Source: an uncultured Acetobacterium sp. (GTDB taxonomy: Bacteria > Bacillota > Clostridia > Eubacteriales > Eubacteriaceae). From it: a stretch of 64,000 nucleotides of DNA. Position numbers and translations under genes: made by a program. Below the pieces are notes generated by a model, which made no database searches, was not told where the DNA came from, and saw only the letters and a list, made by a program, of their open reading frames with translations. The DNA is taken from contig NZ_OY760905.1 in assembly GCF_963664135.1 (NCBI RefSeq), positions 1,550,001-1,614,000 on the forward strand, read 5' to 3'. Shown piece by piece: positions 1 through 64,000 of the stretch (position 1 is its first letter; each line of letters begins with the position of its first letter).

Positions 1-489
1 AAGATAGCTGGACTTGATGTTTAAATTTTCATGGGAATCCTTCTCCAGCAAAAATACTGAAATGAAGTTTGCGACCAATCCGATTGATGCCACAATGATC
101 ATTAGGGTTCCATCAATGTTTTCCGGAGTCTGCCATCGCTTAATAGCTTCAACGATTAATACCGTGGACAGCGCTAACAGAACGGTTGCATTTACAAATG
201 CGGATAGAATTTCAGCCCGTTTATAGCCATATGTTCGCTTTTCATCATGCGGCTTTTGAGCAATACGATTAGTAAAGTAGGAAAGGGCAATGGCAACCGT
301 ATCACTTAAGTTATGAACGGCATCGGATAATAATGCCAGACTGCCCGATAAAATACCGCCGATGATTTCGGCAATGGTAATCATGGCATTTAAAACGGTC
401 ACCCAGAATATTTTTCTACCAGATAGGTTTAACGTATCGTGGCTATGAGCAGTTTCTAAATGATTGTGTTCGTGATCATGTTCAGACAT
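1..489 (-). CDS. Cation diffusion facilitator (CzcD-like), N-terminal part
   Basis: Reading from an ATG at 489 to the left edge gives 163 open codons without a stop; the C-terminal part lies outside the window. The protein starts with a His-rich cytosolic tail (HDHEHNH, then HSHD, residues 4-18). Membrane segments follow, with the second carrying the CDF metal site: Asp56 and His59-x3-Asp63 in SDAVHNLSD. CDF proteins export Zn2+, Co2+ or Cd2+ from the cytosol in exchange for protons. A good Shine-Dalgarno (AAGGTG) sits just before the ATG. The metal cannot be read from the sequence, but the His-rich tail and the ZIP importer 1.5 kb away favour zinc. Confidence 0.88.
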   Translation of the reverse strand, partial: MSEHDHEHNHLETAHSHDTLNLSGRKIFWVTVLNAMITIAEIIGGILSGSLALLSDAVHNLSDTVAIALSYFTNRIAQKPHDEKRTYGYKRAEILSAFVNATVLLALSTVLIVEAIKRWQTPENIDGTLMIIVASIGLVANFISVFLLEKDSHENLNIKSSYL

Positions 490-592
490 TGTATTTCACC
501 TTCTTTGTTATTAACTATTTATAAGCTTTTTTGCAAATAAAGAGACCAATCCGGATTATGGGTAATCGTTATTCCAGATTGACTTTCAGAAT

Positions 593-1762
593 TTATTTTA
601 TCATCCCCTCTTCTTTCAGCAGCTGATAGAGCGTTGGTTTGAACGAGAATGCCTGGATCACCTGATTAACTTCATTCAAAGCTTCATTCCGCTTTTTTTC
701 ACTCGATTTTGTTTTTCTGGCTCGGATTAGAATATTTTTGGGGGTGTGAGCCAGATCAACAAATTCCAGCAACTGTACCTTGTAACCACAATATTCTAGC
801 AGGCTTCCTCTGATGGCATCGGTCATTAGGGCTGCCGTTCGTTCCTTGATGATGCCGTATTTGGTTAACAGTGACAGCGCTTTGGTTTCCATCTGGGCGT
901 TTAACTCGTGCTGACAGCAAGGCACTGAAAAAATCAGCTTGGCATCCCATTTAATGGCATTGAATAAGGCAAAGTCGGTGGCGGTGTCACAGGCATGCAG
1001 GGTTATAATCATATCCACCGGAAAATCACTTTCGTAGCTATGGATGTTTCCCAATTCAAAGGACAGCTGCTCGTATCCGTATTTTTGGGCACTGTCATTG
1101 CAGCGAGCAATGACATCCTTTTTTAAATCCAGCCCGACTATTTTTACCTTCATGTTTTTTATTTCCGTGAGATAGTAATAGAGAATAAAGGTCAGATAGG
1201 ATTTTCCACAGCCAAAGTCGATAATGTTTAATGGTGCGTCGGGGTCAAGGTTCTTGATCTCATCATCGATGATCTCCACAAAGCGGTTAATCTGCTTGAA
1301 TTTGTCATACATGGTATTGACAACTTTTCCTTCTTTGGTGAAAATCCCCATATCTACCAGGGGTTCGATCACAACGCCTTCTTTGAGGAGATAGTTTTTT
1401 TCCCGATTATGATTGATTGTCATTTTAGGCGCTTCTTTTGTGGCTTTTTTTGCTACCGAAACTTTCCCTTTTTTACTGATCTGGATAATATATTCATATT
1501 GCTGATCCCAGGCATTGTATTGCAGAAAATCCGCCGCCAAAGCGGTCAGTAAAAATTCTTTCAGCGCTTGCTCATTCAGATTCTCATTAAAAACTTGAGT
1601 GTCCGTAAATTTTTCCAGATGATAGTCATCCTTCAATTTATTGATGGCGATTTTTTTATACTCAACGGCATTCCCCACTGATTTTGTTTTTGGTTTACTC
1701 AGGATGATTTTATATATTTGAAGATTAAAGCAGGACTCTATGGCTTTTATCAACTCATTCAT
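593..1762 (-). CDS. Class I SAM-dependent methyltransferase (METTL25/GSTCD-like, PF13679 type)
   Basis: A 389-residue soluble protein with a Rossmann methyltransferase core in its second half. The SAM-binding motif I is IIDFGCGKSYL (about residues 178-190). It is followed by the family's HACDTATD stretch near residue 255 and the VPCCQHE motif near 280, which are typical of the Methyltransf_32 family related to eukaryotic METTL25 and GSTCD. The N-terminal 150 residues show no domain I recognise. Substrate is unknown; RNA or protein are both possible. The ATG has an AGGT Shine-Dalgarno six bases upstream. It lies on the same strand as the CDF gene but shows no overlap with it. Confidence 0.8.
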   Translation of the reverse strand: MNELIKAIESCFNLQIYKIILSKPKTKSVGNAVEYKKIAINKLKDDYHLEKFTDTQVFNENLNEQALKEFLLTALAADFLQYNAWDQQYEYIIQISKKGKVSVAKKATKEAPKMTINHNREKNYLLKEGVVIEPLVDMGIFTKEGKVVNTMYDKFKQINRFVEIIDDEIKNLDPDAPLNIIDFGCGKSYLTFILYYYLTEIKNMKVKIVGLDLKKDVIARCNDSAQKYGYEQLSFELGNIHSYESDFPVDMIITLHACDTATDFALFNAIKWDAKLIFSVPCCQHELNAQMETKALSLLTKYGIIKERTAALMTDAIRGSLLEYCGYKVQLLEFVDLAHTPKNILIRARKTKSSEKKRNEALNEVNQVIQAFSFKPTLYQLLKEEGMIK

Positions 1763-1908
1763 TTTTTACCTCACTCTATTTTGCGTTTTTTGATATAAAT
1801 TTTTATTCTATCAATATCCTAACATTCTTTTTAGCATAATAAAAGAATAAACGATTTTAAATATTTTCCCTTTTACACGCATATCCTCAATCATGCTTGA
1901 TTCTTTAA

Positions 1909-1938
1909 TTGACAAGGCTGATTAATCGGTGTTAAACT
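1909..1938 (+). promoter_or_regulatory. Probable sigma-A promoter of the ZIP gene
   Basis: TTGACA at 1909-1914 is followed after 18 bases by TAAACT at 1933-1938, about 60 bases before the ZIP start codon. The -35 is perfect and the -10 matches four of six positions. Confidence 0.45.
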
Positions 1939-1999
1939 CAATGAAACTGATCTTGTTTTTAATTCGATTTTCCAATATATTATAAGGAGGAATTTTCAC

Positions 2000-2755
2000 A
2001 TGGCGATGGCAGCAATCTTTGGTTTCATCAGTGGGTCTACCCTTTTTATTGGGGCACTTCTGGGTATGTATCTTAAAATACCCAAATACATCTTAGGGGC
2101 AATTATGGCATTTGGCTCTGGGGTCATGGTCTCCGCCTTGACCTTCGACCTGATGGAACATGCTTTTGTAACCGGTGGTTTCGTATCTGTCTCCATTGGT
2201 TTCTTAATCGGTACCCTATTATTTGTAATCGGTGATTACCTAATCGATCATGCCGGCGGACATTTTCGCAAACATGGCCATGGTAAAATTATGGCGCACA
2301 AAAACAGCACCCCAACCAGCAACTCCGGTTCGGCCATCCTCCTTGGTGCCGTCTTAGATGGGATTCCCGAATCCCTGGCCATCGGCATTGGTCTAGCGGC
2401 CGGCGAAGGTATTGGTGTGAGCATGATGATCGCCGTTTTTCTCAGCAACCTGCCGGAAGGAATCTCCGGCGCTCAGGGAATGAAAAGCGCGGGAAAATCC
2501 CACCTTTATATCTTAGCTATCTGGGGAATCACCATTTTAGCTTCGGCCTTGGCTTCTGCTTTAGGTTATGCTATTTTGGGAAACGCCTCCCAGGAAATTA
2601 TCGCAGTAACCCTCTCTTTAGCTGCTGGCGCAATCCTGGCGATGCTGGCCGATACGATGATGCCAGAAGCTTTTGAAGAAGGCGGACGGTTTATTGCCCT
2701 GGCCACGGCTTTAGGATTTTTCATTGCTTTTTTCATCAGCCATCTGGCTGGTTAA
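2000..2755 (+). CDS. ZIP family metal transporter
   Basis: A 251-residue membrane protein with about eight hydrophobic helices. It carries the two ZIP signature helices: LDGIPESLAIG in TM4 and SNLPEGISGA in TM5. The conserved Asp/Glu and Pro residues match, although the usual His-Asn pair is replaced by Asp-Gly. A His-rich cytosolic loop (HFRKHGHGK) lies between TM3 and TM4, as in zinc/iron importers such as ZupT/GufA. The ATG is fixed by a strong AAGGAGG at 1984-1990. The gene stands alone and ends at a strong terminator shared with hcp. Imported metal is probably Zn2+ or another divalent ion, which is inference. Confidence 0.88.
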   Translation: MAMAAIFGFISGSTLFIGALLGMYLKIPKYILGAIMAFGSGVMVSALTFDLMEHAFVTGGFVSVSIGFLIGTLLFVIGDYLIDHAGGHFRKHGHGKIMAHKNSTPTSNSGSAILLGAVLDGIPESLAIGIGLAAGEGIGVSMMIAVFLSNLPEGISGAQGMKSAGKSHLYILAIWGITILASALASALGYAILGNASQEIIAVTLSLAAGAILAMLADTMMPEAFEEGGRFIALATALGFFIAFFISHLAG

Positions 2756-2760
2756 GTAAT

Positions 2761-2799
2761 AAAAAACGAGCTGCCATAAAAATGGCAGCTCGTTTTTTA
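2761..2799. terminator. Bidirectional intrinsic terminator
   Basis: A perfect 17-bp inverted repeat (2761-2777 with 2782-2798) has a four-base loop, starts with six A and ends with six T. It serves the ZIP gene from the left and hcp from the right. Confidence 0.92.
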
Positions 2800-2867
2800 T
2801 ATTGTTCTTTTTTATTATTCTTTTGGGCTGATTATGTTTTGATGTTTTATTCTTTCCTGTGGATTAC

Positions 2868-4583
2868 TTATTTCATTCCCATGAATAAGGCAATATCTTC
2901 ATCAACAGAACCGATTCCGGCAATCCCAAAGTTATCAATTAAGACATTGGCAACATTCGCAGAAAGAAATGCTGGCAGGGTTGGTCCCAAGTGAATATTC
3001 TTGACTCCAAGGTGCAACAGTGCTAACAGCACAATTACTGCTTTTTGTTCATACCAGGAAATATTATAGGCAATCGGCAGATCATTGATATCATTAAGTT
3101 CAAATACTTCTTTTAATTTCAGGGCGATTAAGGCCAATGAATAAGAATCGTTGCACTGTCCGGCATCAAGCAGTCTGGGAATGCCGCCGATGTCGCCTAA
3201 ATCCAGCTTATTATATTTGTATTTTGCACAACCGGCGGTTAAAATAACGGTGTCCTTTGGCAATTGTTCGGCAAAGTCGCCATAATAATCTCTTGATTTC
3301 ATCCGTCCATCGCAGCCTGCCATCACAAAGAATTTTTTGATGGCACCCGATTTAACGGCGTCAACAACCTTGTCAGCCAGAGCAAAAACCTGTTCGTGGG
3401 CAAAACCGCCGATGATTTTTCCAGTTTCGATTTCGGTGGGCGCTTTAAGTCGTTTGGCCATTTCAATAATCTGGGAAAAGTCTTTTTTACCGTTGGCATC
3501 TGCGTCAATATGGATGCAGCCGGGATGGCCGGAAGCACCGGTTGTGAAAATGCGTTTTTTTACTTCATCACTCTTTGGTGGAACAATACAATTCGTGGTA
3601 AAAAGAATCGGTCCGTTGAAAGATTCAAATTCTTCGATCTGTTTCCACCAGGCATTTCCGTAATTACCGACAAAGTTGTCATATTTCTTAAAGCCTGGGT
3701 AGTAATGAGCTGGCAGCATTTCGCTATGGGTATAGACATCTACGCCAGTTCCTTTGGTTTGTTCCAACAGCTGTTCCAAGTCGGTTAAATCATGACCGGA
3801 GATTAAAATCGCTGGATTCTTTTTAACGCCGATATTAACTTCGGTTATTTCAGGATTGCCGTATTTTGAGGTGTTGGCTTCGTCGAGAAGCGCCATCACG
3901 GTTACCCCGAACTGGCCTGTTTTTAAGGTTAAAGCTACCAGATCATCCGCACTCAGTTTATCATTAAGAGTTGCTGCCATCGCTTCATATATAAAAGCAT
4001 ATAGGTTTTCGTCTTCTTTGCCAAGATTTAAAGCATGTTCAGCATAGGCGGCCAGACCTTTTACCCCGTAAGTGATCAATTCTCTTAACGAACGGACGTC
4101 TTCATTTTTGGTTGCCAATACGCCCACAGACGCCGCTTTTTTAAGCATTTCAGCTTTGGTTCCCACTTCAAATCTGGCAGCATTATGAAGTTCAGAAATA
4201 GCGATTTTTTTGCCCTTTTGCTCTTTCTTTAAGCCCAACAGCTTTTGAAAAAAGTTGGGAGTGTCTTTTTTATTGGCGGCATCGACCATATCTCGCAGCC
4301 GATTTCTCATGGTTGTCATTTTCTGTATCTCTTTGACAAATGCGGCATCGTCGAAATTGGCATTGGTGATGGTCATAAACAGACTTTTTAGCACCTCATG
4401 GTTAACATCGCCTAATTCCTTGGCATTTAGTTCGCCTTTTACCACAATTTCTGAAATCCCTTTAATGGTGTAAATCAACAAGTCCTGAAGTTTTGCAACT
4501 TCTTCGTTTTTCCCACAAACACCTTTAACACTACAGCCCTGTCCTTTAGCTGCTTCCTGACACTGATAACAAAACATACTCAT
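2868..4583 (-). CDS. hcp: Hybrid cluster protein (hydroxylamine reductase)
   Basis: A 571-residue Fe-S protein with the class I N-terminal motif Cys5-x2-Cys8-x8-Cys17-x5-Cys23, which binds a [4Fe-4S] cluster, and the hybrid-cluster ligands further on (GHD, then TNC, AGCDGR, TAGCAKY and [10 protein letters not shown]). Family members reduce hydroxylamine to ammonia and handle nitric oxide in nitrosative stress of anaerobes. I place the start at 4583 because GGAGG (4592-4596) lies eight bases upstream; the longer frame starting with TTG at 4598 contains that ribosome site. No hcr reductase is adjacent. Control is probably by a Crp/Fnr-type activator (see the site at 4694-4711). Confidence 0.96.
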
Positions 4584-4634
4584 AACATAATCCTCCAAAA
4601 TTTTTATTTATTTTTGATCTTTTATTTCTAAACT

Positions 4635-4657
4635 AAACGGGTATCGCTACCCCGTTT
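4635..4657 (-). promoter_or_regulatory. Hairpin at the predicted 5' end of hcp mRNA
   Basis: An imperfect inverted repeat (AAACGGG-TA / TA-CCCCGTTT, one bulge) lies only four bases inside the predicted transcript start at 4661. A stem right at the 5' end is expected to protect the message from 5'-dependent decay. It could instead be a regulator site. Confidence 0.45.
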
Positions 4658-4660
4658 CGA

Positions 4661-4711
4661 TGTTACTATTATATCCGGGGCATTTTTTTAACGCCGTTGC
4701 AAATGCAACGG
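4661..4711 (-). promoter_or_regulatory. hcp promoter with Crp/Fnr-family palindrome at -41.5
   Basis: On the minus strand a perfect TATAAT lies at 4668-4673, placing the start of transcription near 4661. Upstream is a perfect 8+2+8 palindrome, CCGTTGCA-AA-TGCAACGG, at 4694-4711. Its centre (4702.5) falls exactly 41.5 bases before the predicted start, the class II position of Crp/Fnr activators. There is no good -35 box, which fits activator dependence. HcpR, a Crp/Fnr-family nitrosative stress regulator, is the obvious candidate but is not encoded in the window. Confidence 0.65.
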
Positions 4712-4756
4712 TATTGAATTTTTTTAAGTGTTTTTTTTGATAACCAAATTTTGAGC

Positions 4757-4784
4757 AAAAAAAAACGCCTTTCGGCGTCTTTTT
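4757..4784 (-). terminator. Intrinsic terminator of the small Cys-rich gene
   Basis: Stem GACGCC/GGCGT with a GAAA-type loop (4765-4778), followed on the minus strand by nine T (4757-4765), directly after the stop codon at 4789. Confidence 0.85.
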
Positions 4785-4788
4785 CGAC

Positions 4789-4950
4789 TTATTCGCTTTT
4801 TTTATCGTCAGTCTGAATGTTCTTATTTTTATAGAAAATACAGCCGGTTTCTTTCCAGGGATTTTTTAATACATCCATGTCTGGACATCGTCCGCTGACA
4901 TTGAAACTGCAATTTAAATAAGAACATGCATTTTTCTCAGTTGATTCCAT
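4789..4950 (-). CDS. Small Cys-rich hypothetical protein
   Basis: A 53-residue hydrophilic protein with four cysteines in the pattern Cys9-x4-Cys14-x7-Cys22-x14-Cys37 and a charged tail. That spacing could bind zinc or an Fe-S cluster, but I recognise no family. The start at 4950 is set by AAAGGAGA four to six bases upstream; the frame can be extended to 4998 but without a ribosome site. It has its own terminator and lies just upstream of hcp on the same strand, so readthrough into hcp would be blocked. Real gene is likely because start signal, length and terminator agree. Confidence 0.65.
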   Translation of the reverse strand: MESTEKNACSYLNCSFNVSGRCPDMDVLKNPWKETGCIFYKNKNIQTDDKKSE

Positions 4951-4998
4951 TTGCTCTCCTTTTGCGCTCATTTTGATTAATAATAATTTAAAACACAA

Positions 4999-5367
4999 AT
5001 TAAATGTGTTTTAAATATTGATTTTGCCATTATAACAGTTAAGTCTTAAATAAACAAGAGCCTCATTCTTCCATATTAGTGAAATAAAATTAAGAATAAA
5101 TCCATAATGCAAACCGAATCTTTACAATTGACTGTCTTTAGACTGTCATTTTTTAAATCGATTTAACCGTTTGGATGTTGATACCAGGCATGAAAACGCT
5201 GGTTCTTTTCGATTGACAGCTTATTACCAAACCCGGCATAAAGATTGTATAAAGAAAACACCTTAATGTATAAAGATTATATTCATATTGACCGTTTTAT
5301 ATTTTTTTTTACTGACAACTATGATATAAATAGTCCTAAATGATTTTATACGAATGGTGGAAAAAAT
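4999..5367. other. Gene-free region upstream of kdpD
   Basis: No coding frame of note. It holds a direct repeat GACTGTC (twice in 5130-5150) and three ATAAAGA repeats near 5238-5276 described separately. A possible -10 (TATAAA, 5325-5330) lacks a clear -35. Confidence 0.5.
5238..5276 (+). repeat. Three phased ATAAAGA direct repeats upstream of kdpD
   Basis: ATAAAGA occurs at 5238-5244, 5249-5255 and 5270-5276, that is with steps of 11 and 21 bases, one and two helical turns. Direct repeats on one DNA face are the usual layout of OmpR-family response regulator sites. They lie about 90 bases before the kdpD start. Confidence 0.5.
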
Positions 5368-8037
5368 ATGTCTGATCCTTCAAATTCTTTTGAAGCACAA
5401 TATGAACTGAACAAAAAAGGCCGACTGGAAATCTTTTTCGGCTATGCCAAAGGTTCCGGAAAAACCTATGCCATGCTTGACGATGCCCAGGAACAAATGA
5501 AACGAGGCGTGAACGTTTTAATCGGATGCGTGGAACAAAATGCCCAACCAGAAACCATGGAATTAATGCATGATTTTAAGTCATTGCCACTAAAAATTCT
5601 GGAACATCAAAACAGCCTCCTTAAAGAATTTGATTTAGATGCCGCTCTGGAACTTAAACCGGAATTGATCCTGGTCGATGATCTGGCTCATACCAATGCT
5701 CCAGGCGTTCGCAACAACAAGCGCTATCAAGATATTGAGGAACTTCTCAATGCCGGCATTGACGTTTATACAACTGTTAATGTCCTGCATCTTGAAAGTC
5801 TGAAGGATATTGTTGAAAGCATTACCAAAGAAAAGGTCAAAGAAACCATCCCTGATCACGTCTTTAATAATGCTGATAAGATCCAGCTAATTGATATTGA
5901 ACCAGAAGAATTATTAAAACGCTTTAATAAACAAAGAATGGATGGTTCAACGTTAACGGATGATCCGATCAATACTTTTTTAACCGAAGAAAACCTACGT
6001 CTGTTACGGGAGATCGCCATGCGAAAAGTGGCCAACCGGATCAGCTATGCTAATCAGAAAGAATCCCGCTTATGCCAGAAAATGGCGAATATCAAACTGA
6101 TGGTCTGTATCAGCAGTTCCCCTTCATCAGCTAAGTGTATCCGCTGGACTCAGCGGACCGCTGAGGCTTTTCATGCCCCTTGGACTGCCGTTTACGTTGA
6201 AAACCTGGGGGTTGATTATGTGCCCGATATTGAAAAGCAATGCATTCGGGATAATCTCGATTTAGCCGAGCGAATGGGCGCCGAAATTGTCAACCTCAGC
6301 GGTTATGATGTGCCTACGGTTATTGCTCGTTATGCCAAACTCACTGGCATTACCAATATCATTATCGGAAAAAGCAGAACCAGAAAAAGCCTCCGAAATC
6401 TATTTAAACCAAGCTTGGAAGATCAATTGATCAGTCAGTTGCCAAGTATTGAAATACATATTATCCCAGGCGAACTTCCTTCAATCGGAGCCAAGAAAAA
6501 GAAATATAAACGCTTTTCATTTGGCGAAAATATGCGTTTCTCATTCCAGGACGCCTTGAAAACGGTAATAACACTCGGAGTTGCGACGCTCTTTTCGATG
6601 GTGCTTCATACCCTGGGTTTTGAGAACCAGTACATCAATATGATTTATATCTTATCAGTACTGATCATCTCCAGAGTAACCTCAGGTTATATTTACGGTA
6701 TTTCCGCCGCTATTTTAAGTGTCCTACTTTTTAATTTCTTTTTTTCATTTCCCTATTTCTCTTTGCACACGATCGAAAGAGGATCACCGATTACTTTCTC
6801 ACTGATGCTACTGGTTGCATTGACCACCAGTACACTCACGTTGCGGATCAAAAAGCAGTCGCAATTTTCCGTGGAAAGAGAACACCGAACGGAAGTGCTG
6901 TATGAGATCAATAAAAAATTGCTGGTATCCCGAGACCTGCAGAATACTGTGGGGTTACTCAATCACTATCTGGTCGATATTTTTAAACGTTCCGCAATTT
7001 TTTATACCCAGGACCCAATTAACGGTAGACCTGAACACTTCTTACAATCACTGGATGACTCGGATGCTTCATTTTTATTGTCTGAAGAAGAAAAGGCGAT
7101 TGCCCACTGGACCTTTATCAATAAAAAATGTGCCGGCAAGGGGACCGATACCTTTGCGAGTGCGGGTGCCTTTTATATGCCGATTTTTTCCGAAAAAAGA
7201 GTTTTTGGAGTGATTGGTCTATCTTGCACAAACGGAAAACTTGATCAAAATAATCGCCTGTTTTTAAGCATGATTGCTTCCCAGGCCGAAATGGCACTGG
7301 AACGACACTACCTTTCAGCTGAACAAAGCCGGATGTTAATTGAATCTGAAAAAGAAAAATTGCGAAGTAATCTGCTCCGAGCCATCTCCCATGACTTGAG
7401 GACACCGCTCACGGGTATTCTGGGATCAAGCTCAGCCCTTTTAGAAAACCGCAAGAATTTTGATGATGAAACACTGGATACCTTAATCATTAACATTAAG
7501 GAAGAATCACAATGGTTAATTCGAATGGTTGAAAATCTTTTGTCGGTAACCCGCATCAGCGAAGGACCGATGACTGTTACCAAATCGCCGGAGGCTGTCG
7601 AAGAAATTGTTGCCGAATCGATTAGTCGTATCCGTAAGCGCTTCACAACACAAAAAATATTAGTTTCAGTTCCAGAAGAATTACTGGTTGTCGAAATGGA
7701 TGGAACCTTAATTGAACAAGTCCTCATCAATCTTCTTGAAAATGCCATCAAACACTCTTCGGCTGATTCAACCATCCGAGTAGAAGTGAAAAAGACCGCA
7801 GAAAATGCCGTGTTTGAGGTGATTGATAATGGTTCTGGCCTAAGTGATCAGCATCTGTCGCATATATTTGAATCCTATGTCCCTGATGGCAAACAAAGTG
7901 CAGATTCCTCCCGGGGTATGGGCATTGGTTTATCTATCTGTAAATCTATCATCAATGCTCATCAGGGAAAAATGGAAGCGGCAAACAAAAGCTACGGCGG
8001 CGCCGTTTTCAGATTTACACTGCCTTTAGAAGAATAA
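5368..8037 (+). CDS. kdpD: Osmosensitive K+ channel histidine kinase KdpD
   Basis: Full-length 889-residue KdpD. The N-terminal KdpD domain has a Walker A variant GYAKGSGKT (residues 25-33) and Walker B VDDLAHTN (about 101-108), followed by TVNVLHLESL. A universal-stress-protein-like domain spans about 230-365. Four DUF4118 membrane helices lie at about 395-500, then a GAF-like region. The kinase core follows: phosphoacceptor His about 675 in ISHDLRTPL, N-box LLENAIKHS, G1 DNGSGL and G2 GMGIGLS. The ATG has GGTGG seven bases upstream. KdpD senses K+ limitation or osmotic stress and phosphorylates KdpE. Unusually, neither kdpE nor kdpABC is adjacent, so its partner must lie elsewhere. Confidence 0.95.
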   Translation: MSDPSNSFEAQYELNKKGRLEIFFGYAKGSGKTYAMLDDAQEQMKRGVNVLIGCVEQNAQPETMELMHDFKSLPLKILEHQNSLLKEFDLDAALELKPELILVDDLAHTNAPGVRNNKRYQDIEELLNAGIDVYTTVNVLHLESLKDIVESITKEKVKETIPDHVFNNADKIQLIDIEPEELLKRFNKQRMDGSTLTDDPINTFLTEENLRLLREIAMRKVANRISYANQKESRLCQKMANIKLMVCISSSPSSAKCIRWTQRTAEAFHAPWTAVYVENLGVDYVPDIEKQCIRDNLDLAERMGAEIVNLSGYDVPTVIARYAKLTGITNIIIGKSRTRKSLRNLFKPSLEDQLISQLPSIEIHIIPGELPSIGAKKKKYKRFSFGENMRFSFQDALKTVITLGVATLFSMVLHTLGFENQYINMIYILSVLIISRVTSGYIYGISAAILSVLLFNFFFSFPYFSLHTIERGSPITFSLMLLVALTTSTLTLRIKKQSQFSVEREHRTEVLYEINKKLLVSRDLQNTVGLLNHYLVDIFKRSAIFYTQDPINGRPEHFLQSLDDSDASFLLSEEEKAIAHWTFINKKCAGKGTDTFASAGAFYMPIFSEKRVFGVIGLSCTNGKLDQNNRLFLSMIASQAEMALERHYLSAEQSRMLIESEKEKLRSNLLRAISHDLRTPLTGILGSSSALLENRKNFDDETLDTLIINIKEESQWLIRMVENLLSVTRISEGPMTVTKSPEAVEEIVAESISRIRKRFTTQKILVSVPEELLVVEMDGTLIEQVLINLLENAIKHSSADSTIRVEVKKTAENAVFEVIDNGSGLSDQHLSHIFESYVPDGKQSADSSRGMGIGLSICKSIINAHQGKMEAANKSYGGAVFRFTLPLEE

Positions 8038-8067
8038 AAATTTTTAAAAAACATCTGAACATCTAAA

Positions 8068-8120
8068 ACAGAAGTTGGTATATTTTCACGAAGAATAACG
8101 GTATCAACTTCTGTTTATTT
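8068..8120 (+). terminator. Putative terminator of kdpD
   Basis: A 13-bp stem (8068-8080 with 8102-8114, one G-U pair) encloses a 21-base loop and is followed by TTTATTT. The long loop and interrupted T run make it weaker than the other terminators here. Confidence 0.5.
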
Positions 8121-8337
8121 ACAGATCATTCCTTCAGAAATCATATTGGCTAATCTGACGTTATCCATTTTTTTTGCAAACACTAACCATTACCAATAGA
8201 AATAGTTCTAATTTTAAGTATGCTTTTTTAACAACGATTAACTTCATCAGACTAACTAATTATTTATGAGCTCTGCTCACAATCTATTCAATCAGCTTTA
8301 ATTACTTTTATCCAGCTTTTCTTGATCTATGTTAGTT

Positions 8338-8513
8338 TCAGTTTTTTAAAACATCTTGAATATTCTCACCCCCAATTTCTTTTGTTGCAAAACCAAAGGC
8401 AATGGAAACATTAGCACCGCCCACTTTTTCTTCTTTTGTAAAAGTATTGATTTGCTCAATAATTCTTTCCGCCTCCGCGTCTTCGACGCCAACTTGCACC
8501 CCCTTGATAAGGA
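8338..8513 (-). pseudogene. Remnant of a GGDEF (diguanylate cyclase) domain
   Basis: In the minus-strand frame ending at a TGA (8338-8340), about 55 open codons encode EDAEAERIIEQI, then NVSIAFGFAT and ENIQDVLKN. This matches the C-terminal third of a GGDEF domain: the helix after the active site, the VSISIGVAT-like strand and the start of the last helix. There is no start codon, no GGDEF motif, and the frame stops before the final helix; upstream it is cut by the stop of the next gene. I read it as a decayed fragment. Short length limits certainty. Confidence 0.55.
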
Positions 8514-8852
8514 CTATTTAAAGCATAGCTTCTCAAAGCGTTTTTTAAAATACTCGCGACCAGCAAAGTCAATCATTTCCTGCAACCCAGAAAATTTTGT
8601 TATTGATGAAACAAATGAATCAAATTCTGATTGATCAATAGAGTCATATTCTTCTTGACTATTTATAGAAAACCCGCCGCCTTTCAGAAATTCCTCGAAA
8701 TCATTATAAGGTGTATTTTCAGTTATGAAAGATTTTGTGATCACGTCATCAAAGGGAATGGATTTTTGTTTTGATAGATATTCAACTTCTTTTGAAATGT
8801 TTTCAAGAGTTTTACTTAATTCTGTCAAGCTTGTGACTTTTACATTACTCAT
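8514..8852 (-). CDS. Hypothetical protein, 112 residues
   Basis: Acidic soluble protein without membrane segments or a motif I recognise. Predicted mostly helical at the N-terminus, with a central FEEFLKGGGF stretch and a Lys/Arg-rich C-terminus (YFKKRFEKL). The ATG at 8852 has a clear GAGGT ribosome site at 8860-8865. It lies between a GGDEF remnant and small ORFs in a stretch close to tRNA genes, which suggests accessory DNA. Function unknown. Confidence 0.55.
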   Translation of the reverse strand: MSNVKVTSLTELSKTLENISKEVEYLSKQKSIPFDDVITKSFITENTPYNDFEEFLKGGGFSINSQEEYDSIDQSEFDSFVSSITKFSGLQEMIDFAGREYFKKRFEKLCFK

Positions 8853-9011
8853 AGCAAGTACCTCTTTTAAAATATTTCAGTGATGCGACACCGATATTTT
8901 AAGTATAAGAGCATAGACAAAAAGAAACAATAGCTCAATTGGAGTGATGTAATCAAAACACATAATATTGTAACAAAAATTGAATATAAATTATAAAGGA
9001 GAAAGAACACA

Positions 9012-9149
9012 ATGAACAAAGACTTATATATCGAATTACTGGAAGAACATGTGAACGATTTAACCACAGCTTCAAAAATTGACGCAGTGTTGTCATTATT
9101 AAAAACGGAAAAAATCAGAGATTTAAAAAGTGATATTATGGTTGCATGA
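9012..9149 (+). CDS. Small ORF (45 residues) with an in-frame TGA and 32 further open codons
   Basis: ATG at 9012 with a strong AAAGGAGA upstream opens a helical 45-residue peptide ending at TGA (9147-9149). The same frame then continues for 32 codons to a TAA at 9246-9248. Possibilities are a real micro-protein, a longer gene broken by a nonsense change, or chance. I see no family match and no SECIS-like evidence for selenocysteine. Confidence 0.35.
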   Translation: MNKDLYIELLEEHVNDLTTASKIDAVLSLLKTEKIRDLKSDIMVA

Positions 9150-9302
9150 AATAAAATCGTTGAGACATTGGGAAACCGGTCCTTTTTATCTTCTTCCGCA
9201 TTTGGCACCACAAAAGCACCTTTATTATCTTATGAAATCTTAGGGTAATTTTTTGACAATAAAAAAACAGAGTCGATAAACGGCTCTGTTATGCGCTATT
9301 AT

Positions 9303-9379
9303 TGGTGCTCCCTCAGAGACTCGAACTCTGGACACCCTGATTAAGAGTCAGGTGCTCTAGCCAACTGAGCTAAGGGAGC
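9303..9379 (-). tRNA. tRNA-Lys (CTT)
   Basis: Full cloverleaf on the minus strand: acceptor GCTCCCT pairs with AGGGAGC, the D arm has AGCTCAGTTGG, and the anticodon loop CTCTTAA gives CTT. The T arm has GTTCGAGTC and CCA is encoded at 9303-9305. It follows tRNA-Leu by five bases, so the two are probably co-transcribed. Confidence 0.97.
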
Positions 9380-9384
9380 GATAG

Positions 9385-9471
9385 TGGTGCCGAAGGCGGG
9401 ACTCGAACCCGCACGTGATCACTCACAACGGATTTTGAGTCCGTCACGTCTGCCAATTCCATCACTTCGGC
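9385..9471 (-). tRNA. tRNA-Leu (CAA)
   Basis: Class II tRNA of 87 bases with a long variable arm. Acceptor GCCGAAG pairs with CTTCGGC, anticodon loop CTCAAAA gives CAA, T arm has GGTTCGAGT, and CCA is encoded at 9385-9387. Confidence 0.97.
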
Positions 9472-9506
9472 GTAATAAAAAATATTCATGTGATCGTATT
9501 TTTATC

Positions 9507-9646
9507 AAAAACTCTTTTCATCCTTAATGGATGAGTTTTTAATAAAAATGCGTTGGCTTTATCACTGTCGTCTCGCTTACGCTCGACTTCTGACCAATTT
9601 CAATTTTTAAATTGGGATAAAGCTTATGTGTCTCACAGGACACTGT
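9507..9646 (-). ncRNA. Candidate structured RNA upstream of the tRNA pair
   Basis: On the minus strand, between a good promoter (9652-9680) and a terminator-like hairpin (9507-9540), an 8-bp closing stem GCTTTATC/GATAAAGC (9616-9623 with 9556-9563) encloses two hairpins. One is CCAATTT/AAATTGG (9594-9600, 9609-9615), stacked directly on the closing stem. The other, at 9570-9587, reads GUC-GA-GC, GUAA loop, GC-GA-GAC, that is tandem G-A mismatches capped by a GNRA-type tetraloop. Such features are typical of folded RNA. It could be a free RNA of about 140 nt, a tRNA leader, or a palindromic repeat element. I recognise no known family. Confidence 0.4.
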
Positions 9647-9651
9647 CATAA

Positions 9652-9680
9652 ATAATAACACAACTTAAAACGAATTTCAA
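9652..9680 (-). promoter_or_regulatory. Sigma-A promoter reading toward the tRNAs
   Basis: TTGAAA (9675-9680) and TATTAT (9652-9657) on the minus strand are separated by exactly 17 bases. Transcription would start near 9645, at the structured RNA and 174 bases before tRNA-Leu. Confidence 0.65.
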
Positions 9681-9843
9681 TCATTTTTTTAAATTTCAAA
9701 TTATTTTTTTAATTTGAAAACACGACAAAATATTATCTTGTTTTTTTTTATATATGGGGTAGTATATTACTTAGTAGATTGGTTATTAAACAAGAATTTA
9801 ATTGCCATTCGTTCATACTATTTTTAGAAAGTTAGGTGAAGTG

Positions 9844-10092
9844 ATGAGCATGTTTGAAAACCACAAAACAATTGCTTATAAGGAATTCAGAGAGTTTGTA
9901 AACGAATCGGTTCTTGAACTGATAAAAAAAACAAAAGACAAAAAATGCAATGGCTGTATTGATTTTGTATTCGACGAAGAAACCTCCACGGGGCATTGCG
10001 AAGCACTGGAAACCACCTGGCCTGTTAAAAACCCCGATGCGGTACAGCGCTTGACTGACTGCTATATTTGCGACCTTAAGGCGATGAAATAA
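9844..10092 (+). CDS. Small Cys-containing hypothetical protein
   Basis: An 82-residue protein with five cysteines: KKCNGC, then GHC, then DCYIC near the C-terminus. This arrangement could form a zinc or Fe-S site. The N-terminal half is an amphipathic helix rich in Lys/Glu. The start at 9844 is chosen because AGGTG lies five bases upstream; the frame extends to 9802 without a ribosome site. A good terminator follows. I do not recognise the family. Confidence 0.6.
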   Translation: MSMFENHKTIAYKEFREFVNESVLELIKKTKDKKCNGCIDFVFDEETSTGHCEALETTWPVKNPDAVQRLTDCYICDLKAMK

Positions 10093-10135
10093 TATCGGAA
10101 TCAGAATCAAAAATTGAAATCAACAAAATTTATGG

Positions 10136-10162
10136 CACCGATCAGATGATCGGTGTATTTTT
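10136..10162 (+). terminator. Intrinsic terminator
   Basis: CACCGATCA (10136-10144) and TGATCGGTG (10147-10155) form a tight hairpin followed by TATTTTTT, ending the small Cys gene. Confidence 0.82.
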
Positions 10163-10166
10163 TGTC

Positions 10167-10706
10167 CTATTCTTTTTCATATGCTTCGATAATCCTCTGA
10201 CAACAGGCTTCAGCTGATAAGTTGTCGCTTGAAATTTTCAGATCGCAGGTATCATAATACTGTTGCCGTTCTGCCATCATTTGTTTGATTCGTAATAGGG
10301 GATCTTCACATTGCAGGAGGGGCCGGATTTTGTCACCTTTTACCCGATTAAAAATTGTTTCGGCCTGAGCCGCAAGACTGACTACAAAAGCTTTTTCTGC
10401 CAATAATTCTCGATTTCTCTCAAAAAGAATGCTGCCACCTCCAGTGGAAAGAACACTATTTTCGATCCCCAGAGCTTTTTTCAATGCCTCATGTTCGGCG
10501 TTTCGAAAAACATCTTCGCCCATCTCGGAAAAGATATCGCTGATTTTTATCCCCATATCTGCTTCCACCATAGCATCAGTATCTACAAAAGTGTATCCCA
10601 TTTTTTCAGCCAACAGCGGACCGATAGTCGATTTACCAGTGGCCATAAAACCAATCAGAGCAATGCATTTTTTTGAGTTCGATTTTTTAGAGTTTGAATT
10701 TGCCAT
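10167..10706 (-). CDS. aroK: Shikimate kinase
   Basis: A 179-residue cytosolic P-loop kinase that phosphorylates shikimate at O3 in the chorismate pathway. Walker A is GFMATGKST (residues 19-27). The shikimate site shows the DTDAMVE pair of aspartates, the FRNAEHEAL arginine and STGGG; the lid arginine is in DKIRPLL. Length is normal for AroK. The ATG is one base after the aroE stop codon (TGATATG), so the two genes are translationally coupled. The Asn/Ser/Lys-rich N-terminal leader (about 12 residues) is unusual but harmless. Confidence 0.95.
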   Translation of the reverse strand: MANSNSKKSNSKKCIALIGFMATGKSTIGPLLAEKMGYTFVDTDAMVEADMGIKISDIFSEMGEDVFRNAEHEALKKALGIENSVLSTGGGSILFERNRELLAEKAFVVSLAAQAETIFNRVKGDKIRPLLQCEDPLLRIKQMMAERQQYYDTCDLKISSDNLSAEACCQRIIEAYEKE

Positions 10707-10707
10707 A

Positions 10708-11568
10708 TCAGTTTAATCCTTCTTCCAATAATTTCTTTCCCAGTTCAGGATTCGGAAAAATACCTGTCCACAATTCAAAGGCCAATAGCCCCTGATATAA
10801 GAGCATTTCCAATCCATTGACCGTTTGAGCACCAACTGCGCTTGCATCTTTCATAAACGGAGTAACCGGAGGGCTGTAGATCATGTCATAAACCAGCAGA
10901 TCTTTTTTCATCAAGTATTTGGGAAGCGGAGTTTGATCGATGGTGTCAGCCATCCCCAAACTGGTTCCATTGGCGACTACCGCTGCCTGATCAACCGCGT
11001 TTTCCAGCGCTGCCGCGTCCATGGAAATCGCCTGGGCTTTTCCCGGCCAGCTTTCATTAATCTGATTGGCCAGTTCTTCAGCTTTTTCGACCGTTCGATT
11101 GGCAATGATCACTTTTTTAATACCCCAATCGGCCAATGCCATGGCGACTGACTTAACCGCGCCTCCACATCCTAAAATAAGGATGGTCAATGATTCCTTG
11201 GCAATGTCCCCAATTTTATTTTCGATCGATTTTATAAAACCAAAGCCATCCGTATTATAACCAATCATTTTTCTGTCCCGATAAACAACGGTATTAACCG
11301 CTCCGATTTTTTCGGCCAGTGGGTCTAACCCATCCAAATATTTCATGACTTCCATTTTATGCGGTTTGGTAATATTGAAACCACCAAAATTCATCAACCG
11401 GAATCCATCAACTAATTTTTCCAAATCCTCAGCCTTGACCCCAATCGGTAAATAAAGGGCATCCACCCCATTCGCTTTAAATAACCCATTGTGTAACTGG
11501 GGTGATAAACTTTGGGCGATGGGATCGCCGATAACGGCATATATTTTAGTGTTGACTGATATTTTCAT
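10708..11568 (-). CDS. aroE: Shikimate dehydrogenase
   Basis: A 286-residue enzyme that reduces 3-dehydroshikimate with NADPH. It has the N-terminal substrate site SLSP (residues 20-23), the catalytic Lys in NITKPHK, the NADP-binding GCGGAVKSV loop followed by IANRT, and a C-terminal NGLEMLLYQG, all AroE hallmarks. Start at 11568 is set by AAGGAGA six bases upstream; the open frame runs to 11613 but lacks a second ribosome site. First gene of an aroE-aroK pair transcribed away from the uracil permease. Confidence 0.95.
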   Translation of the reverse strand: MKISVNTKIYAVIGDPIAQSLSPQLHNGLFKANGVDALYLPIGVKAEDLEKLVDGFRLMNFGGFNITKPHKMEVMKYLDGLDPLAEKIGAVNTVVYRDRKMIGYNTDGFGFIKSIENKIGDIAKESLTILILGCGGAVKSVAMALADWGIKKVIIANRTVEKAEELANQINESWPGKAQAISMDAAALENAVDQAAVVANGTSLGMADTIDQTPLPKYLMKKDLLVYDMIYSPPVTPFMKDASAVGAQTVNGLEMLLYQGLLAFELWTGIFPNPELGKKLLEEGLN

Positions 11569-11710
11569 GAAAGTCTCCTTTAATTCTATCTTTATTTTTG
11601 CATTGTAACACATGATTGGTGGTTGGTAAATACACGCGGAATGTCGGACCGGACATTTTTTTATTATTATGCAGATAATTGCATAAAGTCTTTCCGCCCC
11701 ATCATTCCTG

Positions 11711-11719
11711 TGTTATAAT
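11711..11719 (+). promoter_or_regulatory. Extended -10 promoter of the uracil permease gene
   Basis: TGTTATAAT is an extended -10 element (TGn plus perfect TATAAT at 11714-11719) 34 bases before the start codon; no good -35 is seen. A short inverted repeat (ATGTC/GACAT, 11641-11656) with a following T run lies upstream between the divergent genes. Confidence 0.55.
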
Positions 11720-11752
11720 TTCAGAGGAAAATGAAAGAATGGAGGAGATTTT

Positions 11753-13093
11753 TTGAATACTCAAAGAATTATACAAGTGGATGAAAAGGTTCCACTGAAT
11801 ATGCTGGCGCCCTTAAGCTTGCAGCACATGTTCGCAATGTTTGGGGCCTCTGTTTTAGTGCCGTTCCTATTTGGCATTAATCCCGCCGTTGTCCTTTTTA
11901 TGAACGGTATCGGAACCTTGTTGTTTATGTTTATTACAAAGGGAAAGGCACCGGCCTACCTTGGTTCAAGTTTCGCGTTTTTAGCACCGGCCGGTATCGT
12001 CATCGCCACCTGGGGATATTCCTATGCTTTAGGCGGCTTTGTCGTTGTCGGTTTGTGCGGTTGTATCCTGGCCGGTATTATTTACAAATTTGGCATTGAC
12101 TGGATCAATGTGGTTTTACCACCTGCCGCCATGGGTCCGGTTGTTGCGCTTATCGGTCTTGAACTGGCTGGCACTGCCGCCAGCACTGCTGGAATCATCA
12201 GCAATACCAGCTATGTTCTTGATGAAGCTACCGGTCTTTATCAACAAGTTGTTACCAGCATCGAACCTAACAATGTGATTGTCTTTCTCGTCACTCTGGG
12301 CTTTGCTGTTTTTGGCTCGGTATTGTTTAAAAAGTTTTTTGCCGTTATCCCAATTCTGATCGCCATCGTTGCCGGATATATCGCTGCTCTGATAACTGGT
12401 GTCGTCGGTCCGGCAACCTTTGAAGCGGTTGCCGCTGCGCCCTGGTTTTCGATCCCAAACTTCCAGCTCCCGCAATTTAAATTAGAAGCAATTATTATTA
12501 TTCTGCCGGTGCTGCTGGTACTTACTTCTGAACACATTGGCCACCAGATTGTTACCAGCAAAATTGTTGATCGCGATCTATTAAAAGATCCGGGTCTTCA
12601 CCGTTCACTGCTGGGCGATTATATCTCAACCGCCCTTTCTGGGATGGTCGGTTCGGTGCCAACCACAACCTATGGTGAAAACATTGGCGTTATGGCGGTG
12701 ACCAAGGTTTATAGTGTGCAGGTTATCGCTGGTGCGGCAATCTTATCGATTGTCTGCTCTTTTGTCGGCAAATTGTCGATGCTGATCTCTACTATTCCCG
12801 GGCCGGTTATTGGCGGAATCTCCTTTTTACTTTATGGGATGATCGGTGCTGCCGGCATTCGAATTCTGGTTGATGCCCAGGTTGATTATGGCAAATCACG
12901 AAATCTTGCTTTAACCTCGGTCGTTTTTGTAGTTGGTTTATCTGGCGTGGCGGTTACTTTTGGCAGTATTCAATTATCCGGGATGGTTCTTTCCACCATC
13001 GTCGGGATGATCTTAAGTCTGATCTTCTTTGTTTTAGACAAATTAAATTTGACCAATGACCGTGAAGAAGAACATCTTTACGACCAACCCTAA
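11753..13093 (+). CDS. uraA: Uracil permease, NCS2 family
   Basis: A 446-residue membrane protein with about 14 helices. It matches UraA throughout: QHMFAMFGASVLVP at the N-terminus, PAYLGSSFAFLAP in TM3, the substrate-binding SEHIGHQ in TM8 and VPTTTYGENIGVMA in TM10. It imports uracil with protons. The start is TTG at 11753, chosen because GGAGGAG (11741-11747) sits five to six bases upstream and no ATG is in frame nearby. I saw no PyrR attenuator in the short leader, so control by pyrimidines is not evident. Confidence 0.93.
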   Translation: MNTQRIIQVDEKVPLNMLAPLSLQHMFAMFGASVLVPFLFGINPAVVLFMNGIGTLLFMFITKGKAPAYLGSSFAFLAPAGIVIATWGYSYALGGFVVVGLCGCILAGIIYKFGIDWINVVLPPAAMGPVVALIGLELAGTAASTAGIISNTSYVLDEATGLYQQVVTSIEPNNVIVFLVTLGFAVFGSVLFKKFFAVIPILIAIVAGYIAALITGVVGPATFEAVAAAPWFSIPNFQLPQFKLEAIIIILPVLLVLTSEHIGHQIVTSKIVDRDLLKDPGLHRSLLGDYISTALSGMVGSVPTTTYGENIGVMAVTKVYSVQVIAGAAILSIVCSFVGKLSMLISTIPGPVIGGISFLLYGMIGAAGIRILVDAQVDYGKSRNLALTSVVFVVGLSGVAVTFGSIQLSGMVLSTIVGMILSLIFFVLDKLNLTNDREEEHLYDQP

Positions 13094-13116
13094 GCATAGC
13101 TTTAACTGCTGATTGC

Positions 13117-13135
13117 GGGCGGGTGCTACCCGCCC
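13117..13135. repeat. GC-rich palindrome GGGCGGGT-GCT-ACCCGCCC
   Basis: A perfect 8-bp inverted repeat with a three-base loop, far richer in GC than its surroundings, between the uraA stop and its terminator. It resembles the other GC-rich palindromes at 19883, 29074 and 29214. Confidence 0.6.
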
Positions 13136-13176
13136 CTACGAACCTAATAAATACAAAAGTAGTACTGACTACCTGA

Positions 13177-13208
13177 TAACTGATCAATTATGATCAGTTA
13201 TTTTTTTT
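13177..13208 (+). terminator. Intrinsic terminator of uraA
   Basis: TAACTGATCA (13177-13186), loop ATTA, TGATCAGTTA (13191-13200), followed by eight T. Confidence 0.9.
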
Positions 13209-13309
13209 GTGGAGTCTGGGCGGTTGTAAAAAAGCAAAATTTCTATTATACTGATAGTAATAAAAAGATCGATAACTAATAATCACGATAGAAATAGAAG
13301 GTAACACCG

Positions 13310-14065
13310 ATGAAAAATGATATGAAAATCGCAGTCTTAATCGATGCAGATAATGTTTCCGATAAGTATATCAAGTATATTTTTGACGAAATCTCCAACC
13401 TTGGTATGCCAACGTATAAGCGCATCTATGGTGACTGGACCAAACCTCAGTTGGCATCCTGGAAAACCGTGCTGCTGAATTACTCCATTACACCGATTCA
13501 GCAATACAGCTATACCACTGGCAAAAATGCCACCGATGCGGCTCTGATTATTGATGCCATGGATATTCTTTATTCAAATAACGTCGACAGTTTTTGCATC
13601 GTATCCAGTGACAGTGATTTCACCCGCTTGGCCACCCGCTTGCGGGAAGCCGGTATGTATGTGGTCGGTATGGGCGAAAAGAAAACTCCGACGCCATTTA
13701 TTTCGGCCTGTGAAAAGTTCAAATATCTGGAAGTCATTGCCAGTGAGCCCGGAGATACCGAAGTTCTGCACGAAAATAACGGCAAACATGAGCACCAAAA
13801 AGAAGGGATGACCAACCGCAAGGAACTGATCCAATCCCTTAAAACCATTATCACTGAAAGTTCGGATGAAGATGGCTGGGCAAATTTAGGGGAAGTCGGC
13901 TCCCGTCTCAATAACCGCTATCCGGATTTTGACACCCGAAACTATGGTCACTCAAAACTGCGGCCACTGATATTATCACTGAATCAATTTGAAATTGAAG
14001 CCCGCAAAACCAGTAAAAATCAAAATTCTCACTATGTTGTTCGAAATAAAGCAAAGCAAAGGTAA
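13310..14065 (+). CDS. NYN domain / OST-HTH (LOTUS) protein, putative RNase
   Basis: A 251-residue protein with an N-terminal NYN (PIN-like) nuclease domain, residues about 5-150. Acidic residues for a metal site are in IDADN, NATDAALIIDAMD and SSDSDF. The C-terminal domain (about 165-245) reads as an OST-HTH/LOTUS fold, proposed to bind RNA or guide partners. Members of this LabA/DUF88 group are thought to cut RNA, but few bacterial ones have known targets. The CorA-like gene begins four bases after the stop, so the two form an operon. Start has weak AAGGT. Confidence 0.85.
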   Translation: MKNDMKIAVLIDADNVSDKYIKYIFDEISNLGMPTYKRIYGDWTKPQLASWKTVLLNYSITPIQQYSYTTGKNATDAALIIDAMDILYSNNVDSFCIVSSDSDFTRLATRLREAGMYVVGMGEKKTPTPFISACEKFKYLEVIASEPGDTEVLHENNGKHEHQKEGMTNRKELIQSLKTIITESSDEDGWANLGEVGSRLNNRYPDFDTRNYGHSKLRPLILSLNQFEIEARKTSKNQNSHYVVRNKAKQR

Positions 14066-14069
14066 TCCC

Positions 14070-14993
14070 ATGTTGTTATATCGTCTTGAAAATGACAGCT
14101 TTATCACTGCTTCAGCCTCTCAAATAAAAGCCGAAGATGATCAGAAACACTTATGCCTGACCAGTTTGGATGAGCTTCCGTCGATCAATAAGCAATTGGG
14201 GATCAGTGACAAAATCGTCAAAGAGTGTATTCAAAATGGTGGATCGCGTTTGGAAAGTTATGATGGTTTTGATTTCATCACCCTTCATCTGCCTGATGCC
14301 ATTTTGCTGGATCACAAACCAAAACGGATCTGCATCTATTTTAGAAAGGATCTATTGGTTTTTATTTCCGATCGCAATGATTTTATTAGCAGCATTGTAG
14401 TCAATACCCAAAGTGAGGGTATTAAGATCCCCTCGCTGGGCAAATTTTTTCATTTGTTTTTTGATAAGCTGACTATTGATGACCGGGAGGTTCTGGTTTC
14501 TATTGAAGAGGAAATCTCCAGTCTGGAAGAAGAATTTATTGTCTCCATTAAAAACGATTTGGCGGAATACCTGATTACCTTTCGCAAGCGCCTACTCAGC
14601 CTTAAACAGTATTATGAGCAGCTTTTTGAGATATGCGAGGCGATTGAGGAAAATGAAAATAACCTGATCGACAAAAAAGAACTGCGCTATTTTAAAATTC
14701 TTACTAATCGGATCAACCGGCTCTTTACCAATGTGCTCAATCTCCGGGATTATGGCACCCAAGTGCGAGAAGCCTACCAGGCGCAACTGGATATCAACCT
14801 GAACAATGTGATGAAAATCTTTACTGTGGTCACCTCCATCTTTCTGCCGCTGACCCTGATTGTCGGTTGGTACGGCATGAATCTTATGATGCCGGAATTC
14901 CAGTGGAAATATGGTTATCACTTTGTGATTGTGTTAAGTATTGCTGTTGCTGCCGGAACTCTGATTTACTTCAAAAAAAACAAGTGGTTTTAA
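14070..14993 (+). CDS. CorA-like Mg2+/divalent metal transporter
   Basis: A 307-residue CorA family protein: a soluble N-terminal domain, long charged helices (about 150-240, EEISSLEEEF), then two C-terminal membrane helices separated by the loop with the signature YGMNL and MPEFQWKYGY. CorA pentamers take up Mg2+ or, in some clades, export Zn2+ or other ions. I start it at 14070 (AAAGGT upstream, four bases after the NYN stop); the open frame reaches back to 13989, inside the NYN gene, without a ribosome site. The final codons overlap the terminator stem. Confidence 0.88.
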   Translation: MLLYRLENDSFITASASQIKAEDDQKHLCLTSLDELPSINKQLGISDKIVKECIQNGGSRLESYDGFDFITLHLPDAILLDHKPKRICIYFRKDLLVFISDRNDFISSIVVNTQSEGIKIPSLGKFFHLFFDKLTIDDREVLVSIEEEISSLEEEFIVSIKNDLAEYLITFRKRLLSLKQYYEQLFEICEAIEENENNLIDKKELRYFKILTNRINRLFTNVLNLRDYGTQVREAYQAQLDINLNNVMKIFTVVTSIFLPLTLIVGWYGMNLMMPEFQWKYGYHFVIVLSIAVAAGTLIYFKKNKWF

Positions 14994-15010
14994 TGACCAC
15001 TTGTTTTTTT
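14973..15010. terminator. Bidirectional intrinsic terminator
   Basis: ACAAGTGGT (14980-14988) and ACCACTTGT (14996-15004) flanked by A and T runs. It overlaps the stop codon of the CorA gene and also serves the PucR-type gene from the other side. Confidence 0.88.
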
Positions 15011-15029
15011 ACTCTAAATAAGAAAATTT

Positions 15030-16355
15030 CTATTCTCCCAAATACGAAAGAATTTTAAATGACTGGAGCAGCGAAAATTTTGTTTCAAGATCATTTAAAC
15101 GGATATCAAGGATTTCTTCTATTTTTTTAATCCGATATTTCATGGAATTACGATGGATCTGAAAAAATTGGGCGGTTTTGGTGACGTTACTGTCATGAAG
15201 TAAATAAATATAGAGATTATGTCCATAGTCCGTTTGATAATGCTGATCATATTCCATTAAGTCAAACAATAACGGGTTGCAGAAATTCTTTAAGTCAGAT
15301 TGAGCCCCGGCGATTTCCAGTAAGTGATAGAAGGTGTAGGCATTATAATCATAAAAAGTATCTTGGTGAGTTAAGGATGCCCCCAATTCCAAAGCCTTAA
15401 CTGACTTGAGATAATGGGTTTTAAGCTCAGTTAACTCCTGGAAACAGGGGCTGATGCCGGCGCTCATTTTGTTGGTTACTAAAAAGTCCCTCAGTTTATT
15501 CTCGACAACTTTGGCAAACCCTTCTTTTCGATGGCTCTGAAGAAGCACTATAATTTTATTTTGATACACGATCGATTTTTCGGTGCCTAAGAGGCGGTTG
15601 ATGATGCTCTTTAAATAACTCAGGGACATGACCTTTTCGTTTTTTTGATCTGGACTGATTGTGACAATCATCGAATATTTCTGGGAATTCAAATTTAGTT
15701 TTTTTCCCTGCTTTTGGATGGTGTCGGTTTTTGTGATTTTTTCTACCAGCAGATCCAATAGAAAATGCTCGAATTCATTTTCAAAGTGACTGCTCTGGAC
15801 ATTTTCCTTTTGCAGTTCACTGGCGACAATACTACATAAAAACTGAAGTAGTTCCAGATCCGCATCTAAAAATATTTTATTTGATTCGACCACGGCAATA
15901 TGACCAATATTTTTTTCTTTGATTGTTAATTTATGGGCCATCCACCGGGTTGGCGAATAATCAAAATGCTCAATGCAGGGAACTTCACTGGTATAAAGCC
16001 GCTCAAAGACGCCGCTGTCATTGAGTTTTTTAATGCGTTCATAGCCTTCAAATTCTTCTTCATGTTCAGTCGTGGGCCAGGATGGATCACCAACTTCGGC
16101 GTTCTGATTAAAAGCCAGCACATTATAACCCATGTCACTGACAAACATCGGATTTCCCAGCACCTCATAGCCGACATCAATGATGTGCTGGAGACCTCTA
16201 CAAGATAAAAGAGCCGCCACCAGTTTTGCTTTTTTTCGTTCGAAACTCCGTTTTTTTGAGAATAACGTTCTGATCATTTGAGTCGGTTCCTGATCATCGG
16301 TAAGACTTTTCACCCGGATCCGATTCGAATTTTGCTTGTCTTTCATATCCATCAT
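15030..16355 (-). CDS. PucR/CdaR-type transcriptional regulator
   Basis: A 441-residue cytosolic regulator. The N-terminal part (about 40-190) looks like a GAF-type sensor, the middle is the GGDEF-like linker common to CdaR/PucR proteins, and the C-terminus is the PucR helix-turn-helix: DSNVTKTAQFF then HRNSMKYRIKKIEEIL. Such regulators respond to purine breakdown products, sugar acids or aromatic compounds. The start at 16355 is preferred because AGGT lies a few bases upstream; a GTG at 16388 in the same frame has no ribosome site. It is divergent from the flavoenzyme gene at 16556, its probable target. Confidence 0.85.
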   Translation of the reverse strand: MMDMKDKQNSNRIRVKSLTDDQEPTQMIRTLFSKKRSFERKKAKLVAALLSCRGLQHIIDVGYEVLGNPMFVSDMGYNVLAFNQNAEVGDPSWPTTEHEEEFEGYERIKKLNDSGVFERLYTSEVPCIEHFDYSPTRWMAHKLTIKEKNIGHIAVVESNKIFLDADLELLQFLCSIVASELQKENVQSSHFENEFEHFLLDLLVEKITKTDTIQKQGKKLNLNSQKYSMIVTISPDQKNEKVMSLSYLKSIINRLLGTEKSIVYQNKIIVLLQSHRKEGFAKVVENKLRDFLVTNKMSAGISPCFQELTELKTHYLKSVKALELGASLTHQDTFYDYNAYTFYHLLEIAGAQSDLKNFCNPLLFDLMEYDQHYQTDYGHNLYIYLLHDSNVTKTAQFFQIHRNSMKYRIKKIEEILDIRLNDLETKFSLLQSFKILSYLGE

Positions 16356-16450
16356 TTTTAACCTGCTTTTTATAATTTTATGAACCACTTATTTTAGCTC
16401 ATATTATACGCATTTAATGATTTAAAAGCAAATCAATCCGTTGTCATTTT

Positions 16451-16477
16451 GCAAAAATATTATTTAATTATTTTTGC
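16451..16477. promoter_or_regulatory. Inverted repeat between PucR gene and flavoenzyme gene
   Basis: GCAAAAATA (16451-16459), nine-base spacer, TATTTTTGC (16469-16477). A perfect 9-bp dyad in a 200-base divergent intergenic region is a good candidate operator for the adjacent PucR-type regulator. Confidence 0.5.
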
Positions 16478-16555
16478 TGTTTTGCCATTGTTTTAAATCC
16501 CATTCCTGATAAAATTTACTTAAAGTAAACGATTTACAATAGAAAGAGGTTTAGA

Positions 16556-18472
16556 ATGAATTCCAAATATGCAAAGATTTTCACTCCGATTAAAATTGGT
16601 AACATGATTGTAAAAAATCGGATTGAAACCGCCCCAGCCGCGCCTCGATTGGCTTCACCCGAAGGTCTGGTCACACCGGAGTTGATTGAGTGGACCCGGG
16701 CTCTGGCTAAAGGCGGTGCCGGGATTGTTACCGTCGGTATTTCCATGGTTACCCCACCCTTTGGTCACATGAATGGTTTCTGCGTCAATATCGGCGATGA
16801 CAATGTGGTTCCCGGTTTGGCGGTATTGGCCGACACTGTTCATCGTTATGGCGCCAAGGCCTCCATTGAGCTGGCCGGATTTGCCATGGGACACGATATG
16901 CCGGAGGAAGGCAAGTCACCCATTGACATGATGAGTCAGGAAGATATCGAAAACTGGATTACCCTCTTTGCCAACGCTGCCGAACGGGCGATGAAAGCTG
17001 GAATGGATATGGTTCTGATTCACGGTGGACATGGAATTCTCGTCAGCAATTTCTTCTCTCCTCTGTTCAACCACCGCACCGATAAATATGGTGGCAACAC
17101 CGAAAACAGAGCCCGGTTCGCCTGTGAATTATTCGATGCAATCCGCAGCAAGGTCGGTAATAAACTAGCCATCGAATTTCGCCTGAGTGCCGCCGAACTG
17201 GTTCCTGGGGGCATAGAATTGGCCGAGACCATTGAATTTATTAAAATCATTCAAGACAAAATCGATCTGGTTCACGTTTCCGCCGGGATGTTACTGGATG
17301 ATGAAATGGTTCCGATCACCACCCAGCCCACCTATTTAAAACGTGGTTACAATGCCCACTATGCCGCCAGTATTAAAAAATCTCCAGGGATTCACGTGCC
17401 AGTAACAACCGTTGGCTCCATTGATCTGGACCTGGCGGCCGAAATTATCGAGAACGACGCCGCCGACATGTGTGCAATGATCCGAACCGTGATTGCCGAT
17501 CCGACCAGCGTTAATAAAGCCCGCACCGGAAAGGAAGAAGAAACTCGTCCTTGTATCCGCTGTGTACTCTGCCTGAACCGCACCCATGGTATGGAACCTC
17601 TTCGTGTTGCCTGTGCGGTCAATCCGAAAGCCGGTCGGGAATGTGAGTTAAAAGACGTTCCCGCGCTAGCGGATCATAAGAAAAAGGTGGTTGTCATCGG
17701 TGGTGGGCCGGCCGGTATGGAAGCCGCTCGAACAGCTGGCGATCGTGGCCATGAGGTGGTTCTTTTCGAAAAAAGCAATTGTCTGGGCGGCACCCTACGC
17801 CTGGCGGTAGCTCCGGATTTCAAGGCCGATCTTAAAAATTATCTGGCTTGGGCTATTCGCATGACCAGCCGTCACCCCCATGTTTCGCTTCGCTTATCCA
17901 CCGAAGCAACCACCGAAAACATTATCGCGGAGTCACCAGATGCGCTTGTTATTGCTGTCGGCGCCCAAAGCAATATCCCCGCCATTCCTGGTTTAGACGG
18001 AATGGATGTGGTTTGGGTTGGCGATGTCGAATCTGGAACAGTTGATGTTGGCCAAAATGTGGTCATCGCCGGCGGCGGATTAACCGGATGTGAAACCGCT
18101 TTGGATCTGGCCCGAAAAGGCAAAACGGTGACCATTGTCGAAATGGTCAGTGAAAGGAAAATGCTTGACCCTTCACCAATTCCCATGACCGCTTTGCTGC
18201 AACTGCTTAAAAAGGAAAATGTGACCATTCTGGCCGAGCATAAACTGATTAAAGCCAAGGATCATTCCGTTTTGATCGAAGGTAGTGATGGTGAAAAAGA
18301 AGTTATTTTTGATACCCTGATTCTTTCTCTGGGTGTTAAACCAAACCTGCTGGAAGTATCCAAATTTGCCAATCTTGTTGATGATGTTTTCATTATCGGT
18401 GATTGCACCACCAGTCAGGGAACCCTTTATACTGCCACAACCGCCGGTTATAATGCCGGCTTGGATATCTGA
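16556..18472 (+). CDS. NADH:flavin oxidoreductase, 2-enoate / 2,4-dienoyl-CoA reductase type
   Basis: A 638-residue three-part enzyme. Residues 1-330 form an old-yellow-enzyme FMN barrel (IELAGF, IHGGHGILVSNFFSPL, NRYGG-like KYGGNTENR). Then a [4Fe-4S] site lies at about 333-352 in RPCIRCVLCLNR with a fourth Cys in CAVNP. An FAD domain begins with GGGPAGMEAARTA (about 381) and a NAD domain contains AGGGLTGCETA. Relatives are FadH, BaiCD and clostridial 2-enoate reductase FldZ, which reduce activated C=C bonds with NADH. The exact enoate is unknown. The divergent PucR regulator and an operator-like dyad suggest substrate-induced expression. A strong terminator follows. Confidence 0.88.
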   Translation: MNSKYAKIFTPIKIGNMIVKNRIETAPAAPRLASPEGLVTPELIEWTRALAKGGAGIVTVGISMVTPPFGHMNGFCVNIGDDNVVPGLAVLADTVHRYGAKASIELAGFAMGHDMPEEGKSPIDMMSQEDIENWITLFANAAERAMKAGMDMVLIHGGHGILVSNFFSPLFNHRTDKYGGNTENRARFACELFDAIRSKVGNKLAIEFRLSAAELVPGGIELAETIEFIKIIQDKIDLVHVSAGMLLDDEMVPITTQPTYLKRGYNAHYAASIKKSPGIHVPVTTVGSIDLDLAAEIIENDAADMCAMIRTVIADPTSVNKARTGKEEETRPCIRCVLCLNRTHGMEPLRVACAVNPKAGRECELKDVPALADHKKKVVVIGGGPAGMEAARTAGDRGHEVVLFEKSNCLGGTLRLAVAPDFKADLKNYLAWAIRMTSRHPHVSLRLSTEATTENIIAESPDALVIAVGAQSNIPAIPGLDGMDVVWVGDVESGTVDVGQNVVIAGGGLTGCETALDLARKGKTVTIVEMVSERKMLDPSPIPMTALLQLLKKENVTILAEHKLIKAKDHSVLIEGSDGEKEVIFDTLILSLGVKPNLLEVSKFANLVDDVFIIGDCTTSQGTLYTATTAGYNAGLDI

Positions 18473-18620
18473 TCTATGAACTAAATGACGACCGTGATTT
18501 TCACTGCCCTACTGTTGAAACGCGCTTGTCTCAAATCATTTCTTTAACAACTGACGGGAAACGCAATGCTGCGTTTCCTGTTTTTTTAATTGTTGCAACT
18601 ATCTTAATTTCATATCTTAA
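18473..18620. other. Downstream region with terminator
   Basis: No gene. It contains only the terminator at 18557-18588 and AT-rich spacer before the pan promoter. Confidence 0.6.
18557..18588 (+). terminator. Intrinsic terminator of the flavoenzyme gene
   Basis: GGAAACGCA (18557-18565), loop ATGC, TGCGTTTCC (18570-18578), then TG and seven T. Confidence 0.9.
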
Positions 18621-18649
18621 TTTACAAAATAAAACGCTTGCATTATAAT
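18621..18649 (+). promoter_or_regulatory. Promoter of the pantothenate operon
   Basis: TTTACA (18621-18626), exactly 17 bases, then perfect TATAAT (18644-18649). Predicted start near 18656, more than 300 bases before the first gene. Confidence 0.65.
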
Positions 18650-18655
18650 TCATGA

Positions 18656-18973
18656 TCAGGTATTATACCAGCATGGTGGCATCTATATGAGCTGCACATG
18701 ACTAACGCATAAACTTTTATTTTTATTTAAATACTAATAATACTACTAATAAAAATAACAACAATAATATAAAAACCTGCTCTAATCCTTGGTGATAGAG
18801 ACTGAATAACGCTACACTATTTTGCATTTTTATAATGCAGTTTAGGTCTTTTTGCAGTTGTTAATTTCAGTGCAGAGGGCCTTTTTCTTTGCTCAGAATA
18901 ACAACCCAGGTTTGCGTAACATGTGTGTTCTGCTATTTATCGGAACCATCAAATAATATTCTAGGTGAAACAC
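18656..18973 (+). promoter_or_regulatory. Long leader of the pan operon with competing stems
   Basis: About 318 transcribed but apparently untranslated bases. ACTGAATAAC (18801-18810) can pair with GTTA..TTCAGT (18860-18871). The overlapping GTTGTTA (18857-18863) can instead pair with TAACAAC (18899-18905). Both stems use 18860-18863, so they exclude each other. Two T runs (18849-18853, 18881-18885) follow G-rich bases. This is the outline of an attenuator or riboswitch, but I recognise no known class and no T-box sequence. Two very short ORFs without ribosome sites are also present. Confidence 0.35.
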
Positions 18974-19831
18974 ATGAAAATCGGATTTATTGGCGCCGGC
19001 AAAGTCGGCACATCCCTGGGCATATTTTTCAAAAATAATGGATTATCCTTGTCGGGTTATTTCAGCCGCAGTGAGTCTTCGTCTCAAAACGCCGCTGACT
19101 TGACCGAATCTTGCCCTTTTTCTGACATTTCCGCCCTCATCAAAGCAAGCAATCTTGTTTTGATTACCACCGGTGATGATCAGATTTTTTCAGTCGTCAA
19201 CCAAATCGCTCAATTGTCTTGCTTAACAGAAAACCATACCCTGGTTCATACCAGCGGCGCCCTGTCCACCGATCTCTTTGACTCCATTAAAACAACAGGG
19301 TGTGGCTTATGTTCCCTTCATCCGATTATGAGTTTTTCTGACATCATCAACGCTGCCCAAAATCTCAGTTCAACCGTATTTACCCTGGAAGGAAACCAAA
19401 AGGGTTTGGCTGATGTAGAAAAAATCCTTGAGATCACAGAGAACCCTTACTTTATCATCAACAAGGAACATAAAGTTCTCTACCACGCAGCCGCCTGCAT
19501 TTTATCGAACTATCTGGTGACTCTGATGGATTCCGGTTTTGAACTGCTCAAAGCCACCGGTATTGCCGAGGATCAGATCACCAAGGCCTTTATGCCACTA
19601 ATCACCGCCACTCTGGGAAACATTGAAAGCTCTGGAACCGTCAATGCGCTCACTGGCCCTCTGGTACGCGGCGATGAAAACACCATCACAGCACACGTCC
19701 AGGCCATTAAAACCCAGACCCCCGAATTTTTAATGCTCTACCAGACCATGGGGTTGGCCACTATCGATATGATTAAAGACAAGCGAATCGACACTAAAAA
19801 ATATGATCAATTAACAAAAATTCTAAGTTAA
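18974..19831 (+). CDS. panG: Rossmann / DUF2520 protein, probable alternative ketopantoate reductase (PanG type)
   Basis: A 285-residue protein with an N-terminal NAD(P)-binding motif GFIGAGKVGTSLG and a C-terminal DUF2520 domain starting around the HPIMSFSD motif. DUF2520 proteins include PanG of Francisella, reported as a ketopantoate reductase unrelated in detail to PanE. Here the gene opens a panB-panC-panD operon lacking panE or ilvC-like genes, so the same role, NADPH reduction of 2-dehydropantoate to pantoate, is likely but inferred. Start at 18974 has AGGTGA upstream; a GTG nine bases earlier overlaps that site. The symbol is tentative. Confidence 0.72.
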   Translation: MKIGFIGAGKVGTSLGIFFKNNGLSLSGYFSRSESSSQNAADLTESCPFSDISALIKASNLVLITTGDDQIFSVVNQIAQLSCLTENHTLVHTSGALSTDLFDSIKTTGCGLCSLHPIMSFSDIINAAQNLSSTVFTLEGNQKGLADVEKILEITENPYFIINKEHKVLYHAAACILSNYLVTLMDSGFELLKATGIAEDQITKAFMPLITATLGNIESSGTVNALTGPLVRGDENTITAHVQAIKTQTPEFLMLYQTMGLATIDMIKDKRIDTKKYDQLTKILS

Positions 19832-19882
19832 ACATCTAACAATGATTGCTTCACGTTCAATTTCTACAAACGATTGTGTAAC

Positions 19883-19918
19883 GTGTAGGCGAACAGGCGA
19901 TAGCCTGTACGCTTGTAC
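19883..19918 (+). promoter_or_regulatory. Stable hairpin with A-A mismatch upstream of panB
   Basis: GTGTAGGCG-A-ACAGGC, loop GATA, GCCTGT-A-CGCTTGTAC: 15 pairs (some G-U) broken only by an A opposite A. It lies 100-134 bases before panB. The described 'pan' RNA motif upstream of panB operons is a stem-loop with bulged adenosines, so this is a candidate; it may equally be one of the local GC-rich palindromic repeats. Confidence 0.4.
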
Positions 19919-20016
19919 AGTGTAACAATTGTTTCATGCGAAACTGATCGCAAAACTAACGGCACCTCCGTTAATAACCATCCGTAATTAAAATTTATAA
20001 ATAAAGGAAGATCACA

Positions 20017-20853
20017 ATGAAAAATAAATTTACTGTCAGCTCATTTTTACAAGCCAAAGCAAACAAGGAAAAAATTACCATGCTCACCGCCTACGATTAT
20101 TCCATGGCCAAAATTGTCAACGATGCCGGCATCGATTCCATTCTGGTCGGCGATTCCCTGGGGATGGTTGTTCAGGGCTATGAATCTACCCTGGAAGTGA
20201 CCATGGACGATATGGTTTACCACTGCAGAGCCGTTGCCCGGGGGGCTGAAAATGCCCTGATCGTCGGCGACATGCCCTTTTTGTCCTATCATATTTCGGT
20301 GGAAGAAGCGGTCCGCAATGCCGGCCGATTGATTCAGGAAGGCAAGGCTCATGCTGTGAAGCTTGAAGGCGGTGTGGATCAGGTTGAAAATGTTAAGGCA
20401 ATCGTGAAAGCGCAGATCCCGGTGATGGGACATATCGGTCTGACACCCCAATCAGTCAACATGTTTGGTGGCTTTAAGGTTCAGGGCAAGGATATTTCCC
20501 AGGCCCAAAAAGTCATCGATGATGCCCTAGCGCTTGAAGCAGCCGGTGCCTTTGCTATTGTTTTGGAAGGCATTCCCGAAAAATTGGCAACGTTGATTAC
20601 TGAAAAAATCTCAATCCCCACTATTGGCATCGGCGCCGGCCGTTACTGTGACGGTCAGGTTCTGGTTATCCATGATTTATTAGGAATGTATTCCGGCCAG
20701 TCTCCCAAATTCTCCAAACGCTATGCCGCCTTGAATGAAACCATCAACGAATCAGTCAAAGCCTATGTGACCGAAGTGAAAGCGGCACAGTTCCCGGAAG
20801 AAAAGCATACCTTCACCATCGATGATGCCATTATTGCGGAATTGACAAAATAA
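20017..20853 (+). CDS. panB: 3-methyl-2-oxobutanoate hydroxymethyltransferase
   Basis: A 278-residue TIM-barrel enzyme adding a formaldehyde unit from methylene-tetrahydrofolate to 2-oxoisovalerate, the first step to pantothenate. Typical segments: [34 protein letters not shown], the metal-binding Asp in [14 protein letters not shown], and [29 protein letters not shown] precedes the ATG. The panC ATG follows its stop codon directly, which couples translation. Confidence 0.97.
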
Positions 20854-21699
20854 ATGATGAAGATTGCCAAAACAATAACTGAATTAAAGGTCTTTCTTGG
20901 CGAAGTCGATCGGGATCAAACCATTGGTTTTGTCCCCACCATGGGTTATCTCCATGAAGGTCACCTTTCGTTAATTAAAGAAGCACATGATCATAATGAC
21001 ATAACCGTCGTGAGTATTTTTGTCAATCCCACCCAGTTCGCTCCCGGCGAAGATCTGGATGCCTACCCCCGGGATTTTGAACGGGATGCCCGGCTTGCTG
21101 AATCTGCCGGTACCGAGATCCTGTTTTTCCCCAATGCGGGTGAAATCTACCCCACCGGTTCTTCCACCTTTGTGGAAGTTGAAGGAAACATTACCAAAAA
21201 ACTCTGCGGCCAATCCCGTCCTACCCATTTTAAAGGGGTTACCACGGTGGTGAACCTTTTGTTCAACCTGATCAACCCCGACAATGCCTACTTTGGTCAG
21301 AAGGACGCCCAACAGGTTGCCGTGATTAAAAAAATGGTTCGGGATTTACACATGACTGTCATCATCGTGGTCTGCCCGATTATCCGGGAAGTTGATGGTT
21401 TAGCGCTCAGTTCTCGAAATGTTTTTCTGAATCTGGCAGAACGAAGCCAAGCACTGGTTCTTAACCAATCTTTGTCTGAAGTCAAAGTCCTTTATCAATC
21501 AGGCGAAGCCAAAGTTAAAACCTTGAAAGAGCAGATTGTTAACCACATTAATACCATGCCCCTGGCCGTCATCGATTATGTGGATATCCTGGACTTTGAA
21601 ACCCTGGAAGATATCACAACCATCACTTCTCCCGCCCTGGCTGCCGTGGCGGTGCGCTTTGGCAAAACGCGGCTGATTGATAATATTATTTTAGACTAA
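20854..21699 (+). CDS. panC: Pantothenate synthetase
   Basis: A 281-residue ligase joining pantoate and beta-alanine with ATP. Motifs: [14 protein letters not shown] (HIGH-type), [33 protein letters not shown], and the KMSKS-like SSRN segment. It starts with ATG ATG immediately after the panB TAA and has no clear ribosome site of its own, so it relies on coupling to panB. Either ATG may be used. Normal length for the family. Confidence 0.97.
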
Positions 21700-21709
21700 G
21701 AGGTACGTC

Positions 21710-22093
21710 ATGTATATCACACTATTTAAATCAAAACTCCATCGGGCCACCGTCACCGAAGCCGATCTCAATTATGTGGGGAGCATCACCATTGATCAGG
21801 ATTTATTGAAACAAGCCGATATTCTTCCCGGTGAGAAGGTTCAGGTGGTGGATGTCAATAATGGCCAGCGTTTTGAAACCTACACCATTGTCGGCGAACG
21901 GGGCAGCGGGATTGTCTGCGTGAACGGCGCCGCTGCCAGACTGGTGCAAAAAGGTGATAAGGTGATCATTATTGCCTATGCCATGATGGACCGAAATGAA
22001 GCTCTGAACTTTAAACCCCGGGTGCTGATCCTTAACGATGACAATGGGATTCTGGAAATCAAAGATCATGAGGTTCACGGTCATATTCAGTAA
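21710..22093 (+). CDS. panD: Aspartate 1-decarboxylase
   Basis: A 127-residue pyruvoyl enzyme making beta-alanine from aspartate. The self-cleavage site Gly24-Ser25 is visible in YVGSITID, with Lys9 (SKLH), Arg54-region residues and NGAAARLVQ that form the active site. AGAGGT precedes the ATG. Last gene of the pan operon, so the operon supplies both halves of pantothenate: pantoate and beta-alanine. Confidence 0.97.
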
Positions 22094-22141
22094 GCGGATT
22101 CGCTAACTGAAAAATCCCCTGCAAAGTCAACTCAATTTTTT

Positions 22142-22200
22142 AAGGCTGTTTATCTTTCAGTTATTTTATTAATACTGAAAGATAAACAGCCTTATTTTTT
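22142..22200 (+). terminator. Strong terminator of the pan operon
   Basis: A perfect 20-bp stem (22142-22161 with 22174-22193), 12-base loop, followed by TATTTTTT. In the opposite direction no T run follows, so it mainly ends panD transcription. Confidence 0.9.
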
Positions 22201-22224
22201 GTTTTTTATTGAATTCACTTCTAG

Positions 22225-23628
22225 CTATCTCATTAAATGGATAGCATGACCATTCACCGCATGGGCGGCTTCCAGCAGGGATTCCCCAACGGTGGGGTGA
22301 GCATGGATGGTGGTGATCAGTTCTTCCACTGTTACCTCCAACCGGATCGCCAGAGCCCCTTCGACGATCAGATCCGTTGCTCGTGGACCGGCCATGTGCA
22401 GGCCCAGTATTTCTCCGGTAACTGCATCGGCAATATATTTGACCACACCGCTTGTTTCTCCCATAATCATGGCTTTGCCATTGGCGGCCATAGGAAAACT
22501 CCCGACTTTCACGTCATATCCAAGGTCCCTTGCCTGAGCCTCGGTTAACCCGACACTGGCCAGTTCGGGTTTGGTATAGACACAATAGGGGATGGTTTTA
22601 AAATCAATTTTTGATTTTATTCTCATGATGGTCTCAACTGCAACAATCCCTTCGGCTGACGCCACATGGGCAAGCATTACGCCACCATTGCAATCACCCA
22701 CCGCATAAATATTAGGCTTATTCGTCTGCATTTTTTGATTGACTTTAATGGCGCCTCTTTCCGTTTCAATTCCTGCCTTTTCAAGTTCCAGAGTATCCAG
22801 TTCCGGTTTTCGGCCAATTGAAAGCAACACTTTTTGAGCTGCAACAATCATTTCCCCTGACTTGGAACTTGTCTTCACCGCTATCCCTTCAGTCGTTTGC
22901 TGAATTGATTCAACTTTTGTGCTGGTGAAAATTTCCACTCCATCTTTAATCATTTTTTCTTTAAGTGGTTTGACAATAGCCTTATCCATATTGGCAATAA
23001 TTTCGGGTAACATTTCAATGATGGTTACCTTACAGCCAAAGGCATTGTAGATACTGGCAAATTCACACCCGATTACACCGCCGCCAATGATGCATAAACT
23101 CTCTGGAACAGCTTCTAATGACAGCGCTGTTTCACTGGTGATCACATTGGGAAGTTCAGTTCCCGGGATAGGTGGAATAACCGGTTTTGAACCGGTTGCA
23201 ATAATAGCAAAATCAAAATCGATGACCGTTACTTCTTTACTTGAATTACTTTCATTATTAACAAACACTTTAATTTGATGATCATTGAGAAAAACACCGC
23301 TGCCTATAATTTTAGTAACAGTATTATTCTTCAATAATCCATTAACACCGCCAACTAAATTTTTGATGATTTTCGTCTTTCGTTGCTGCAGTTTTTGCCA
23401 GTCCGTCTCAAAACCTAAAACATTGATTCCCAATTCTTTGGCATCATTTTTTAGCACGTCAATCAGTTCGGTGGTATGTAAAAGCACTTTCGTTGGTATA
23501 CAGCCGACATTGAGGCAGGTTCCGCCTAAATACTTATTTTCAACCAGGGTCACCTCAGCGCCTAACTGAGCTGCCCGGATGGCTGCTACGTAGCCTCCCG
23601 GACCGCCTCCTAATATTACAATTTTCAT
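22225..23628 (-). CDS. lpdA: Dihydrolipoyl dehydrogenase (E3) of the acetoin dehydrogenase complex
   Basis: A 467-residue flavoprotein that reoxidises dihydrolipoyl groups with NAD+. FAD motif GGGPGGYVAA, redox-active Cys38 and Cys43 in GGTCLNVGCIPTK, NAD motif IGGGVIGCEFASI, and the C-terminal active-site base in HAHPTVGE. Start at 23628 follows GGAGGGGG; the open frame extends to 23718 without signal and would overlap acoC. It is the last gene of the aco operon, 13 bases after acoC, so it most likely belongs to that complex (AcoL role). Confidence 0.95.
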   Translation of the reverse strand: MKIVILGGGPGGYVAAIRAAQLGAEVTLVENKYLGGTCLNVGCIPTKVLLHTTELIDVLKNDAKELGINVLGFETDWQKLQQRKTKIIKNLVGGVNGLLKNNTVTKIIGSGVFLNDHQIKVFVNNESNSSKEVTVIDFDFAIIATGSKPVIPPIPGTELPNVITSETALSLEAVPESLCIIGGGVIGCEFASIYNAFGCKVTIIEMLPEIIANMDKAIVKPLKEKMIKDGVEIFTSTKVESIQQTTEGIAVKTSSKSGEMIVAAQKVLLSIGRKPELDTLELEKAGIETERGAIKVNQKMQTNKPNIYAVGDCNGGVMLAHVASAEGIVAVETIMRIKSKIDFKTIPYCVYTKPELASVGLTEAQARDLGYDVKVGSFPMAANGKAMIMGETSGVVKYIADAVTGEILGLHMAGPRATDLIVEGALAIRLEVTVEELITTIHAHPTVGESLLEAAHAVNGHAIHLMR

Positions 23629-23641
23629 ATTTCCCCCTCCA

Positions 23642-24961
23642 TTACAACAGTAATAATCCGGGTTTTTCAATGACTTCTTTGAGTCGGGCAACAAACTGTG
23701 CGGCAACCGAGCCATCAACCGCCCGATGATCCGCGGTGAGACTTAAATTCATCATTGGTTTAATGACCACCTGTCCAGCAATTGCCATGGGTGTATCCAT
23801 AATGGTGTTGATCCCTAAAATGGCAACCTCTGGCTGATTGATTATCGGAGTGAAGGATTCCATGCCAAACATCCCAATATTGGTAAGGGTGAAGGTTCCC
23901 CCGGTAATTTCATCAGCTTCCAGCTCATTGCTTCTGGCTTTTTCTGCCAGCGCCTTGATCTCATTGGAAATTTCTCCCAGATCTTTTTTATTGGCATATT
24001 TAACTACAGGGACAATCAGACCGTCTGGAAGGGCAACCGCTACGCCGATATTTACATAATTCCGGGTGATAATATTCGTTCCTTCAATGGAACAGTTGAG
24101 CAGCGGAAACTCCAGCAAAACCCGAGACAGGATCTTCACCAAAATATCAGTATAAGTTATTTTAGCGGTGCTTTTTAATTCTTCTCGTAACAGCTTCATG
24201 GCAGTGGTATCCACCCGCTGGTTATAATTAACAGTAGCGGATGTCTCCTGGCTGGCCGACATCCGGCTGGCGATAATTTTCCGCATGGCGGACATCGGTT
24301 TGGTGAACTCCTGGGGATCAGCAAATTTATGAAGCTCGGACTCGTGTTTGAAACGAAGCACATCATCCTTCATGATCCTGCCGGCCTTGTGAATATGACT
24401 CGGATCAACCCCCAGGCCTTCAGCAATCACTGCCGCAGTTGGCGATATTTTGGGCTGAGCCGTTTTTGCTCTCTCGGCAAATTCACTGACGTCCTTTTCG
24501 GTAATCGCACCTTGTGGCCCAGTCCCTGGTACCAGTGAAATATCAATCTTCAGATCAGCGGCTATTTTTTTGGTTCGGGCAGAGGCCTTTACTCTTCCGC
24601 CAGCTGCTGGCTGCGAGGCTGCTTCCGTGGCTTTAGACGGAGCAACTGCAGCCACCTTTTCTGCCTGGACTGCTGGACTTTCGACCGCTTTTTCGGCCTC
24701 CGCTAACAGCGCCGAGATATCTTCATCGGCCTTGCCAAGGATGGCTATGGGTTTTAAAACCGCTACTGTTCCCTCACTGACGAGTATCTTTCTGATGATC
24801 CCTTCTCCGGGAGATTCAAATTCCTTGGTTATTTTATCCGTTTCCACATCAAAGATGATTTCACCCATCTCAACACTATCGCCTTCCGACTTACGCCAGT
24901 TGGCAATATTTCCCTCGGTCATCGTCAACCCGAGTTTAGGCATTACTAAAAATTTTGCCAT
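23642..24961 (-). CDS. acoC: Acetoin dehydrogenase E2 (dihydrolipoamide acetyltransferase)
   Basis: A 439-residue E2. One lipoyl domain (1-80) has lipoyl Lys43 in VETDKIT. An Ala/Pro-rich linker follows, then a first peripheral-subunit-binding domain (124-161, ending GAITEKDV). A second such domain occupies 171-204 (SPTAAVIAEGLGVD, then IMKDDVLRF). The catalytic domain ends with the active His about 412 in TADHRAVDG. It moves the acetyl group from E1 to CoA. One lipoyl but two E3/E1-binding domains is unusual. AAGGAGG sets the start. Confidence 0.93.
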   Translation of the reverse strand: MAKFLVMPKLGLTMTEGNIANWRKSEGDSVEMGEIIFDVETDKITKEFESPGEGIIRKILVSEGTVAVLKPIAILGKADEDISALLAEAEKAVESPAVQAEKVAAVAPSKATEAASQPAAGGRVKASARTKKIAADLKIDISLVPGTGPQGAITEKDVSEFAERAKTAQPKISPTAAVIAEGLGVDPSHIHKAGRIMKDDVLRFKHESELHKFADPQEFTKPMSAMRKIIASRMSASQETSATVNYNQRVDTTAMKLLREELKSTAKITYTDILVKILSRVLLEFPLLNCSIEGTNIITRNYVNIGVAVALPDGLIVPVVKYANKKDLGEISNEIKALAEKARSNELEADEITGGTFTLTNIGMFGMESFTPIINQPEVAILGINTIMDTPMAIAGQVVIKPMMNLSLTADHRAVDGSVAAQFVARLKEVIEKPGLLLL

Positions 24962-24980
24962 TGTTCAATCCTCCTTTGTT

Positions 24981-25976
24981 CTAAACTTTAAAGAAGCCAT
25001 GCTGCTGTCCTACTTCAATGGCCTTTTTCACCTCTACATGCCAGGGTCCTTTTCTGCTGATTTTAAAGGTGAATGTCTGATCCGCATTGAATTCGATTTC
25101 CCGTTCACCATCCAAGGCAATGGTCCCTCGACAATTGGTGGTAAATTCATATTTTTCATCAAAATTTAAAATCGTTGGCTGATTTGTGCCGATTGGCAAG
25201 ACAATTCCCGCCGCCATCGGAATGCGTATTTTGGGCGCATTTTTATCAATGCTCACATAAGCACCAAAATCGTCCGCTTCGGTAATAATAATCTTACCGC
25301 CCACCACTGAAGAAAAACCGATGGAAGCCGGGTGGCTTCTGGCGACGAATATTTTTTCGATATCATCAATTTTCCAAATGGCCCGGGATCCCACAAACAC
25401 ATCTCTTGAAATCACCGCATCAATCAGCGCAATGTCCTTTAACTGTCCTTGATAATATATTTCAATAATCTTATCTTTTTTCGAATAGATTTTTTTGTCA
25501 AATTTATTCGAAGCTACCACCGCAGCGGCAATGCCCGCAATGGTCCCTTCAATCATATCCGGATAGACATTGTTGGTTCCCGTCGAAATAGAAATAAGGG
25601 CGGTGTCTCGCAGTTCTTTGGCCACTGCCCGATTGGTTCCATCGCCGCCCAATGTCACAATGCATCCCACTTTTTTTTCAATCATCATTTTAACCGCTTT
25701 ATAGGTGTCTTCGACGGTATCCTCTTTATAAAAATCGAACACTTCAATGTCGCACCGTAGCTCTCTGGTGGTTTTAAGTTTATCCGCAACCCGGTAACCC
25801 ATATTGTAAGGATCCGGCATCATATAAATCTTTTCCACCCCATTTTGTTGTGCACCAAGAATGATTCGCTCGACAATATTTATTTTCTCATTATTATCAA
25901 TTACCGTCGCATGGGAAACCAGTCTTCGAATATCCTTTCCTGAAGCAGGGTTGGCAATTATTCCAATTGAATTCAT
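24981..25976 (-). CDS. acoX: Acetoin catabolism protein AcoX (ATP-NAD kinase-like)
   Basis: A 331-residue protein related to NAD kinases and AcoX of acetoin operons. It has GIIANPASGKDIRRLV at the N-terminus, the kinase signature GGDGTNRAVAKE, and STGTNNVYP. The true activity of AcoX is not established and the enzyme is not needed for the E1-E2-E3 reaction in vitro; NAD or metabolite phosphorylation is inferred from the fold. It lies between acoB and acoC, as in other aco operons. AGGTGGTGG precedes the ATG. Confidence 0.88.
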   Translation of the reverse strand: MNSIGIIANPASGKDIRRLVSHATVIDNNEKINIVERIILGAQQNGVEKIYMMPDPYNMGYRVADKLKTTRELRCDIEVFDFYKEDTVEDTYKAVKMMIEKKVGCIVTLGGDGTNRAVAKELRDTALISISTGTNNVYPDMIEGTIAGIAAAVVASNKFDKKIYSKKDKIIEIYYQGQLKDIALIDAVISRDVFVGSRAIWKIDDIEKIFVARSHPASIGFSSVVGGKIIITEADDFGAYVSIDKNAPKIRIPMAAGIVLPIGTNQPTILNFDEKYEFTTNCRGTIALDGEREIEFNADQTFTFKISRKGPWHVEVKKAIEVGQQHGFFKV

Positions 25977-26098
25977 AAGTCCACCACCTTTTCTACTCTA
26001 AAAAAGTTCTGGAAATAATATCATCGTTTTTAAACTCCATTATTTCCAAAACCATGTCCTTTTATCTCACTGATCGTTATTCATTATTCGATTATTCA
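25977..26098 (-). other. acoB-acoX gap with dyad and 20-codon ORF
   Basis: The only long gap inside the operon (122 bases). It holds GGAAATAAT...ATTATTTCC, a 9-bp inverted repeat followed by CTTTTTT, and a 20-codon ORF (ATG at 26055, stop 25993-25995) with AAAAGG just before it. It could be a partial terminator, an RNA processing site or a micro-protein; evidence is thin. Confidence 0.3.
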
Positions 26099-27070
26099 TT
26101 AAAATAATGATTTAACTGCCTGAACTACATCGACTGCATTCGGCAATACATATTCTTCCAGAATGCCACTAAATGGGATTGGGGTATTGAGTGCACAAAC
26201 TCGTTTGATGGGTGCATCACATTCGTAGAAACATTCATCAGCAATGATTGCTGCCACTTCACCGGCATAACTGCCTCTTTTTGCTTCTTCGGAGACGATA
26301 ACCACCTTATGGGTTTTCTTGACTGATTCAAAAATAGCTTCTTTATCCAACGGATAAAGTGATCTTAAATCAATCACTTCCACATCAATACCGTCTTTTT
26401 CCAGAATTTCCGCTGCTTTAAGGGCATCATAAACCTGTTTTCCATAAGTAATGATGGTCACATCATTGCCCTCTTTTTTAATATTGGCTTTGCCAAAGGG
26501 AATCGGTTTAACCTCATCTTCGACCTGTCCCGGCATTGCATACAGGGTTTTGTTTTCCAGATAGATAACCGGATTATCGTCATCAATAGCCGTGAGCATC
26601 AAGCCGATAGCATCCTGTGGATTTGACGGATAAACAACCTTGAGGCCCGGCACATGGGTAAACCAGGCTTCCAGGGATTGGGAATGCTGGGCAGCTGCTG
26701 CGACGCCACCGCCGGAAGGTAAACGAACGACCATCGGAAGTTTTAGTTTGCCGCCGAACATGTACCGCATTTTAGCGGCCTGATTGACTAACTGATCCAT
26801 CCCAACGGTTGAAAAATCGACAAACATCAGCTCTGGTATCGGTCGTAATCCGACGGCTGCCGCACCAACGGCGGCTCCGATGATTGCACCTTCTGAAATT
26901 GGGGTATCGCGTACTCTTTTTTCGCCAAACTCTTCAACGAGTCCTGAGGTTACCCCAAAACAACCGCCGAAAATCCCAACATCTTCGCCAAAAATGAATA
27001 CATCAGGGTTTTCTAACATTTTTATACGCATGCCTTCTTTGATTCCTTGACCGTAAGTAAGCTCTCTCAT
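26099..27070 (-). CDS. acoB: Acetoin dehydrogenase E1 beta subunit
   Basis: A 323-residue transketolase-type subunit pairing with AcoA to bind thiamine diphosphate. Typical E1 beta segments: the thiamine-activating Glu region (FGEDVGIFGG), RVRDTPISEGAIIGAAVGAA, HSQSLEAWFTHVPGL, and VIVSEEAKRGSYAGEVAA. Its ATG overlaps the acoA stop (ATGA), coupling synthesis of the two subunits in equal amounts. Confidence 0.95.
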   Translation of the reverse strand: MRELTYGQGIKEGMRIKMLENPDVFIFGEDVGIFGGCFGVTSGLVEEFGEKRVRDTPISEGAIIGAAVGAAAVGLRPIPELMFVDFSTVGMDQLVNQAAKMRYMFGGKLKLPMVVRLPSGGGVAAAAQHSQSLEAWFTHVPGLKVVYPSNPQDAIGLMLTAIDDDNPVIYLENKTLYAMPGQVEDEVKPIPFGKANIKKEGNDVTIITYGKQVYDALKAAEILEKDGIDVEVIDLRSLYPLDKEAIFESVKKTHKVVIVSEEAKRGSYAGEVAAIIADECFYECDAPIKRVCALNTPIPFSGILEEYVLPNAVDVVQAVKSLF

Positions 27071-28053
27071 CTTGATCGTCCCTCCTCTACTATATCGGTA
27101 TAGACATCTTCAACCGCGGATGATACATCTGGGAATTTACTTGCCAGTGCGAAATCAACAGCTTCTTCAACCATTGCATCAATTTTCTCATTGAGTTTAT
27201 CCATTTCTTGTTGCGTCATGATATTATGTTCAAGGATGTACTTTTCAGCTCTGGGAATCGGATCTTTTTTCTTCCATTGTTCCAGTTCACCTTCTGGTCG
27301 GTAAACCGTTGGATCCCCCTCAAAATGACCGCGCCAGCGGTAGGTTTTACATTCGATCAGCGTTGGTCCCTGACCTTTACGGGCTCTGGCGACAGCTTCC
27401 TGAACGGCTTCAAAAACGGCAAACACATCATTACCATCGACGGTAATTCCAGGAATATTATAAGACACCGCCCGCTGGGAGATATCGGTGATATTCTGGT
27501 GTCTGGCCTGACTGACTGATATGCCATAGCCATTGTTTTCACAAATAAAAACAACTGGCAGTTTCCAGGTACTGGCAAGGTTCAAGCCTTCATGGAAGGT
27601 ACTTTGGTTGGTGGATGCATCACCAAAGAAGCAGGCACAAACCTGATCGGTGCCTTTGTATTGGATTCCCAGCCCGGCACCAGTAGCAATATTATGGCCG
27701 GCGCCAACAATCCCATTGGCCCCAAGGATTCCTTTGGTTGCATCGGCAATATGCATGGACCCGCCTTTACCTTTACAGTAGCCGGTTTCTTTACCAAACA
27801 GTTCGGCCATCATATATTTTAGATCGCCACCTTTGGCGATAATATGGCCATGGCCACGATGGGTACTGGTGATGTAGTCATCCTCACGTAAGCTTGCACA
27901 GGCTCCGGTTGCAACGGCTTCTTCACCGATATAAAGATGAACAAACCCGCCAACCTGACCTTCAGCAAAAAGATTCATGGCTCTATTCTCGAACTTCCTG
28001 ATTTTTACCATTTTTTCATACATTTCAATGATATTTTCGTTTGAAATTTTCAA
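27067..28053 (-). CDS. acoA: Acetoin dehydrogenase E1 alpha subunit
   Basis: A 328-residue thiamine-diphosphate enzyme subunit that cleaves acetoin into acetaldehyde and a hydroxyethyl group passed to E2. Signature: HRGHGH, then the Mg-thiamine motif starting GDASTNQSTFHEGLN and ending ENNGYG. A Ser/Tyr phosphorylation-type loop (YRWRGHFEGD) is present, as in E1 alpha proteins. The start is TTG at 28053, fixed by AAGGAGG seven bases upstream. Acetoin rather than pyruvate is inferred from acoX and gene order. Confidence 0.95.
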   Translation of the reverse strand: MKISNENIIEMYEKMVKIRKFENRAMNLFAEGQVGGFVHLYIGEEAVATGACASLREDDYITSTHRGHGHIIAKGGDLKYMMAELFGKETGYCKGKGGSMHIADATKGILGANGIVGAGHNIATGAGLGIQYKGTDQVCACFFGDASTNQSTFHEGLNLASTWKLPVVFICENNGYGISVSQARHQNITDISQRAVSYNIPGITVDGNDVFAVFEAVQEAVARARKGQGPTLIECKTYRWRGHFEGDPTVYRPEGELEQWKKKDPIPRAEKYILEHNIMTQQEMDKLNEKIDAMVEEAVDFALASKFPDVSSAVEDVYTDIVEEGRSR

Positions 28054-28109
28054 AATATTTCCTCCTTCTTGATCTGCTTCGTTTTTTATGGAACCCTACA
28101 CATTTGAGT

Positions 28110-28478
28110 TTATACACTCACCGTTACACATACAATGGCTGCCTCGATCGTATCATCGGTATCGCCAAAACCAGGAAAGAATAGACCAGCTGTTGTTAAG
28201 CCTCCTTTCTTTGCTTTGATGGTCACTTTTCCCACCGGAAAGAGTTTTTTCAATTCCTCGGTATTTAGTTCTTCTGGTCTGGAAACCCCGATGATTGCCT
28301 CAATCATCATTCTTTCATTGATATTCTCTTCGGTTAAACTATAGATTTCATTTAATCCGATCAGACAGCTCCTGGAAATTGCATCTTTGATTGCTTTTCC
28401 GGCCGCAACATTAACGTTCTGCCCATGAAAATCCATTCCCATTCCGAATTCAATAATGAACTTTTTTATAATGGTCAC
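28110..28478 (-). CDS. Lin0512 family protein
   Basis: A protein of about 120 residues matching the conserved hypothetical Lin0512 family (TIGR02058/PF09585): KKFIIEFGMGMDFHGQ at the N-terminus and a Gly-rich C-terminal half (GLTTAGLFFPGFGDTDDTIEAA). Function unknown. Start is awkward: the GTG at 28478 overlaps the ribosome site GGGAGG (28478-28483), while an ATT at 28470-28472 lies five bases after it and gives the usual short family N-terminus. Position between a DUF6506 gene and acoA in one operon suggests a role in acetoin or diol metabolism, possibly ring-shaped oligomer or cofactor handling, but that is guesswork. Confidence 0.75.
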   Translation of the reverse strand: MTIIKKFIIEFGMGMDFHGQNVNVAAGKAIKDAISRSCLIGLNEIYSLTEENINERMMIEAIIGVSRPEELNTEELKKLFPVGKVTIKAKKGGLTTAGLFFPGFGDTDDTIEAAIVCVTVSV

Positions 28479-28517
28479 CTCCCAACTTACAAAAGCTTTA
28501 TTGGTTTTATCTTTCCG

Positions 28518-28820
28518 CTAGAAAATTTCATCCCCACTCTTGTTTCCCAGTCCGGGATGAATATCAAACCTGACTACGCCAACCACCGCTTTACCTTTGA
28601 CAGCCTCACTGATCATAGCCGTTCCCCGGTGTCCAAATCCACCGCACAATTCAAAGGCTCCCACCCCTTCTGCGACAAGTTTCAGTACTGCATCCACGGC
28701 ACTTTCATAAGACGAAACCCCAACTGAAATCAGGGTAACCTGTTCAGTTTCAACCGTTGCACGGTGAATGGCCGGATCCGCATTTGGGGCAATAAAAATA
28801 AATGCTGCTTTTAATGCCAT
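28518..28820 (-). CDS. DUF6506-like protein, first gene of the aco operon
   Basis: A 100-residue alpha/beta protein: MALKAAFIFIAPNADP, then HRATVETE, and a Gly-rich middle (ELCGGFGHRGTAMISEA). It resembles the DUF6506 family; no activity is known. Its repeated GG and conserved His/Asp suggest a small ligand-binding fold. It is the first gene after the sigma-54 promoter, with AAGGAGG before the ATG, and would be made with the acetoin dehydrogenase. No membrane segment or signal peptide. Confidence 0.7.
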   Translation of the reverse strand: MALKAAFIFIAPNADPAIHRATVETEQVTLISVGVSSYESAVDAVLKLVAEGVGAFELCGGFGHRGTAMISEAVKGKAVVGVVRFDIHPGLGNKSGDEIF

Positions 28821-28883
28821 CTACAAACCTCCTTGTTTTGATGTTGTTTTTGCGCATTGCTTTGTGTCTTAATTATTAATAGA

Positions 28884-28899
28884 GCAATATTTGTGCCAA
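28884..28899 (-). promoter_or_regulatory. Sigma-54 (-24/-12) promoter of the aco operon
   Basis: Minus strand reads TTGGCAC-AAATA-TTGC, matching the consensus TGGCAC-N5-TTGC with correct spacing. Predicted transcript start is near 28872, about 50 bases before the first ATG. AcoR-type activation with sigma-54 is known for several acetoin operons. Confidence 0.88.
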
Positions 28900-28999
28900 A
28901 TTCTATATGTTTTTCTTTTTATTTAAACGTTTACTAAACTCCTGCAAATTTCTGTTTTTTGGTCCTGTTTTGGAACGGATACTCCAATCGGTGCTGCGA

Positions 29000-29061
29000 T
29001 TAATTCTCATTATGAGAATTAAAGTCTCATAATGAGAAAAGCAGTCTCAAAAATGAGACTG
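29000..29061. promoter_or_regulatory. Three phased enhancer palindromes (TCTCA-N3/4-TGAGA)
   Basis: Site 1 is a 23-bp perfect palindrome at 29000-29022 (centre 29011). Site 2, TCTCATAATGAGA, lies at 29025-29037 (centre 29031). Site 3, CAGTCTCA-AAAA-TGAGACTG, lies at 29042-29061 (centre 29051.5). The spacing of 20 bp is two helical turns, so all face the same side. Relative to the sigma-54 promoter they lie at about -139, -159 and -180, the usual distance for enhancer-binding proteins. Confidence 0.8.
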
Positions 29062-29073
29062 CTTTGGAGAACA

Positions 29074-29090
29074 GGCGGTCACGAGCCGCC
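29074..29090. repeat. GC-rich palindrome GGCGG..CCGCC
   Basis: GGCGG (29074-29078) and CCGCC (29086-29090) with a seven-base centre, one of several GC-rich dyads in intergenic DNA here. Confidence 0.45.
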
Positions 29091-29213
29091 ACTGCAAGAA
29101 ATGCCTATTGTTTGTGTTAATTAAACTTAGTTCGTAATACAGGTGGTTAATAGCCGATCTTACAAATCTACTTCTTGCTGCTTATATTCATTAATCTGGC
29201 TGGTCAGGTTTGT

Positions 29214-29236
29214 CGGGGTGAGCATTGCTCGCCCCG
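29214..29236. repeat. GC-rich palindrome after the ABC transporter operon
   Basis: CGGGGTGAGC (29214-29223), ATT, GCTCGCCCCG (29227-29236), ten pairs with one mismatch, six bases after the ATPase stop codon. No T run follows, so it is a weak terminator at best. Confidence 0.55.
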
Positions 29237-29241
29237 AGGTG

Positions 29242-29994
29242 TCACAATCGTTTTAAGATATCGCGGCGCAGCTGGCTTAACTCACTGGAGACCAAAGCCT
29301 CCCGAGTATCTTTATGCTTCTGGGGTACCTTGAACTCTTCCACAATGTGTGCCGGGGAGCCGTTGATGACGTAAATACGATCTGATAAAAAGATCGCTTC
29401 ATCAATATCATGGGTAATAAATAAAACCGATCCTTTGATTTTTTTTAGTATCTCCATCAGATACGCTTGCATTTTTAGTCGAGTGATGGCATCCAGTCCC
29501 CCGAAAGGCTCGTCCAACAGCATGATTTCTTTTGAAAACATATAGGTTCGCAGCAGCGAAACTCGCTGTTTCATGCCACCGGAAAGCTGATTGGGGTATT
29601 TATCGCCATCACTTTCCAATTCAAAAACTGGCAGCATCTCCCGTACTTTTTCGCGCGCTTCCTTTTTCTTGATTCCCCGAATTTCCAGTGGCAAGATACC
29701 ATTGTCGACAACGGTTCGCCAGGGTAATAACAGGTCTTTCTGATACATATAGCTGACAATTCCGGTTTTTCCGGTGACCTCGGCATCGTTCACAAAGATC
29801 TTCCCTGTTTCCGGCGTCAATAGTCCGGCAATAATATTAAAGAGGGTACTTTTTCCACAGCCGCTGGGGCCAAGAATGGTCACAAATTCGCCCTGATTCA
29901 GGTAAAGATCAATGCCTTCGATAATATTTTTGTGATTATATTCCTTGGTGACCTGTTCAACCTCGAGCACCGGTTTATTCTGGCAGGTATTCAT
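29242..29994 (-). CDS. ABC transporter ATP-binding protein (SsuB/TauB/ThiZ group)
   Basis: A 250-residue ATPase: Walker A GPSGCGKST, Q-loop in YMYQKDLLLPW, signature LSGGMKQRVSL, Walker B IMLLDEPFGGLD and switch His in FITHDIDEA. It powers the importer formed with the permease and lipoprotein encoded just upstream. I start it at 29994, with GAGG nine bases before the ATG and 20 bases overlap with the binding-protein gene; an earlier in-frame ATG (30015) has no ribosome site. Confidence 0.92.
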   Translation of the reverse strand: MNTCQNKPVLEVEQVTKEYNHKNIIEGIDLYLNQGEFVTILGPSGCGKSTLFNIIAGLLTPETGKIFVNDAEVTGKTGIVSYMYQKDLLLPWRTVVDNGILPLEIRGIKKKEAREKVREMLPVFELESDGDKYPNQLSGGMKQRVSLLRTYMFSKEIMLLDEPFGGLDAITRLKMQAYLMEILKKIKGSVLFITHDIDEAIFLSDRIYVINGSPAHIVEEFKVPQKHKDTREALVSSELSQLRRDILKRL

Positions 29995-30949
29995 TAGTAA
30001 ATGCCTCATCTGCATTCAATTGATTTTCCAGTAAACCATGATCATACATCCATTTTCCATAGTTTTCCCAGATACCAGACTTCATCACGCCCCATTTTGC
30101 GGCATCGCTCTGATATTCGCCGGACAAAAATTTTTGGGATGCCACAGCCAGATCACGGTCAATCTCCGGGTTTTCAACAAGCAGCAGATCGGCCGCTGCT
30201 TCGGGATTTTCAATGGCATATTGATAGCCTTTGGAGACTGCTCTTAAAAACTTTTTGGTCGTTTCCGGATTTTTTTCCAGATAATCTTCATTGGCAATAA
30301 TTACCGGGGTATAATAATCGAGATTTTTGTCCACATCCTGGAGACGGATAAAATTGATAGGATCGTTCTGCAGTTCTGCTGAAACCCCATCCCAGCCATA
30401 AAAGATCCAGGTGAAATCGACATGCTCCTTAACTGCGGTGAAAAAATCCAAGGCTCCCACATCAACAATTTCCAGTTGATTAAAATCGGCATTGTCGGCT
30501 TCCATTAATCCTTTCAGCGTTGCTACTTCCATCGGCGAACCCCAGCCCCCGTATTTTTTGCCTTCAAAATCTTTAGGAGCGATAATGTTGCGATCAGCCG
30601 GTGAGGCAAACCCGGAGGTGTTATGCTGAATAATGGCAGCGATGGCTTGAATTGGCAGTGGGTTGGCGGCAGTTCTTGCATAGGTGACCTGTTCCTGATA
30701 ACTGATCCCAAAGTCCCCCTGGCCAGCCGCGATAAGATCGGCACTGCCGCCCTCGGACGGTTGGATTATTTCCACACTCAAACCCTCTTCTTCAAAATAG
30801 CCTAACTGTTGGGCAACATAGAGTCCGGTATGATTGGTATTCGGCACCCAGTCCAAAACTACAGTGATTTTCTCATCTTCTTTCTGAGCGCACCCGGTTA
30901 ATGCAATCATCAGTATTCCGACTGCAATCAGCATTAATTTCTTTTTCAT
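29975..30949 (-). CDS. ABC transporter substrate-binding lipoprotein (NMT1/ThiY-like)
   Basis: A 324-residue lipoprotein. Residues 1-19 are a signal peptide with lipobox ALTGC. The mature part begins with VVLDWVPNTNHTGLYVAQ, typical of NMT1/THI5-like proteins that bind pyrimidine precursors of thiamine (ThiY) or related amines. Start at 30949 follows GGAGGAAGAGG and overlaps the permease stop by four bases (ATGA). No thiamine riboswitch is seen upstream. The operon sits between the sigma-54 activator and the aco operon; since E1 needs thiamine diphosphate, thiamine precursor uptake would fit, but the ligand is not proven. Confidence 0.88.
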   Translation of the reverse strand: MKKKLMLIAVGILMIALTGCAQKEDEKITVVLDWVPNTNHTGLYVAQQLGYFEEEGLSVEIIQPSEGGSADLIAAGQGDFGISYQEQVTYARTAANPLPIQAIAAIIQHNTSGFASPADRNIIAPKDFEGKKYGGWGSPMEVATLKGLMEADNADFNQLEIVDVGALDFFTAVKEHVDFTWIFYGWDGVSAELQNDPINFIRLQDVDKNLDYYTPVIIANEDYLEKNPETTKKFLRAVSKGYQYAIENPEAAADLLLVENPEIDRDLAVASQKFLSGEYQSDAAKWGVMKSGIWENYGKWMYDHGLLENQLNADEAFTNEYLPE

Positions 30950-31719
30950 TCCTCTTCCTCCTTTAATCTTTCCCAGGGCATCAGCGCCCGTTGAATCATG
31001 GCGATCCCGTAGAAAAGGCCAATCGATAAAATCACAATGACCAGAATTGAAGCAAATACCAGATCCAGGGCAAATGCATGCCTTGCTCTGAGCATGTAAA
31101 CGCCCAATCCGGCTTTTCCTCCCAGCCATTCTCCGATTACCGCACCCATAATGCTGTAGGTTGCCGCTATTTTTAAACCCGAAAAAAAATAGGGCAACGC
31201 GCTGGGGAACTTGATTTTAGTAAAAATCTGACGCTTGGACGCCCCCATTGACCGCGTCAGATTGATGAGTTCGCCATCCACACTTTGCAGTCCTTCAATG
31301 AGATTAACGGTAATCGGGAAAAAACAAACCAATACCACTACGAATATTTTTGGTGCAATCCCAAAACCAAACCACATCGCCAATAAAGGGGCAATGACAA
31401 TAATGGGCACCGTTTGCGACATGACCAGCACCGGATAGACGGCTTTTTTGACCATCGGGAATTGATCCATAGCAATGGCCATCAGCAGCGATAAAGTAGT
31501 GGCAACCGCGAGCCCGACCATGCCTTCGAAAAAAGTCACCCCGGTGTGCATCATAATCTCTGACCAGTTTTCAACCAGAGCCTTAATTATATCCGTTGGT
31601 GATGGCAATACATATCTTTCCACCCATCCCAGATCGACAACCAGCTGCCATAAAATGAGCATCGCTAGAATAAACACAATCGGTATTAATCGGTCAGCGA
31701 TATTTTGATACTTTCTCAT
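30946..31719 (-). CDS. ABC transporter permease (SsuC/TauC/ThiX type)
   Basis: A permease of 257 residues with six membrane helices and the cytosolic EAA-type loop GASKRQIFTKIKFPSALPY that contacts the ATPase. It forms the membrane channel of the NMT1-type importer. Start at 31719 is preferred, with AGGAG eight bases upstream; an in-frame ATG at 31740 has a weaker, distant AAGGA. First gene of the three-gene transporter operon. Confidence 0.9.
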   Translation of the reverse strand: MRKYQNIADRLIPIVFILAMLILWQLVVDLGWVERYVLPSPTDIIKALVENWSEIMMHTGVTFFEGMVGLAVATTLSLLMAIAMDQFPMVKKAVYPVLVMSQTVPIIVIAPLLAMWFGFGIAPKIFVVVLVCFFPITVNLIEGLQSVDGELINLTRSMGASKRQIFTKIKFPSALPYFFSGLKIAATYSIMGAVIGEWLGGKAGLGVYMLRARHAFALDLVFASILVIVILSIGLFYGIAMIQRALMPWERLKEEEE

Positions 31720-31806
31720 TAATTGTGCTCCTGCTTTCATTTCTTCTTTATTTTCCTTTTCTTCTTGCCAATCTATATTCTAGCATATTTCATGCCAAAC
31801 ATGTTT

Positions 31807-31842
31807 CTAAAAAAATCTGCAACCATATCCAGTTGCAGATTT
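31807..31842 (-). terminator. Intrinsic terminator of the sigma-54 activator gene
   Basis: AAATCTGCAAC/GTTGCAGATTT (31813-31823 with 31832-31842), followed on the minus strand by TTTT. It separates the activator from the ABC operon. Confidence 0.82.
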
Positions 31843-31855
31843 ATAATTAAAAACT

Positions 31856-33247
31856 TTATGCGCCGGTGACATGAATATCATAGGATTTGATTTTTCGATA
31901 AATCGTCGCTCGGCTGATGCTTAAATCCTCAGCCGCTTTTACCGCATTGCCGTTGTTTAAAAACAAAGCGTGTTCAATGCTGTTCTTCTCCAGATCTTTT
32001 AAGGTTTCGGCTTCGCTTTCGGACACTTGTGATTTTTCTTCTTTGTCTTTCAGCAAAACTTCTATATTTTCAATCTGATCTCCGGTTGACATATAGTAAC
32101 CGCGTTGGACAATATTTTTTAGTTCACGCACATTACCTTCCCATTCATATTCCAGTAGTCTATCCTCAAATTTTTTACTAAAGTATTTAGAAACCCCACT
32201 GTTCTCCTGGTTTAATTGCTGCAGAAAATATTTTCCCAATACCAGAATATCTTCCTGCCTTCTTTTTAAAGGCGGTAGCCTGAGATTTATAACATTGAGC
32301 CGAAAATAAAGATCCTGCCGGAAAGCCTCTTTGGACATCTCATTTAAAAGATTTCGATTAGTTGCCGCGATAATTCGAACGTCCAATTCCCGTTCATAAT
32401 TCCCACCAATCCGCATCACCTTGTTTTCATCCAACACCCGTAAAAGTTTGGGTTGCATCTCCAGCGGAATCTCACCGATTTCATCAAGAAATAAGGTGCC
32501 GCCATTGGCCAGCTCAAATTTTCCCGGCATGCCACCCTTGATAGCGCCGGTAAATGAACCGGTTTCATATCCAAAAAACTCGCTCTCCACCAGCTCCTTG
32601 GGAATGGCTGCGCAATTAATGGCAATAAAGGGACCGTTTCGGCGCTGGCTTTCATTATGAATCGATTGAGCGAAAAGTTCTTTGCCAGTACCGCTTTCCC
32701 CTTCAATGAGTACCGAACAATGGGTTTTAGCAATTCTTTTGGCGGTGGTAATCAGCTCCATCATGGTTTTGTTATTGGTTATGATCTTCTCAAAGGTATA
32801 ATTTGCCCGAAAACCGGCCAACTTATTGATTTCTTTACGGACCTGTTTGGACTCCCGAATGACCAATACCGCTCCCATTACCTTGTTGTTAAAAACAACT
32901 GGGGTAATATCCAGAAAACAGTCAATTTTTTTATGCCCAATAAAAAGCGTAATATCAGAGTAGCTGAATTTTCGTTTATTAATAAGAATATTGTTGACAA
33001 TATCGATATCTTTTAAGACCACATTCAGATCCATCTTGAAAATATCATCATCACACATTTGAAAAAGTTCTGAAATTTTATTATTGATTTTTTTAATTTT
33101 CAGATCTGTATCAATGATCATCAGACCATTGAGGATTGAATCCAGAGCCACATCCATTAATCTGTAGGAGTCAATGATTTCATATCGCATTTCCTGGGTC
33201 AGTTCGTCTCCATTTTTAAATTTTTCCATCAGCGTCCTTGGTTCCAT
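31856..33247 (-). CDS. Sigma-54-dependent transcriptional activator (PAS / AAA+ / Fis HTH)
   Basis: A 463-residue enhancer-binding protein. An N-terminal PAS sensor (about 25-130) is followed by an AAA+ domain with Walker A GESGTGKE (about 182-189), the sigma-54 contact loop GSFTGA (about 229), Walker [11 protein letters not shown] and R-finger region, then a C-terminal Fis-type helix-turn-helix ([22 protein letters not shown]). It most likely activates the aco operon from the palindromes at 29000-29061, as AcoR does elsewhere, although AcoR usually has a GAF sensor. Start at 33247 is set by GGAGGT; the TTG at 33262 includes that site. Confidence 0.9.
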
Positions 33248-33321
33248 GAACTTTACCTCCAAATTAATAATTTATTCATACAATTAGGAACGTCGTTTCG
33301 CTTCGCTGTCTGCTTTGAAAT

Positions 33322-34848
33322 TTATCTGAACTCACCAATTATTTTTTTCATCTCTGGACTTAAGGCCACCATCAGCTCCCCATTATAAGATCCCGTTGGC
33401 AACATGTCGGTCCGGCCATTGAAAGTCTGCTGAGCTGCCACCGAGTAAGACCGGGCAATACTGGCAAATGATCCCTCTTTCACCGTGGGACTAATATTTT
33501 TAGCGACAATTGAGATGGTATTATCACTGTTTTTGAGGATTTCAAAGGTTCGAAAATTCTGCGGAAAATCCCGGAGTGATGCTGCTTCAACCACCCAGAA
33601 ACCACGTTCCGGCTGAGTCGGGTCCGGTGATTTCAGGGGTGTTACCGTATTACGGTGGCGATGTCCGGCAACCCATAAGATCAAGTTGGGATAGGAGTGA
33701 AGTTTTTCGATAATTTCCGGTTCCGATATCTGAGAAATGGTGCTCCAGGACATAAAGGGTTTTGTGAGTGGTTCCAGATATTCCACCCCGATGGGGATAT
33801 GGGCGGCAATAATCATCAATTTTCCCTCTTCCTGGCCCTTATCCAGTTCATTGACCAACCAATCAAAGCGCAACCGATCCAATGAGCCATGAGCATAGCC
33901 ATTAACATTGGGATCATCATCCGGTTGGGTATTATCAAGCACAATAACCTTTAGGGGGACACCTTCCTTTGGTTCAAAGGCGTAGCAGGCAAAACCGCTC
34001 TCCAGATGAGTCGCTGTAAATCCGTGCCCAATCGGCTTGGTACTGGTCTTGAAAAATTCCTTCATCCAGTCTGCCCGAAACAAAAACCGTCGGCTGGGAT
34101 CATCTGAAACGACTTTTGGTTTTTTATCGGACCAGATGTGATCATGATTGCCCATGACCTGATACCAGGGAATTTGCTGATTCAGTCCCACTGCCATAAA
34201 ATCGTCATAAAATGCTTTCCGCGGTCCAATTCGGGGATTAATATTGACGCCGAAGTCCAGATTAATTTCGACCCCATCAAATATGTCGATGGACCATCGC
34301 AGTTCGTTATATTGGGCATTATTGGTATTATCGCCCATTGACAAACCAAAGTCCATGGGGTTCTCATGGTGAATGGCATTAATCGAATGGATCGCACCAT
34401 CCAAAACATGGGTTGTATAATGCATCATCTCAGAATAGACAGACACAATCCCGCCACCATACTTTGTATAAATCCCATGGGCCGGAAATTCTCCATCGGT
34501 GATATGAAGATCGGTCATGGCGAAAAAATGGAGCAATGTTTCTGTCTGATTGACTGCTGGACTTTGATAGTCTTCCGGCAGAAGCTCCACCCGCTTTTTC
34601 AATTCAGGATTACTGCTTGACGTCCATCCACCATAGCCTTCTTTGCCATACTTAATAATTTCAGTACTATCCACATTGGGTGACGTGGCAATTACCGGAT
34701 CCAGAAAGAAGGTATAGCATTGCTTTTCAGAATGGAAGTCCAGATCCAGGTCCGTCATCGGTATTGGAACTGGAACAATGAGCTGCTCGATTTCTTTAAT
34801 CTGCTTTGATAAGCGATTATTTGTTTTTTTTGAACGTTTATTTCCCAT
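33322..34848 (-). CDS. Metallophosphoesterase, TIGR03768-like
   Basis: A 508-residue calcineurin-type phosphoesterase. Metal ligands are in MTDLHITDGE, GDNTNNAQYNE, VMGNHDHIW, AAHIPIG and VAGHRHRNTV. The arrangement and length match the small TIGR03768 group of probable metallophosphoesterases; the substrate is unknown. There is no signal peptide, only a basic N-terminal stretch (NKRSKKTNNR), so it is cytosolic as it stands. GAGG precedes the ATG, and it starts ten bases after the amrS stop, forming a two-gene unit. Confidence 0.8.
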   Translation of the reverse strand: MGNKRSKKTNNRLSKQIKEIEQLIVPVPIPMTDLDLDFHSEKQCYTFFLDPVIATSPNVDSTEIIKYGKEGYGGWTSSSNPELKKRVELLPEDYQSPAVNQTETLLHFFAMTDLHITDGEFPAHGIYTKYGGGIVSVYSEMMHYTTHVLDGAIHSINAIHHENPMDFGLSMGDNTNNAQYNELRWSIDIFDGVEINLDFGVNINPRIGPRKAFYDDFMAVGLNQQIPWYQVMGNHDHIWSDKKPKVVSDDPSRRFLFRADWMKEFFKTSTKPIGHGFTATHLESGFACYAFEPKEGVPLKVIVLDNTQPDDDPNVNGYAHGSLDRLRFDWLVNELDKGQEEGKLMIIAAHIPIGVEYLEPLTKPFMSWSTISQISEPEIIEKLHSYPNLILWVAGHRHRNTVTPLKSPDPTQPERGFWVVEAASLRDFPQNFRTFEILKNSDNTISIVAKNISPTVKEGSFASIARSYSVAAQQTFNGRTDMLPTGSYNGELMVALSPEMKKIIGEFR

Positions 34849-34858
34849 TTATAGCGCC

Positions 34859-35689
34859 TCAACAATTTCCAGCATAGACAAATTCCAAGGACTCCCTGGC
34901 AATATCGGCAAGATGATAAACCTCATTAATCTCAGTGGCTTCCCGATCCCCCATTTCGTATCTCGGGAAAAACCGTGACAAATGCAGGGGAATGGTCTTG
35001 TCGACAGAACCCAGCCATTGAGACAATGCCCGTATTTCCGCTTCACTGTCATTTTCGCCAGGTATAATTAATGTGGTTACTTCCACATGACTATACTCAC
35101 TGGCAATTTTGATGGTTTGTTTCACCGTTTCCAGATCACCTTTTATTTTTTTATAAAACGCCTGGGTAAATGCTTTCAAGTCAATGTTCAAGGCATCAAT
35201 ATCCGGCAGGATCTCCCGAATCGGTTCTTCACAAAAGTTTCCGTTGGTAACCAGGACATTCTTCAAACCGTTTTTCTTGATCGCTTTGGCGCAGTCTCTG
35301 ACAAATTCATAGCCGACTAGCGGTTCATTGTAGGTATAGGCCAGACCGATATTCCCTTCATCGACCAATCTAATGGCGTTGCTTACTAGGCTTTCGGGGC
35401 TCATTCTGCGCCCATGAGCTTCTTCGATTCCGGCCATGGAAATTTCGTAGTTCTGACAAAAGGAACACCTTAAATTACAGCCGAAGCTCCCTACTGAAAG
35501 AATTTTAGTTCCCGGGAAAAAGCGACGCAATGGTTTTTTTTCGATGGGATCCAATGAAATGGCTGTTACGATTCCATAATTTAGCGCTTCAATCACATCT
35601 TTTTTGTTAATTCTGGCGCGACAAAATCCGATCTCATCCTGGTCTAATTTACAATGATGCGGACAGAGCTGACAAACTATTTTACTCAC
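34859..35689 (-). CDS. amrS: AmmeMemoRadiSam system radical SAM enzyme
   Basis: A 276-residue radical SAM protein. N-terminal zinc-type cysteines lie in CQLCPHHC; the SAM [4Fe-4S] site is CNLRCSFCQN (about 71-80). Further segments (YTYNEPLVGYEF, VTNGNF, LIIPGEND, PLHLSRFFPRYEM) match AmrS/PflA-like proteins. It lacks the long C-terminal tail of some homologues, ending at VYAGNC. AmrS normally occurs with AmrA and AmrB; neither is present here. I place the start at GTG 35689 with GGTGG upstream; the frame extends to 35770 without a signal. Confidence 0.85.
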   Translation of the reverse strand: MSKIVCQLCPHHCKLDQDEIGFCRARINKKDVIEALNYGIVTAISLDPIEKKPLRRFFPGTKILSVGSFGCNLRCSFCQNYEISMAGIEEAHGRRMSPESLVSNAIRLVDEGNIGLAYTYNEPLVGYEFVRDCAKAIKKNGLKNVLVTNGNFCEEPIREILPDIDALNIDLKAFTQAFYKKIKGDLETVKQTIKIASEYSHVEVTTLIIPGENDSEAEIRALSQWLGSVDKTIPLHLSRFFPRYEMGDREATEINEVYHLADIARESLEFVYAGNC

Positions 35690-35771
35690 AATTATTCCAC
35701 CTTTCGTTGATTTAACTGATTTTTTGCACAAGAAATCATCCTGTGTCAAGAAATGAACTTTCTGACGCAAC

Positions 35772-35810
35772 TAAAAAAGGAAAACCACCTGATGTCTTCC
35801 TTCTTTTTTA
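35772..35810 (-). terminator. Putative terminator of the nad-niaR operon
   Basis: AAGGAA/TTCCTT (35777-35782 with 35797-35802) flanked by A and T runs; on the minus strand TTTTTT follows. Short stem and 14-base loop. Confidence 0.5.
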
Positions 35811-35840
35811 TGCTATTCTTTTCATACCCAAATTTCTGAT

Positions 35841-36359
35841 TTAAAAATCACCCGGGGTGATTAAATATCCTTTTTCTTTTAAACGCTTTTCCACTGCTTG
35901 AAGAATGGCATCCGAAGTTGCTTCGACGGTATGATAATGATATTTGTCGGTGAGCTTCATCAGCGGGCTGGTCTGCTTTTCTTCTAACCCAGCAACAAAG
36001 GCATCCACGTCCGCTCTGGTGGCCAGAAACAGATCGACCTGGATCTTTCCGTAAAGATCATGAATGATGAACACATCCTTCACAAAACCACCGGCATCGA
36101 CGATGGTGTAAAGCTCATCCGCGATTTCTTCGTGAGCATGATAGACCTTGAAGACCTGCTCTTTTGGCGGCGGATCGATCAAAATATAGCCCTTATTGGT
36201 TGAGATAATATTGTAGTGCGCCGCTTTTAGGAGTGCAATATCCTGGACAATGCTCTGACGACTTACTTGAAAAATTTCTGACAGCGCCGTTCCCGAAACG
36301 GGTTCCCGGGAAGACCGCAGGGTTTTGACAATAGCATCTTGTCGCTTTTGTTTTTTCAT
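35841..36359 (-). CDS. niaR: Niacin-responsive repressor NiaR
   Basis: A 172-residue regulator with an N-terminal HTH_11 domain (GTALSEIFQVSRQSIVQDIA) and the C-terminal 3H domain. The His residues for metal and nicotinate binding are in KVYHAHEEIAD and DKYHYHTVEA. NiaR represses NAD synthesis and uptake genes when niacin is plentiful. It is the last gene after nadA-nadB-nadC, giving autoregulation of the operon. GGGAG precedes the ATG. Confidence 0.93.
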   Translation of the reverse strand: MKKQKRQDAIVKTLRSSREPVSGTALSEIFQVSRQSIVQDIALLKAAHYNIISTNKGYILIDPPPKEQVFKVYHAHEEIADELYTIVDAGGFVKDVFIIHDLYGKIQVDLFLATRADVDAFVAGLEEKQTSPLMKLTDKYHYHTVEATSDAILQAVEKRLKEKGYLITPGDF

Positions 36360-36473
36360 GGTTTACACTCCCTTCTTTGATAGTCATTGGTAATTGCGAA
36401 AGTGCCGTGAGCTTTGGGTGCCGTTATTCGATATTTTTTAATTTCGCAATTAACTATTAATAGTCAACGAATG

Positions 36474-37328
36474 CTATAAAATCCGCAGATTTTTCATCGA
36501 TAAGTCAAGAATTGGCGATGAGTGGGTCAGGGCTCCGCAGGAAATAAAATCCACGCCGATACCGGCCAATTCCTTTAAGCGTGCTTCGGTGACATTCCCG
36601 GAACACTCGGTTACTGCTCGGCCAGCGATGATATTGATAGCTTCTTTCATGGTGTCGATATCCATGTTATCCAGCATGATGATGTCGGCACCGGCTTCCA
36701 GAGCTTCTTTTAACATCTTCAGATTTTCCACTTCCACTTCAATTTTCCGGACAAAGGGGGCGTATGCTTTGGCCGCTGCAATAGCTTCTTTAATCCCGCC
36801 AGCGGCATTGATGTGATTGTCTTTGATTAAAATTCCATCCGACAAATTATAGCGGTGATTATAACCGCCACCAACGGTGACTGCATATTTCTCAAAAATG
36901 CGCATATTGGGGGTTGTTTTGCGGGTATCCAGTAATTTTGTTTTGGTTCCGATCAGGTGTTTTGCGACTTTTTGGGTGTGGGTGGCAATGCCGCTCATTC
37001 GTTGCAGATAGTTTAGCGCCGTTCGTTCCCCGGTTAGCAAGGTTCTGGCATCGGCATCGACCACTGCTAAGCGATCTCCAGGTTTGACGCAATCCCCGTC
37101 ATTGACATATTTTTCCACTTTGGCAGTTTCATCCAGCAGTTCGAAAACCCGTTGATAAACCGTCAAGCCAGCAATGATGCCGGCTTCTTTGGCAATCAGG
37201 TCCACCTGTCCTCGTGAGTCTTTTTTGACAACTGCGTTGGTGGTAATGTCTTCACTGGTAACATCTTCTTTAAGCGCCAGCAATATCAGGGGATCCATGT
37301 TAAGCTTTTTTGTTATCGATTCGTTCAA
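36474..37328 (-). CDS. nadC: Nicotinate-nucleotide pyrophosphorylase
   Basis: A 284-residue quinolinate phosphoribosyltransferase making nicotinate mononucleotide. Signature: EDVTSEDITTNAV, TGERTALNYLQRMSGIAT, LDTRKTTPNMR, KDNHINAAGG, EVEVENLKMLKEAL and MLDNMD. The start used is TTG at 37328 with AAGGAG eight bases upstream, giving a 29-base overlap with nadB. An ATG at 37298, one base after the nadB stop, is an alternative and would leave a short but acceptable N-terminus. Confidence 0.95.
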   Translation of the reverse strand: MNESITKKLNMDPLILLALKEDVTSEDITTNAVVKKDSRGQVDLIAKEAGIIAGLTVYQRVFELLDETAKVEKYVNDGDCVKPGDRLAVVDADARTLLTGERTALNYLQRMSGIATHTQKVAKHLIGTKTKLLDTRKTTPNMRIFEKYAVTVGGGYNHRYNLSDGILIKDNHINAAGGIKEAIAAAKAYAPFVRKIEVEVENLKMLKEALEAGADIIMLDNMDIDTMKEAINIIAGRAVTECSGNVTEARLKELAGIGVDFISCGALTHSSPILDLSMKNLRIL

Positions 37329-38604
37329 TGACCTTGCTCCTTTCGATTTCGTCCAGGATGATTGTTTTATAATCGGCTTTTAATCGCTCCAGATCCTGAT
37401 AGTCATCCATGTTAATGTTCAGTTGATAATCTTTTGAGATCTCATATTTATTCATTGTATCATTTGCAGCTCTTTTTGCAAAGACCAAGCTTTCCAACAG
37501 GGAATTGCTGGCTAACCGATTGGCACCATGAACGCGATTGCAGCTGATTTCGCCAATGGCATACAAATGATTCATGGAGGTTCGGCTTTTTAAATCCACC
37601 CGGATTCCGCCCATAAAATAATGCTGAGCCGGGGTCACCGGGATACATTCTCGGGTAATATCATAACCTTCTTCCAGACAATGCTGATAAATATTGGGAA
37701 AACGGTTTTTAATCACCGCACTGCCCATATCCTGCATCGACAGCCAGACAAAATCACTTTCGTCCTGTTCCATCTGTTCATGGATGGCCTTGGTGAGCAG
37801 ATCCCGGGGCAGCAGCTCATCCACAAAACGTTGCATCTTACGATTATACAACACCGCCCCTTCCCCCCGAACCGATTCGGAGATTAAAAAACGACGGCCT
37901 GGCTTTTGTGAGTAAAGGGTAGTGGGATGGATTTGAATGTAGCTGATGTTTTCCAATTCGATTTGCCGCTTCAAAGCAATGGCGATAGCATCCCCGGTGA
38001 GATGCGCTAAATTAGTAGAACTATGAAACAGCCCCCCTAATCCGCCGGTTGCCAAAACCACATAGTCGGCTTCGAATAAATGGATTTCACCAGCCGCATC
38101 ACTGGCCACCACCCCAGTACAGGCATTGTTTTGGCAGATCAGATCGACCATTGCCATATTTTCGATGATGGTAATATTATTTCGTTTTTTTACCTGAGCT
38201 AACAGTTTGCTGGTGATTTCTTTGCCGGTTAAATCTTCATGATATAAAATCCGGGCCTTTGAATGAGCGCCTTCTTTGGTATAGGCCAGCTCGCCATTGT
38301 TCTTTTCAAATTCCACACCCAACGAAATGAGGTCTGAAATGATTTCCGGGGAAGTTCGGATCATCACATCCACTGAAGCGTGATCATTTTCGTAATGTCC
38401 GGCTTTTAAGGTATCTTCGAAGAAACTGTCATAGTCATCCTCGTCCCTCAACACACAGATTCCCCCTTGGGCCAGGTAGGAATCACTTTCATCCACGGTT
38501 GTCTTGGTAATCATTAAAATCTGCTTATCGATCGGGACATTAAGGGCATAAAACAAGCCGGATGCGCCGGTTCCCACAACAATAATATCTGTTTTCCCGT
38601 TCAT
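37300..38604 (-). CDS. nadB: L-aspartate oxidase
   Basis: A 434-residue flavoprotein that converts aspartate to iminoaspartate for NadA. FAD motif VGTGASGLFYALN, then SYLAQGGICV, SGLGGLFHSSTN-type LATGGLGGLFH, the catalytic region QIHPTTLYS, and GEISCNRVHGANRLASNSL. It is about 100 residues shorter than the E. coli enzyme and lacks most of the C-terminal helical domain, common in clostridia. In an anaerobe fumarate or another acceptor must replace oxygen. GGAGATG precedes the ATG. Confidence 0.95.
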   Translation of the reverse strand: MNGKTDIIVVGTGASGLFYALNVPIDKQILMITKTTVDESDSYLAQGGICVLRDEDDYDSFFEDTLKAGHYENDHASVDVMIRTSPEIISDLISLGVEFEKNNGELAYTKEGAHSKARILYHEDLTGKEITSKLLAQVKKRNNITIIENMAMVDLICQNNACTGVVASDAAGEIHLFEADYVVLATGGLGGLFHSSTNLAHLTGDAIAIALKRQIELENISYIQIHPTTLYSQKPGRRFLISESVRGEGAVLYNRKMQRFVDELLPRDLLTKAIHEQMEQDESDFVWLSMQDMGSAVIKNRFPNIYQHCLEEGYDITRECIPVTPAQHYFMGGIRVDLKSRTSMNHLYAIGEISCNRVHGANRLASNSLLESLVFAKRAANDTMNKYEISKDYQLNINMDDYQDLERLKADYKTIILDEIERSKVIERIDNKKA

Positions 38605-38651
38605 ATTTTCATCTCCATCATAATGAAAGCTCCATCATTTTAAAAGCTCCG

Positions 38652-39560
38652 TCATTTTGACAACTCCAACATTTTTTCCAGAGCTAAAACCGCTTTTGTC
38701 CGGGTTTCGTCATCGACTTCCACCTGATTGATTTCATTTTCCAGGGCATAGGCCACTTTGGGCAAGGAGATTTTTTTCATATTGGGACAGACCTGATTTT
38801 TGTTGACGAGATAGAATTCTTTATCGGGATTATTTTTCTTGAGCTGATATAAGATACCAATTTCGGTGCAAATTATAAACGCTTCGGCAGCGCTGGCGGT
38901 GGCATAATCAATAATCCCTGAGGTACTGCCCACATAATCGGCAGCCTCAATGATCGGCATGGTACATTCGGGATGCACCAGTACTTTGGCATCGGGATGG
39001 GCAGCTTTGGCGTCTTCTACCTCATCGATCATGATTTCATCATGAACATGACAATAGCCATTATTAAAGATAAAATTCTTTTCGGGAATTTTGCTGGCGA
39101 TGTATCTACCCAGATTTTCATCTGGGACAAAATAAATATTCTGCTGGGGCAGTGCCTTGACAATTTTTAAGGCATTGGCGGAGGTAACACAAACATCCAC
39201 AACTTTTTTTATTTCGGCGGTTGAATTGATATAACACACTACCGCCAGATCATCGTATTTCTCCTGAACTTCTTTAATTTTTTCAATGGTAGCCATATGG
39301 GCCATGGGACAATCGGCATTGGCTTCAGGCATAATCACTGTTTTTTCCGGACTGAGAATTTTCGCACTTTCACCCATAAAGGTAACTCCGCAAAAAACAA
39401 TCACTTTTTGGGGTACCTCAACGGCAATTTTGCTCAAATAATAGGAATCACCCACATAATCTGCTATTTCCTGAATTTCATCATTCACATAATAATGGGC
39501 GAGGATTACTGCATCCTTTTCATTCTTCAATGCTTCTATTTTCGACAAGATCTCTTTCAA
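38652..39560 (-). CDS. nadA: Quinolinate synthase
   Basis: A 302-residue [4Fe-4S] enzyme condensing iminoaspartate and dihydroxyacetone phosphate. Cluster cysteines fit CYINSTAE, HPECTMP and the C-terminal NQVCPNMKKI; AHYYVNDEIQ and GVTFMGESAKIL are also characteristic. The start is TTG at 39560 with AGGAGG upstream, no ATG being available. First gene of nadABC-niaR. Confidence 0.96.
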   Translation of the reverse strand: MKEILSKIEALKNEKDAVILAHYYVNDEIQEIADYVGDSYYLSKIAVEVPQKVIVFCGVTFMGESAKILSPEKTVIMPEANADCPMAHMATIEKIKEVQEKYDDLAVVCYINSTAEIKKVVDVCVTSANALKIVKALPQQNIYFVPDENLGRYIASKIPEKNFIFNNGYCHVHDEIMIDEVEDAKAAHPDAKVLVHPECTMPIIEAADYVGSTSGIIDYATASAAEAFIICTEIGILYQLKKNNPDKEFYLVNKNQVCPNMKKISLPKVAYALENEINQVEVDDETRTKAVLALEKMLELSK

Positions 39561-39603
39561 CTTTTTTGCCTCCTACTTTTAACCAGGGGTTTTCTTGCTT
39601 AAA

Positions 39604-39644
39604 AGTATAGCACTTATCTTTACAGCTGACAAGCTGAGTGTAAA
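39604..39644 (-). promoter_or_regulatory. nadA promoter with overlapping dyad (putative NiaR operator)
   Basis: Minus strand TTGTCA (39627-39632), 17 bases, TATACT (39604-39609). A dyad TTTACA (39619-39624) / TGTAAA (39639-39644), with inner CAGCT/AGCTG, straddles the -35. A repressor bound there would block RNA polymerase; NiaR encoded in the same operon is the natural candidate. Confidence 0.6.
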
Positions 39645-39645
39645 C

Positions 39646-40614
39646 TTATTTAAGATATTTTGTAATCTTTTGATTTCCCGCCATCATTTGCCAACCGAAG
39701 ATAATTCCGGCCTGATAGTAGAGTTGACAATTTGCGCTGGCTGAAATGAATTGATCGAGCATTTGTTTATTGGCAAAAACATCGTGAAAATAGCCCAAAT
39801 CATCCTGAATCTTCTCGAATTGATCCATCGATTTTCGGGTCTTCTTATCAAGAATCGATGATAATTGATCAATAACATAGCGGAGTTTTTTGCTTTTTAT
39901 CCGCACCTTATGTACTTCGCGCTGCTGCTTGACATCGAGATTTTTCATACTTTTTTTTATTTTTTTTAACCAAATGTCAATATGATTTTTAGCGTAAGCT
40001 TTTATCGAAATATTAAGATCTGGAGAGCCCTCTACCCAAGGCTGATTAAGCTTCCAAACCAAAATGTCCAATAAGTCCAGGGCAAACTGATCGGTCTGCA
40101 AGTTATCGATCAGATTTTTGAATGCTGCTTCTCGTTTTCCCACTAAATAGCGTTTGATTTCGGCGAACTCACAAATGGGCAGAACGCTATCCCCTTCCAT
40201 AACGGTAATTTCATCTAAAAGCACATCTAACTGTCTCACTTCACCAAATAGAAGCCCCAAATTTCGCAAGGTTTCCTGTTGCACGTTGTATTTTTCGGCT
40301 TCAAATATCGGCATAAAAAAAGCCAGTATTGCCCGATATTTTCTGATCCGCACCCGAACCTGATGAACGCCTTCGGGATCATCGGGATTTTCAAAAAAAT
40401 AATCGAAAGCATTAATGATTTCATTAAAACCATTTTTCAGAATGATATCAACCGCAGCGCCCACCTTTTTTTTTGATTTTATATTCAGGTTTGGTTGACT
40501 GCTAACAATTTTAACCGATTTTATCGGTGGTATTTCGGGGAGCAACAAACCCTTCTGATAGCGACCCTGATTTTCCATCAATAGCCGCGAGAGCTTTTCC
40601 ATCATCATTTCCAT
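39646..40614 (-). CDS. CHAD domain protein
   Basis: A 322-residue helical protein with the conserved His/Lys/Arg pattern of CHAD domains: HQVRVRIRKYRAIL in the first half and HKVRIKSKKLRYVID in the second, the two basic helices that line a polyphosphate-binding pore. CHAD proteins associate with polyphosphate granules. It lacks the CYTH domain often fused to it, and the first 60 residues show no known domain. It stands between nadA and mod genes with no link evident. Confidence 0.85.
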   Translation of the reverse strand: MEMMMEKLSRLLMENQGRYQKGLLLPEIPPIKSVKIVSSQPNLNIKSKKKVGAAVDIILKNGFNEIINAFDYFFENPDDPEGVHQVRVRIRKYRAILAFFMPIFEAEKYNVQQETLRNLGLLFGEVRQLDVLLDEITVMEGDSVLPICEFAEIKRYLVGKREAAFKNLIDNLQTDQFALDLLDILVWKLNQPWVEGSPDLNISIKAYAKNHIDIWLKKIKKSMKNLDVKQQREVHKVRIKSKKLRYVIDQLSSILDKKTRKSMDQFEKIQDDLGYFHDVFANKQMLDQFISASANCQLYYQAGIIFGWQMMAGNQKITKYLK

Positions 40615-40704
40615 TTTTACCCGCCTTTCAGATATCTTGTGAACATCACTTTTAATCTATATACCCATTAGCATCTTAATACCCACTTGCATTTTAAACC
40701 AATC

Positions 40705-40744
40705 AAAAACAGGAAACCAGCGCCATTGCTGATTTCCTGTTTTT
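40705..40744 (-). terminator. Intrinsic terminator of modABC
   Basis: A long stem (40705-40721 with 40728-40744, one G-U type mismatch), preceded and followed by five A and five T on the minus strand. Confidence 0.88.
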
Positions 40745-40771
40745 AATGATGAGACAGTATGGTGGCTTAAA

Positions 40772-41845
40772 TTATTGATTCACAAAGAAAACATAGTTCG
40801 GATTGATATAAATGACAAATGGTTCCGAGAGGTCATATAAATGATTCCGTTCTTCCCGGCTGATCTCACATTGAATATGGAAATCATCCAGACTTTTAGG
40901 CTTAGATCCTATTTTTAAATACAGCGACGTCCGGAATGGACCGTCGCTTTCATCGGCAATCCAGACCTTGAAACAGTTCTCTTCCGGGCAATCCTGCTCA
41001 TTGATAAGTTTGACCTGATTCGCTCGAATTCCCATGAATCCGGTATTGTGTTCAATCTTCATTTCGGTTCGCAGGGTTATCCCCCACTCCGCTACATCCA
41101 ATTGATTATCAGAAATCCGCATGGCTTTGACGATGTTTTTACAACCAGTTATTTTGGCTGTTTCCAGCGATCCCGGCGATTTAAAAATGGCATCTTTCTG
41201 TCCGAAAACTTCAAGCTTCCCGGTGTTGAAAACGGCAATATAATCAGATAAGCGATAGGCTTCCTCACGATTATGGGTTACAAAAAGAGTCAAACCCTGG
41301 TATTCTTTTAGTGATTCTGACATTTCTTTCATCATATGATTGCGGAGATGCACATCCAATGCTGAAAATGGTTCATCCAATAATAAAATATCTGGTTCAA
41401 CCGCCACCGCCCTGGCCAGTGCCACCCGTTGCTGCTGTCCTCCGGATATTTGGGTGGGATAGCGTTTGCCAATATCACCCAGATGGTATTTTTCAAGAAG
41501 AGCCGTGACGCGATTCTTTTTCTCAGGTTTAGGCAGCTTGTCGAGCCCAAAAGCAATATTTTCTTCAATGGTCATATTGGGGAAAAGGGCATAGTTCTGA
41601 AAAAGGAATCCGACCTTTCTGTCCCTCATGGAAAGATTGATTTTTTTCTCTGAATCGAAGAATGTTTTGCCATTGATGATAATTTTTCCTTCATCCGGCT
41701 TCACCAATCCGGCGATGCATCGCAGTAACATGCTTTTTCCTGAACCGGAAGCGCCCAGTATACCAATGATCTCTTCCTGCGATTGAAGCTTCACATCCAG
41801 CTGAAAGCCGTTAAACTTCTTTTTTACATCAACAAAAAATTCCAT
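40772..41845 (-). CDS. modC: Molybdate ABC transporter ATP-binding protein
   Basis: A 357-residue ATPase: Walker A GASGSGKSM, signature ISGGQQQRVALARA, Walker B ILLLDEPFSALD, switch His in FVTHNREEA, then a C-terminal TOBE/Mop-like domain (from about 285) that may bind oxyanion. Start at 41845 follows GGAGG by eight bases; the TTG at 41860 contains that site. It begins four bases after the modB stop. Molybdate is preferred over tungstate from the ModA sequence, but tungstate cannot be excluded. Confidence 0.93.
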   Translation of the reverse strand: MEFFVDVKKKFNGFQLDVKLQSQEEIIGILGASGSGKSMLLRCIAGLVKPDEGKIIINGKTFFDSEKKINLSMRDRKVGFLFQNYALFPNMTIEENIAFGLDKLPKPEKKNRVTALLEKYHLGDIGKRYPTQISGGQQQRVALARAVAVEPDILLLDEPFSALDVHLRNHMMKEMSESLKEYQGLTLFVTHNREEAYRLSDYIAVFNTGKLEVFGQKDAIFKSPGSLETAKITGCKNIVKAMRISDNQLDVAEWGITLRTEMKIEHNTGFMGIRANQVKLINEQDCPEENCFKVWIADESDGPFRTSLYLKIGSKPKSLDDFHIQCEISREERNHLYDLSEPFVIYINPNYVFFVNQ

Positions 41846-41849
41846 CTGA

Positions 41850-42542
41850 TCATCCTCCAACCCCCTGCCGCTCTTTCTTTTTATAGCTTTCCCAATAGTT
41901 GTTAATCACTAATACCGATAATGAGATGACAAAAATAATCAGTACCCAGATCAGGGCGACCTGCATTTCTCCACTCGAGGTGGCAAAATAGATGGCAATG
42001 GGGATGGTTTCGGTTTTTCCCGGGATACTCCCGGCAACCATCAGGGTCGCTCCAAATTCGCCTAGACTTCTGGCAAAAGTTAAAGCCGTTGCGGCAGCAA
42101 TTCCCGGTCTCGCAACAGGTACCGCGACTCGCCAAAAGACCTTCCATTCAGAAGCTCCCAGGGTTCTTGCGGCACTTAGAACGTTGGGGTCAACTTGTTC
42201 AAACGCACCCATGGAAGTTTTATACATCAATGGAAACGCCACAACAATTGCGGCCAGAACAGCCGCATACCATGAAAAAATAATATTTACCCCGAAGATC
42301 TCCAGGAAATTTCCAATCGGACCATTTTTGCCAACCAATAATAATATTCCAAAGCCGACTACCGTTGGTGGCAAAACAAGGGGGAGTGTTAGAATACCAT
42401 CAATTAAGCCCTTCCATTTTCCTTTATAGTTGGTCAGCAACCAGGCGATGGATAATCCCAGAAAAAAATTGATGACTGTCGCGATCAAGGTAACCTTGAT
42501 GGAAATCCATGCCGGTGAAAAGTCAAAATTGATAATAATCAC
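41850..42542 (-). CDS. modB: Molybdate ABC transporter permease
   Basis: A permease of about 229 residues with five to six membrane helices and the ModB-type EAA loop (ARTLGASEWKVFWRVAVP). It forms the channel for molybdate. Start is uncertain: GTG 42542 directly abuts the ribosome site (AAGGGAG), leaving no spacer. ATT codons at 42537-42539 and 42534-42536 are better placed, and the second lies five bases after the site. No ATG is available before the first helix. Middle gene of modABC. Confidence 0.9.
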   Translation of the reverse strand: MIIINFDFSPAWISIKVTLIATVINFFLGLSIAWLLTNYKGKWKGLIDGILTLPLVLPPTVVGFGILLLVGKNGPIGNFLEIFGVNIIFSWYAAVLAAIVVAFPLMYKTSMGAFEQVDPNVLSAARTLGASEWKVFWRVAVPVARPGIAAATALTFARSLGEFGATLMVAGSIPGKTETIPIAIYFATSSGEMQVALIWVLIIFVISLSVLVINNYWESYKKKERQGVGG

Positions 42543-42580
42543 TCCCTTCTTTTATTATTTTTTTCGATCGTTACTCATTA

Positions 42581-43375
42581 TTATAGTGTAGTAAATCCGT
42601 ATTTAACAAAGATAGCTTTGGCTGCATCGCTGCTTAAGAAGTCCACAAACGCCTTTGCCGGGTCCTGATTGGTACTTGCTTTAATGACAGCAGCCGGGTA
42701 AACAATCGGTTTATGTGAAGCCGCTGGGGCGGTAGCCACAACTTTTACACCGCTTGAAGCTTTTGCATCAGTTGAGTATACTACACCAGCACTAACATTG
42801 CCAGTTTCTACCCAACTTAGCACTTCTTTTACATCTTTACCATAGACAAGCTTAGCTGTAATTTGATCCATCACGTTATAATAAGTAAACACGTCTACCG
42901 CATATTGACCAGCAGGCACCGTTGTTGGTTCGCCAATCCCAATATTAGCGATGGCAGGATCCACAACCTGAGCAAAATCATTAATGGTGGTGGCTGAATC
43001 TTTAGGCACTACCAAAACCACTTCATTTCCAAGGATGTTTTTTATTGTATCATCATTTAATAACGACGCATCTTTTAATGTTGTCATATCTTTGGTTGAC
43101 GCTGACATAAATACATCAACTGCTGCACCTTGCTGAATTTGCTGAGCAAGTGATCCCGATGAACCAAAGTTGAGGGTTAAAGTAGTATTTGGCTCCTCTT
43201 TTAAATACAAGGTCTGAATTTCTGCCATGGCATCTTTCAAACTTGCTGCCGCTGAAATAGTTAATGCTACCGGTTCCGACTTGGTTTCTTCCTTAGCGGT
43301 TGACTGACAACCGGCCAGGGCAAAGACCATTGACAACAATGCAACCAATACAATTCCTCTTTTAAACAATTTCAT
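42581..43375 (-). CDS. modA: Molybdate-binding lipoprotein
   Basis: A 264-residue lipoprotein with lipobox FALAGC, then the ModA fold: SAAASLKDAMAEI, NFGSSGSLAQQI, GAAVDVFMSA, and the Tyr-containing GVVYSTDAKA. It captures molybdate outside the membrane and delivers it to ModBC. First gene of the operon, with a consensus promoter at 43430-43458. GAAAAGGAGAAAAG precedes the ATG. Confidence 0.94.
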   Translation of the reverse strand: MKLFKRGIVLVALLSMVFALAGCQSTAKEETKSEPVALTISAAASLKDAMAEIQTLYLKEEPNTTLTLNFGSSGSLAQQIQQGAAVDVFMSASTKDMTTLKDASLLNDDTIKNILGNEVVLVVPKDSATTINDFAQVVDPAIANIGIGEPTTVPAGQYAVDVFTYYNVMDQITAKLVYGKDVKEVLSWVETGNVSAGVVYSTDAKASSGVKVVATAPAASHKPIVYPAAVIKASTNQDPAKAFVDFLSSDAAKAIFVKYGFTTL

Positions 43376-43429
43376 TTCTTTTCTCCTTTTACTTTTTTAG
43401 TTATGTTTTGTTGTGTTTAACTGTTTTTC

Positions 43430-43458
43430 ATTATACAAAACATAAGTACCAAAGTCAA
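43430..43458 (-). promoter_or_regulatory. modA promoter
   Basis: TTGACT (43453-43458), 17 bases, TATAAT (43430-43435) on the minus strand. Repeats of ACATTT/AAATGT just upstream (43460-43500) may be regulator sites. Confidence 0.75.
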
Positions 43459-43506
43459 TTGATGAAATGTTTTAATTTTGTACATTTCCTCGATACATTT
43501 AAGCAA

Positions 43507-43584
43507 AATCACTGAATATAATAGAAAACTCTGTTTTATCTCTTTGATATTCAGTGATTCTTGTATATAATAGAAACAAGAATC
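43507..43584 (+). promoter_or_regulatory. Promoter of the HTH-TOBE gene with two overlapping inverted repeats
   Basis: TTGATA (43544-43549), 16 bases, TATAAT (43566-43571). Dyad 1: 13-bp arms AATCACTGAATAT (43507-43519) and ATATTCAGTGATT (43547-43559), overlapping the -35. Dyad 2: GATTCTTGT (43556-43564) and ACAAGAATC (43576-43584) around the -10. The arms overlap at 43556-43559, so the two sites may be used alternately or together, probably by the encoded regulator. Confidence 0.65.
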
Positions 43585-43601
43585 AAAAGGAGGCAATCAT
43601 A

Positions 43602-44123
43602 ATGAATGACGAACTTTTATATACCCCTGAAGAAATTAGTCAAAAACTTAAAATAACTAAAAACACCGTTTATGAAATGATCAAACGAGGGGATCTTGAT
43701 GCCCATCGACTTGGTAAACATCTGCGTATTTCCCAATCTCAGTTTGAAACCTATTTATTAAAATCTAAGGGCTCTGCCAATCAGTATCAAGGCATTGTTT
43801 TGTTAGAAAATGATGAGAAATTTGTCCAGGTTAATGATGTCAAAATTCATGTTCACACCGACTTGACCGGAGAAGTAAAACTCTCGATTCGGCCTGAGGA
43901 TATCATCCTCAGTCTTGAACCCTTTACCAGCAGCGCCCGAAATATCTTTAAGGGTACCGTTGCTGATCTCGTCTCAAGCGACGATGGCGTTAAGGTCATT
44001 TTAGACATTGGCATTCCCATGATGTCGCTTATTACCGAGAAATCCTTGGAGAATATGAACATCAGCAAAGGTTGTGATCTTTACGCTGTTTTTAAAACCA
44101 TGTCCATTAATGTTTATAAATAA
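43602..44123 (+). CDS. Excisionase-type HTH regulator with TOBE/Mop domain
   Basis: A 173-residue protein: N-terminal HTH_17 (YTPEEISQKLKITKNTVYEM, then GKHLRISQSQ) and C-terminal TOBE/molybdopterin-binding-like domain (about 108-170: RNIFKGTVADLVSS, VKVILDIG). This layout, a short DNA-binding head plus an oxyanion-binding tail, is a functional counterpart of ModE. It is divergent from modABC and so likely senses molybdate or tungstate. Start at 43602 has AGGAGG eight bases upstream; a longer frame from 43554 has none. Confidence 0.82.
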   Translation: MNDELLYTPEEISQKLKITKNTVYEMIKRGDLDAHRLGKHLRISQSQFETYLLKSKGSANQYQGIVLLENDEKFVQVNDVKIHVHTDLTGEVKLSIRPEDIILSLEPFTSSARNIFKGTVADLVSSDDGVKVILDIGIPMMSLITEKSLENMNISKGCDLYAVFKTMSINVYK

Positions 44124-44161
44124 AATCTAAGGGAATCATGAACACGACGTCTCATCTTGAC

Positions 44162-44202
44162 CCGTTACATAACGTTTCGAAGCGTTGTGTAACGGTTTTT
44201 TT
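44162..44202 (+). terminator. Intrinsic terminator of the HTH-TOBE gene
   Basis: A 13-bp stem (44162-44174 with 44183-44195, one G-U), loop TTTCGAAG, then seven T. Confidence 0.9.
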
Positions 44203-44265
44203 GTTTCTTTTTCACTTATTATAATTACTTTTATCCTGTTTGTCAATGGATACTAGTATTTAAAA

Positions 44266-44294
44266 TTGTCAAACGTAATGAAACGTGTTATAAT
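44266..44294 (+). promoter_or_regulatory. Promoter of the HTH-PBP gene
   Basis: TTGTCA (44266-44271), 17 bases, TATAAT (44289-44294). The spacer contains two direct AAACGT/AACGT repeats 11 bp apart, a possible autoregulatory site. Confidence 0.7.
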
Positions 44295-44327
44295 TGTTTT
44301 AATAATGATTAAATACTGGAGATAATT

Positions 44328-45281
44328 ATGGAAAATAATACCGCTTTAACTGCTCAAGATGTTGCAGATATATTGAAGATCGCCAAAAACACGGTTTATG
44401 AGTTGATTAAACGGGGCGAATTGAATTCCTATAAGGTTGGCCGAAAGGTTCGCTTTACGCTCAGTGATGTGGAAGAATACATCGCCCGCTCCAAATGTAT
44501 TCAAAAACCCCTGTCTGGCGAATTAATTCAGCCTACTCCCCAGCCTCAAGTTACACCAAATTCCATGCTCTCGGGGAGTGATTTTATTATCTGTGGTCAG
44601 GATTTAATGCTGGATGTTTTATCCAGTCATATCGAAAAACAAGCGCCCGGAACCCGTACCCTCCGCTCATATATTGGTAGTTACAACAGTTTGGTAGCCT
44701 TGTATCAAGGCCATGTTCAGGTTGCCACCGCTCATCTTTGGGATGGTGACACCGGAGCCTATAACATCCCCTTTGTCCGACGACTGCTCCCGGGAATTCC
44801 AACTGTAATCATTCATCTAACCTGCCGGATTCAGGGTTTTTACGTAGCTAAGGGTAATCCTAAAAACATTCACACGATCGCGGATTTAGCCCAACCGGGT
44901 CTCACCATGATCAACCGGGAAAAAGGCTCTGGATCCCGGATCCTCTTGGACGAACACCTGCGTTTACTGGGCATTAACGGTAATTTGATTAACGGTTATC
45001 ACCGGGAGAGCCAGTCCCATTTTGCCGTTGCCAGCACCGTTGGCCGAGGCGGTGCTGATGTTGCAGTAGGTCAAGAAAAAGTGGCCAATCAGATTAAAGG
45101 GATTGAATTTATTCCGCTTCAAAAAGAACGCTATGAATTAGTCGTTAAAAAGGAAGATTTTGCTTCTGCACCGATTCAGGCTATTCTTGAAATTCTCCAC
45201 TCGGAAGAATTCCGGCTGGAGTTTGAAGGAATCGAAGGCTATGAGATTGCCGAAATGGGAACTATTATCGCTGAAATATAA
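44328..45281 (+). CDS. Excisionase-type HTH regulator with periplasmic-binding-protein-like domain
   Basis: A 317-residue protein: N-terminal HTH_17 (LTAQDVADILKIAKNTVYEL) very like that of the neighbouring HTH-TOBE protein, and a C-terminal PBP-like domain (PF12727 type, from about 85) with SYIGSYNSLVAL, ATAHLWDGDTGAYN, NREKGSGSRILLDEHL and GRGGADVAVGQ. PF12727 proteins occur with molybdenum cofactor and formate dehydrogenase genes. The ligand may be molybdate, tungstate or a cofactor precursor; this is inferred from context only. GGAGAT precedes the ATG. Confidence 0.82.
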   Translation: MENNTALTAQDVADILKIAKNTVYELIKRGELNSYKVGRKVRFTLSDVEEYIARSKCIQKPLSGELIQPTPQPQVTPNSMLSGSDFIICGQDLMLDVLSSHIEKQAPGTRTLRSYIGSYNSLVALYQGHVQVATAHLWDGDTGAYNIPFVRRLLPGIPTVIIHLTCRIQGFYVAKGNPKNIHTIADLAQPGLTMINREKGSGSRILLDEHLRLLGINGNLINGYHRESQSHFAVASTVGRGGADVAVGQEKVANQIKGIEFIPLQKERYELVVKKEDFASAPIQAILEILHSEEFRLEFEGIEGYEIAEMGTIIAEI

Positions 45282-45307
45282 AAAAACGGCATATGCCGTT
45301 TTTTTTA
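45281..45307. terminator. Bidirectional intrinsic terminator
   Basis: Palindrome ACGGCATATGCCGT flanked by A and T runs, shared by the converging HTH-PBP gene and dxs; it overlaps the dxs stop region. Confidence 0.88.
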
Positions 45308-47218
45308 CGCATCACCGAGAAATCCGGTAATCTGAGTTGCTATCTGATCTGGTAAAAATCCACAATAGTCATATAACGAAGTTATATCGCCTTGCTCCAT
45401 TAAGGGATTTTCAATGGCGTGAATTCGTAACTTTACAGGCATCATAGCATCATTCTGAGCGAATGCTGCCGCCAGTTTTTCGCCAATCCCGCCACTTCTG
45501 ATGCCTTCTTCCAGAATATAAATTAGCTTGGGTTCACCAACCAGGGCAATAATCTGTTCACCATCAAAGGGATAAACCTTTACCAGTTTAATTAACCGAA
45601 CCGGGTGCTGTTTTTTTATTAACTGAATGGCTTCGTAAGCATTACTGGTAACTCTACCATAGGTTATGATCACAACTTCAGGTTTGACCGGCTCCATTTG
45701 CTGATGTTTATCATTTGAAAAGTCCTGATAACTCAAACCGTCACAATCGGTAAAGCCGCTGCGATCGTATTGCTGCTGGGCTCCTTTGGGATAGCGAATC
45801 ACCGTCAGATTTTGATCGATAAAGGCCTGATTAAAACGTGTTCTCATTTCATCATACGTTTCCGGGCTGAAGATTTCAATTCCCGGAATCGATGATAAAT
45901 AGGTACAATCATAAATCCCCTGATGGGTAATCCCATCGCCGGGCACCAGTCCACAGCGATCCAACGCCATGATCAGCGGCAGTTTCTGGATGGCGGCATC
46001 ATGGATCAACTGATCATAAACCCGCTGAACAAAGGTTGAATAGATGGCACATACCGGGGTTTTGCCATTGGCCGAAAGCCCGGTTCCAAAGGTGACGGCA
46101 TGTTCTTCGGCAATGCCCACATCATAAAAACGTTTCGGATGAACTTGACTGAACCGATCCAATCCGGTTCCTCCGGTCATGGCGGCAGTGATTGCACAAA
46201 CGGACTCATTGGCATTGGCGGCCTCTACCATGATGTCACCGAACACTGATGAAAAATTAATATCAGTATTATTTTTCTCAATTCCCTTTGTCATGTCAAA
46301 GGCACCTGATGAATGGTACATTTCGGGATGTTCTTCTGCCAGTTGGTAGCCTTTTCCTTTGACAGTATGGACATGAACCAGACAGCAATTACGCTTGCTT
46401 TTAGCTTCACTCAGTACTGATTCCAGTTTTTTAAGATCGCATCCATCCACCGGCCCCAGATAATCCAGCCCCAGATGTTCAAAAAAGTTTTCGGAGACCA
46501 ATCTTTTTTTTACATGCTTTTTAATGCTTCTGGTTCCCTCAATCAGGCCATCCCCAATTAAGGGGATTTTGTGTAAAAAGGACTGGGTATGATGTTTTAA
46601 GTTAAAATAATTCTGACTGTTTCTTATTTTTGATAGGTGATTAGACAGACCGCCAACATTTTCAGAAATAGACATTTCATTATCATTTAGCAGAATAATC
46701 AGTCTTAAATCCTTGCGGGTACAATTATTTAAGGCTTCATAAATCATTCCGTTGGTAAACGAACCATCGCCCACAACAGCAATTACGTAATTTTCCTTAC
46801 CATCCAGTTGATTGGCCATGGCCAGACCCAGAGCAGCTGAAATAGATGTTCCGCTGTGGCCAGCCCCAAAAGCATCCCGATCACTCTCTTTACGATTGGT
46901 AAAACCGGAGATCCCGTTCCACTGGCGAAGGGTTGAGAATTCATGCTGTCTTCCAGTTACCAGCTTGTGAGCATAGCATTGATGCCCCACATCAAAAACG
47001 ATCTGATCATCCGGGTTGTTAAAGACCCGATGGATTGCCAGGGTTGTTTCAACAATACCAAGATTCGAAGCCAGATGTCCCCCATTTTTTGATACCGTTT
47101 CTAAAATTTTATTGCGAATTTCCCCGGCAAGCTCACTAAGATCACTGTATGACAGGTCTTTTAAATCCTGGGGGGATAAAACGTTATTTAGTAAAGTCAA
47201 TTTGAATCCTTTCATCAT
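45305..47218 (-). CDS. dxs: 1-deoxy-D-xylulose-5-phosphate synthase
   Basis: A 637-residue thiamine-diphosphate enzyme making DXP from pyruvate and glyceraldehyde 3-phosphate, the first step of the MEP isoprenoid pathway. Motifs: GGHLASNLGIVE, FDVGHQCYAHK, GHSGTSISAALGLA, the thiamine motif GDGSFTNGMIYEALNN, DVGIAEEHAVTFGTGL and RYPKGA. Length is normal. AGAGGT precedes the ATG. It is solitary, whereas in many Firmicutes it lies with xseB/ispA. Confidence 0.96.
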   Translation of the reverse strand: MMKGFKLTLLNNVLSPQDLKDLSYSDLSELAGEIRNKILETVSKNGGHLASNLGIVETTLAIHRVFNNPDDQIVFDVGHQCYAHKLVTGRQHEFSTLRQWNGISGFTNRKESDRDAFGAGHSGTSISAALGLAMANQLDGKENYVIAVVGDGSFTNGMIYEALNNCTRKDLRLIILLNDNEMSISENVGGLSNHLSKIRNSQNYFNLKHHTQSFLHKIPLIGDGLIEGTRSIKKHVKKRLVSENFFEHLGLDYLGPVDGCDLKKLESVLSEAKSKRNCCLVHVHTVKGKGYQLAEEHPEMYHSSGAFDMTKGIEKNNTDINFSSVFGDIMVEAANANESVCAITAAMTGGTGLDRFSQVHPKRFYDVGIAEEHAVTFGTGLSANGKTPVCAIYSTFVQRVYDQLIHDAAIQKLPLIMALDRCGLVPGDGITHQGIYDCTYLSSIPGIEIFSPETYDEMRTRFNQAFIDQNLTVIRYPKGAQQQYDRSGFTDCDGLSYQDFSNDKHQQMEPVKPEVVIITYGRVTSNAYEAIQLIKKQHPVRLIKLVKVYPFDGEQIIALVGEPKLIYILEEGIRSGGIGEKLAAAFAQNDAMMPVKLRIHAIENPLMEQGDITSLYDYCGFLPDQIATQITGFLGDA

Positions 47219-47358
47219 TTCTACCTCTTAATTGATGCACATAATAAGAGATCATCGAAACCATTGCTCTGAATTCCAGCAATTATTTATTTGTGTAAAC
47301 CCTTTCAGATGGATCTACGTATGAACTTTTATTATACCATATGAGATTATCTTTTGCT

Positions 47359-50103
47359 TTAATCATCTTTTAAGTGATGATCATCGGTTTTTCCCAGATG
47401 AGCACCTTTGTTTAGCAGCTGCTCAAAATCGTTGGCTGACATCGGTTTATGAAAATAATAACCCTGTATTTCATCACAGTCATTTTCCTTTAAAAACAAA
47501 AACTGTTCCAACGTTTCAACGCCTTCTGCGACAACCTTCATTTGCATTTGTCCAGCCAGATTTAAAATCGTTTTGGCAATGTTTCCATTATCGTTTATTG
47601 GATAATCTTTGATGAATTCACGATCAATTTTTAATTTATCAAAGTTTAGATTTTGTAGATATTTAAGTGATGAATACCCGGTTCCAAAATCATCAATCGC
47701 AACTTTTACACCCAAGGCCTTTATCTCCTCCAGTTCACTTCGGATACTGATCATATTCTCGACCAAAACATTCTCGGTGATTTCAATCTCCAGCAATTCC
47801 GCTGGCAATTGATATTTTTCTAACAGTTGCCTGATGATTTTGACGAGATCAGACTTCTTGAATTGAACCGGAGATAGATTTACAGCCACGACAATTTTTC
47901 GATTCGTCAATTCCATCCACTTTTTATTTTGTTTAATGGCTTCTTCTAAAACCCAGTTTCCAATCGGTATAATCAATTCTGTCCGCTCTGCCACCGGGAT
48001 GAACTGTACTGGACTGACATGTCCCAGATTCGGGTTATGCCATCGTAACAGGGCTTCAATACCGATGATTTCTTCGGTTCCAACCTGTATTTGGGGCTGA
48101 TAGTGGAGGCACAACTCATTATATTCAAGCGCACCTCTTAGTTCCGTTTCCAGTTTTAAATTATTGAGGTAATTTTCTTTAATTTCCTTTTCATAAAAAA
48201 CATAGGTATTATCCCCGGTTTGAATGGCATAATTTTTAGCAATATTGGCAAATTCGATGAGTTTATCCAGATCAGCACTATCCTCCTGAAAAACTGCGAT
48301 GCCTATTGAAACATTTAAATAGACCTTTTCATTTTCTATTTCCACAGGCTCTTTTAAATAGGTCATTAATTTATTCAATAAATGGCCGATTTCCAATTTA
48401 TCCCAGTTATTGACATGAACAATAACAAATTGGTCTTTATGAAGAATACCTAACAGGTCCTCATCTTTTAAAAATGTCTGAATCCGTTGGGAGGCTTCTT
48501 TTATTAAAAGAGCCCCAGATTTTTTCCCTAAATTATCATAAAGGGTATTAAAATTGGTAATCTGTATTACGATGATCGCCATCGCATCATATTGCTTAAT
48601 AAATTTCTTGGCCTTAATTTCAAATAAAGCCTGGGTAGGCAGACCAGTAATCTCATCATAATGTTTAATCTTATTAATGGCTTCTTCGGTTATCCTGGTA
48701 TTCGTCAAATCCTCAAAAACTTCCAGATAGCTACTCAATGAATCACTTTTACTGTCAAATATTTTTGAGAGCGAAATGTACTTAGGATACCTACTGCCAT
48801 CCTTTCTTTCATCAAGAATTTCGCCCTGCCAATTGCCTTCTTCATTGACTTTTTTCCAAATATCGCTGTAAATAGTTTGCAATTCTTCACTAAGTTTAAA
48901 ATCAATGGGTTTTTTCCCCAGCACCTCATCAGCTGAATACCCAGATACAGTTGAAAATGCCTTGTTAACATAAATAATGTTTGCCTTGGCATCCATGATC
49001 ATAATGCCTTCTTTGGAATTTTTAAAGATATTCTCAGCTATTTTTTCTCTGGAGGAAGCTTCTTTTTTTAACATCAATAGCCAGGTGACAATCAGACTGA
49101 TAATAAATAAAATAAAGATTAATAACACTGAAATCAGTACAATGTTTCGATTATCAACATTATTGATAATTCCCAAAGTATCCAGTGGTGCTGCGCTAAC
49201 CAATACCCAGTGAAGATTTCGATAGCCTTCCAAGGGATAAATGGGGGTATAAAAGTAGAGATCTTTGCCATCATCGAAATATCCACTTACATTATTTGCG
49301 ATCGCCTGCCAAATTTCTGGTTCATCCTGGCTGAATGAGACTTCTTTTTCATTTTCGTACATAAACGAAAAATCTTTATCGCTATTCTCACTTAATAAAT
49401 AATAGCCTTCTTCATTCAACAACAGAATTTTCATATCGATGCTACTTTTTGAGTCATTTTCAATTTGATCCAACATATTTTGAGCCAGATAGTTTAAAAT
49501 TAAAATACCCTGTCGCTCATTTTTGTCATTAAAAACAGGAATAACCAGCCGAATCAGCGGTTTGATGGGTATTTCAATTTCATTGTCTTTCATACTCAAA
49601 TCCATTGGCGAAATATAAATTTCCCCAGGATTAAGCTTCATCCCTTCCTGAAAATAATATCGGTCGCCTTTATATTGCAAATCAATATCGGCTACGGATA
49701 TCGTTCCGTTGTTCCCATTATTGACCCGAACTTTTTCGTTACCATCGTTTCCGATGAACCGAATGGAATCATAGATTTTTTTATTGGTCATCATATTAGA
49801 AAAAATGCGTTTTAATTCGTCCCGATTGATAACCTCTGCCGAATTACTGACATATGCCTTTATTTCACTTGAATTCAAGATAATGTTTCCATCGGAATTA
49901 ATATCCTCAAAAATCGAATTGACATTAACACCAACGATCTCACTGTTATTCAGTTGTCTGATTTTTATGATATTTTTTCCATTTTCAATGTTTATGTAAA
50001 TGAACATGCTTGCTAAAATGACGATCATAAGCAATCCAGGCACAAAGATTATGACAAAATTTTTCAACATCTGTTTTAGTCGTTTATTTTTAGACTCCAT
50101 CAT
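47359..50103 (-). CDS. Cache-PAS-GGDEF-EAL membrane protein (c-di-GMP phosphodiesterase)
   Basis: A 914-residue sensor. TM1 (about 13-35), an extracellular dCache ligand-binding domain (about 40-320), TM2 (about 322-345), a PAS domain (about 355-470), GGDEF (about 480-640) and EAL (about 655-900). The GGDEF active site is degenerate: LHKDQF stands where GGDEF is expected, so cyclase activity is unlikely. The EAL domain keeps EALLRW (about 681), NLSPVQF, EITENV, DDFGTGYSSL and AEGVET, so it should hydrolyse c-di-GMP. The signal read by the Cache domain is unknown. It lies next to the giant surface protein, which it may control. Confidence 0.92.
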   Translation of the reverse strand: MMESKNKRLKQMLKNFVIIFVPGLLMIVILASMFIYINIENGKNIIKIRQLNNSEIVGVNVNSIFEDINSDGNIILNSSEIKAYVSNSAEVINRDELKRIFSNMMTNKKIYDSIRFIGNDGNEKVRVNNGNNGTISVADIDLQYKGDRYYFQEGMKLNPGEIYISPMDLSMKDNEIEIPIKPLIRLVIPVFNDKNERQGILILNYLAQNMLDQIENDSKSSIDMKILLLNEEGYYLLSENSDKDFSFMYENEKEVSFSQDEPEIWQAIANNVSGYFDDGKDLYFYTPIYPLEGYRNLHWVLVSAAPLDTLGIINNVDNRNIVLISVLLIFILFIISLIVTWLLMLKKEASSREKIAENIFKNSKEGIMIMDAKANIIYVNKAFSTVSGYSADEVLGKKPIDFKLSEELQTIYSDIWKKVNEEGNWQGEILDERKDGSRYPKYISLSKIFDSKSDSLSSYLEVFEDLTNTRITEEAINKIKHYDEITGLPTQALFEIKAKKFIKQYDAMAIIVIQITNFNTLYDNLGKKSGALLIKEASQRIQTFLKDEDLLGILHKDQFVIVHVNNWDKLEIGHLLNKLMTYLKEPVEIENEKVYLNVSIGIAVFQEDSADLDKLIEFANIAKNYAIQTGDNTYVFYEKEIKENYLNNLKLETELRGALEYNELCLHYQPQIQVGTEEIIGIEALLRWHNPNLGHVSPVQFIPVAERTELIIPIGNWVLEEAIKQNKKWMELTNRKIVVAVNLSPVQFKKSDLVKIIRQLLEKYQLPAELLEIEITENVLVENMISIRSELEEIKALGVKVAIDDFGTGYSSLKYLQNLNFDKLKIDREFIKDYPINDNGNIAKTILNLAGQMQMKVVAEGVETLEQFLFLKENDCDEIQGYYFHKPMSANDFEQLLNKGAHLGKTDDHHLKDD

Positions 50104-50204
50104 AACCTTCCTTTTGATCTTATTAATTAGCTATTCTATCTGAAATCATTATACTAGACTAACAGAAGTGATGCAATCAAATACACAAACCCTTAAAAGC
50201 CAAA

Positions 50205-50244
50205 TCAATAAAAGCATCCATGAACTTTTTCTTCATGGATGCTT
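50205..50244 (-). terminator. Terminator of the giant repeat protein gene
   Basis: AAGCATCCATGAA (50212-50224) and TTCATGGATGCTT (50232-50244), perfect 13-bp stem, followed on the minus strand by TTATTGATTT after a T pair. Confidence 0.75.
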
Positions 50245-50263
50245 GATCTGTTAATGTAAATTT

Positions 50264-53200
50264 TTACCTATTTGTACTTCGGTGCGGAAGTCCGGGATGA
50301 GGATTACCGGGTCCCTTGATGTCTGACAGTGGAATCACCGAAAAGTGAGCTTCTGCAGCCAACGATTCGGTCGCATCAAAGGACCAGCTGGTGTCGGTGC
50401 TGACACTGGTACCCGCCACAAACCAGCCGTCAAACTGGTACCCGCTATTAGGAGTCACGGTTAAGGTGACGGCTTCTTCCTGCCCGAATGATCCGCCTCC
50501 GGATACTGTCCCACCTTGTTCAGGAACAGCTTTGGCAGTAATGCTGTATTTTCCCTGAACAAAATGAGCCGTATAGGTTTTACTGCCATTAACCGTCGTC
50601 TTAAAGACCGGTGAGATCGCTCCTTTAATCCGGCCATTTTCATCGGACCAGTAGCCAAAGATATAACCAGACTGAGTCGGCACGGCTGTTAGGGTGGCCG
50701 TATCCCCATAGGCGTAGGTGTTCTGACCCGTAACATAACCAGCACCTTTTGGATCCACATTAGCACTAATGTCATGGGTGGTTTTTTCAAACACCGCGGT
50801 TAAAGTCGTATCTTCAGATATTCTAAAAAGATAACTTCTGGCATTGGAAACTTTCAATCCGTTCTGATTGACCCAGTGAAGGAATTGGTAACCAGGGTAT
50901 GCCACTGCATAAACCATTACATATTGGCCAGATTCGACGGTCTTTTCACCGGCAATCACATCGCCAACCAGAATTGCTTTGCCTTGTAACACCGATTGTT
51001 CAGTGACAGAGAGTTTTACTGTTGCGTTTGATTTGAAATGCGCGATCAGAACAGTATCTCCGGTAACGGTAAAGGTATAGACCGCATCTGAACTGATAAC
51101 ATTCCCTTTCAAATCCGTCCAGTTGGTAAATTCATAGCCATAACCGGGGATGGCTTCTACGGTTGTCTGATTCCCAACAATGGTATCCAGATGATAGCCT
51201 CTGGCGATATTGCCACGCAGATACTCTTCGGCCAAAGGAATAATCAGTGCCCCTTTCGTATTTTTAAAGGTTGCGGAAATCGTGATGGGCGCCAGATTAA
51301 TCCAGTCTTCATTTAAGGTAAAGGTATAATCCAAGTCTGTCGAAATACAGGACTGCGTTCCCTGAGCATCGGTCATCATCCACCCGGCAAAAGTATATCC
51401 ACTATTGGCACTGGCCGATAAATTGACGGTGTCGCCGAAATTGTAATAACCAGCCCCGGTTGCAGTTCCGCCATCATCAACGGTTACATCCACCTGATAG
51501 ACATTGGGTGTAAAAACTGCGGTAAGATTGGTGTCTTTTGTCAGGGTAATGGCATCACTGCTCAACGTTGAGACCTGTTCTCCGGTGTCTGCATCCAGCC
51601 AGGCCGTAAAGGAATAGCCGGGAAAGGCCACTGCTGAAATACTGGCCTGATCGGCATCCGAAGTCGGATTATAGCCGCCTTCGCCGGAAAGCGTTCCGCC
51701 GGTAACCGGGTCAGCCATTAAAGTCAAAACAAATTCTTCGTTACTGAAATCAGCTTCCAGATTGCGGTCGGCGGTGGCTGTGAAGGTATAGTTGGGTTCC
51801 TGACTCACACATTGGCCGTTTTCAAACCAGCCCACAAATTGCGAACCGCTTGCGGGTGAAGCCTGCAGTGAAACCGCTGTACCAGCTGGATAAACCCCAT
51901 CCGGACCGCTATTGGAAACACTCCCTAAGGCCGGATCATTGACCGTGGTGGTCATCGTATAGGTTTGTGGGGAGAAACTGGCGGTCAGGTCTGTTTCTGC
52001 TCTTAAGGTAAAGGTATAAACGGCATCGGAACTCAACAGATTTCCGGTTGCATCCATAAAGCCGGTAAAGATATAGCCCGCTTCCGGGGTTGCCGTTAAG
52101 GTGACTGCCTTTCCGTAATCAGTGGTTCCAGCTCCTGAAACGGTGCCCCCGCCATCAGGTGTAATACTGACATTGACAGCAAATTGTTCGAGCTTGAATT
52201 TGGCAAAAAGCACCCGTGAATAATAGGCTACAAAATCATATTCCGGGGTATCACAGACCTTTATTCCAGCAATATCGTACCATCCCACGAATTCATAGCC
52301 GTTAAAGGGCACCGCATTCATGTAAAATTCATCTTTTGTTTCGGATGTCTGGTAAACCTTATAAACCCGTCCACCTTCAAGGGGATCCGGGAAGGCCAAT
52401 GCCATGATCCCTTTATGAGAAAAAGCAGCAACCAAGGTCCGGTCTTTTTCGGCCGTAAACGTATAGGTATCTTTCTTCTCAACTTCCTTTCCATTTTCAT
52501 ACCAGCCTTCAAATTCGTAGTCCTTCTTCTCTTCAGCTTTTAAAGTAACTGACTCGCCATTTGTTGCGACCAATCCAGTTTCAGGTATGTCTTTATCGTC
52601 AGAGGTCACCGTTCCCCCCTCAACATAGTCGCATTGGACTAGAATTGTGACCGACGGTTCGGCCTCAAAATTAGCGGTTACGGTTGTATTTTCGGTGACA
52701 TCAAAGGTATAATCTGCAGTTTGCGAAACAACCGCATTATTTTCATCGGTCCAGTTGGTAAAGGAATATCCTTTTAGCGAGGTCGCACTGACCGTTACTG
52801 AGTCTGATAGTTTATAGGGGCTTGTTCCGGTTTGAGTGACCGTTCCCTGGGCAGCATCTTCGGATTCTGCTGTCACGGTAAAGGCATTTTCTTCATAACT
52901 GGCAATGTAGCTGGTATCTGCCGTCAAGTCAAAAGTATACGTCTCTGAAGTCGAAGCCGGCACATCGTCCGTCAATGCGCTGAACCAGCCTTTAAAAATA
53001 TAATTATCGGTATCTGCATCATCCAGGGTCGCGGTGATGGTATGTTCTCCGGTTTGGGCTAAGCCATCTCCGGTAAAGGTTACCAGCGTATCCATTGTGG
53101 TTGGATCTGCAGTGAGGGTTACATTGGCTCCCAACTCAAACTGAGCAGTCAGATTGTGATCAGCCGCCACCGCCGTCAGTGTATAGGATTCGTCTTCGGA

Positions 53201-56200
53201 AACCTGGGCTTCACCTTCATACCAGCCGTCAAAAACATAGCCTTCATTTGGCGTTGCTGTGACGGTGGCGTCATTGCCGATCGTGACCTGCTGCGTCGGG
53301 GTAACCGTTCCGCCCGCTTCCGGGGTGGCACTGGTAATAATGGTGTATTGTTCACTATAACTGGCAATGTAACTGGTGTCTGCGGTTAAGGCGAAGGTGT
53401 AGCTTTCTTCGGTTGACACCGGTGCCAGGTCGGTCAGATTGACATACCAGCCATTAAAGACATAATTTTCGACTTCGGTATTTAATAAGGTCGCGGTGAT
53501 GGTATGTTCTCCGGTTTTAGACAAACCCGCTCCGGTAAAGGTCACCAAGGTATCCATCGCCACTGGATCAGCAGTCAGGGTTACATCAAAGCCCGCTTCA
53601 AATTGGGCGGTGAGATTGTGATCAGTCGCCACCGCTTCAAGGGTATAGGATTCCTCCGTAGAAACCTGAACTTCATTTTCGTACCAGCCGTCAAAAAGAT
53701 AACCTTCATTAGGCGTGGCCGTCACAATGGCGGTTTCACCACTGACAACTTTTTTTGTGGGTGTAACGGTTCCCCCAATTTCCGGGGTAGCGCTGGTAGT
53801 AATCGTAAATTCCTGATTGAAGTGAGCGGTTAAAACGGAACCTTCATCGGCTTCATCAACCAGAAATGAAATGCTCTTTGCCTCCGGATCATCAATCACC
53901 ACGGCACCCTCACTGGTCCAGCTATCAAAAACCCAGCCCGGATTAGCGGTGGCTTTTAAGACGGCCATTTCACCGACCCGATACGTTTCGCCGCCAATTG
54001 CCGTTCCGGCATCTGCCGGCGAAGCGGTGGCGGTAATCAGGATATCCGTTTGATCATCGGGATTGTCAGGATCCGGGTCGGGATCTGGCGGATTATGATC
54101 AACAACACCGCCAGCCAATTCGCCCAAATCCTCTAAAGCTACCTCGGCGGTGTCCAATGCGGCATCAGCCAACAGCTCATCGCCGCCAAAATAGATGGCC
54201 GCAGCAATACCGGCGGCAATGGCGGCGGCCGTAGCAGCAGCGGCGATGATTTCGACGATCTTTTTGGCCTCACTGCCGGCACTTTCTTTATAAACCGCCA
54301 CCACGGTTGTATCACCAGTCATATAAAGAGTTAGTGTGCCAGCTTTACTGTTTGGAGTCATACTCGTCAAGGTGTTGCCGTTACCGTCTTCAAAATGGGA
54401 AAACACATACCCAGCCTGATTTCCCTGGGAGATGGTCACCAGGGTTCCATAGGGATAATATCCCGATGGAGCTGCCTGCCCGCTGCCTTTTGGATTGGCA
54501 TTCAAGGTCAGGTAGCAGGCATTCGGTGAATAGTTGGCCTGAATCGGGGTTGCATCAATGCCTGGTTGTCCGGTTACCGGATAGTCAAAGCTGGCCTTTT
54601 TACTCAGGGTGGTACCACCCTGAGTCCAATTTTCAAAACTGTAATTAGTATCCACGGTGCTGCTGATATTAAAGGATTCCCCCACATTTCGATAACCGCT
54701 GCCGGATACCTCACCGCCGTTTAAGTCCACTCCAGAAATGGCTTGATTCGGAACATAGGCATTTTCTACCATGATTCCAATGTCCTTTAAATGCAGCTTG
54801 GCCACCAGCGGGGTGCTGTCCAGCAGCTGATAGCTGAAGGACGGTTCACTGCTGACTAAAACCGGTGTTTCCTCATCGGTATACCAGCCATCAAAAACAA
54901 GATTGGCATCTACTGTTCCATAGTTAAGAGTAATGGTATCCTTAAAATTCCCACTTACCTGCTGATTGGGAAATTGAGTGACCTGGGGAACAACCCCGGG
55001 CAGCAGGTTCCGTTGATAATTATCGGTCCACTTGGCCGAAACAGGGACAGTCACGGTATATTCCTGAACAAAATCATACTGAATTGCCATCGGCTGAGTC
55101 ATGGCATCGATGGTGTAAACCGAATTGTAGGAAAGCAGGGCTCCGGCACCATCGAGGTAGTCTTTGAAAATCACATTCGTCACAGCGGGATTGGTGGTTG
55201 CTGTCAGCACCACCTTATCCCCATAATTGGGGATGGTACCACTTGGTGCCAGTACCCCATTCTGATAGACATCCAATTCTACCGTACCATAGGTAGAACG
55301 AGCGGGATCGATAACACTTAAAGTGACCGGGCATTTCAGTACATCAAAGTTTGCCGTATACATGATATCTTCCGATACATTCACCACCATTTCAGGCGTC
55401 GTTACGACAGTGTCATCCAAATTGTTTGTCCAATTAACAAATTCAAAACCGGTATTAGGGATCGCCGATAAGGTCTGCTGAGTTTTATACGCAAACGTAC
55501 CCCCGCCGGTAACTGTCCCCATATTAGCGGGTTCGGCGATCGCCGTAATGGTGTTCTGACTGACGTGAAACTGTCCCGTTAAGGTGTCATTTCCGATGAC
55601 AGTATAATCATATGAGTTGTCGGTGGAAACGCAGATACCCTGGGCATTAATCCAGCCATCAAACACATAATTCTGTGCCGGCGTAGCGATAGCAGTAATA
55701 ACGGTTCCATAATAAGGACCTGCGTTTGGATAATCACCCCAGGCTACCGTTCCCCCACCGTCCGGATCAGCGTTTAAACCCACGGTATAAACGATTTGAC
55801 TGAAATTAGCCTGCAGCGATGTGTTTTGAGAGGGTTCAAAGGTCCAACTGGCATCGGTACTTAAGACTGTACCGGTTACAGAATCCGTCCAGTTTAAAAA
55901 TGCATATCCAGTGTCGGGGGTAGCTGTCACCGTTACCTCCTGGCCGTATTGAATCGAATTCAACGAGGTGGTTGCGGTTCCGCCCGGAGTTTGACCAGCG
56001 ACTGCAACCGTAAATGTTTTAGGTATATAATGGGCCACATAACTCTCAACCCAATCTGGTCCAACGGTGGCATCGAGGGTTGTTTGGGGATATTGGTTGC
56101 CGGCGGTATCTGTCCAATAGGCAAAATCATAAAACGACGATGTTGCTGCGGTAATCGTTTTTGTCGTATTCATCGGTGCAATGACAACCTTTGACTTTTG

Positions 56201-58450
56201 AGCAGCAATGGGATCGCCATAATAGATGATGGCACCGTAATCAGTAACAAAAACTGCTGAAAGATTGGCATTTTGAGTCACCGTATAGTTAAATGCCTGC
56301 GTTTTGCTGACTAACCGTCCGTTTTCATACCAACCCAGAAAATGAATGGTCGGATTAGCAATCGGGATTGCGGCATTAACGGCCACAACCGACCCATAAC
56401 TAAAAATTCCGCTTGTCGGAGTAATGGTCACCTGGTTTGCTACGGCTGCCTGAGCATCCAGTTTGAAGTTCACCGAAAATGTCTTTAAAGCAAAGACCGC
56501 CGTGTAATTTCCCTGGGTTGCCGCGCTGGCCGTAAAGGTATATTGGGGATTGGTACTCACTGCCAAATTTGATCCGGCCTGTGTCCATCTGACAAAATTA
56601 TAATTTGCTCCGGGTGTGGCTGACAAGGTGACTTGGGCACCATTAACAAAAGATCCGCCGCCCGTGGCAGTGCCGCCGCCATCCGGTGAGACCGTTACTG
56701 CGACCGGATACTCAATCGCCGAGAAATTGGCGGTGAGTGACATGTTCCCGGTGATGGCAAGATTATAACTGGCATTGGTTGAAATGCTGTTGCCGGAAGG
56801 ATCGACCCAGCCATTAAAAACATAACCGTCTGCTGGAGTGGCCTGAATGGCTACCGTCTGACCGTAAATCAGATTGTTCGTCGTGTTGCTGCTGACCGTT
56901 CCGCCGGCGGATGGATTTGCTGTTAAACTCAATGTGTATTTGCTTTGGGTAAAGTTTGCAATCAACCGGGTGTTTTTAACCGGATTAAAGGAATAAGATG
57001 CCATGGTGCTTACCGTTTGGCCGGTGTCGCTGTCCACCCATTTTGCAAATGTATAGCCAGCTCCTGGTGTAGCCAAAACCGTTGCTGTATCGCCATAAGC
57101 CACGGTCGCGGCCGAAGTGACCACAGCTGTTCCCGCTTGCGGCGGGTTGGTTGCTGTCGAAATGGTATAGGTTTGCGGGGTAAAGATCGCCGTATACTGA
57201 CCAGCCGTTGACGTACTGGCGGAAAATGTATAACTGCTGCTGTTGCTGACTACGGCCTGAGTGGCCGCATTGATCCACTGTTTAAATTGATAACCAGTTG
57301 CCGGAGTGGCTGTCAGAGTGACCGCCGAACCCAGATTGTAAAGACCATTCCCGGTTACGGTCCCACCTGCTGACGGACTTCCGGAAACCTGTATATTTGC
57401 CGCCGTCATCGTAAAGTTCGCGGTGTAGTTCGCATTACCGCTAACCGTCATTTGATAGTTTGCTGCGGTGCTCACGGTATTGCCGTTGGCATCGGTCCAC
57501 TTGCTGAACTGATAACCAGGATTGGGCGTGGCTGTGATGACATGCGTCGAGCCATATTCAAATGCTCCACCACCGGTGACGTTGCCATTGCCATCACTGG
57601 TGACCGTCAGTGTATAGGTTTGCGGCTGAAAAAACAATTGGTATGTTCCCGATTGTGTAATGGGTACGCTGATCGGTCCTGAATATTGATACCAAATAGA
57701 ATCATTTCCCCATGTAAAACTATAGCTGATGCAGGTATAACCCGGGGCCGGATAAGCACTTAAACTAACATTTTGGCCATAAGAATAAGTTCCTGACGTA
57801 TTAGCCACCGTTCCTAATGCAGTGTTGGAACTTTCCACCGTGATCTGATAAGAGATATTATTAACTGAAACCAACAAATCGACATCATCATTTACAACAA
57901 AGGTTGCGGTTGATGTATTGTAAGCATATTGATAGTACGTCCCGTTATTAAACCCAGCCTCTATATATGCCACCGTAAAACCCGGGGCTGGCGTAACCGT
58001 CACGATAATCGTTGAACCCATCGGGTAGGCGCCACTACCGGTTTGACCATTTTCGCCGCTGATTTCCATACTTCCAAAGATCGGGTTCATTCTATTGGTT
58101 ACCTGTACCGATTTGACGAAATTTGCCTTATAAGTAACATTATTAGACACTGTGAAAAGATAGCTTGCCTCAGTGCTAACCGTATTGCCGTTTGCATCAG
58201 TCCATTTGCTAAACAAATAACCGGTGTTAGGGGTGGCTGTGATCGTTGCTATTGTGCCGGATGTATAGTTTCCTCCGCCGGCTACTGTCCCATTGCCACC
58301 GCTGACCACCGCCACACTGACAGTAGCTACTGCGGTTGTGACATTTTCAGAAATATTTGTCTCTTGGGCAAAAACCAATGCTTGGGGCAATATGGTATTT
58401 AATACCAATATCAATGAAAGAAATAGTGCCAGGTTTTTTAAAAATCTCAT
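50264..58450 (-). CDS. Giant secreted protein of InlB-B-like (Listeria-Bacteroides/Flg_new) repeats
   Basis: A 2,728-residue protein. A signal peptide (about 1-31) ends near LVFAQE. I count about 33 repeats of 70-90 residues with the pattern GGTVxGGGxY..YGxxVTLTATPxxGYxFxxW..G..VST..SYxFTVT.NxxLTAxF, typical of divergent InlB B-repeats (small beta-grasp folds). Seventeen precede and sixteen follow an Ala-rich hydrophobic segment (about 1395-1420) and a PDPDPDPDNPDD linker. There is no LPxTG, SLH or cell-wall-binding domain at the C-terminus, which ends KGPGNPHPG. Start at 58450 has GAGGAG upstream; the frame reaches 58555. Probably an adhesin or surface fibre; anchoring is unclear. Confidence 0.9.
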   Translation of the reverse strand: MRFLKNLALFLSLILVLNTILPQALVFAQETNISENVTTAVATVSVAVVSGGNGTVAGGGNYTSGTIATITATPNTGYLFSKWTDANGNTVSTEASYLFTVSNNVTYKANFVKSVQVTNRMNPIFGSMEISGENGQTGSGAYPMGSTIIVTVTPAPGFTVAYIEAGFNNGTYYQYAYNTSTATFVVNDDVDLLVSVNNISYQITVESSNTALGTVANTSGTYSYGQNVSLSAYPAPGYTCISYSFTWGNDSIWYQYSGPISVPITQSGTYQLFFQPQTYTLTVTSDGNGNVTGGGAFEYGSTHVITATPNPGYQFSKWTDANGNTVSTAANYQMTVSGNANYTANFTMTAANIQVSGSPSAGGTVTGNGLYNLGSAVTLTATPATGYQFKQWINAATQAVVSNSSSYTFSASTSTAGQYTAIFTPQTYTISTATNPPQAGTAVVTSAATVAYGDTATVLATPGAGYTFAKWVDSDTGQTVSTMASYSFNPVKNTRLIANFTQSKYTLSLTANPSAGGTVSSNTTNNLIYGQTVAIQATPADGYVFNGWVDPSGNSISTNASYNLAITGNMSLTANFSAIEYPVAVTVSPDGGGTATGGGSFVNGAQVTLSATPGANYNFVRWTQAGSNLAVSTNPQYTFTASAATQGNYTAVFALKTFSVNFKLDAQAAVANQVTITPTSGIFSYGSVVAVNAAIPIANPTIHFLGWYENGRLVSKTQAFNYTVTQNANLSAVFVTDYGAIIYYGDPIAAQKSKVVIAPMNTTKTITAATSSFYDFAYWTDTAGNQYPQTTLDATVGPDWVESYVAHYIPKTFTVAVAGQTPGGTATTSLNSIQYGQEVTVTATPDTGYAFLNWTDSVTGTVLSTDASWTFEPSQNTSLQANFSQIVYTVGLNADPDGGGTVAWGDYPNAGPYYGTVITAIATPAQNYVFDGWINAQGICVSTDNSYDYTVIGNDTLTGQFHVSQNTITAIAEPANMGTVTGGGTFAYKTQQTLSAIPNTGFEFVNWTNNLDDTVVTTPEMVVNVSEDIMYTANFDVLKCPVTLSVIDPARSTYGTVELDVYQNGVLAPSGTIPNYGDKVVLTATTNPAVTNVIFKDYLDGAGALLSYNSVYTIDAMTQPMAIQYDFVQEYTVTVPVSAKWTDNYQRNLLPGVVPQVTQFPNQQVSGNFKDTITLNYGTVDANLVFDGWYTDEETPVLVSSEPSFSYQLLDSTPLVAKLHLKDIGIMVENAYVPNQAISGVDLNGGEVSGSGYRNVGESFNISSTVDTNYSFENWTQGGTTLSKKASFDYPVTGQPGIDATPIQANYSPNACYLTLNANPKGSGQAAPSGYYPYGTLVTISQGNQAGYVFSHFEDGNGNTLTSMTPNSKAGTLTLYMTGDTTVVAVYKESAGSEAKKIVEIIAAAATAAAIAAGIAAAIYFGGDELLADAALDTAEVALEDLGELAGGVVDHNPPDPDPDPDNPDDQTDILITATASPADAGTAIGGETYRVGEMAVLKATANPGWVFDSWTSEGAVVIDDPEAKSISFLVDEADEGSVLTAHFNQEFTITTSATPEIGGTVTPTKKVVSGETAIVTATPNEGYLFDGWYENEVQVSTEESYTLEAVATDHNLTAQFEAGFDVTLTADPVAMDTLVTFTGAGLSKTGEHTITATLLNTEVENYVFNGWYVNLTDLAPVSTEESYTFALTADTSYIASYSEQYTIITSATPEAGGTVTPTQQVTIGNDATVTATPNEGYVFDGWYEGEAQVSEDESYTLTAVAADHNLTAQFELGANVTLTADPTTMDTLVTFTGDGLAQTGEHTITATLDDADTDNYIFKGWFSALTDDVPASTSETYTFDLTADTSYIASYEENAFTVTAESEDAAQGTVTQTGTSPYKLSDSVTVSATSLKGYSFTNWTDENNAVVSQTADYTFDVTENTTVTANFEAEPSVTILVQCDYVEGGTVTSDDKDIPETGLVATNGESVTLKAEEKKDYEFEGWYENGKEVEKKDTYTFTAEKDRTLVAAFSHKGIMALAFPDPLEGGRVYKVYQTSETKDEFYMNAVPFNGYEFVGWYDIAGIKVCDTPEYDFVAYYSRVLFAKFKLEQFAVNVSITPDGGGTVSGAGTTDYGKAVTLTATPEAGYIFTGFMDATGNLLSSDAVYTFTLRAETDLTASFSPQTYTMTTTVNDPALGSVSNSGPDGVYPAGTAVSLQASPASGSQFVGWFENGQCVSQEPNYTFTATADRNLEADFSNEEFVLTLMADPVTGGTLSGEGGYNPTSDADQASISAVAFPGYSFTAWLDADTGEQVSTLSSDAITLTKDTNLTAVFTPNVYQVDVTVDDGGTATGAGYYNFGDTVNLSASANSGYTFAGWMMTDAQGTQSCISTDLDYTFTLNEDWINLAPITISATFKNTKGALIIPLAEEYLRGNIARGYHLDTIVGNQTTVEAIPGYGYEFTNWTDLKGNVISSDAVYTFTVTGDTVLIAHFKSNATVKLSVTEQSVLQGKAILVGDVIAGEKTVESGQYVMVYAVAYPGYQFLHWVNQNGLKVSNARSYLFRISEDTTLTAVFEKTTHDISANVDPKGAGYVTGQNTYAYGDTATLTAVPTQSGYIFGYWSDENGRIKGAISPVFKTTVNGSKTYTAHFVQGKYSITAKAVPEQGGTVSGGGSFGQEEAVTLTVTPNSGYQFDGWFVAGTSVSTDTSWSFDATESLAAEAHFSVIPLSDIKGPGNPHPGLPHRSTNR
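52886..53809 (-). repeat. Tandem 462-bp duplication inside the giant gene
   Basis: Two head-to-tail units, 53348-53809 and 52886-53347, each 462 bases (154 codons) and each encoding a pair of repeats: SATPE-GGTVTPT followed by VTLTADP-MDTLVTFTG. The two copies are far more alike than other repeats, so this is a recent expansion. Confidence 0.75.
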
Positions 58451-58740
58451 CTTTCTTTTCTCCTCTTTTTCTGATTTGATGATTGGTATAAATTGACAAA
58501 TAAAACATTTTTTATGACACGATCGAGTCAAGACTACGCGACATTGTGCAATCAATGGTTAACAGAATTTTTATACCCTTTATTAAATGCTGCAACCAAT
58601 CCAGATAATGACCAAAAACTATATTTTTTATTTAATCGGCAGAAGAATACATTACTTTAATCAAATCATGAATGCGCTGTCAATAAATTTGTCTTGAATA
58701 AATCGCATTTGACAATGAGATTGTGTCACGAGCAGATCAA
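58451..58740. other. Leader and promoter region of the giant gene
   Basis: No gene. A sigma-A promoter is at 58654-58683, leaving a leader of about 200 bases, which contains a short TGAC...GTCA dyad near 58515-58530. Confidence 0.5.
58654..58683 (-). promoter_or_regulatory. Probable promoter of the giant gene
   Basis: Perfect TTGACA (58678-58683), 18 bases, TAAAGT (58654-58659) on the minus strand. Confidence 0.5.
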
Positions 58741-58790
58741 AAAAAATGCTCGAAGCCCCCTATAACTAAGGAGCTTCGAGCATTTTTTCT
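58741..58790. terminator. Terminator of the AraC-family gene
   Basis: ATGCTCGAAGCCCC (58746-58759) and GGAGCTTCGAGCAT (58770-58783), 14-bp stem with one mismatch, with A and T runs on both sides. Confidence 0.88.
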
Positions 58791-58802
58791 TTATCTACAG
58801 GT

Positions 58803-59645
58803 CTATATAACAATTAATCGTTTGTTGTACTCTTTTTCTTTTAACGAATAAATATATTTGCCGGGCGTTGTATTCGTCAGTTCATAAAAATCTCGGATCA
58901 TGTGAGATTGATCATAATAACCCAATTCAATGGAAAGCTGTGCCAGATTGGCATCAAAGCTGTTTTTGTCAAACTCATTTAAATTACTCAGCAAATGTTG
59001 AAAACGCATGAGTTTGCAAAATATTTTTGGCGGCAACCCAAATTCTTCTGAAAATATTTTATTAATATATCGAACCGTATAACCAGCCTGTTCGGCCAAT
59101 TCACTTATTTTAATCTGTCCAGCGGTCTCATTTATTTTTTTTAGCATAAAGTTTTTTAAATCAAGAAACTTATCTGTTGTTTGGGCTTTCTGGTAGAACT
59201 TCATATACATCTTCATGAATTCCTGAATCTGATAGTTAAAATCTCTGCTCCCCGTAATTTTATCGAATAGCTCTTTATCTTGGATCACTTCCAGAAACGG
59301 AATTTCATTTTCGATGAAATCTGACATTGCTGCATTTTTTAGATTTAAGGACAGACCTGGTAAAAATCGGATTCCAAAATAATAATTGCGTTCATTTTTG
59401 ACAATTTTCGGGTGCAAAACCGTTCCACATACACTTGCATATGGTTTTTTATCGTCACAACAGAAGAGCATATCGATACATCCGTCAGGAACTGCAATTA
59501 CAGAATTTCCAATCACATCATTGTTAAAACAGTAAAAATGAGAAATGCCATAGTTCATTACCACTGCCTTATAATAACGGGAGGTCGCCATCACAAAATA
59601 AGGTTGTTTGGGACTGACAATTAGTTTGTTTTGATTTGAGTTCAT
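58803..59645 (-). CDS. AraC-family transcriptional regulator
   Basis: A 280-residue regulator: an N-terminal ligand-type domain (DUF6597-like: VPDGCIDMLFCCDD, YYFGIRFLPGL) and a C-terminal AraC DNA-binding domain with two helix-turn-helix units (ISELAEQAGYTVRYINKIF; LAQLSIELGYYDQSHMIRDF, ending TPGKYI). It is encoded just downstream of the flavoprotein/Fe-S operon on the same strand and may control it. Start at 59645 has GGAG seven bases upstream. Confidence 0.87.
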   Translation of the reverse strand: MNSNQNKLIVSPKQPYFVMATSRYYKAVVMNYGISHFYCFNNDVIGNSVIAVPDGCIDMLFCCDDKKPYASVCGTVLHPKIVKNERNYYFGIRFLPGLSLNLKNAAMSDFIENEIPFLEVIQDKELFDKITGSRDFNYQIQEFMKMYMKFYQKAQTTDKFLDLKNFMLKKINETAGQIKISELAEQAGYTVRYINKIFSEEFGLPPKIFCKLMRFQHLLSNLNEFDKNSFDANLAQLSIELGYYDQSHMIRDFYELTNTTPGKYIYSLKEKEYNKRLIVI

Positions 59646-59690
59646 TCGTTTTCTCCATACACTTATTTCTGGATGTTTCAGCATAGGTGT

Positions 59691-59699
59691 ATTATAACA
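59691..59699 (-). promoter_or_regulatory. Extended -10 promoter of the AraC-family gene
   Basis: Minus strand TGTTATAAT (TATAAT at 59691-59696) about 45 bases before the ATG; no clear -35. Confidence 0.5.
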
Positions 59700-59765
59700 T
59701 ATGAATATTCTATAATAATAGCTGTTTTTCAGCGTTTATTACTTTTATCAGTCCCTTCTAATTTC

Positions 59766-60176
59766 TTAATCTGCTACTAAAGTCGTTCCGATCACTGCGT
59801 CTGTTTCAATTTCTACCAATTGGGTGGGCCGATTGAGCATCGTTGTTCCCACCATGGTAAACAACGGTTTTATCGGTTTGAAAATCTCAGTATAGGCTTT
59901 GGCAATCTCTGGCCCATATTTCATATCTGTCGTGTAGATTTTTATCCGGATGACGTCTTCTTTTTTGGCACCAGCTTTTTCAAGCAAATCGACATGTTTT
60001 TCTAGCACATACTTTGTTTGGGCATAGGGATCATCTTCGCCATAAACGGAGCCATCCGGCAAAACCGAGGTGGTCCCCCCAAGATAAATAAACGGTCCGA
60101 CTTTAACCATTCGGGAATAGCCAGCCTTTTCTTCCAACGGTGCGCCGGATGAATAATTTGTTCGTAATAAATCCAT
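59766..60176 (-). CDS. RidA family protein (reactive enamine/imine deaminase)
   Basis: A 136-residue RidA/YjgF fold: VGPFIYLGGTTSVLPDG, YAQTKYVLEKHVDLLEKAGA, and NRPTQLVEIETDAV. Most RidA proteins have Arg in the active site near the second region; here TMLNRPTQLVEIE provides it. They hydrolyse enamine or imine products of amino-acid oxidation, which fits the upstream FAD oxidoreductase. AAGGAG precedes the ATG at 60176; it follows the oxidoreductase stop by ten bases. Confidence 0.9.
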   Translation of the reverse strand: MDLLRTNYSSGAPLEEKAGYSRMVKVGPFIYLGGTTSVLPDGSVYGEDDPYAQTKYVLEKHVDLLEKAGAKKEDVIRIKIYTTDMKYGPEIAKAYTEIFKPIKPLFTMVGTTMLNRPTQLVEIETDAVIGTTLVAD

Positions 60177-60186
60177 TTGTTTCTCC

Positions 60187-61314
60187 TTAAATCTTCGCTT
60201 TAAATCGGTCATATCGGAAGGCACTCAGATCCAGGGTTGTTTTTCCCGCGGTAGCCATTTCCGCCAAAAGCATCCCGACAGTTGGTGAGATCCCAAAGCC
60301 GTGACCAGAGAAGGCCGCTGCCAGAATGAGTCCCGGCACCTCTTCCACCGGACTGATCACCGGTACCATGTCGGCACAGACATCCATCCAGCCGGCCCAG
60401 GTTCTGACAATCTTGGCATCCTCCAGAATCGGGAAGTATTTCATAATCCCGCGACAGATACAAGGCGCCGTAATACTTGAGGTCGTTGGGGTACCATTAT
60501 CTTTATTCACGCCTTCAAACCCTGATGATCCGCCAAATACGAACGAGCCATGGGTACTCTGGTGTCCGTAAAAGTCAGCGGCCGCGGTTCCCAGCATCTG
60601 ATAAAACATCGGTGGCTGCGCTTCGGTTACCAGTACTTCCAGCAGTGCCTGGGTCATCGGAATATCAATTCCCAGTTGTGAGGCCAGTTCCCGGCTTTCA
60701 TAGCCAGCGGCGAGGATAATGGTTTCGCCTTCATAAACACCATTCTCGGTGACGACCTGTCTTGCTTTTCCACGGATCTTGCGGATTTCAACCACGCCCT
60801 CACCGGTAATGAATTGGACCCCCAATTGACGGGCTTTGCGATAATAAGCCAGGGTCGTTAATAAGGGATTGGCATGACCGTCGGTGGGACACCAACTGGC
60901 ACCGGTTACCTCTTCGGAAAGATAGGGACAGATCGCGCGCGCTTCATCCCCAGTAATCATTTTTACGTCTAAACCACAATCAACGGCATTTTTGGTCAGA
61001 CCAGTCAGGACATTGAGATGGGCATCTGTTTTTCCTAAACGCAAATTGCCTTCCTGATAATACTCCACATCCATTTCCAGTTCTTCGGATAAGGTTGGCC
61101 AGATGTTTTTAATACCATACATTGCCAGTGGGAGTTCGCGTTTATCCCGGCCGGACTGTCTGACACCGCCACCGTTTCGTGATGAGCCGCCGTCTCCGAT
61201 ACTCTCGCTTTTTTCCAGGACAATAACAGAACAGCCTTTTTTAGCAAGATAATATGCTGCAGCATTTCCAATGACGCCGCTGCCAATAATAATTACGTCT
61301 GCATTATTTTTCAT
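60187..61314 (-). CDS. FAD-dependent amino-acid oxidoreductase (DAO family, HcnC/PDH-beta like)
   Basis: A 375-residue DAO-fold flavoprotein with FAD motif IIGSGVIGNAAAYYLAKKG, SSRNGGGVRQSGRD near the flavin, and a C-terminal FSGHGFGISPTVG. Relatives are catalytic subunits of hydrogen cyanide synthase (HcnC), opine oxidase, D-hydroxyproline and L-proline dehydrogenases, which oxidise a C-N bond to an imine. With the adjoining Fe-S and NAD-type subunits it should pass electrons to a carrier, not O2. Substrate not determinable from sequence. Confidence 0.88.
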   Translation of the reverse strand: MKNNADVIIIGSGVIGNAAAYYLAKKGCSVIVLEKSESIGDGGSSRNGGGVRQSGRDKRELPLAMYGIKNIWPTLSEELEMDVEYYQEGNLRLGKTDAHLNVLTGLTKNAVDCGLDVKMITGDEARAICPYLSEEVTGASWCPTDGHANPLLTTLAYYRKARQLGVQFITGEGVVEIRKIRGKARQVVTENGVYEGETIILAAGYESRELASQLGIDIPMTQALLEVLVTEAQPPMFYQMLGTAAADFYGHQSTHGSFVFGGSSGFEGVNKDNGTPTTSSITAPCICRGIMKYFPILEDAKIVRTWAGWMDVCADMVPVISPVEEVPGLILAAAFSGHGFGISPTVGMLLAEMATAGKTTLDLSAFRYDRFKAKI

Positions 61315-61340
61315 GTTATTTTCCTCATCTTATTTCATTT

Positions 61341-61658
61341 CTATCGTTCATTGGCTAAAACCTTCATTTCGATGGGCCGCATCGGTGCCCGAGACATGGC
61401 TGGTTCTAAATCCAATGGGGAAACCCCCAATTCTCTGGCCACAATTCCCTTGATCAGACGTCCGCAGGTTTGACCCTGACATAGGCCCATACTGGTTCTC
61501 AGGTAACGTCTGATTTCAGTAATGGTAAACATTCCGTCATGAACCGCTCTTCTTATTTCGCCTTTTGTGATTTCCTCACATCGGCAAATGATCATTTCAT
61601 CATCTGCGCCAGGAATATAATCACCAATATCACGTGATCGATCATTGATTTTGCTCAT
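61341..61658 (-). CDS. BFD-like [2Fe-2S] protein
   Basis: A 105-residue protein with the BFD-like Fe-S pattern CRC near residue 25, then MGLCQGQTCGR. In HcnB/OoxA proteins this domain is fused to the C-terminus of the FAD subunit; here it is a separate gene, lying four bases after the oxidoreductase stop and 26 bases before the DAO gene. It probably transfers electrons between the two flavoproteins. Confidence 0.85.
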   Translation of the reverse strand: MSKINDRSRDIGDYIPGADDEMIICRCEEITKGEIRRAVHDGMFTITEIRRYLRTSMGLCQGQTCGRLIKGIVARELGVSPLDLEPAMSRAPMRPIEMKVLANER

Positions 61659-61661
61659 TGT

Positions 61662-63248
61662 CTACACCTCCTGCACGTATTTGAAAAATCGGGCCTTCAT
61701 TCCCATTTCGAGGGGAACCTTCATGGTCAACAAGCTGGTCCGGTCAAATGCACGTACATTTTTAATTTCCACAATTTCTGCCGGACAGATTTCTGCGCCG
61801 CTACGATCCAGAGCAATTCCTTTGGTTCCTTTTTCTGGCAGCGGTAAAAACTCATACGGAATAGTCACGGCTGTCGTGCCATCCTCGGCATTTTCATTAA
61901 CCAGAAAGATCGACTGCCCAGAACAGGCGGCCACACACATGCCACAGCCGGAACAACTGGCGGTTTCATCGACCACTGGCAGGGATGTAATTTTCTCGCC
62001 GATGGTAATACATTTTTTAGCACAGGCATCCTGACAGGGATTGCAGGGAATATTCTGAGCGCATTCAATCACCGGATGAATCCCACTCGATTGGGTCACT
62101 CCCGGATAGGTCAATACTTCCTCATCCGTGAGATAGCCTTTTGTCAGCAGATTACTGGAAACCAGATAGCCTTCTTCGGTCTTTTTAACTTCTTTTCCCT
62201 TATTTTCCGGACTGAACATGCCTTCTCGGAGACTTAACAAGGCACGTTCCAGTTCCTGGGATTTTTCTTTCAGTTCCAGCGCATCAATGAAACCCAGTCG
62301 ATGCGCTGCAGCAACGCCAGCAATCCGACCTTCGATCATCGCCGAGCTGGCTTCTTCGATTCCGGAAACATCGCCGGCTACGAAAAGACCGGGGATGGAT
62401 GTTTCGCCATAGCTGTTGCAAGTTGGCACATAGCCACCCTTGGACGGGTTTTCTGCCATTTCACAACCGGCCATTTTAAGTAACTGAGCCATTGGGGATA
62501 ACCCCACTGCCAGACAGATGGTGTCCACCTCAAATTCTTTCTCTGATCCCGGAACGACATTCCAGTTGGCATCCACCTGACCGATTGTCACACCGGTTAC
62601 ATAATCTGATCCATGGGCTTTGATAATGGTGTGAGACAAATAATAAGGAACCCCACAGCGTGCCACCTTGGCAGCATGAACGCCGTAGCCCCCAATTCGG
62701 GGGGCTGCATCCACCAGTGCCACTACTTCACAACCAGACTGCATTAACTGATAACTGACCACCAGACCCACGTTGCCGGTGCCCAGCATCAACACCTTTT
62801 TTCCCGGTCGGATACGATGGAGATTCATCATGGTTTGGGCTGCCCCTGCACCAATGACCCCCGGCAATGTCCAACCATCAAAGGTAATCATATTTTCCGA
62901 GGCACCGGTTGCCACAATAATGGCATCGCCCTTGAAATGGTTCACTTCACCGTTTAGCTGAACCACAACTTCCTTGTCGAGGTATAACCCCACGACTGCC
63001 GCATTCAACACAACTTCTACGCCAGCCGTTTCGGCTTCACCAAGCAGATCTTCGCCGATTTTAAACCCACGTATTTTCGCTTTATGTTCTTTTGAACCAA
63101 AAAATTTATGGATCTGCTTGAATAATTGTCCTCCGGGCTTGGCATTTTCATCAAATACAATTACCTTGAGTCCTCTTTTTGCCGCTTCTATGGCAGCGGA
63201 TAGCCCTGCCGGACCTGCTCCGACTACTATTACATCATATCTTTTCAT
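61662..63248 (-). CDS. FAD/NAD oxidoreductase with 2[4Fe-4S] domain (HcnB/PDH-alpha like)
   Basis: A 528-residue protein: FAD motif VVGAGPAGLSAAIEAA at the N-terminus, FDENAKPGGQLFKQ, NAD motif LGTGNVGLVV in the middle, a FAD-binding FVAGDVSGIEEASSAM, and a C-terminal ferredoxin-like part with PCNPCQDACAKKC and CSGCGMCVAACSG. The extra two-cluster ferredoxin part is not present in HcnB and suggests electron flow to or from ferredoxin. Start at 63248 is the conserved MKRYDVIVVG; the frame runs on to 63314. The ribosome site is weak (AAGGATTGG). Confidence 0.88.
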   Translation of the reverse strand: MKRYDVIVVGAGPAGLSAAIEAAKRGLKVIVFDENAKPGGQLFKQIHKFFGSKEHKAKIRGFKIGEDLLGEAETAGVEVVLNAAVVGLYLDKEVVVQLNGEVNHFKGDAIIVATGASENMITFDGWTLPGVIGAGAAQTMMNLHRIRPGKKVLMLGTGNVGLVVSYQLMQSGCEVVALVDAAPRIGGYGVHAAKVARCGVPYYLSHTIIKAHGSDYVTGVTIGQVDANWNVVPGSEKEFEVDTICLAVGLSPMAQLLKMAGCEMAENPSKGGYVPTCNSYGETSIPGLFVAGDVSGIEEASSAMIEGRIAGVAAAHRLGFIDALELKEKSQELERALLSLREGMFSPENKGKEVKKTEEGYLVSSNLLTKGYLTDEEVLTYPGVTQSSGIHPVIECAQNIPCNPCQDACAKKCITIGEKITSLPVVDETASCSGCGMCVAACSGQSIFLVNENAEDGTTAVTIPYEFLPLPEKGTKGIALDRSGAEICPAEIVEIKNVRAFDRTSLLTMKVPLEMGMKARFFKYVQEV

Positions 63249-63291
63249 AACACTACCAATCCTTTTTATTGTCCTCAAAGCGTGTCTATTC

Positions 63292-63600
63292 CTACTGCTT
63301 TGCCAAAACCCCATCCTGAGTTTGAACCGTCATTCCTTCTACCAGGGGCGTAACACAGGTTCGCACATTGGGCTTGCCATCAACCACCATGACACAGTCG
63401 GTACAGCGTCCGATGGCACAAAATATGCCCCGTGGCGAATTTCCTTTGTGGGTATGACGATGAACCATCACCCCGGCTACTCGCAATGCCGCGGCAATGG
63501 GTTCTGCTTCATAGCCTTCCACTGGTTTTCCATCGAAGTAAAATGTGACCAAGCGGCCTTTATTACTTTCACCCAAAATCGGGTGTTCTGTGATTCGCAT
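63292..63600 (-). CDS. [2Fe-2S] ferredoxin-like subunit (HcnA/OoxC type)
   Basis: A 102-residue protein of the HcnA family with plant-type [2Fe-2S] ligands in GIFCAIGRCTDC and a further Cys in VRTCVTPL. It forms the small electron-transfer subunit of amino-acid dehydrogenase complexes. AAAGGAG precedes the ATG. It lies 43 bases before the FAD/NAD subunit and 27 bases after the ornithine cyclodeaminase family gene, all one operon. Confidence 0.9.
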   Translation of the reverse strand: MRITEHPILGESNKGRLVTFYFDGKPVEGYEAEPIAAALRVAGVMVHRHTHKGNSPRGIFCAIGRCTDCVMVVDGKPNVRTCVTPLVEGMTVQTQDGVLAKQ

Positions 63601-63627
63601 TTTTATTCTCCTTTCGGTACAAACATC

Positions 63628-64000
63628 TTAAGCCAGATGGGGTTTTTCCCAAAGATTCAGTTTGGTACCGATGCCTTTTTCCAGGGCTTTACGATATAGT
63701 TTGGTACCCCAGGCAATATCTTCCACAGGCATCCCACCAACCGTATAGAGGATGATCTCATCATCCGATTGACGGGCCGGGGTTCTGCCAGCAATGATGT
63801 TACCCAAATCACTGATGTCTTCTGGATTCATCATTCCTTTTTCAATGAGATCCATGTAATGAACAGCTAATAATCCCACTATTTCGTGTCGGGGGGCGGG
63901 GAGCTCTTCACTCCAGGCCTCATATAATTTATAATTATCAACCACATTTCTGGCGCGGTTTAAAATAAAGTCGTCATCAAATTTGATATTGGCTGGCATA
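63628..64000 (-). CDS. Ornithine cyclodeaminase / mu-crystallin family, C-terminal part
   Basis: The open frame runs off the right edge, so the N-terminal part is missing; an internal Met lies at 63999. Visible are DLGNIIAGRTPARQSDDEI and YTVGGMPVEDIAWG, the conserved end of OCD-family proteins. Members turn ornithine into proline plus ammonia, or reduce cyclic imines such as pyrroline-2-carboxylate, with bound NAD(P)H. Either activity links to the downstream oxidoreductase subunits: proline or an imino acid as shared metabolite. Confidence 0.78.
   Translation of the reverse strand, partial: MPANIKFDDDFILNRARNVVDNYKLYEAWSEELPAPRHEIVGLLAVHYMDLIEKGMMNPEDISDLGNIIAGRTPARQSDDEIILYTVGGMPVEDIAWGTKLYRKALEKGIGTKLNLWEKPHLA

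Follow-up and report, generated by a model that had tools for sequence, protein, structure and literature searches.

Three TCTCA/TGAGA dyads upstream of a sigma-54 aco promoter in Acetobacterium as a candidate enhancer of an AcoR-family activator

What role do three short palindromes play upstream of an acetoin (aco) operon in an uncultured Acetobacterium sp.? The stretch of DNA analyzed here, referred to as the window, is 64,000 nucleotides long, and its features of interest are collected in Table 1. We conclude that the three dyads are very probably the upstream activating sequences (UAS), that is, the enhancer, through which the AcoR-family activator AcoR1 (gene at 31856-33262) acts on the sigma-54 promoter of the aco operon. 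The outermost dyad also lies within the stem of a hairpin that resembles an intrinsic terminator, and the reading of these palindromes as DNA sites was weighed against a role in RNA.

Table 1. Features of the aco region, in window coordinates.
Feature	Sequence	Position	Strand	Form and centre	Evidence
aco operon: DUF6506, Lin0512-family, acoA, acoB, acoX-like, acoC, acoL		22225-28820	minus		ORFs, Pfam, NCBIfam
Sigma-54 (-24/-12) promoter of the aco operon	TTGGCACAAATATTGCT	28883-28899	minus		motif match and conservation
cre-like element, candidate CcpA-type site	TTTAGTAAACGTTTAAA	28922-28938	minus		conservation
Dyad 1, promoter-proximal, candidate UAS	TCTCATTATGAGA	29005-29017		N3 form, centre 29011	
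Dyad 2, candidate UAS	TCTCATAATGAGA	29025-29037		N3 form, centre 29031	
Dyad 3, outermost, candidate UAS	TCTCAAAAATGAGA	29045-29058		N4 form, centre 29051.5	
Intrinsic-terminator-like hairpin, contains dyad 3	AAAGCAGUCUCA-UUUU-UGAGACUGCUUU then UCUC	29034-29065	minus		folding, scan, conservation
ABC transporter operon: permease, NMT1/SsuA-type binding protein, ATPase		29242-31740	minus		ORFs, Pfam, NCBIfam
Second sigma-54-like promoter, ahead of the ABC operon and right after the activator gene	TTGGCATGAAATATGCT	31782-31798	minus		motif match
AcoR-family sigma-54 activator (AcoR1)		31856-33262 (TTG start) or 31856-33247 (ATG start)	minus		ORF, Pfam, alignment

The promoter TTGGCACAAATATTGCT has the invariant GG and GC of its class and is the sole perfect match to TTGGCAC-N5-TTGCT within the 64-kb window, confirming the -24/-12 promoter that a first-pass annotation of this DNA had claimed. 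The three dyads reported by the same annotation were recovered at their centres, with centre-to-centre steps of 20 and 20.5 bp, and they occur far above the expectation from dinucleotide shuffles: TCTCA-N3-TGAGA is observed twice in the window against 0.07 expected, and TCTCA-N4-TGAGA once against 0.03 expected. Sigma-54-dependent transcription starts about 12 bp past the GC of the -12 element. With the start placed by this textbook rule, the dyad centres lie near -139, -159 and -179, in agreement with the earlier placement at -139 to -180.

The genome, a single contig of 4,084,676 bases, contains nine exact dyads, six of the N3 form and three of the N4 form, compared with reversed-control counts of 0 and 2, respectively. 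Three of the nine make up the cluster in the window and one precedes a second aco operon. The remaining five all lie inside ORFs (threshold at least 80 codons), and a wider regulon served by other genomic dyads was rejected on this ground. When one mismatch was allowed in the N3 form, 89 matches were obtained genome-wide against 38 in the reversed control, so that loose matches carry little meaning.

AcoR1 has the make-up of an enhancer-binding protein: a sigma-54 AAA+ domain (PF00158, 1.3e-70) with a GAFTGA-like loop that reads GSFTGA, and a Fis-type HTH (PF02954, 3.5e-9), which bears out its initial description as an AcoR-type activator. Its gene lies near acoABCL (acoL matches the dihydrolipoyl dehydrogenase family TIGR01350 above the family cut-off), but the ABC transporter operon sits between the activator gene and the aco operon. 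AcoR1 has no N-terminal GAF domain, a domain present in 7 of 9 aligned members. When AcoR1 was aligned with the corresponding open frame of A. bakii (653 aa), both ends matched and the GAF region was missing in frame, with the short N-terminal stretch of AcoR1 joining the linker ahead of the PAS-like part. The A. wieringae orthologue likewise aligns without the GAF region, and the short N-terminus is common to all six other type-1 orthologues inspected, the inspected set being that without G002. PAS matches are weak in AcoR1 (E 0.06, Pfam) and better in its kin. A study of DmpR describes a sensor-less form that makes tetramers with constitutive ATPase activity (PMC7264223). AcoR1 resembles that form in the deletion, here a natural one, of a sensor-type domain, and differs from it in that the PAS-like stretch is kept and the GAF domain lost. 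Because removal of the sensor is reported to give constitutive ATPase activity in DmpR, AcoR1 may by analogy be independent of acetoin, or it may answer to its PAS part.

We assessed the conservation of the dyads among 19 genomes of the genus. A type-1 acoA, at 90% identity or more, was found in 11, of which 10 are collinear at this locus; the genomes compared include A. wieringae DSM 1911 (G015), A. dehalogenans DSM 11527 (G004), A. bakii DSM 8239 (G001) and the same-species Acetobacterium sp. bin S2.10 (G009). In all 10 collinear loci the dyad cluster is exactly 59 bp long, and its separation from TGGCA varies between 94 and 117 bp. Over these loci, 28 of the 30 half-site columns are invariant (9/10 in dyad 1, 9/10 in dyad 2 and 10/10 in dyad 3), as are the promoter columns TGGCA (5/5) and TTGC (4/4). 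Of the 66 columns that separate dyad 1 from the conserved element that follows, 8 are invariant, and the 120 columns upstream of the cluster, a region that aligns poorly, have none. Conserved dyads some 100-250 bp upstream of the promoter, at a distance that may vary, are the arrangement of UAS, and this is the arrangement found.

The variable distance also bears on a different reading, in which a regulator other than the activator, such as a repressor of either the aco or the ABC operon, uses the dyads as its operators. Perfect short palindromes would suit many dimeric regulators, and the cre-like site suggests that further regulators act at the aco promoter. A distance that varies by 23 bp is, however, unlike that of a promoter-blocking operator, and the dyads accompany acoR in several lineages and at a paralogous operon, changing with its HTH, as described below. 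We therefore consider operators of another regulator very unlikely.

An activator orthologue was found in nine genomes, namely eight of the collinear ones and A. bakii. Absence of the palindromes where the activator is kept had been named at the outset as the outcome that would speak against a link between the two; the comparison showed the triple site in 8/8 collinear Acetobacterium operons with an activator orthologue in the genome. In G008 and G009, assemblies that are 83 and 81% complete, the cluster is kept and an activator orthologue was not recovered; two of the dyads in G008 are imperfect. A. bakii has the orthologue, and its locus is rearranged in the order acoR, dehydrogenase gene, aco, with degenerate dyads only. 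These degenerate dyads, together with sigma-54-like sequences, stand before both the dehydrogenase gene and aco, where the strict rule gives one dyad each. The intervening gene (L041 / L080) was judged by eye to be of the zinc-dependent dehydrogenase type, and it is possible that it encodes a butanediol dehydrogenase under the same activator.

To place the dyads in a wider setting, aco loci of other Clostridia were compared. One scan of named genomes returned 38 loci encoding AcoA relatives, 24 of which were inspected for their neighbours. In 14 of the 24, an intact or fragmented acoR immediately precedes the aco operon; in two it lies downstream, and in A. bakii and A. wieringae a gene or operon intervenes. 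In the remaining loci no acoR was seen within the stretch covered. The acoR-aco interval holds TCTCA/TGAGA dyads in Thermoanaerobacter, Caldanaerobacter and a Eubacteriaceae MAG; in UBA lineages the dyads in this interval are of the mixed TATCA/TGAGA kind. One locus (L101) has a single dyad of the TCTCA/TATCA kind, two (L138 and L137) have only one dyad by rule, and one in which acoR adjoins aco (L103) has no clear dyad in the acoR-aco interval.

A search of 391 genomes of the class detected AcoA in 13 at a threshold of E 1e-130, and a search of 398 genomes of the phylum detected it in 41 at E 1e-115. The phylum-level search contributed 28 new loci, of which 27 were examined and one (L192) was left out. 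No activator HTH was recognized upstream by pattern in 22 of these 27, and the dyad search was confined to the other five. Among those five, TCTCA/TGAGA occurs in L171 only; L174 and L175 contain TTTCA-type palindromes, as judged by eye, and L184 and L186, in which the HTH is present, have no dyads.

Comparison of these sites with the recognition helices of the activators showed that the half-site letters follow the HTH class. Helices were assigned to an Ala type, S[RK]A[TS][IL]YRK, or a Ser type, [SG]KST[IL]YRK. In the 32 Ala-type rows, most of them close kin, with the class of some assigned from kin and all type-1 rows labelled SRAT, only 1 of 82 dyads has a TCCCA half, and that one lies outside the cluster of its locus. 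Some type-1 orthologues in fact read SKAT, and for G008 and G009 no activator was recovered; SRAT and SKAT both count as Ala type. The eight Ser-type rows come from Maledivibacter, a Bacillota MAG, Tissierella, and Clostridium and its kin. Dyads were called in seven of them, and 12/12 contain at least one TCCCA half; the eighth row, L143, has no dyad by rule. Three SKST loci carry mixed TCCCA/TCTCA dyads, and the Clostridium loci carry TCCCA/TGGGA. In a tree of 23 activators, a single change accounts for the TCCCA label (support 50/44). Many independent helix-linked changes of the half-site were accordingly rejected, since the tree allows a single one, and the joint change of helix and half-site may represent one event only. 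These data are evidence that site and protein changed together, Ala with TCTCA and Ser with TCCCA, and fall short of a proven code.

The second aco operon of the same genome provides a further comparison. A paralogue of the activator, AcoR2, is encoded in the open frame 2190573-2192624 and is 43% identical to AcoR1 over the aligned part; acoA2 follows at 2192846. Between them lie TCTCAAATGTGAGA, TCGCAATTTTGAGA and TCGCAAATATGAGA, then TTGGCAC-N5-TTGTT, so that this operon is preceded by one TCTCA/TGAGA and two TCGCA/TGAGA dyads. We also observed that the region 2190573-2193829 holds a full-length AcoR paralogue and that the first dyad overlaps the end of the AcoR2 open frame. Eleven loci of this type 2 were aligned and ten of them scored for dyads (G006 was aligned and left unscored): at least three dyads were present by rule in eight of the ten, two in one and one in another.

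The equal steps on one face of the DNA proposed in the first-pass annotation, along which three dimers would stack, stood in part. Within the type-1 operon the spacing is invariant, 20 bp corresponding to about 1.9 helical turns, whereas the second operon has steps of 18 and 22 bp, and steps of 24-27 bp occur in Thermoanaerobacter, Caldanaerobacter, Tissierella and C. tyrobutyricum. Because helical phasing breaks down outside the type-1 operon, we rejected it as a strict rule for all loci.

The existence of AcoR2 also raises the question of which paralogue uses the sites in the window. AcoR2 retains the GAF domain that AcoR1 is missing, its own operon has similar dyads, and its helix reads SRAS against SRAT in AcoR1; on these grounds the sites might be used mainly by AcoR2, with the GAF-less AcoR1 as an accessory. 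Set against this, AcoR1 is the genetic neighbour of aco in all eight collinear genomes where it was found, and its SRAT helix is identical to that of the Thermoanaerobacter AcoR, which has TCTCA sites. We judge predominant use by AcoR2 to be unlikely, and AcoR1 would be the main user of the dyads; AcoR2, with its similar helix, may bind them as well.

The rarity of the arrangement was quantified by a search for a tandem pair of exact dyads regardless of function. Four of the 391 class genomes and two of the 398 phylum genomes contain such a pair, the present genome being counted in both, and the reversed control gave 0. Within the genus they occur in 9 of 19 genomes, again with a reversed control of 0, and by coordinates all are at the type-1 aco locus. 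Three matches lie outside Acetobacterium (G172, G162 and G622). In G172 the tandem dyads stand behind a different activator, with the helix ISRATLYRK, and the -24/-12 promoter TTGGCATGATAGTTGC follows about 72 bp further on. In G162 (L147 / L196) they stand 60 bp before the sigma-54-like TTGGCATAAAAAATGC, and no activator gene was found in the 19.5 kb examined. In G622 they are 0.9 kb from an SKST-helix activator, and the nearest sigma-54-like site is more than 3 kb away. As support for an enhancer, the G162 and G622 sites are weak or contrary. That tandem dyads always mark an SRAT/SKAT activator was rejected, as this holds for G172 and fails for the other two. Two side observations were made at these loci: the genes downstream of the G162 site look, by eye, like lactate-racemase-maturation genes, and at the G172 locus (L150 / L197) two perfect dyads form the arms of a terminator-like hairpin, followed by a third dyad and a sigma-54-like promoter.

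Folding of the minus-strand RNA from 29065 to 29038 yielded a 12-bp stem with a UUUU loop (-18.4 kcal/mol, z -7.5), the 3' arm of which runs into UUUUCUC. Intrinsic terminators consist of a GC-containing hairpin and a U-tract located behind a gene, and this hairpin, which contains dyad 3, is likely to be the terminator of the upstream ABC operon. It was listed by folding and by our custom scan; a stock terminator scan of the window did not list it. Its outer arms are conserved in 9/10 columns, and the single change (in G013) preserves a G-U pair. By alignment the hairpin is seen in 10/10 collinear loci. The custom scan lists 9/10, with G002 missing because its stem extends over the T-run and fails the tail filter. 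In G013 the stop codon of the ABC operon lies just before the hairpin, and G016 has an additional terminator-like hairpin upstream.

Overlap of this kind recurs in other lineages. As raw counts without a shuffled control, which include the overlap expected by construction because dyads are inverted repeats, the dyads overlap a terminator-like hairpin in 9 of the 22 rows outside types 1 and 2, are accompanied by a separate hairpin in three, and have none in ten; on the same basis, the last dyad of 8/10 type-2 rows has one half-site within a strong terminator, and the first two dyads lie outside it. Two dyads, one per arm, are contained in the hairpin in L081, L084, L105, L110, L142 and G172 (L150); the T-run in L105 is weak.

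These overlaps, and the stable hairpin with a U-tract formed by dyad 3, would also be expected if the dyads mattered only as RNA, as terminator hairpins of the ABC operon with no role as DNA sites. Dyads 1 and 2, however, fold weakly on their own (-7.8 and -3.3 kcal/mol); they can pair with each other when folded together, yet they are conserved at fixed spacing just as dyad 3 is. Furthermore, dyads persist beside a separate terminator in L093, L102 and L171, the first two type-2 dyads lie outside the terminator, and the letters of the half-site follow the HTH class. A function confined to RNA is thus highly improbable, and we retain the reading of the dyads as DNA sites of the activator. Because the outermost dyad lies in the terminator stem, one sequence would serve both as a DNA site and as an RNA hairpin.

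Other elements of the region were characterized in the same way. The cre-like element TTTAGTAAACGTTTAAA lies between the enhancer and the promoter; 13 of its 14 core columns are invariant in the 10 collinear loci, and it agrees at 12/14 positions with a cre consensus. Control of aco by CcpA was reportedly described by Peng in 2020. The genome encodes one CcpA-like protein, which scores 324 bits against a family cut-off of 442, and TTTAGTAAACGTTTAAA is put forward as a candidate catabolite-repression site. At the other end of the ABC operon, a sequence of the form TGGCA[CT]-N5-[AT]TGCT, represented in the window by TTGGCATGAAATATGCT, follows shortly after acoR in 8/8 loci examined, and the sequence beyond it differs in G013, G006 and G002. 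No conserved TCTCA/TGAGA dyad was found near this promoter in the loci examined. An Rfam search over 22000-36000 returned no family that reached its gathering score.

Taken together, the fixed 59-bp cluster and its conservation, the recurrence of dyads at the paralogous aco operon and behind acoR in other Clostridia, and a half-site that follows the HTH class make the enhancer well supported and uphold the original proposal that the dyads are the upstream sites of the activator. Judged from these comparisons of sequence, AcoR control of the aco promoter is likewise well supported. In the mechanism we propose, activator dimers would occupy neighbouring dyads, contacting the TCTCA/TGAGA half-sites with their Fis-type HTH, and assemble into the active AAA+ form, presumably an oligomer. 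By looping, the assembled activator would then reach sigma-54 RNA polymerase at 28883-28899 and cause the aco promoter to open. Dyad 3 forms part of the stem of the hairpin that would terminate transcription of the ABC operon in vivo.

The analysis adds to the first-pass annotation the terminator overlap, an activator that has naturally lost its GAF domain, and a half-site that changes along with the recognition helix; the cre-like site also went unnoticed there. For the acetoin activators of acetogens and other Clostridia, the dyads provide a candidate recognition sequence that is both rare and conserved, and its joint change with the recognition helix is open to experiment. The findings also suggest that terminators in nature can house enhancers, and that an acetogen genus has an activator naturally devoid of GAF. 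A broader and tentative proposal, which we rate as possible and on balance doubtful, is that clostridial AcoR enhancers are repeatedly built from terminators, the same palindromes being docking sites for the activator in DNA and, in RNA, the stop signal of the upstream gene, often acoR. Activator bound there would switch on the aco promoter and, in addition, influence whether transcription terminates or reads through. If this were true, the activator could act as a roadblock or exert feedback on acoR or the transporter, and in Acetobacterium a terminator-built enhancer would be paired with an activator freed from its GAF sensor. A literature search joining UAS or enhancer-binding proteins with intrinsic or Rho-independent terminators gave no such report among the matches listed.

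The AcoR/acoABCL systems of Bacillus, Pelobacter and Clostridium share with the window a common operon type, activator family, -24/-12 promoter and upstream palindromic site, and Cupriavidus also has an AcoR/acoABCL sigma-54 system. The window differs from known AcoR systems in its three separate 13-14-bp TCTCA/TGAGA dyads, in the ABC operon that separates the activator from its target, and in an activator without GAF. For B. subtilis, PMC10018347 describes the AcoR operator as a palindrome of about 30 bp.

A literature search combining Acetobacterium, acetoin and sigma54 found only PMC6615313 (Nie 2019). That study reports a distinct computed AcoR UAS motif before acoABCL, multiple UAS for 32 groups, and most UAS at 100-250 bp upstream. 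Its AcoR group is thus like the window in having a UAS motif before acoABCL, with multiple UAS reported, and its distribution is given as Clostridium only. The Clostridium loci of the present analysis have TCCCA/TGGGA where the window has TCTCA/TGAGA. The site of the window, which the first-pass annotation put forward as possibly new, may be a variant of the published AcoR motif or may coincide with it. For NifA/FhlA-type UAS, the same study gives TGT-N10-12-ACA. The wider form GTCTCA-N3-TGAGAC of several of our loci resembles this geometry, becoming TGT-N11-ACA when flanked by T and A. Unlike NifA/FhlA UAS, the dyads of the window read without the outer TGT/ACA and fall outside that class, and their conserved core is TCTCA/TGAGA.
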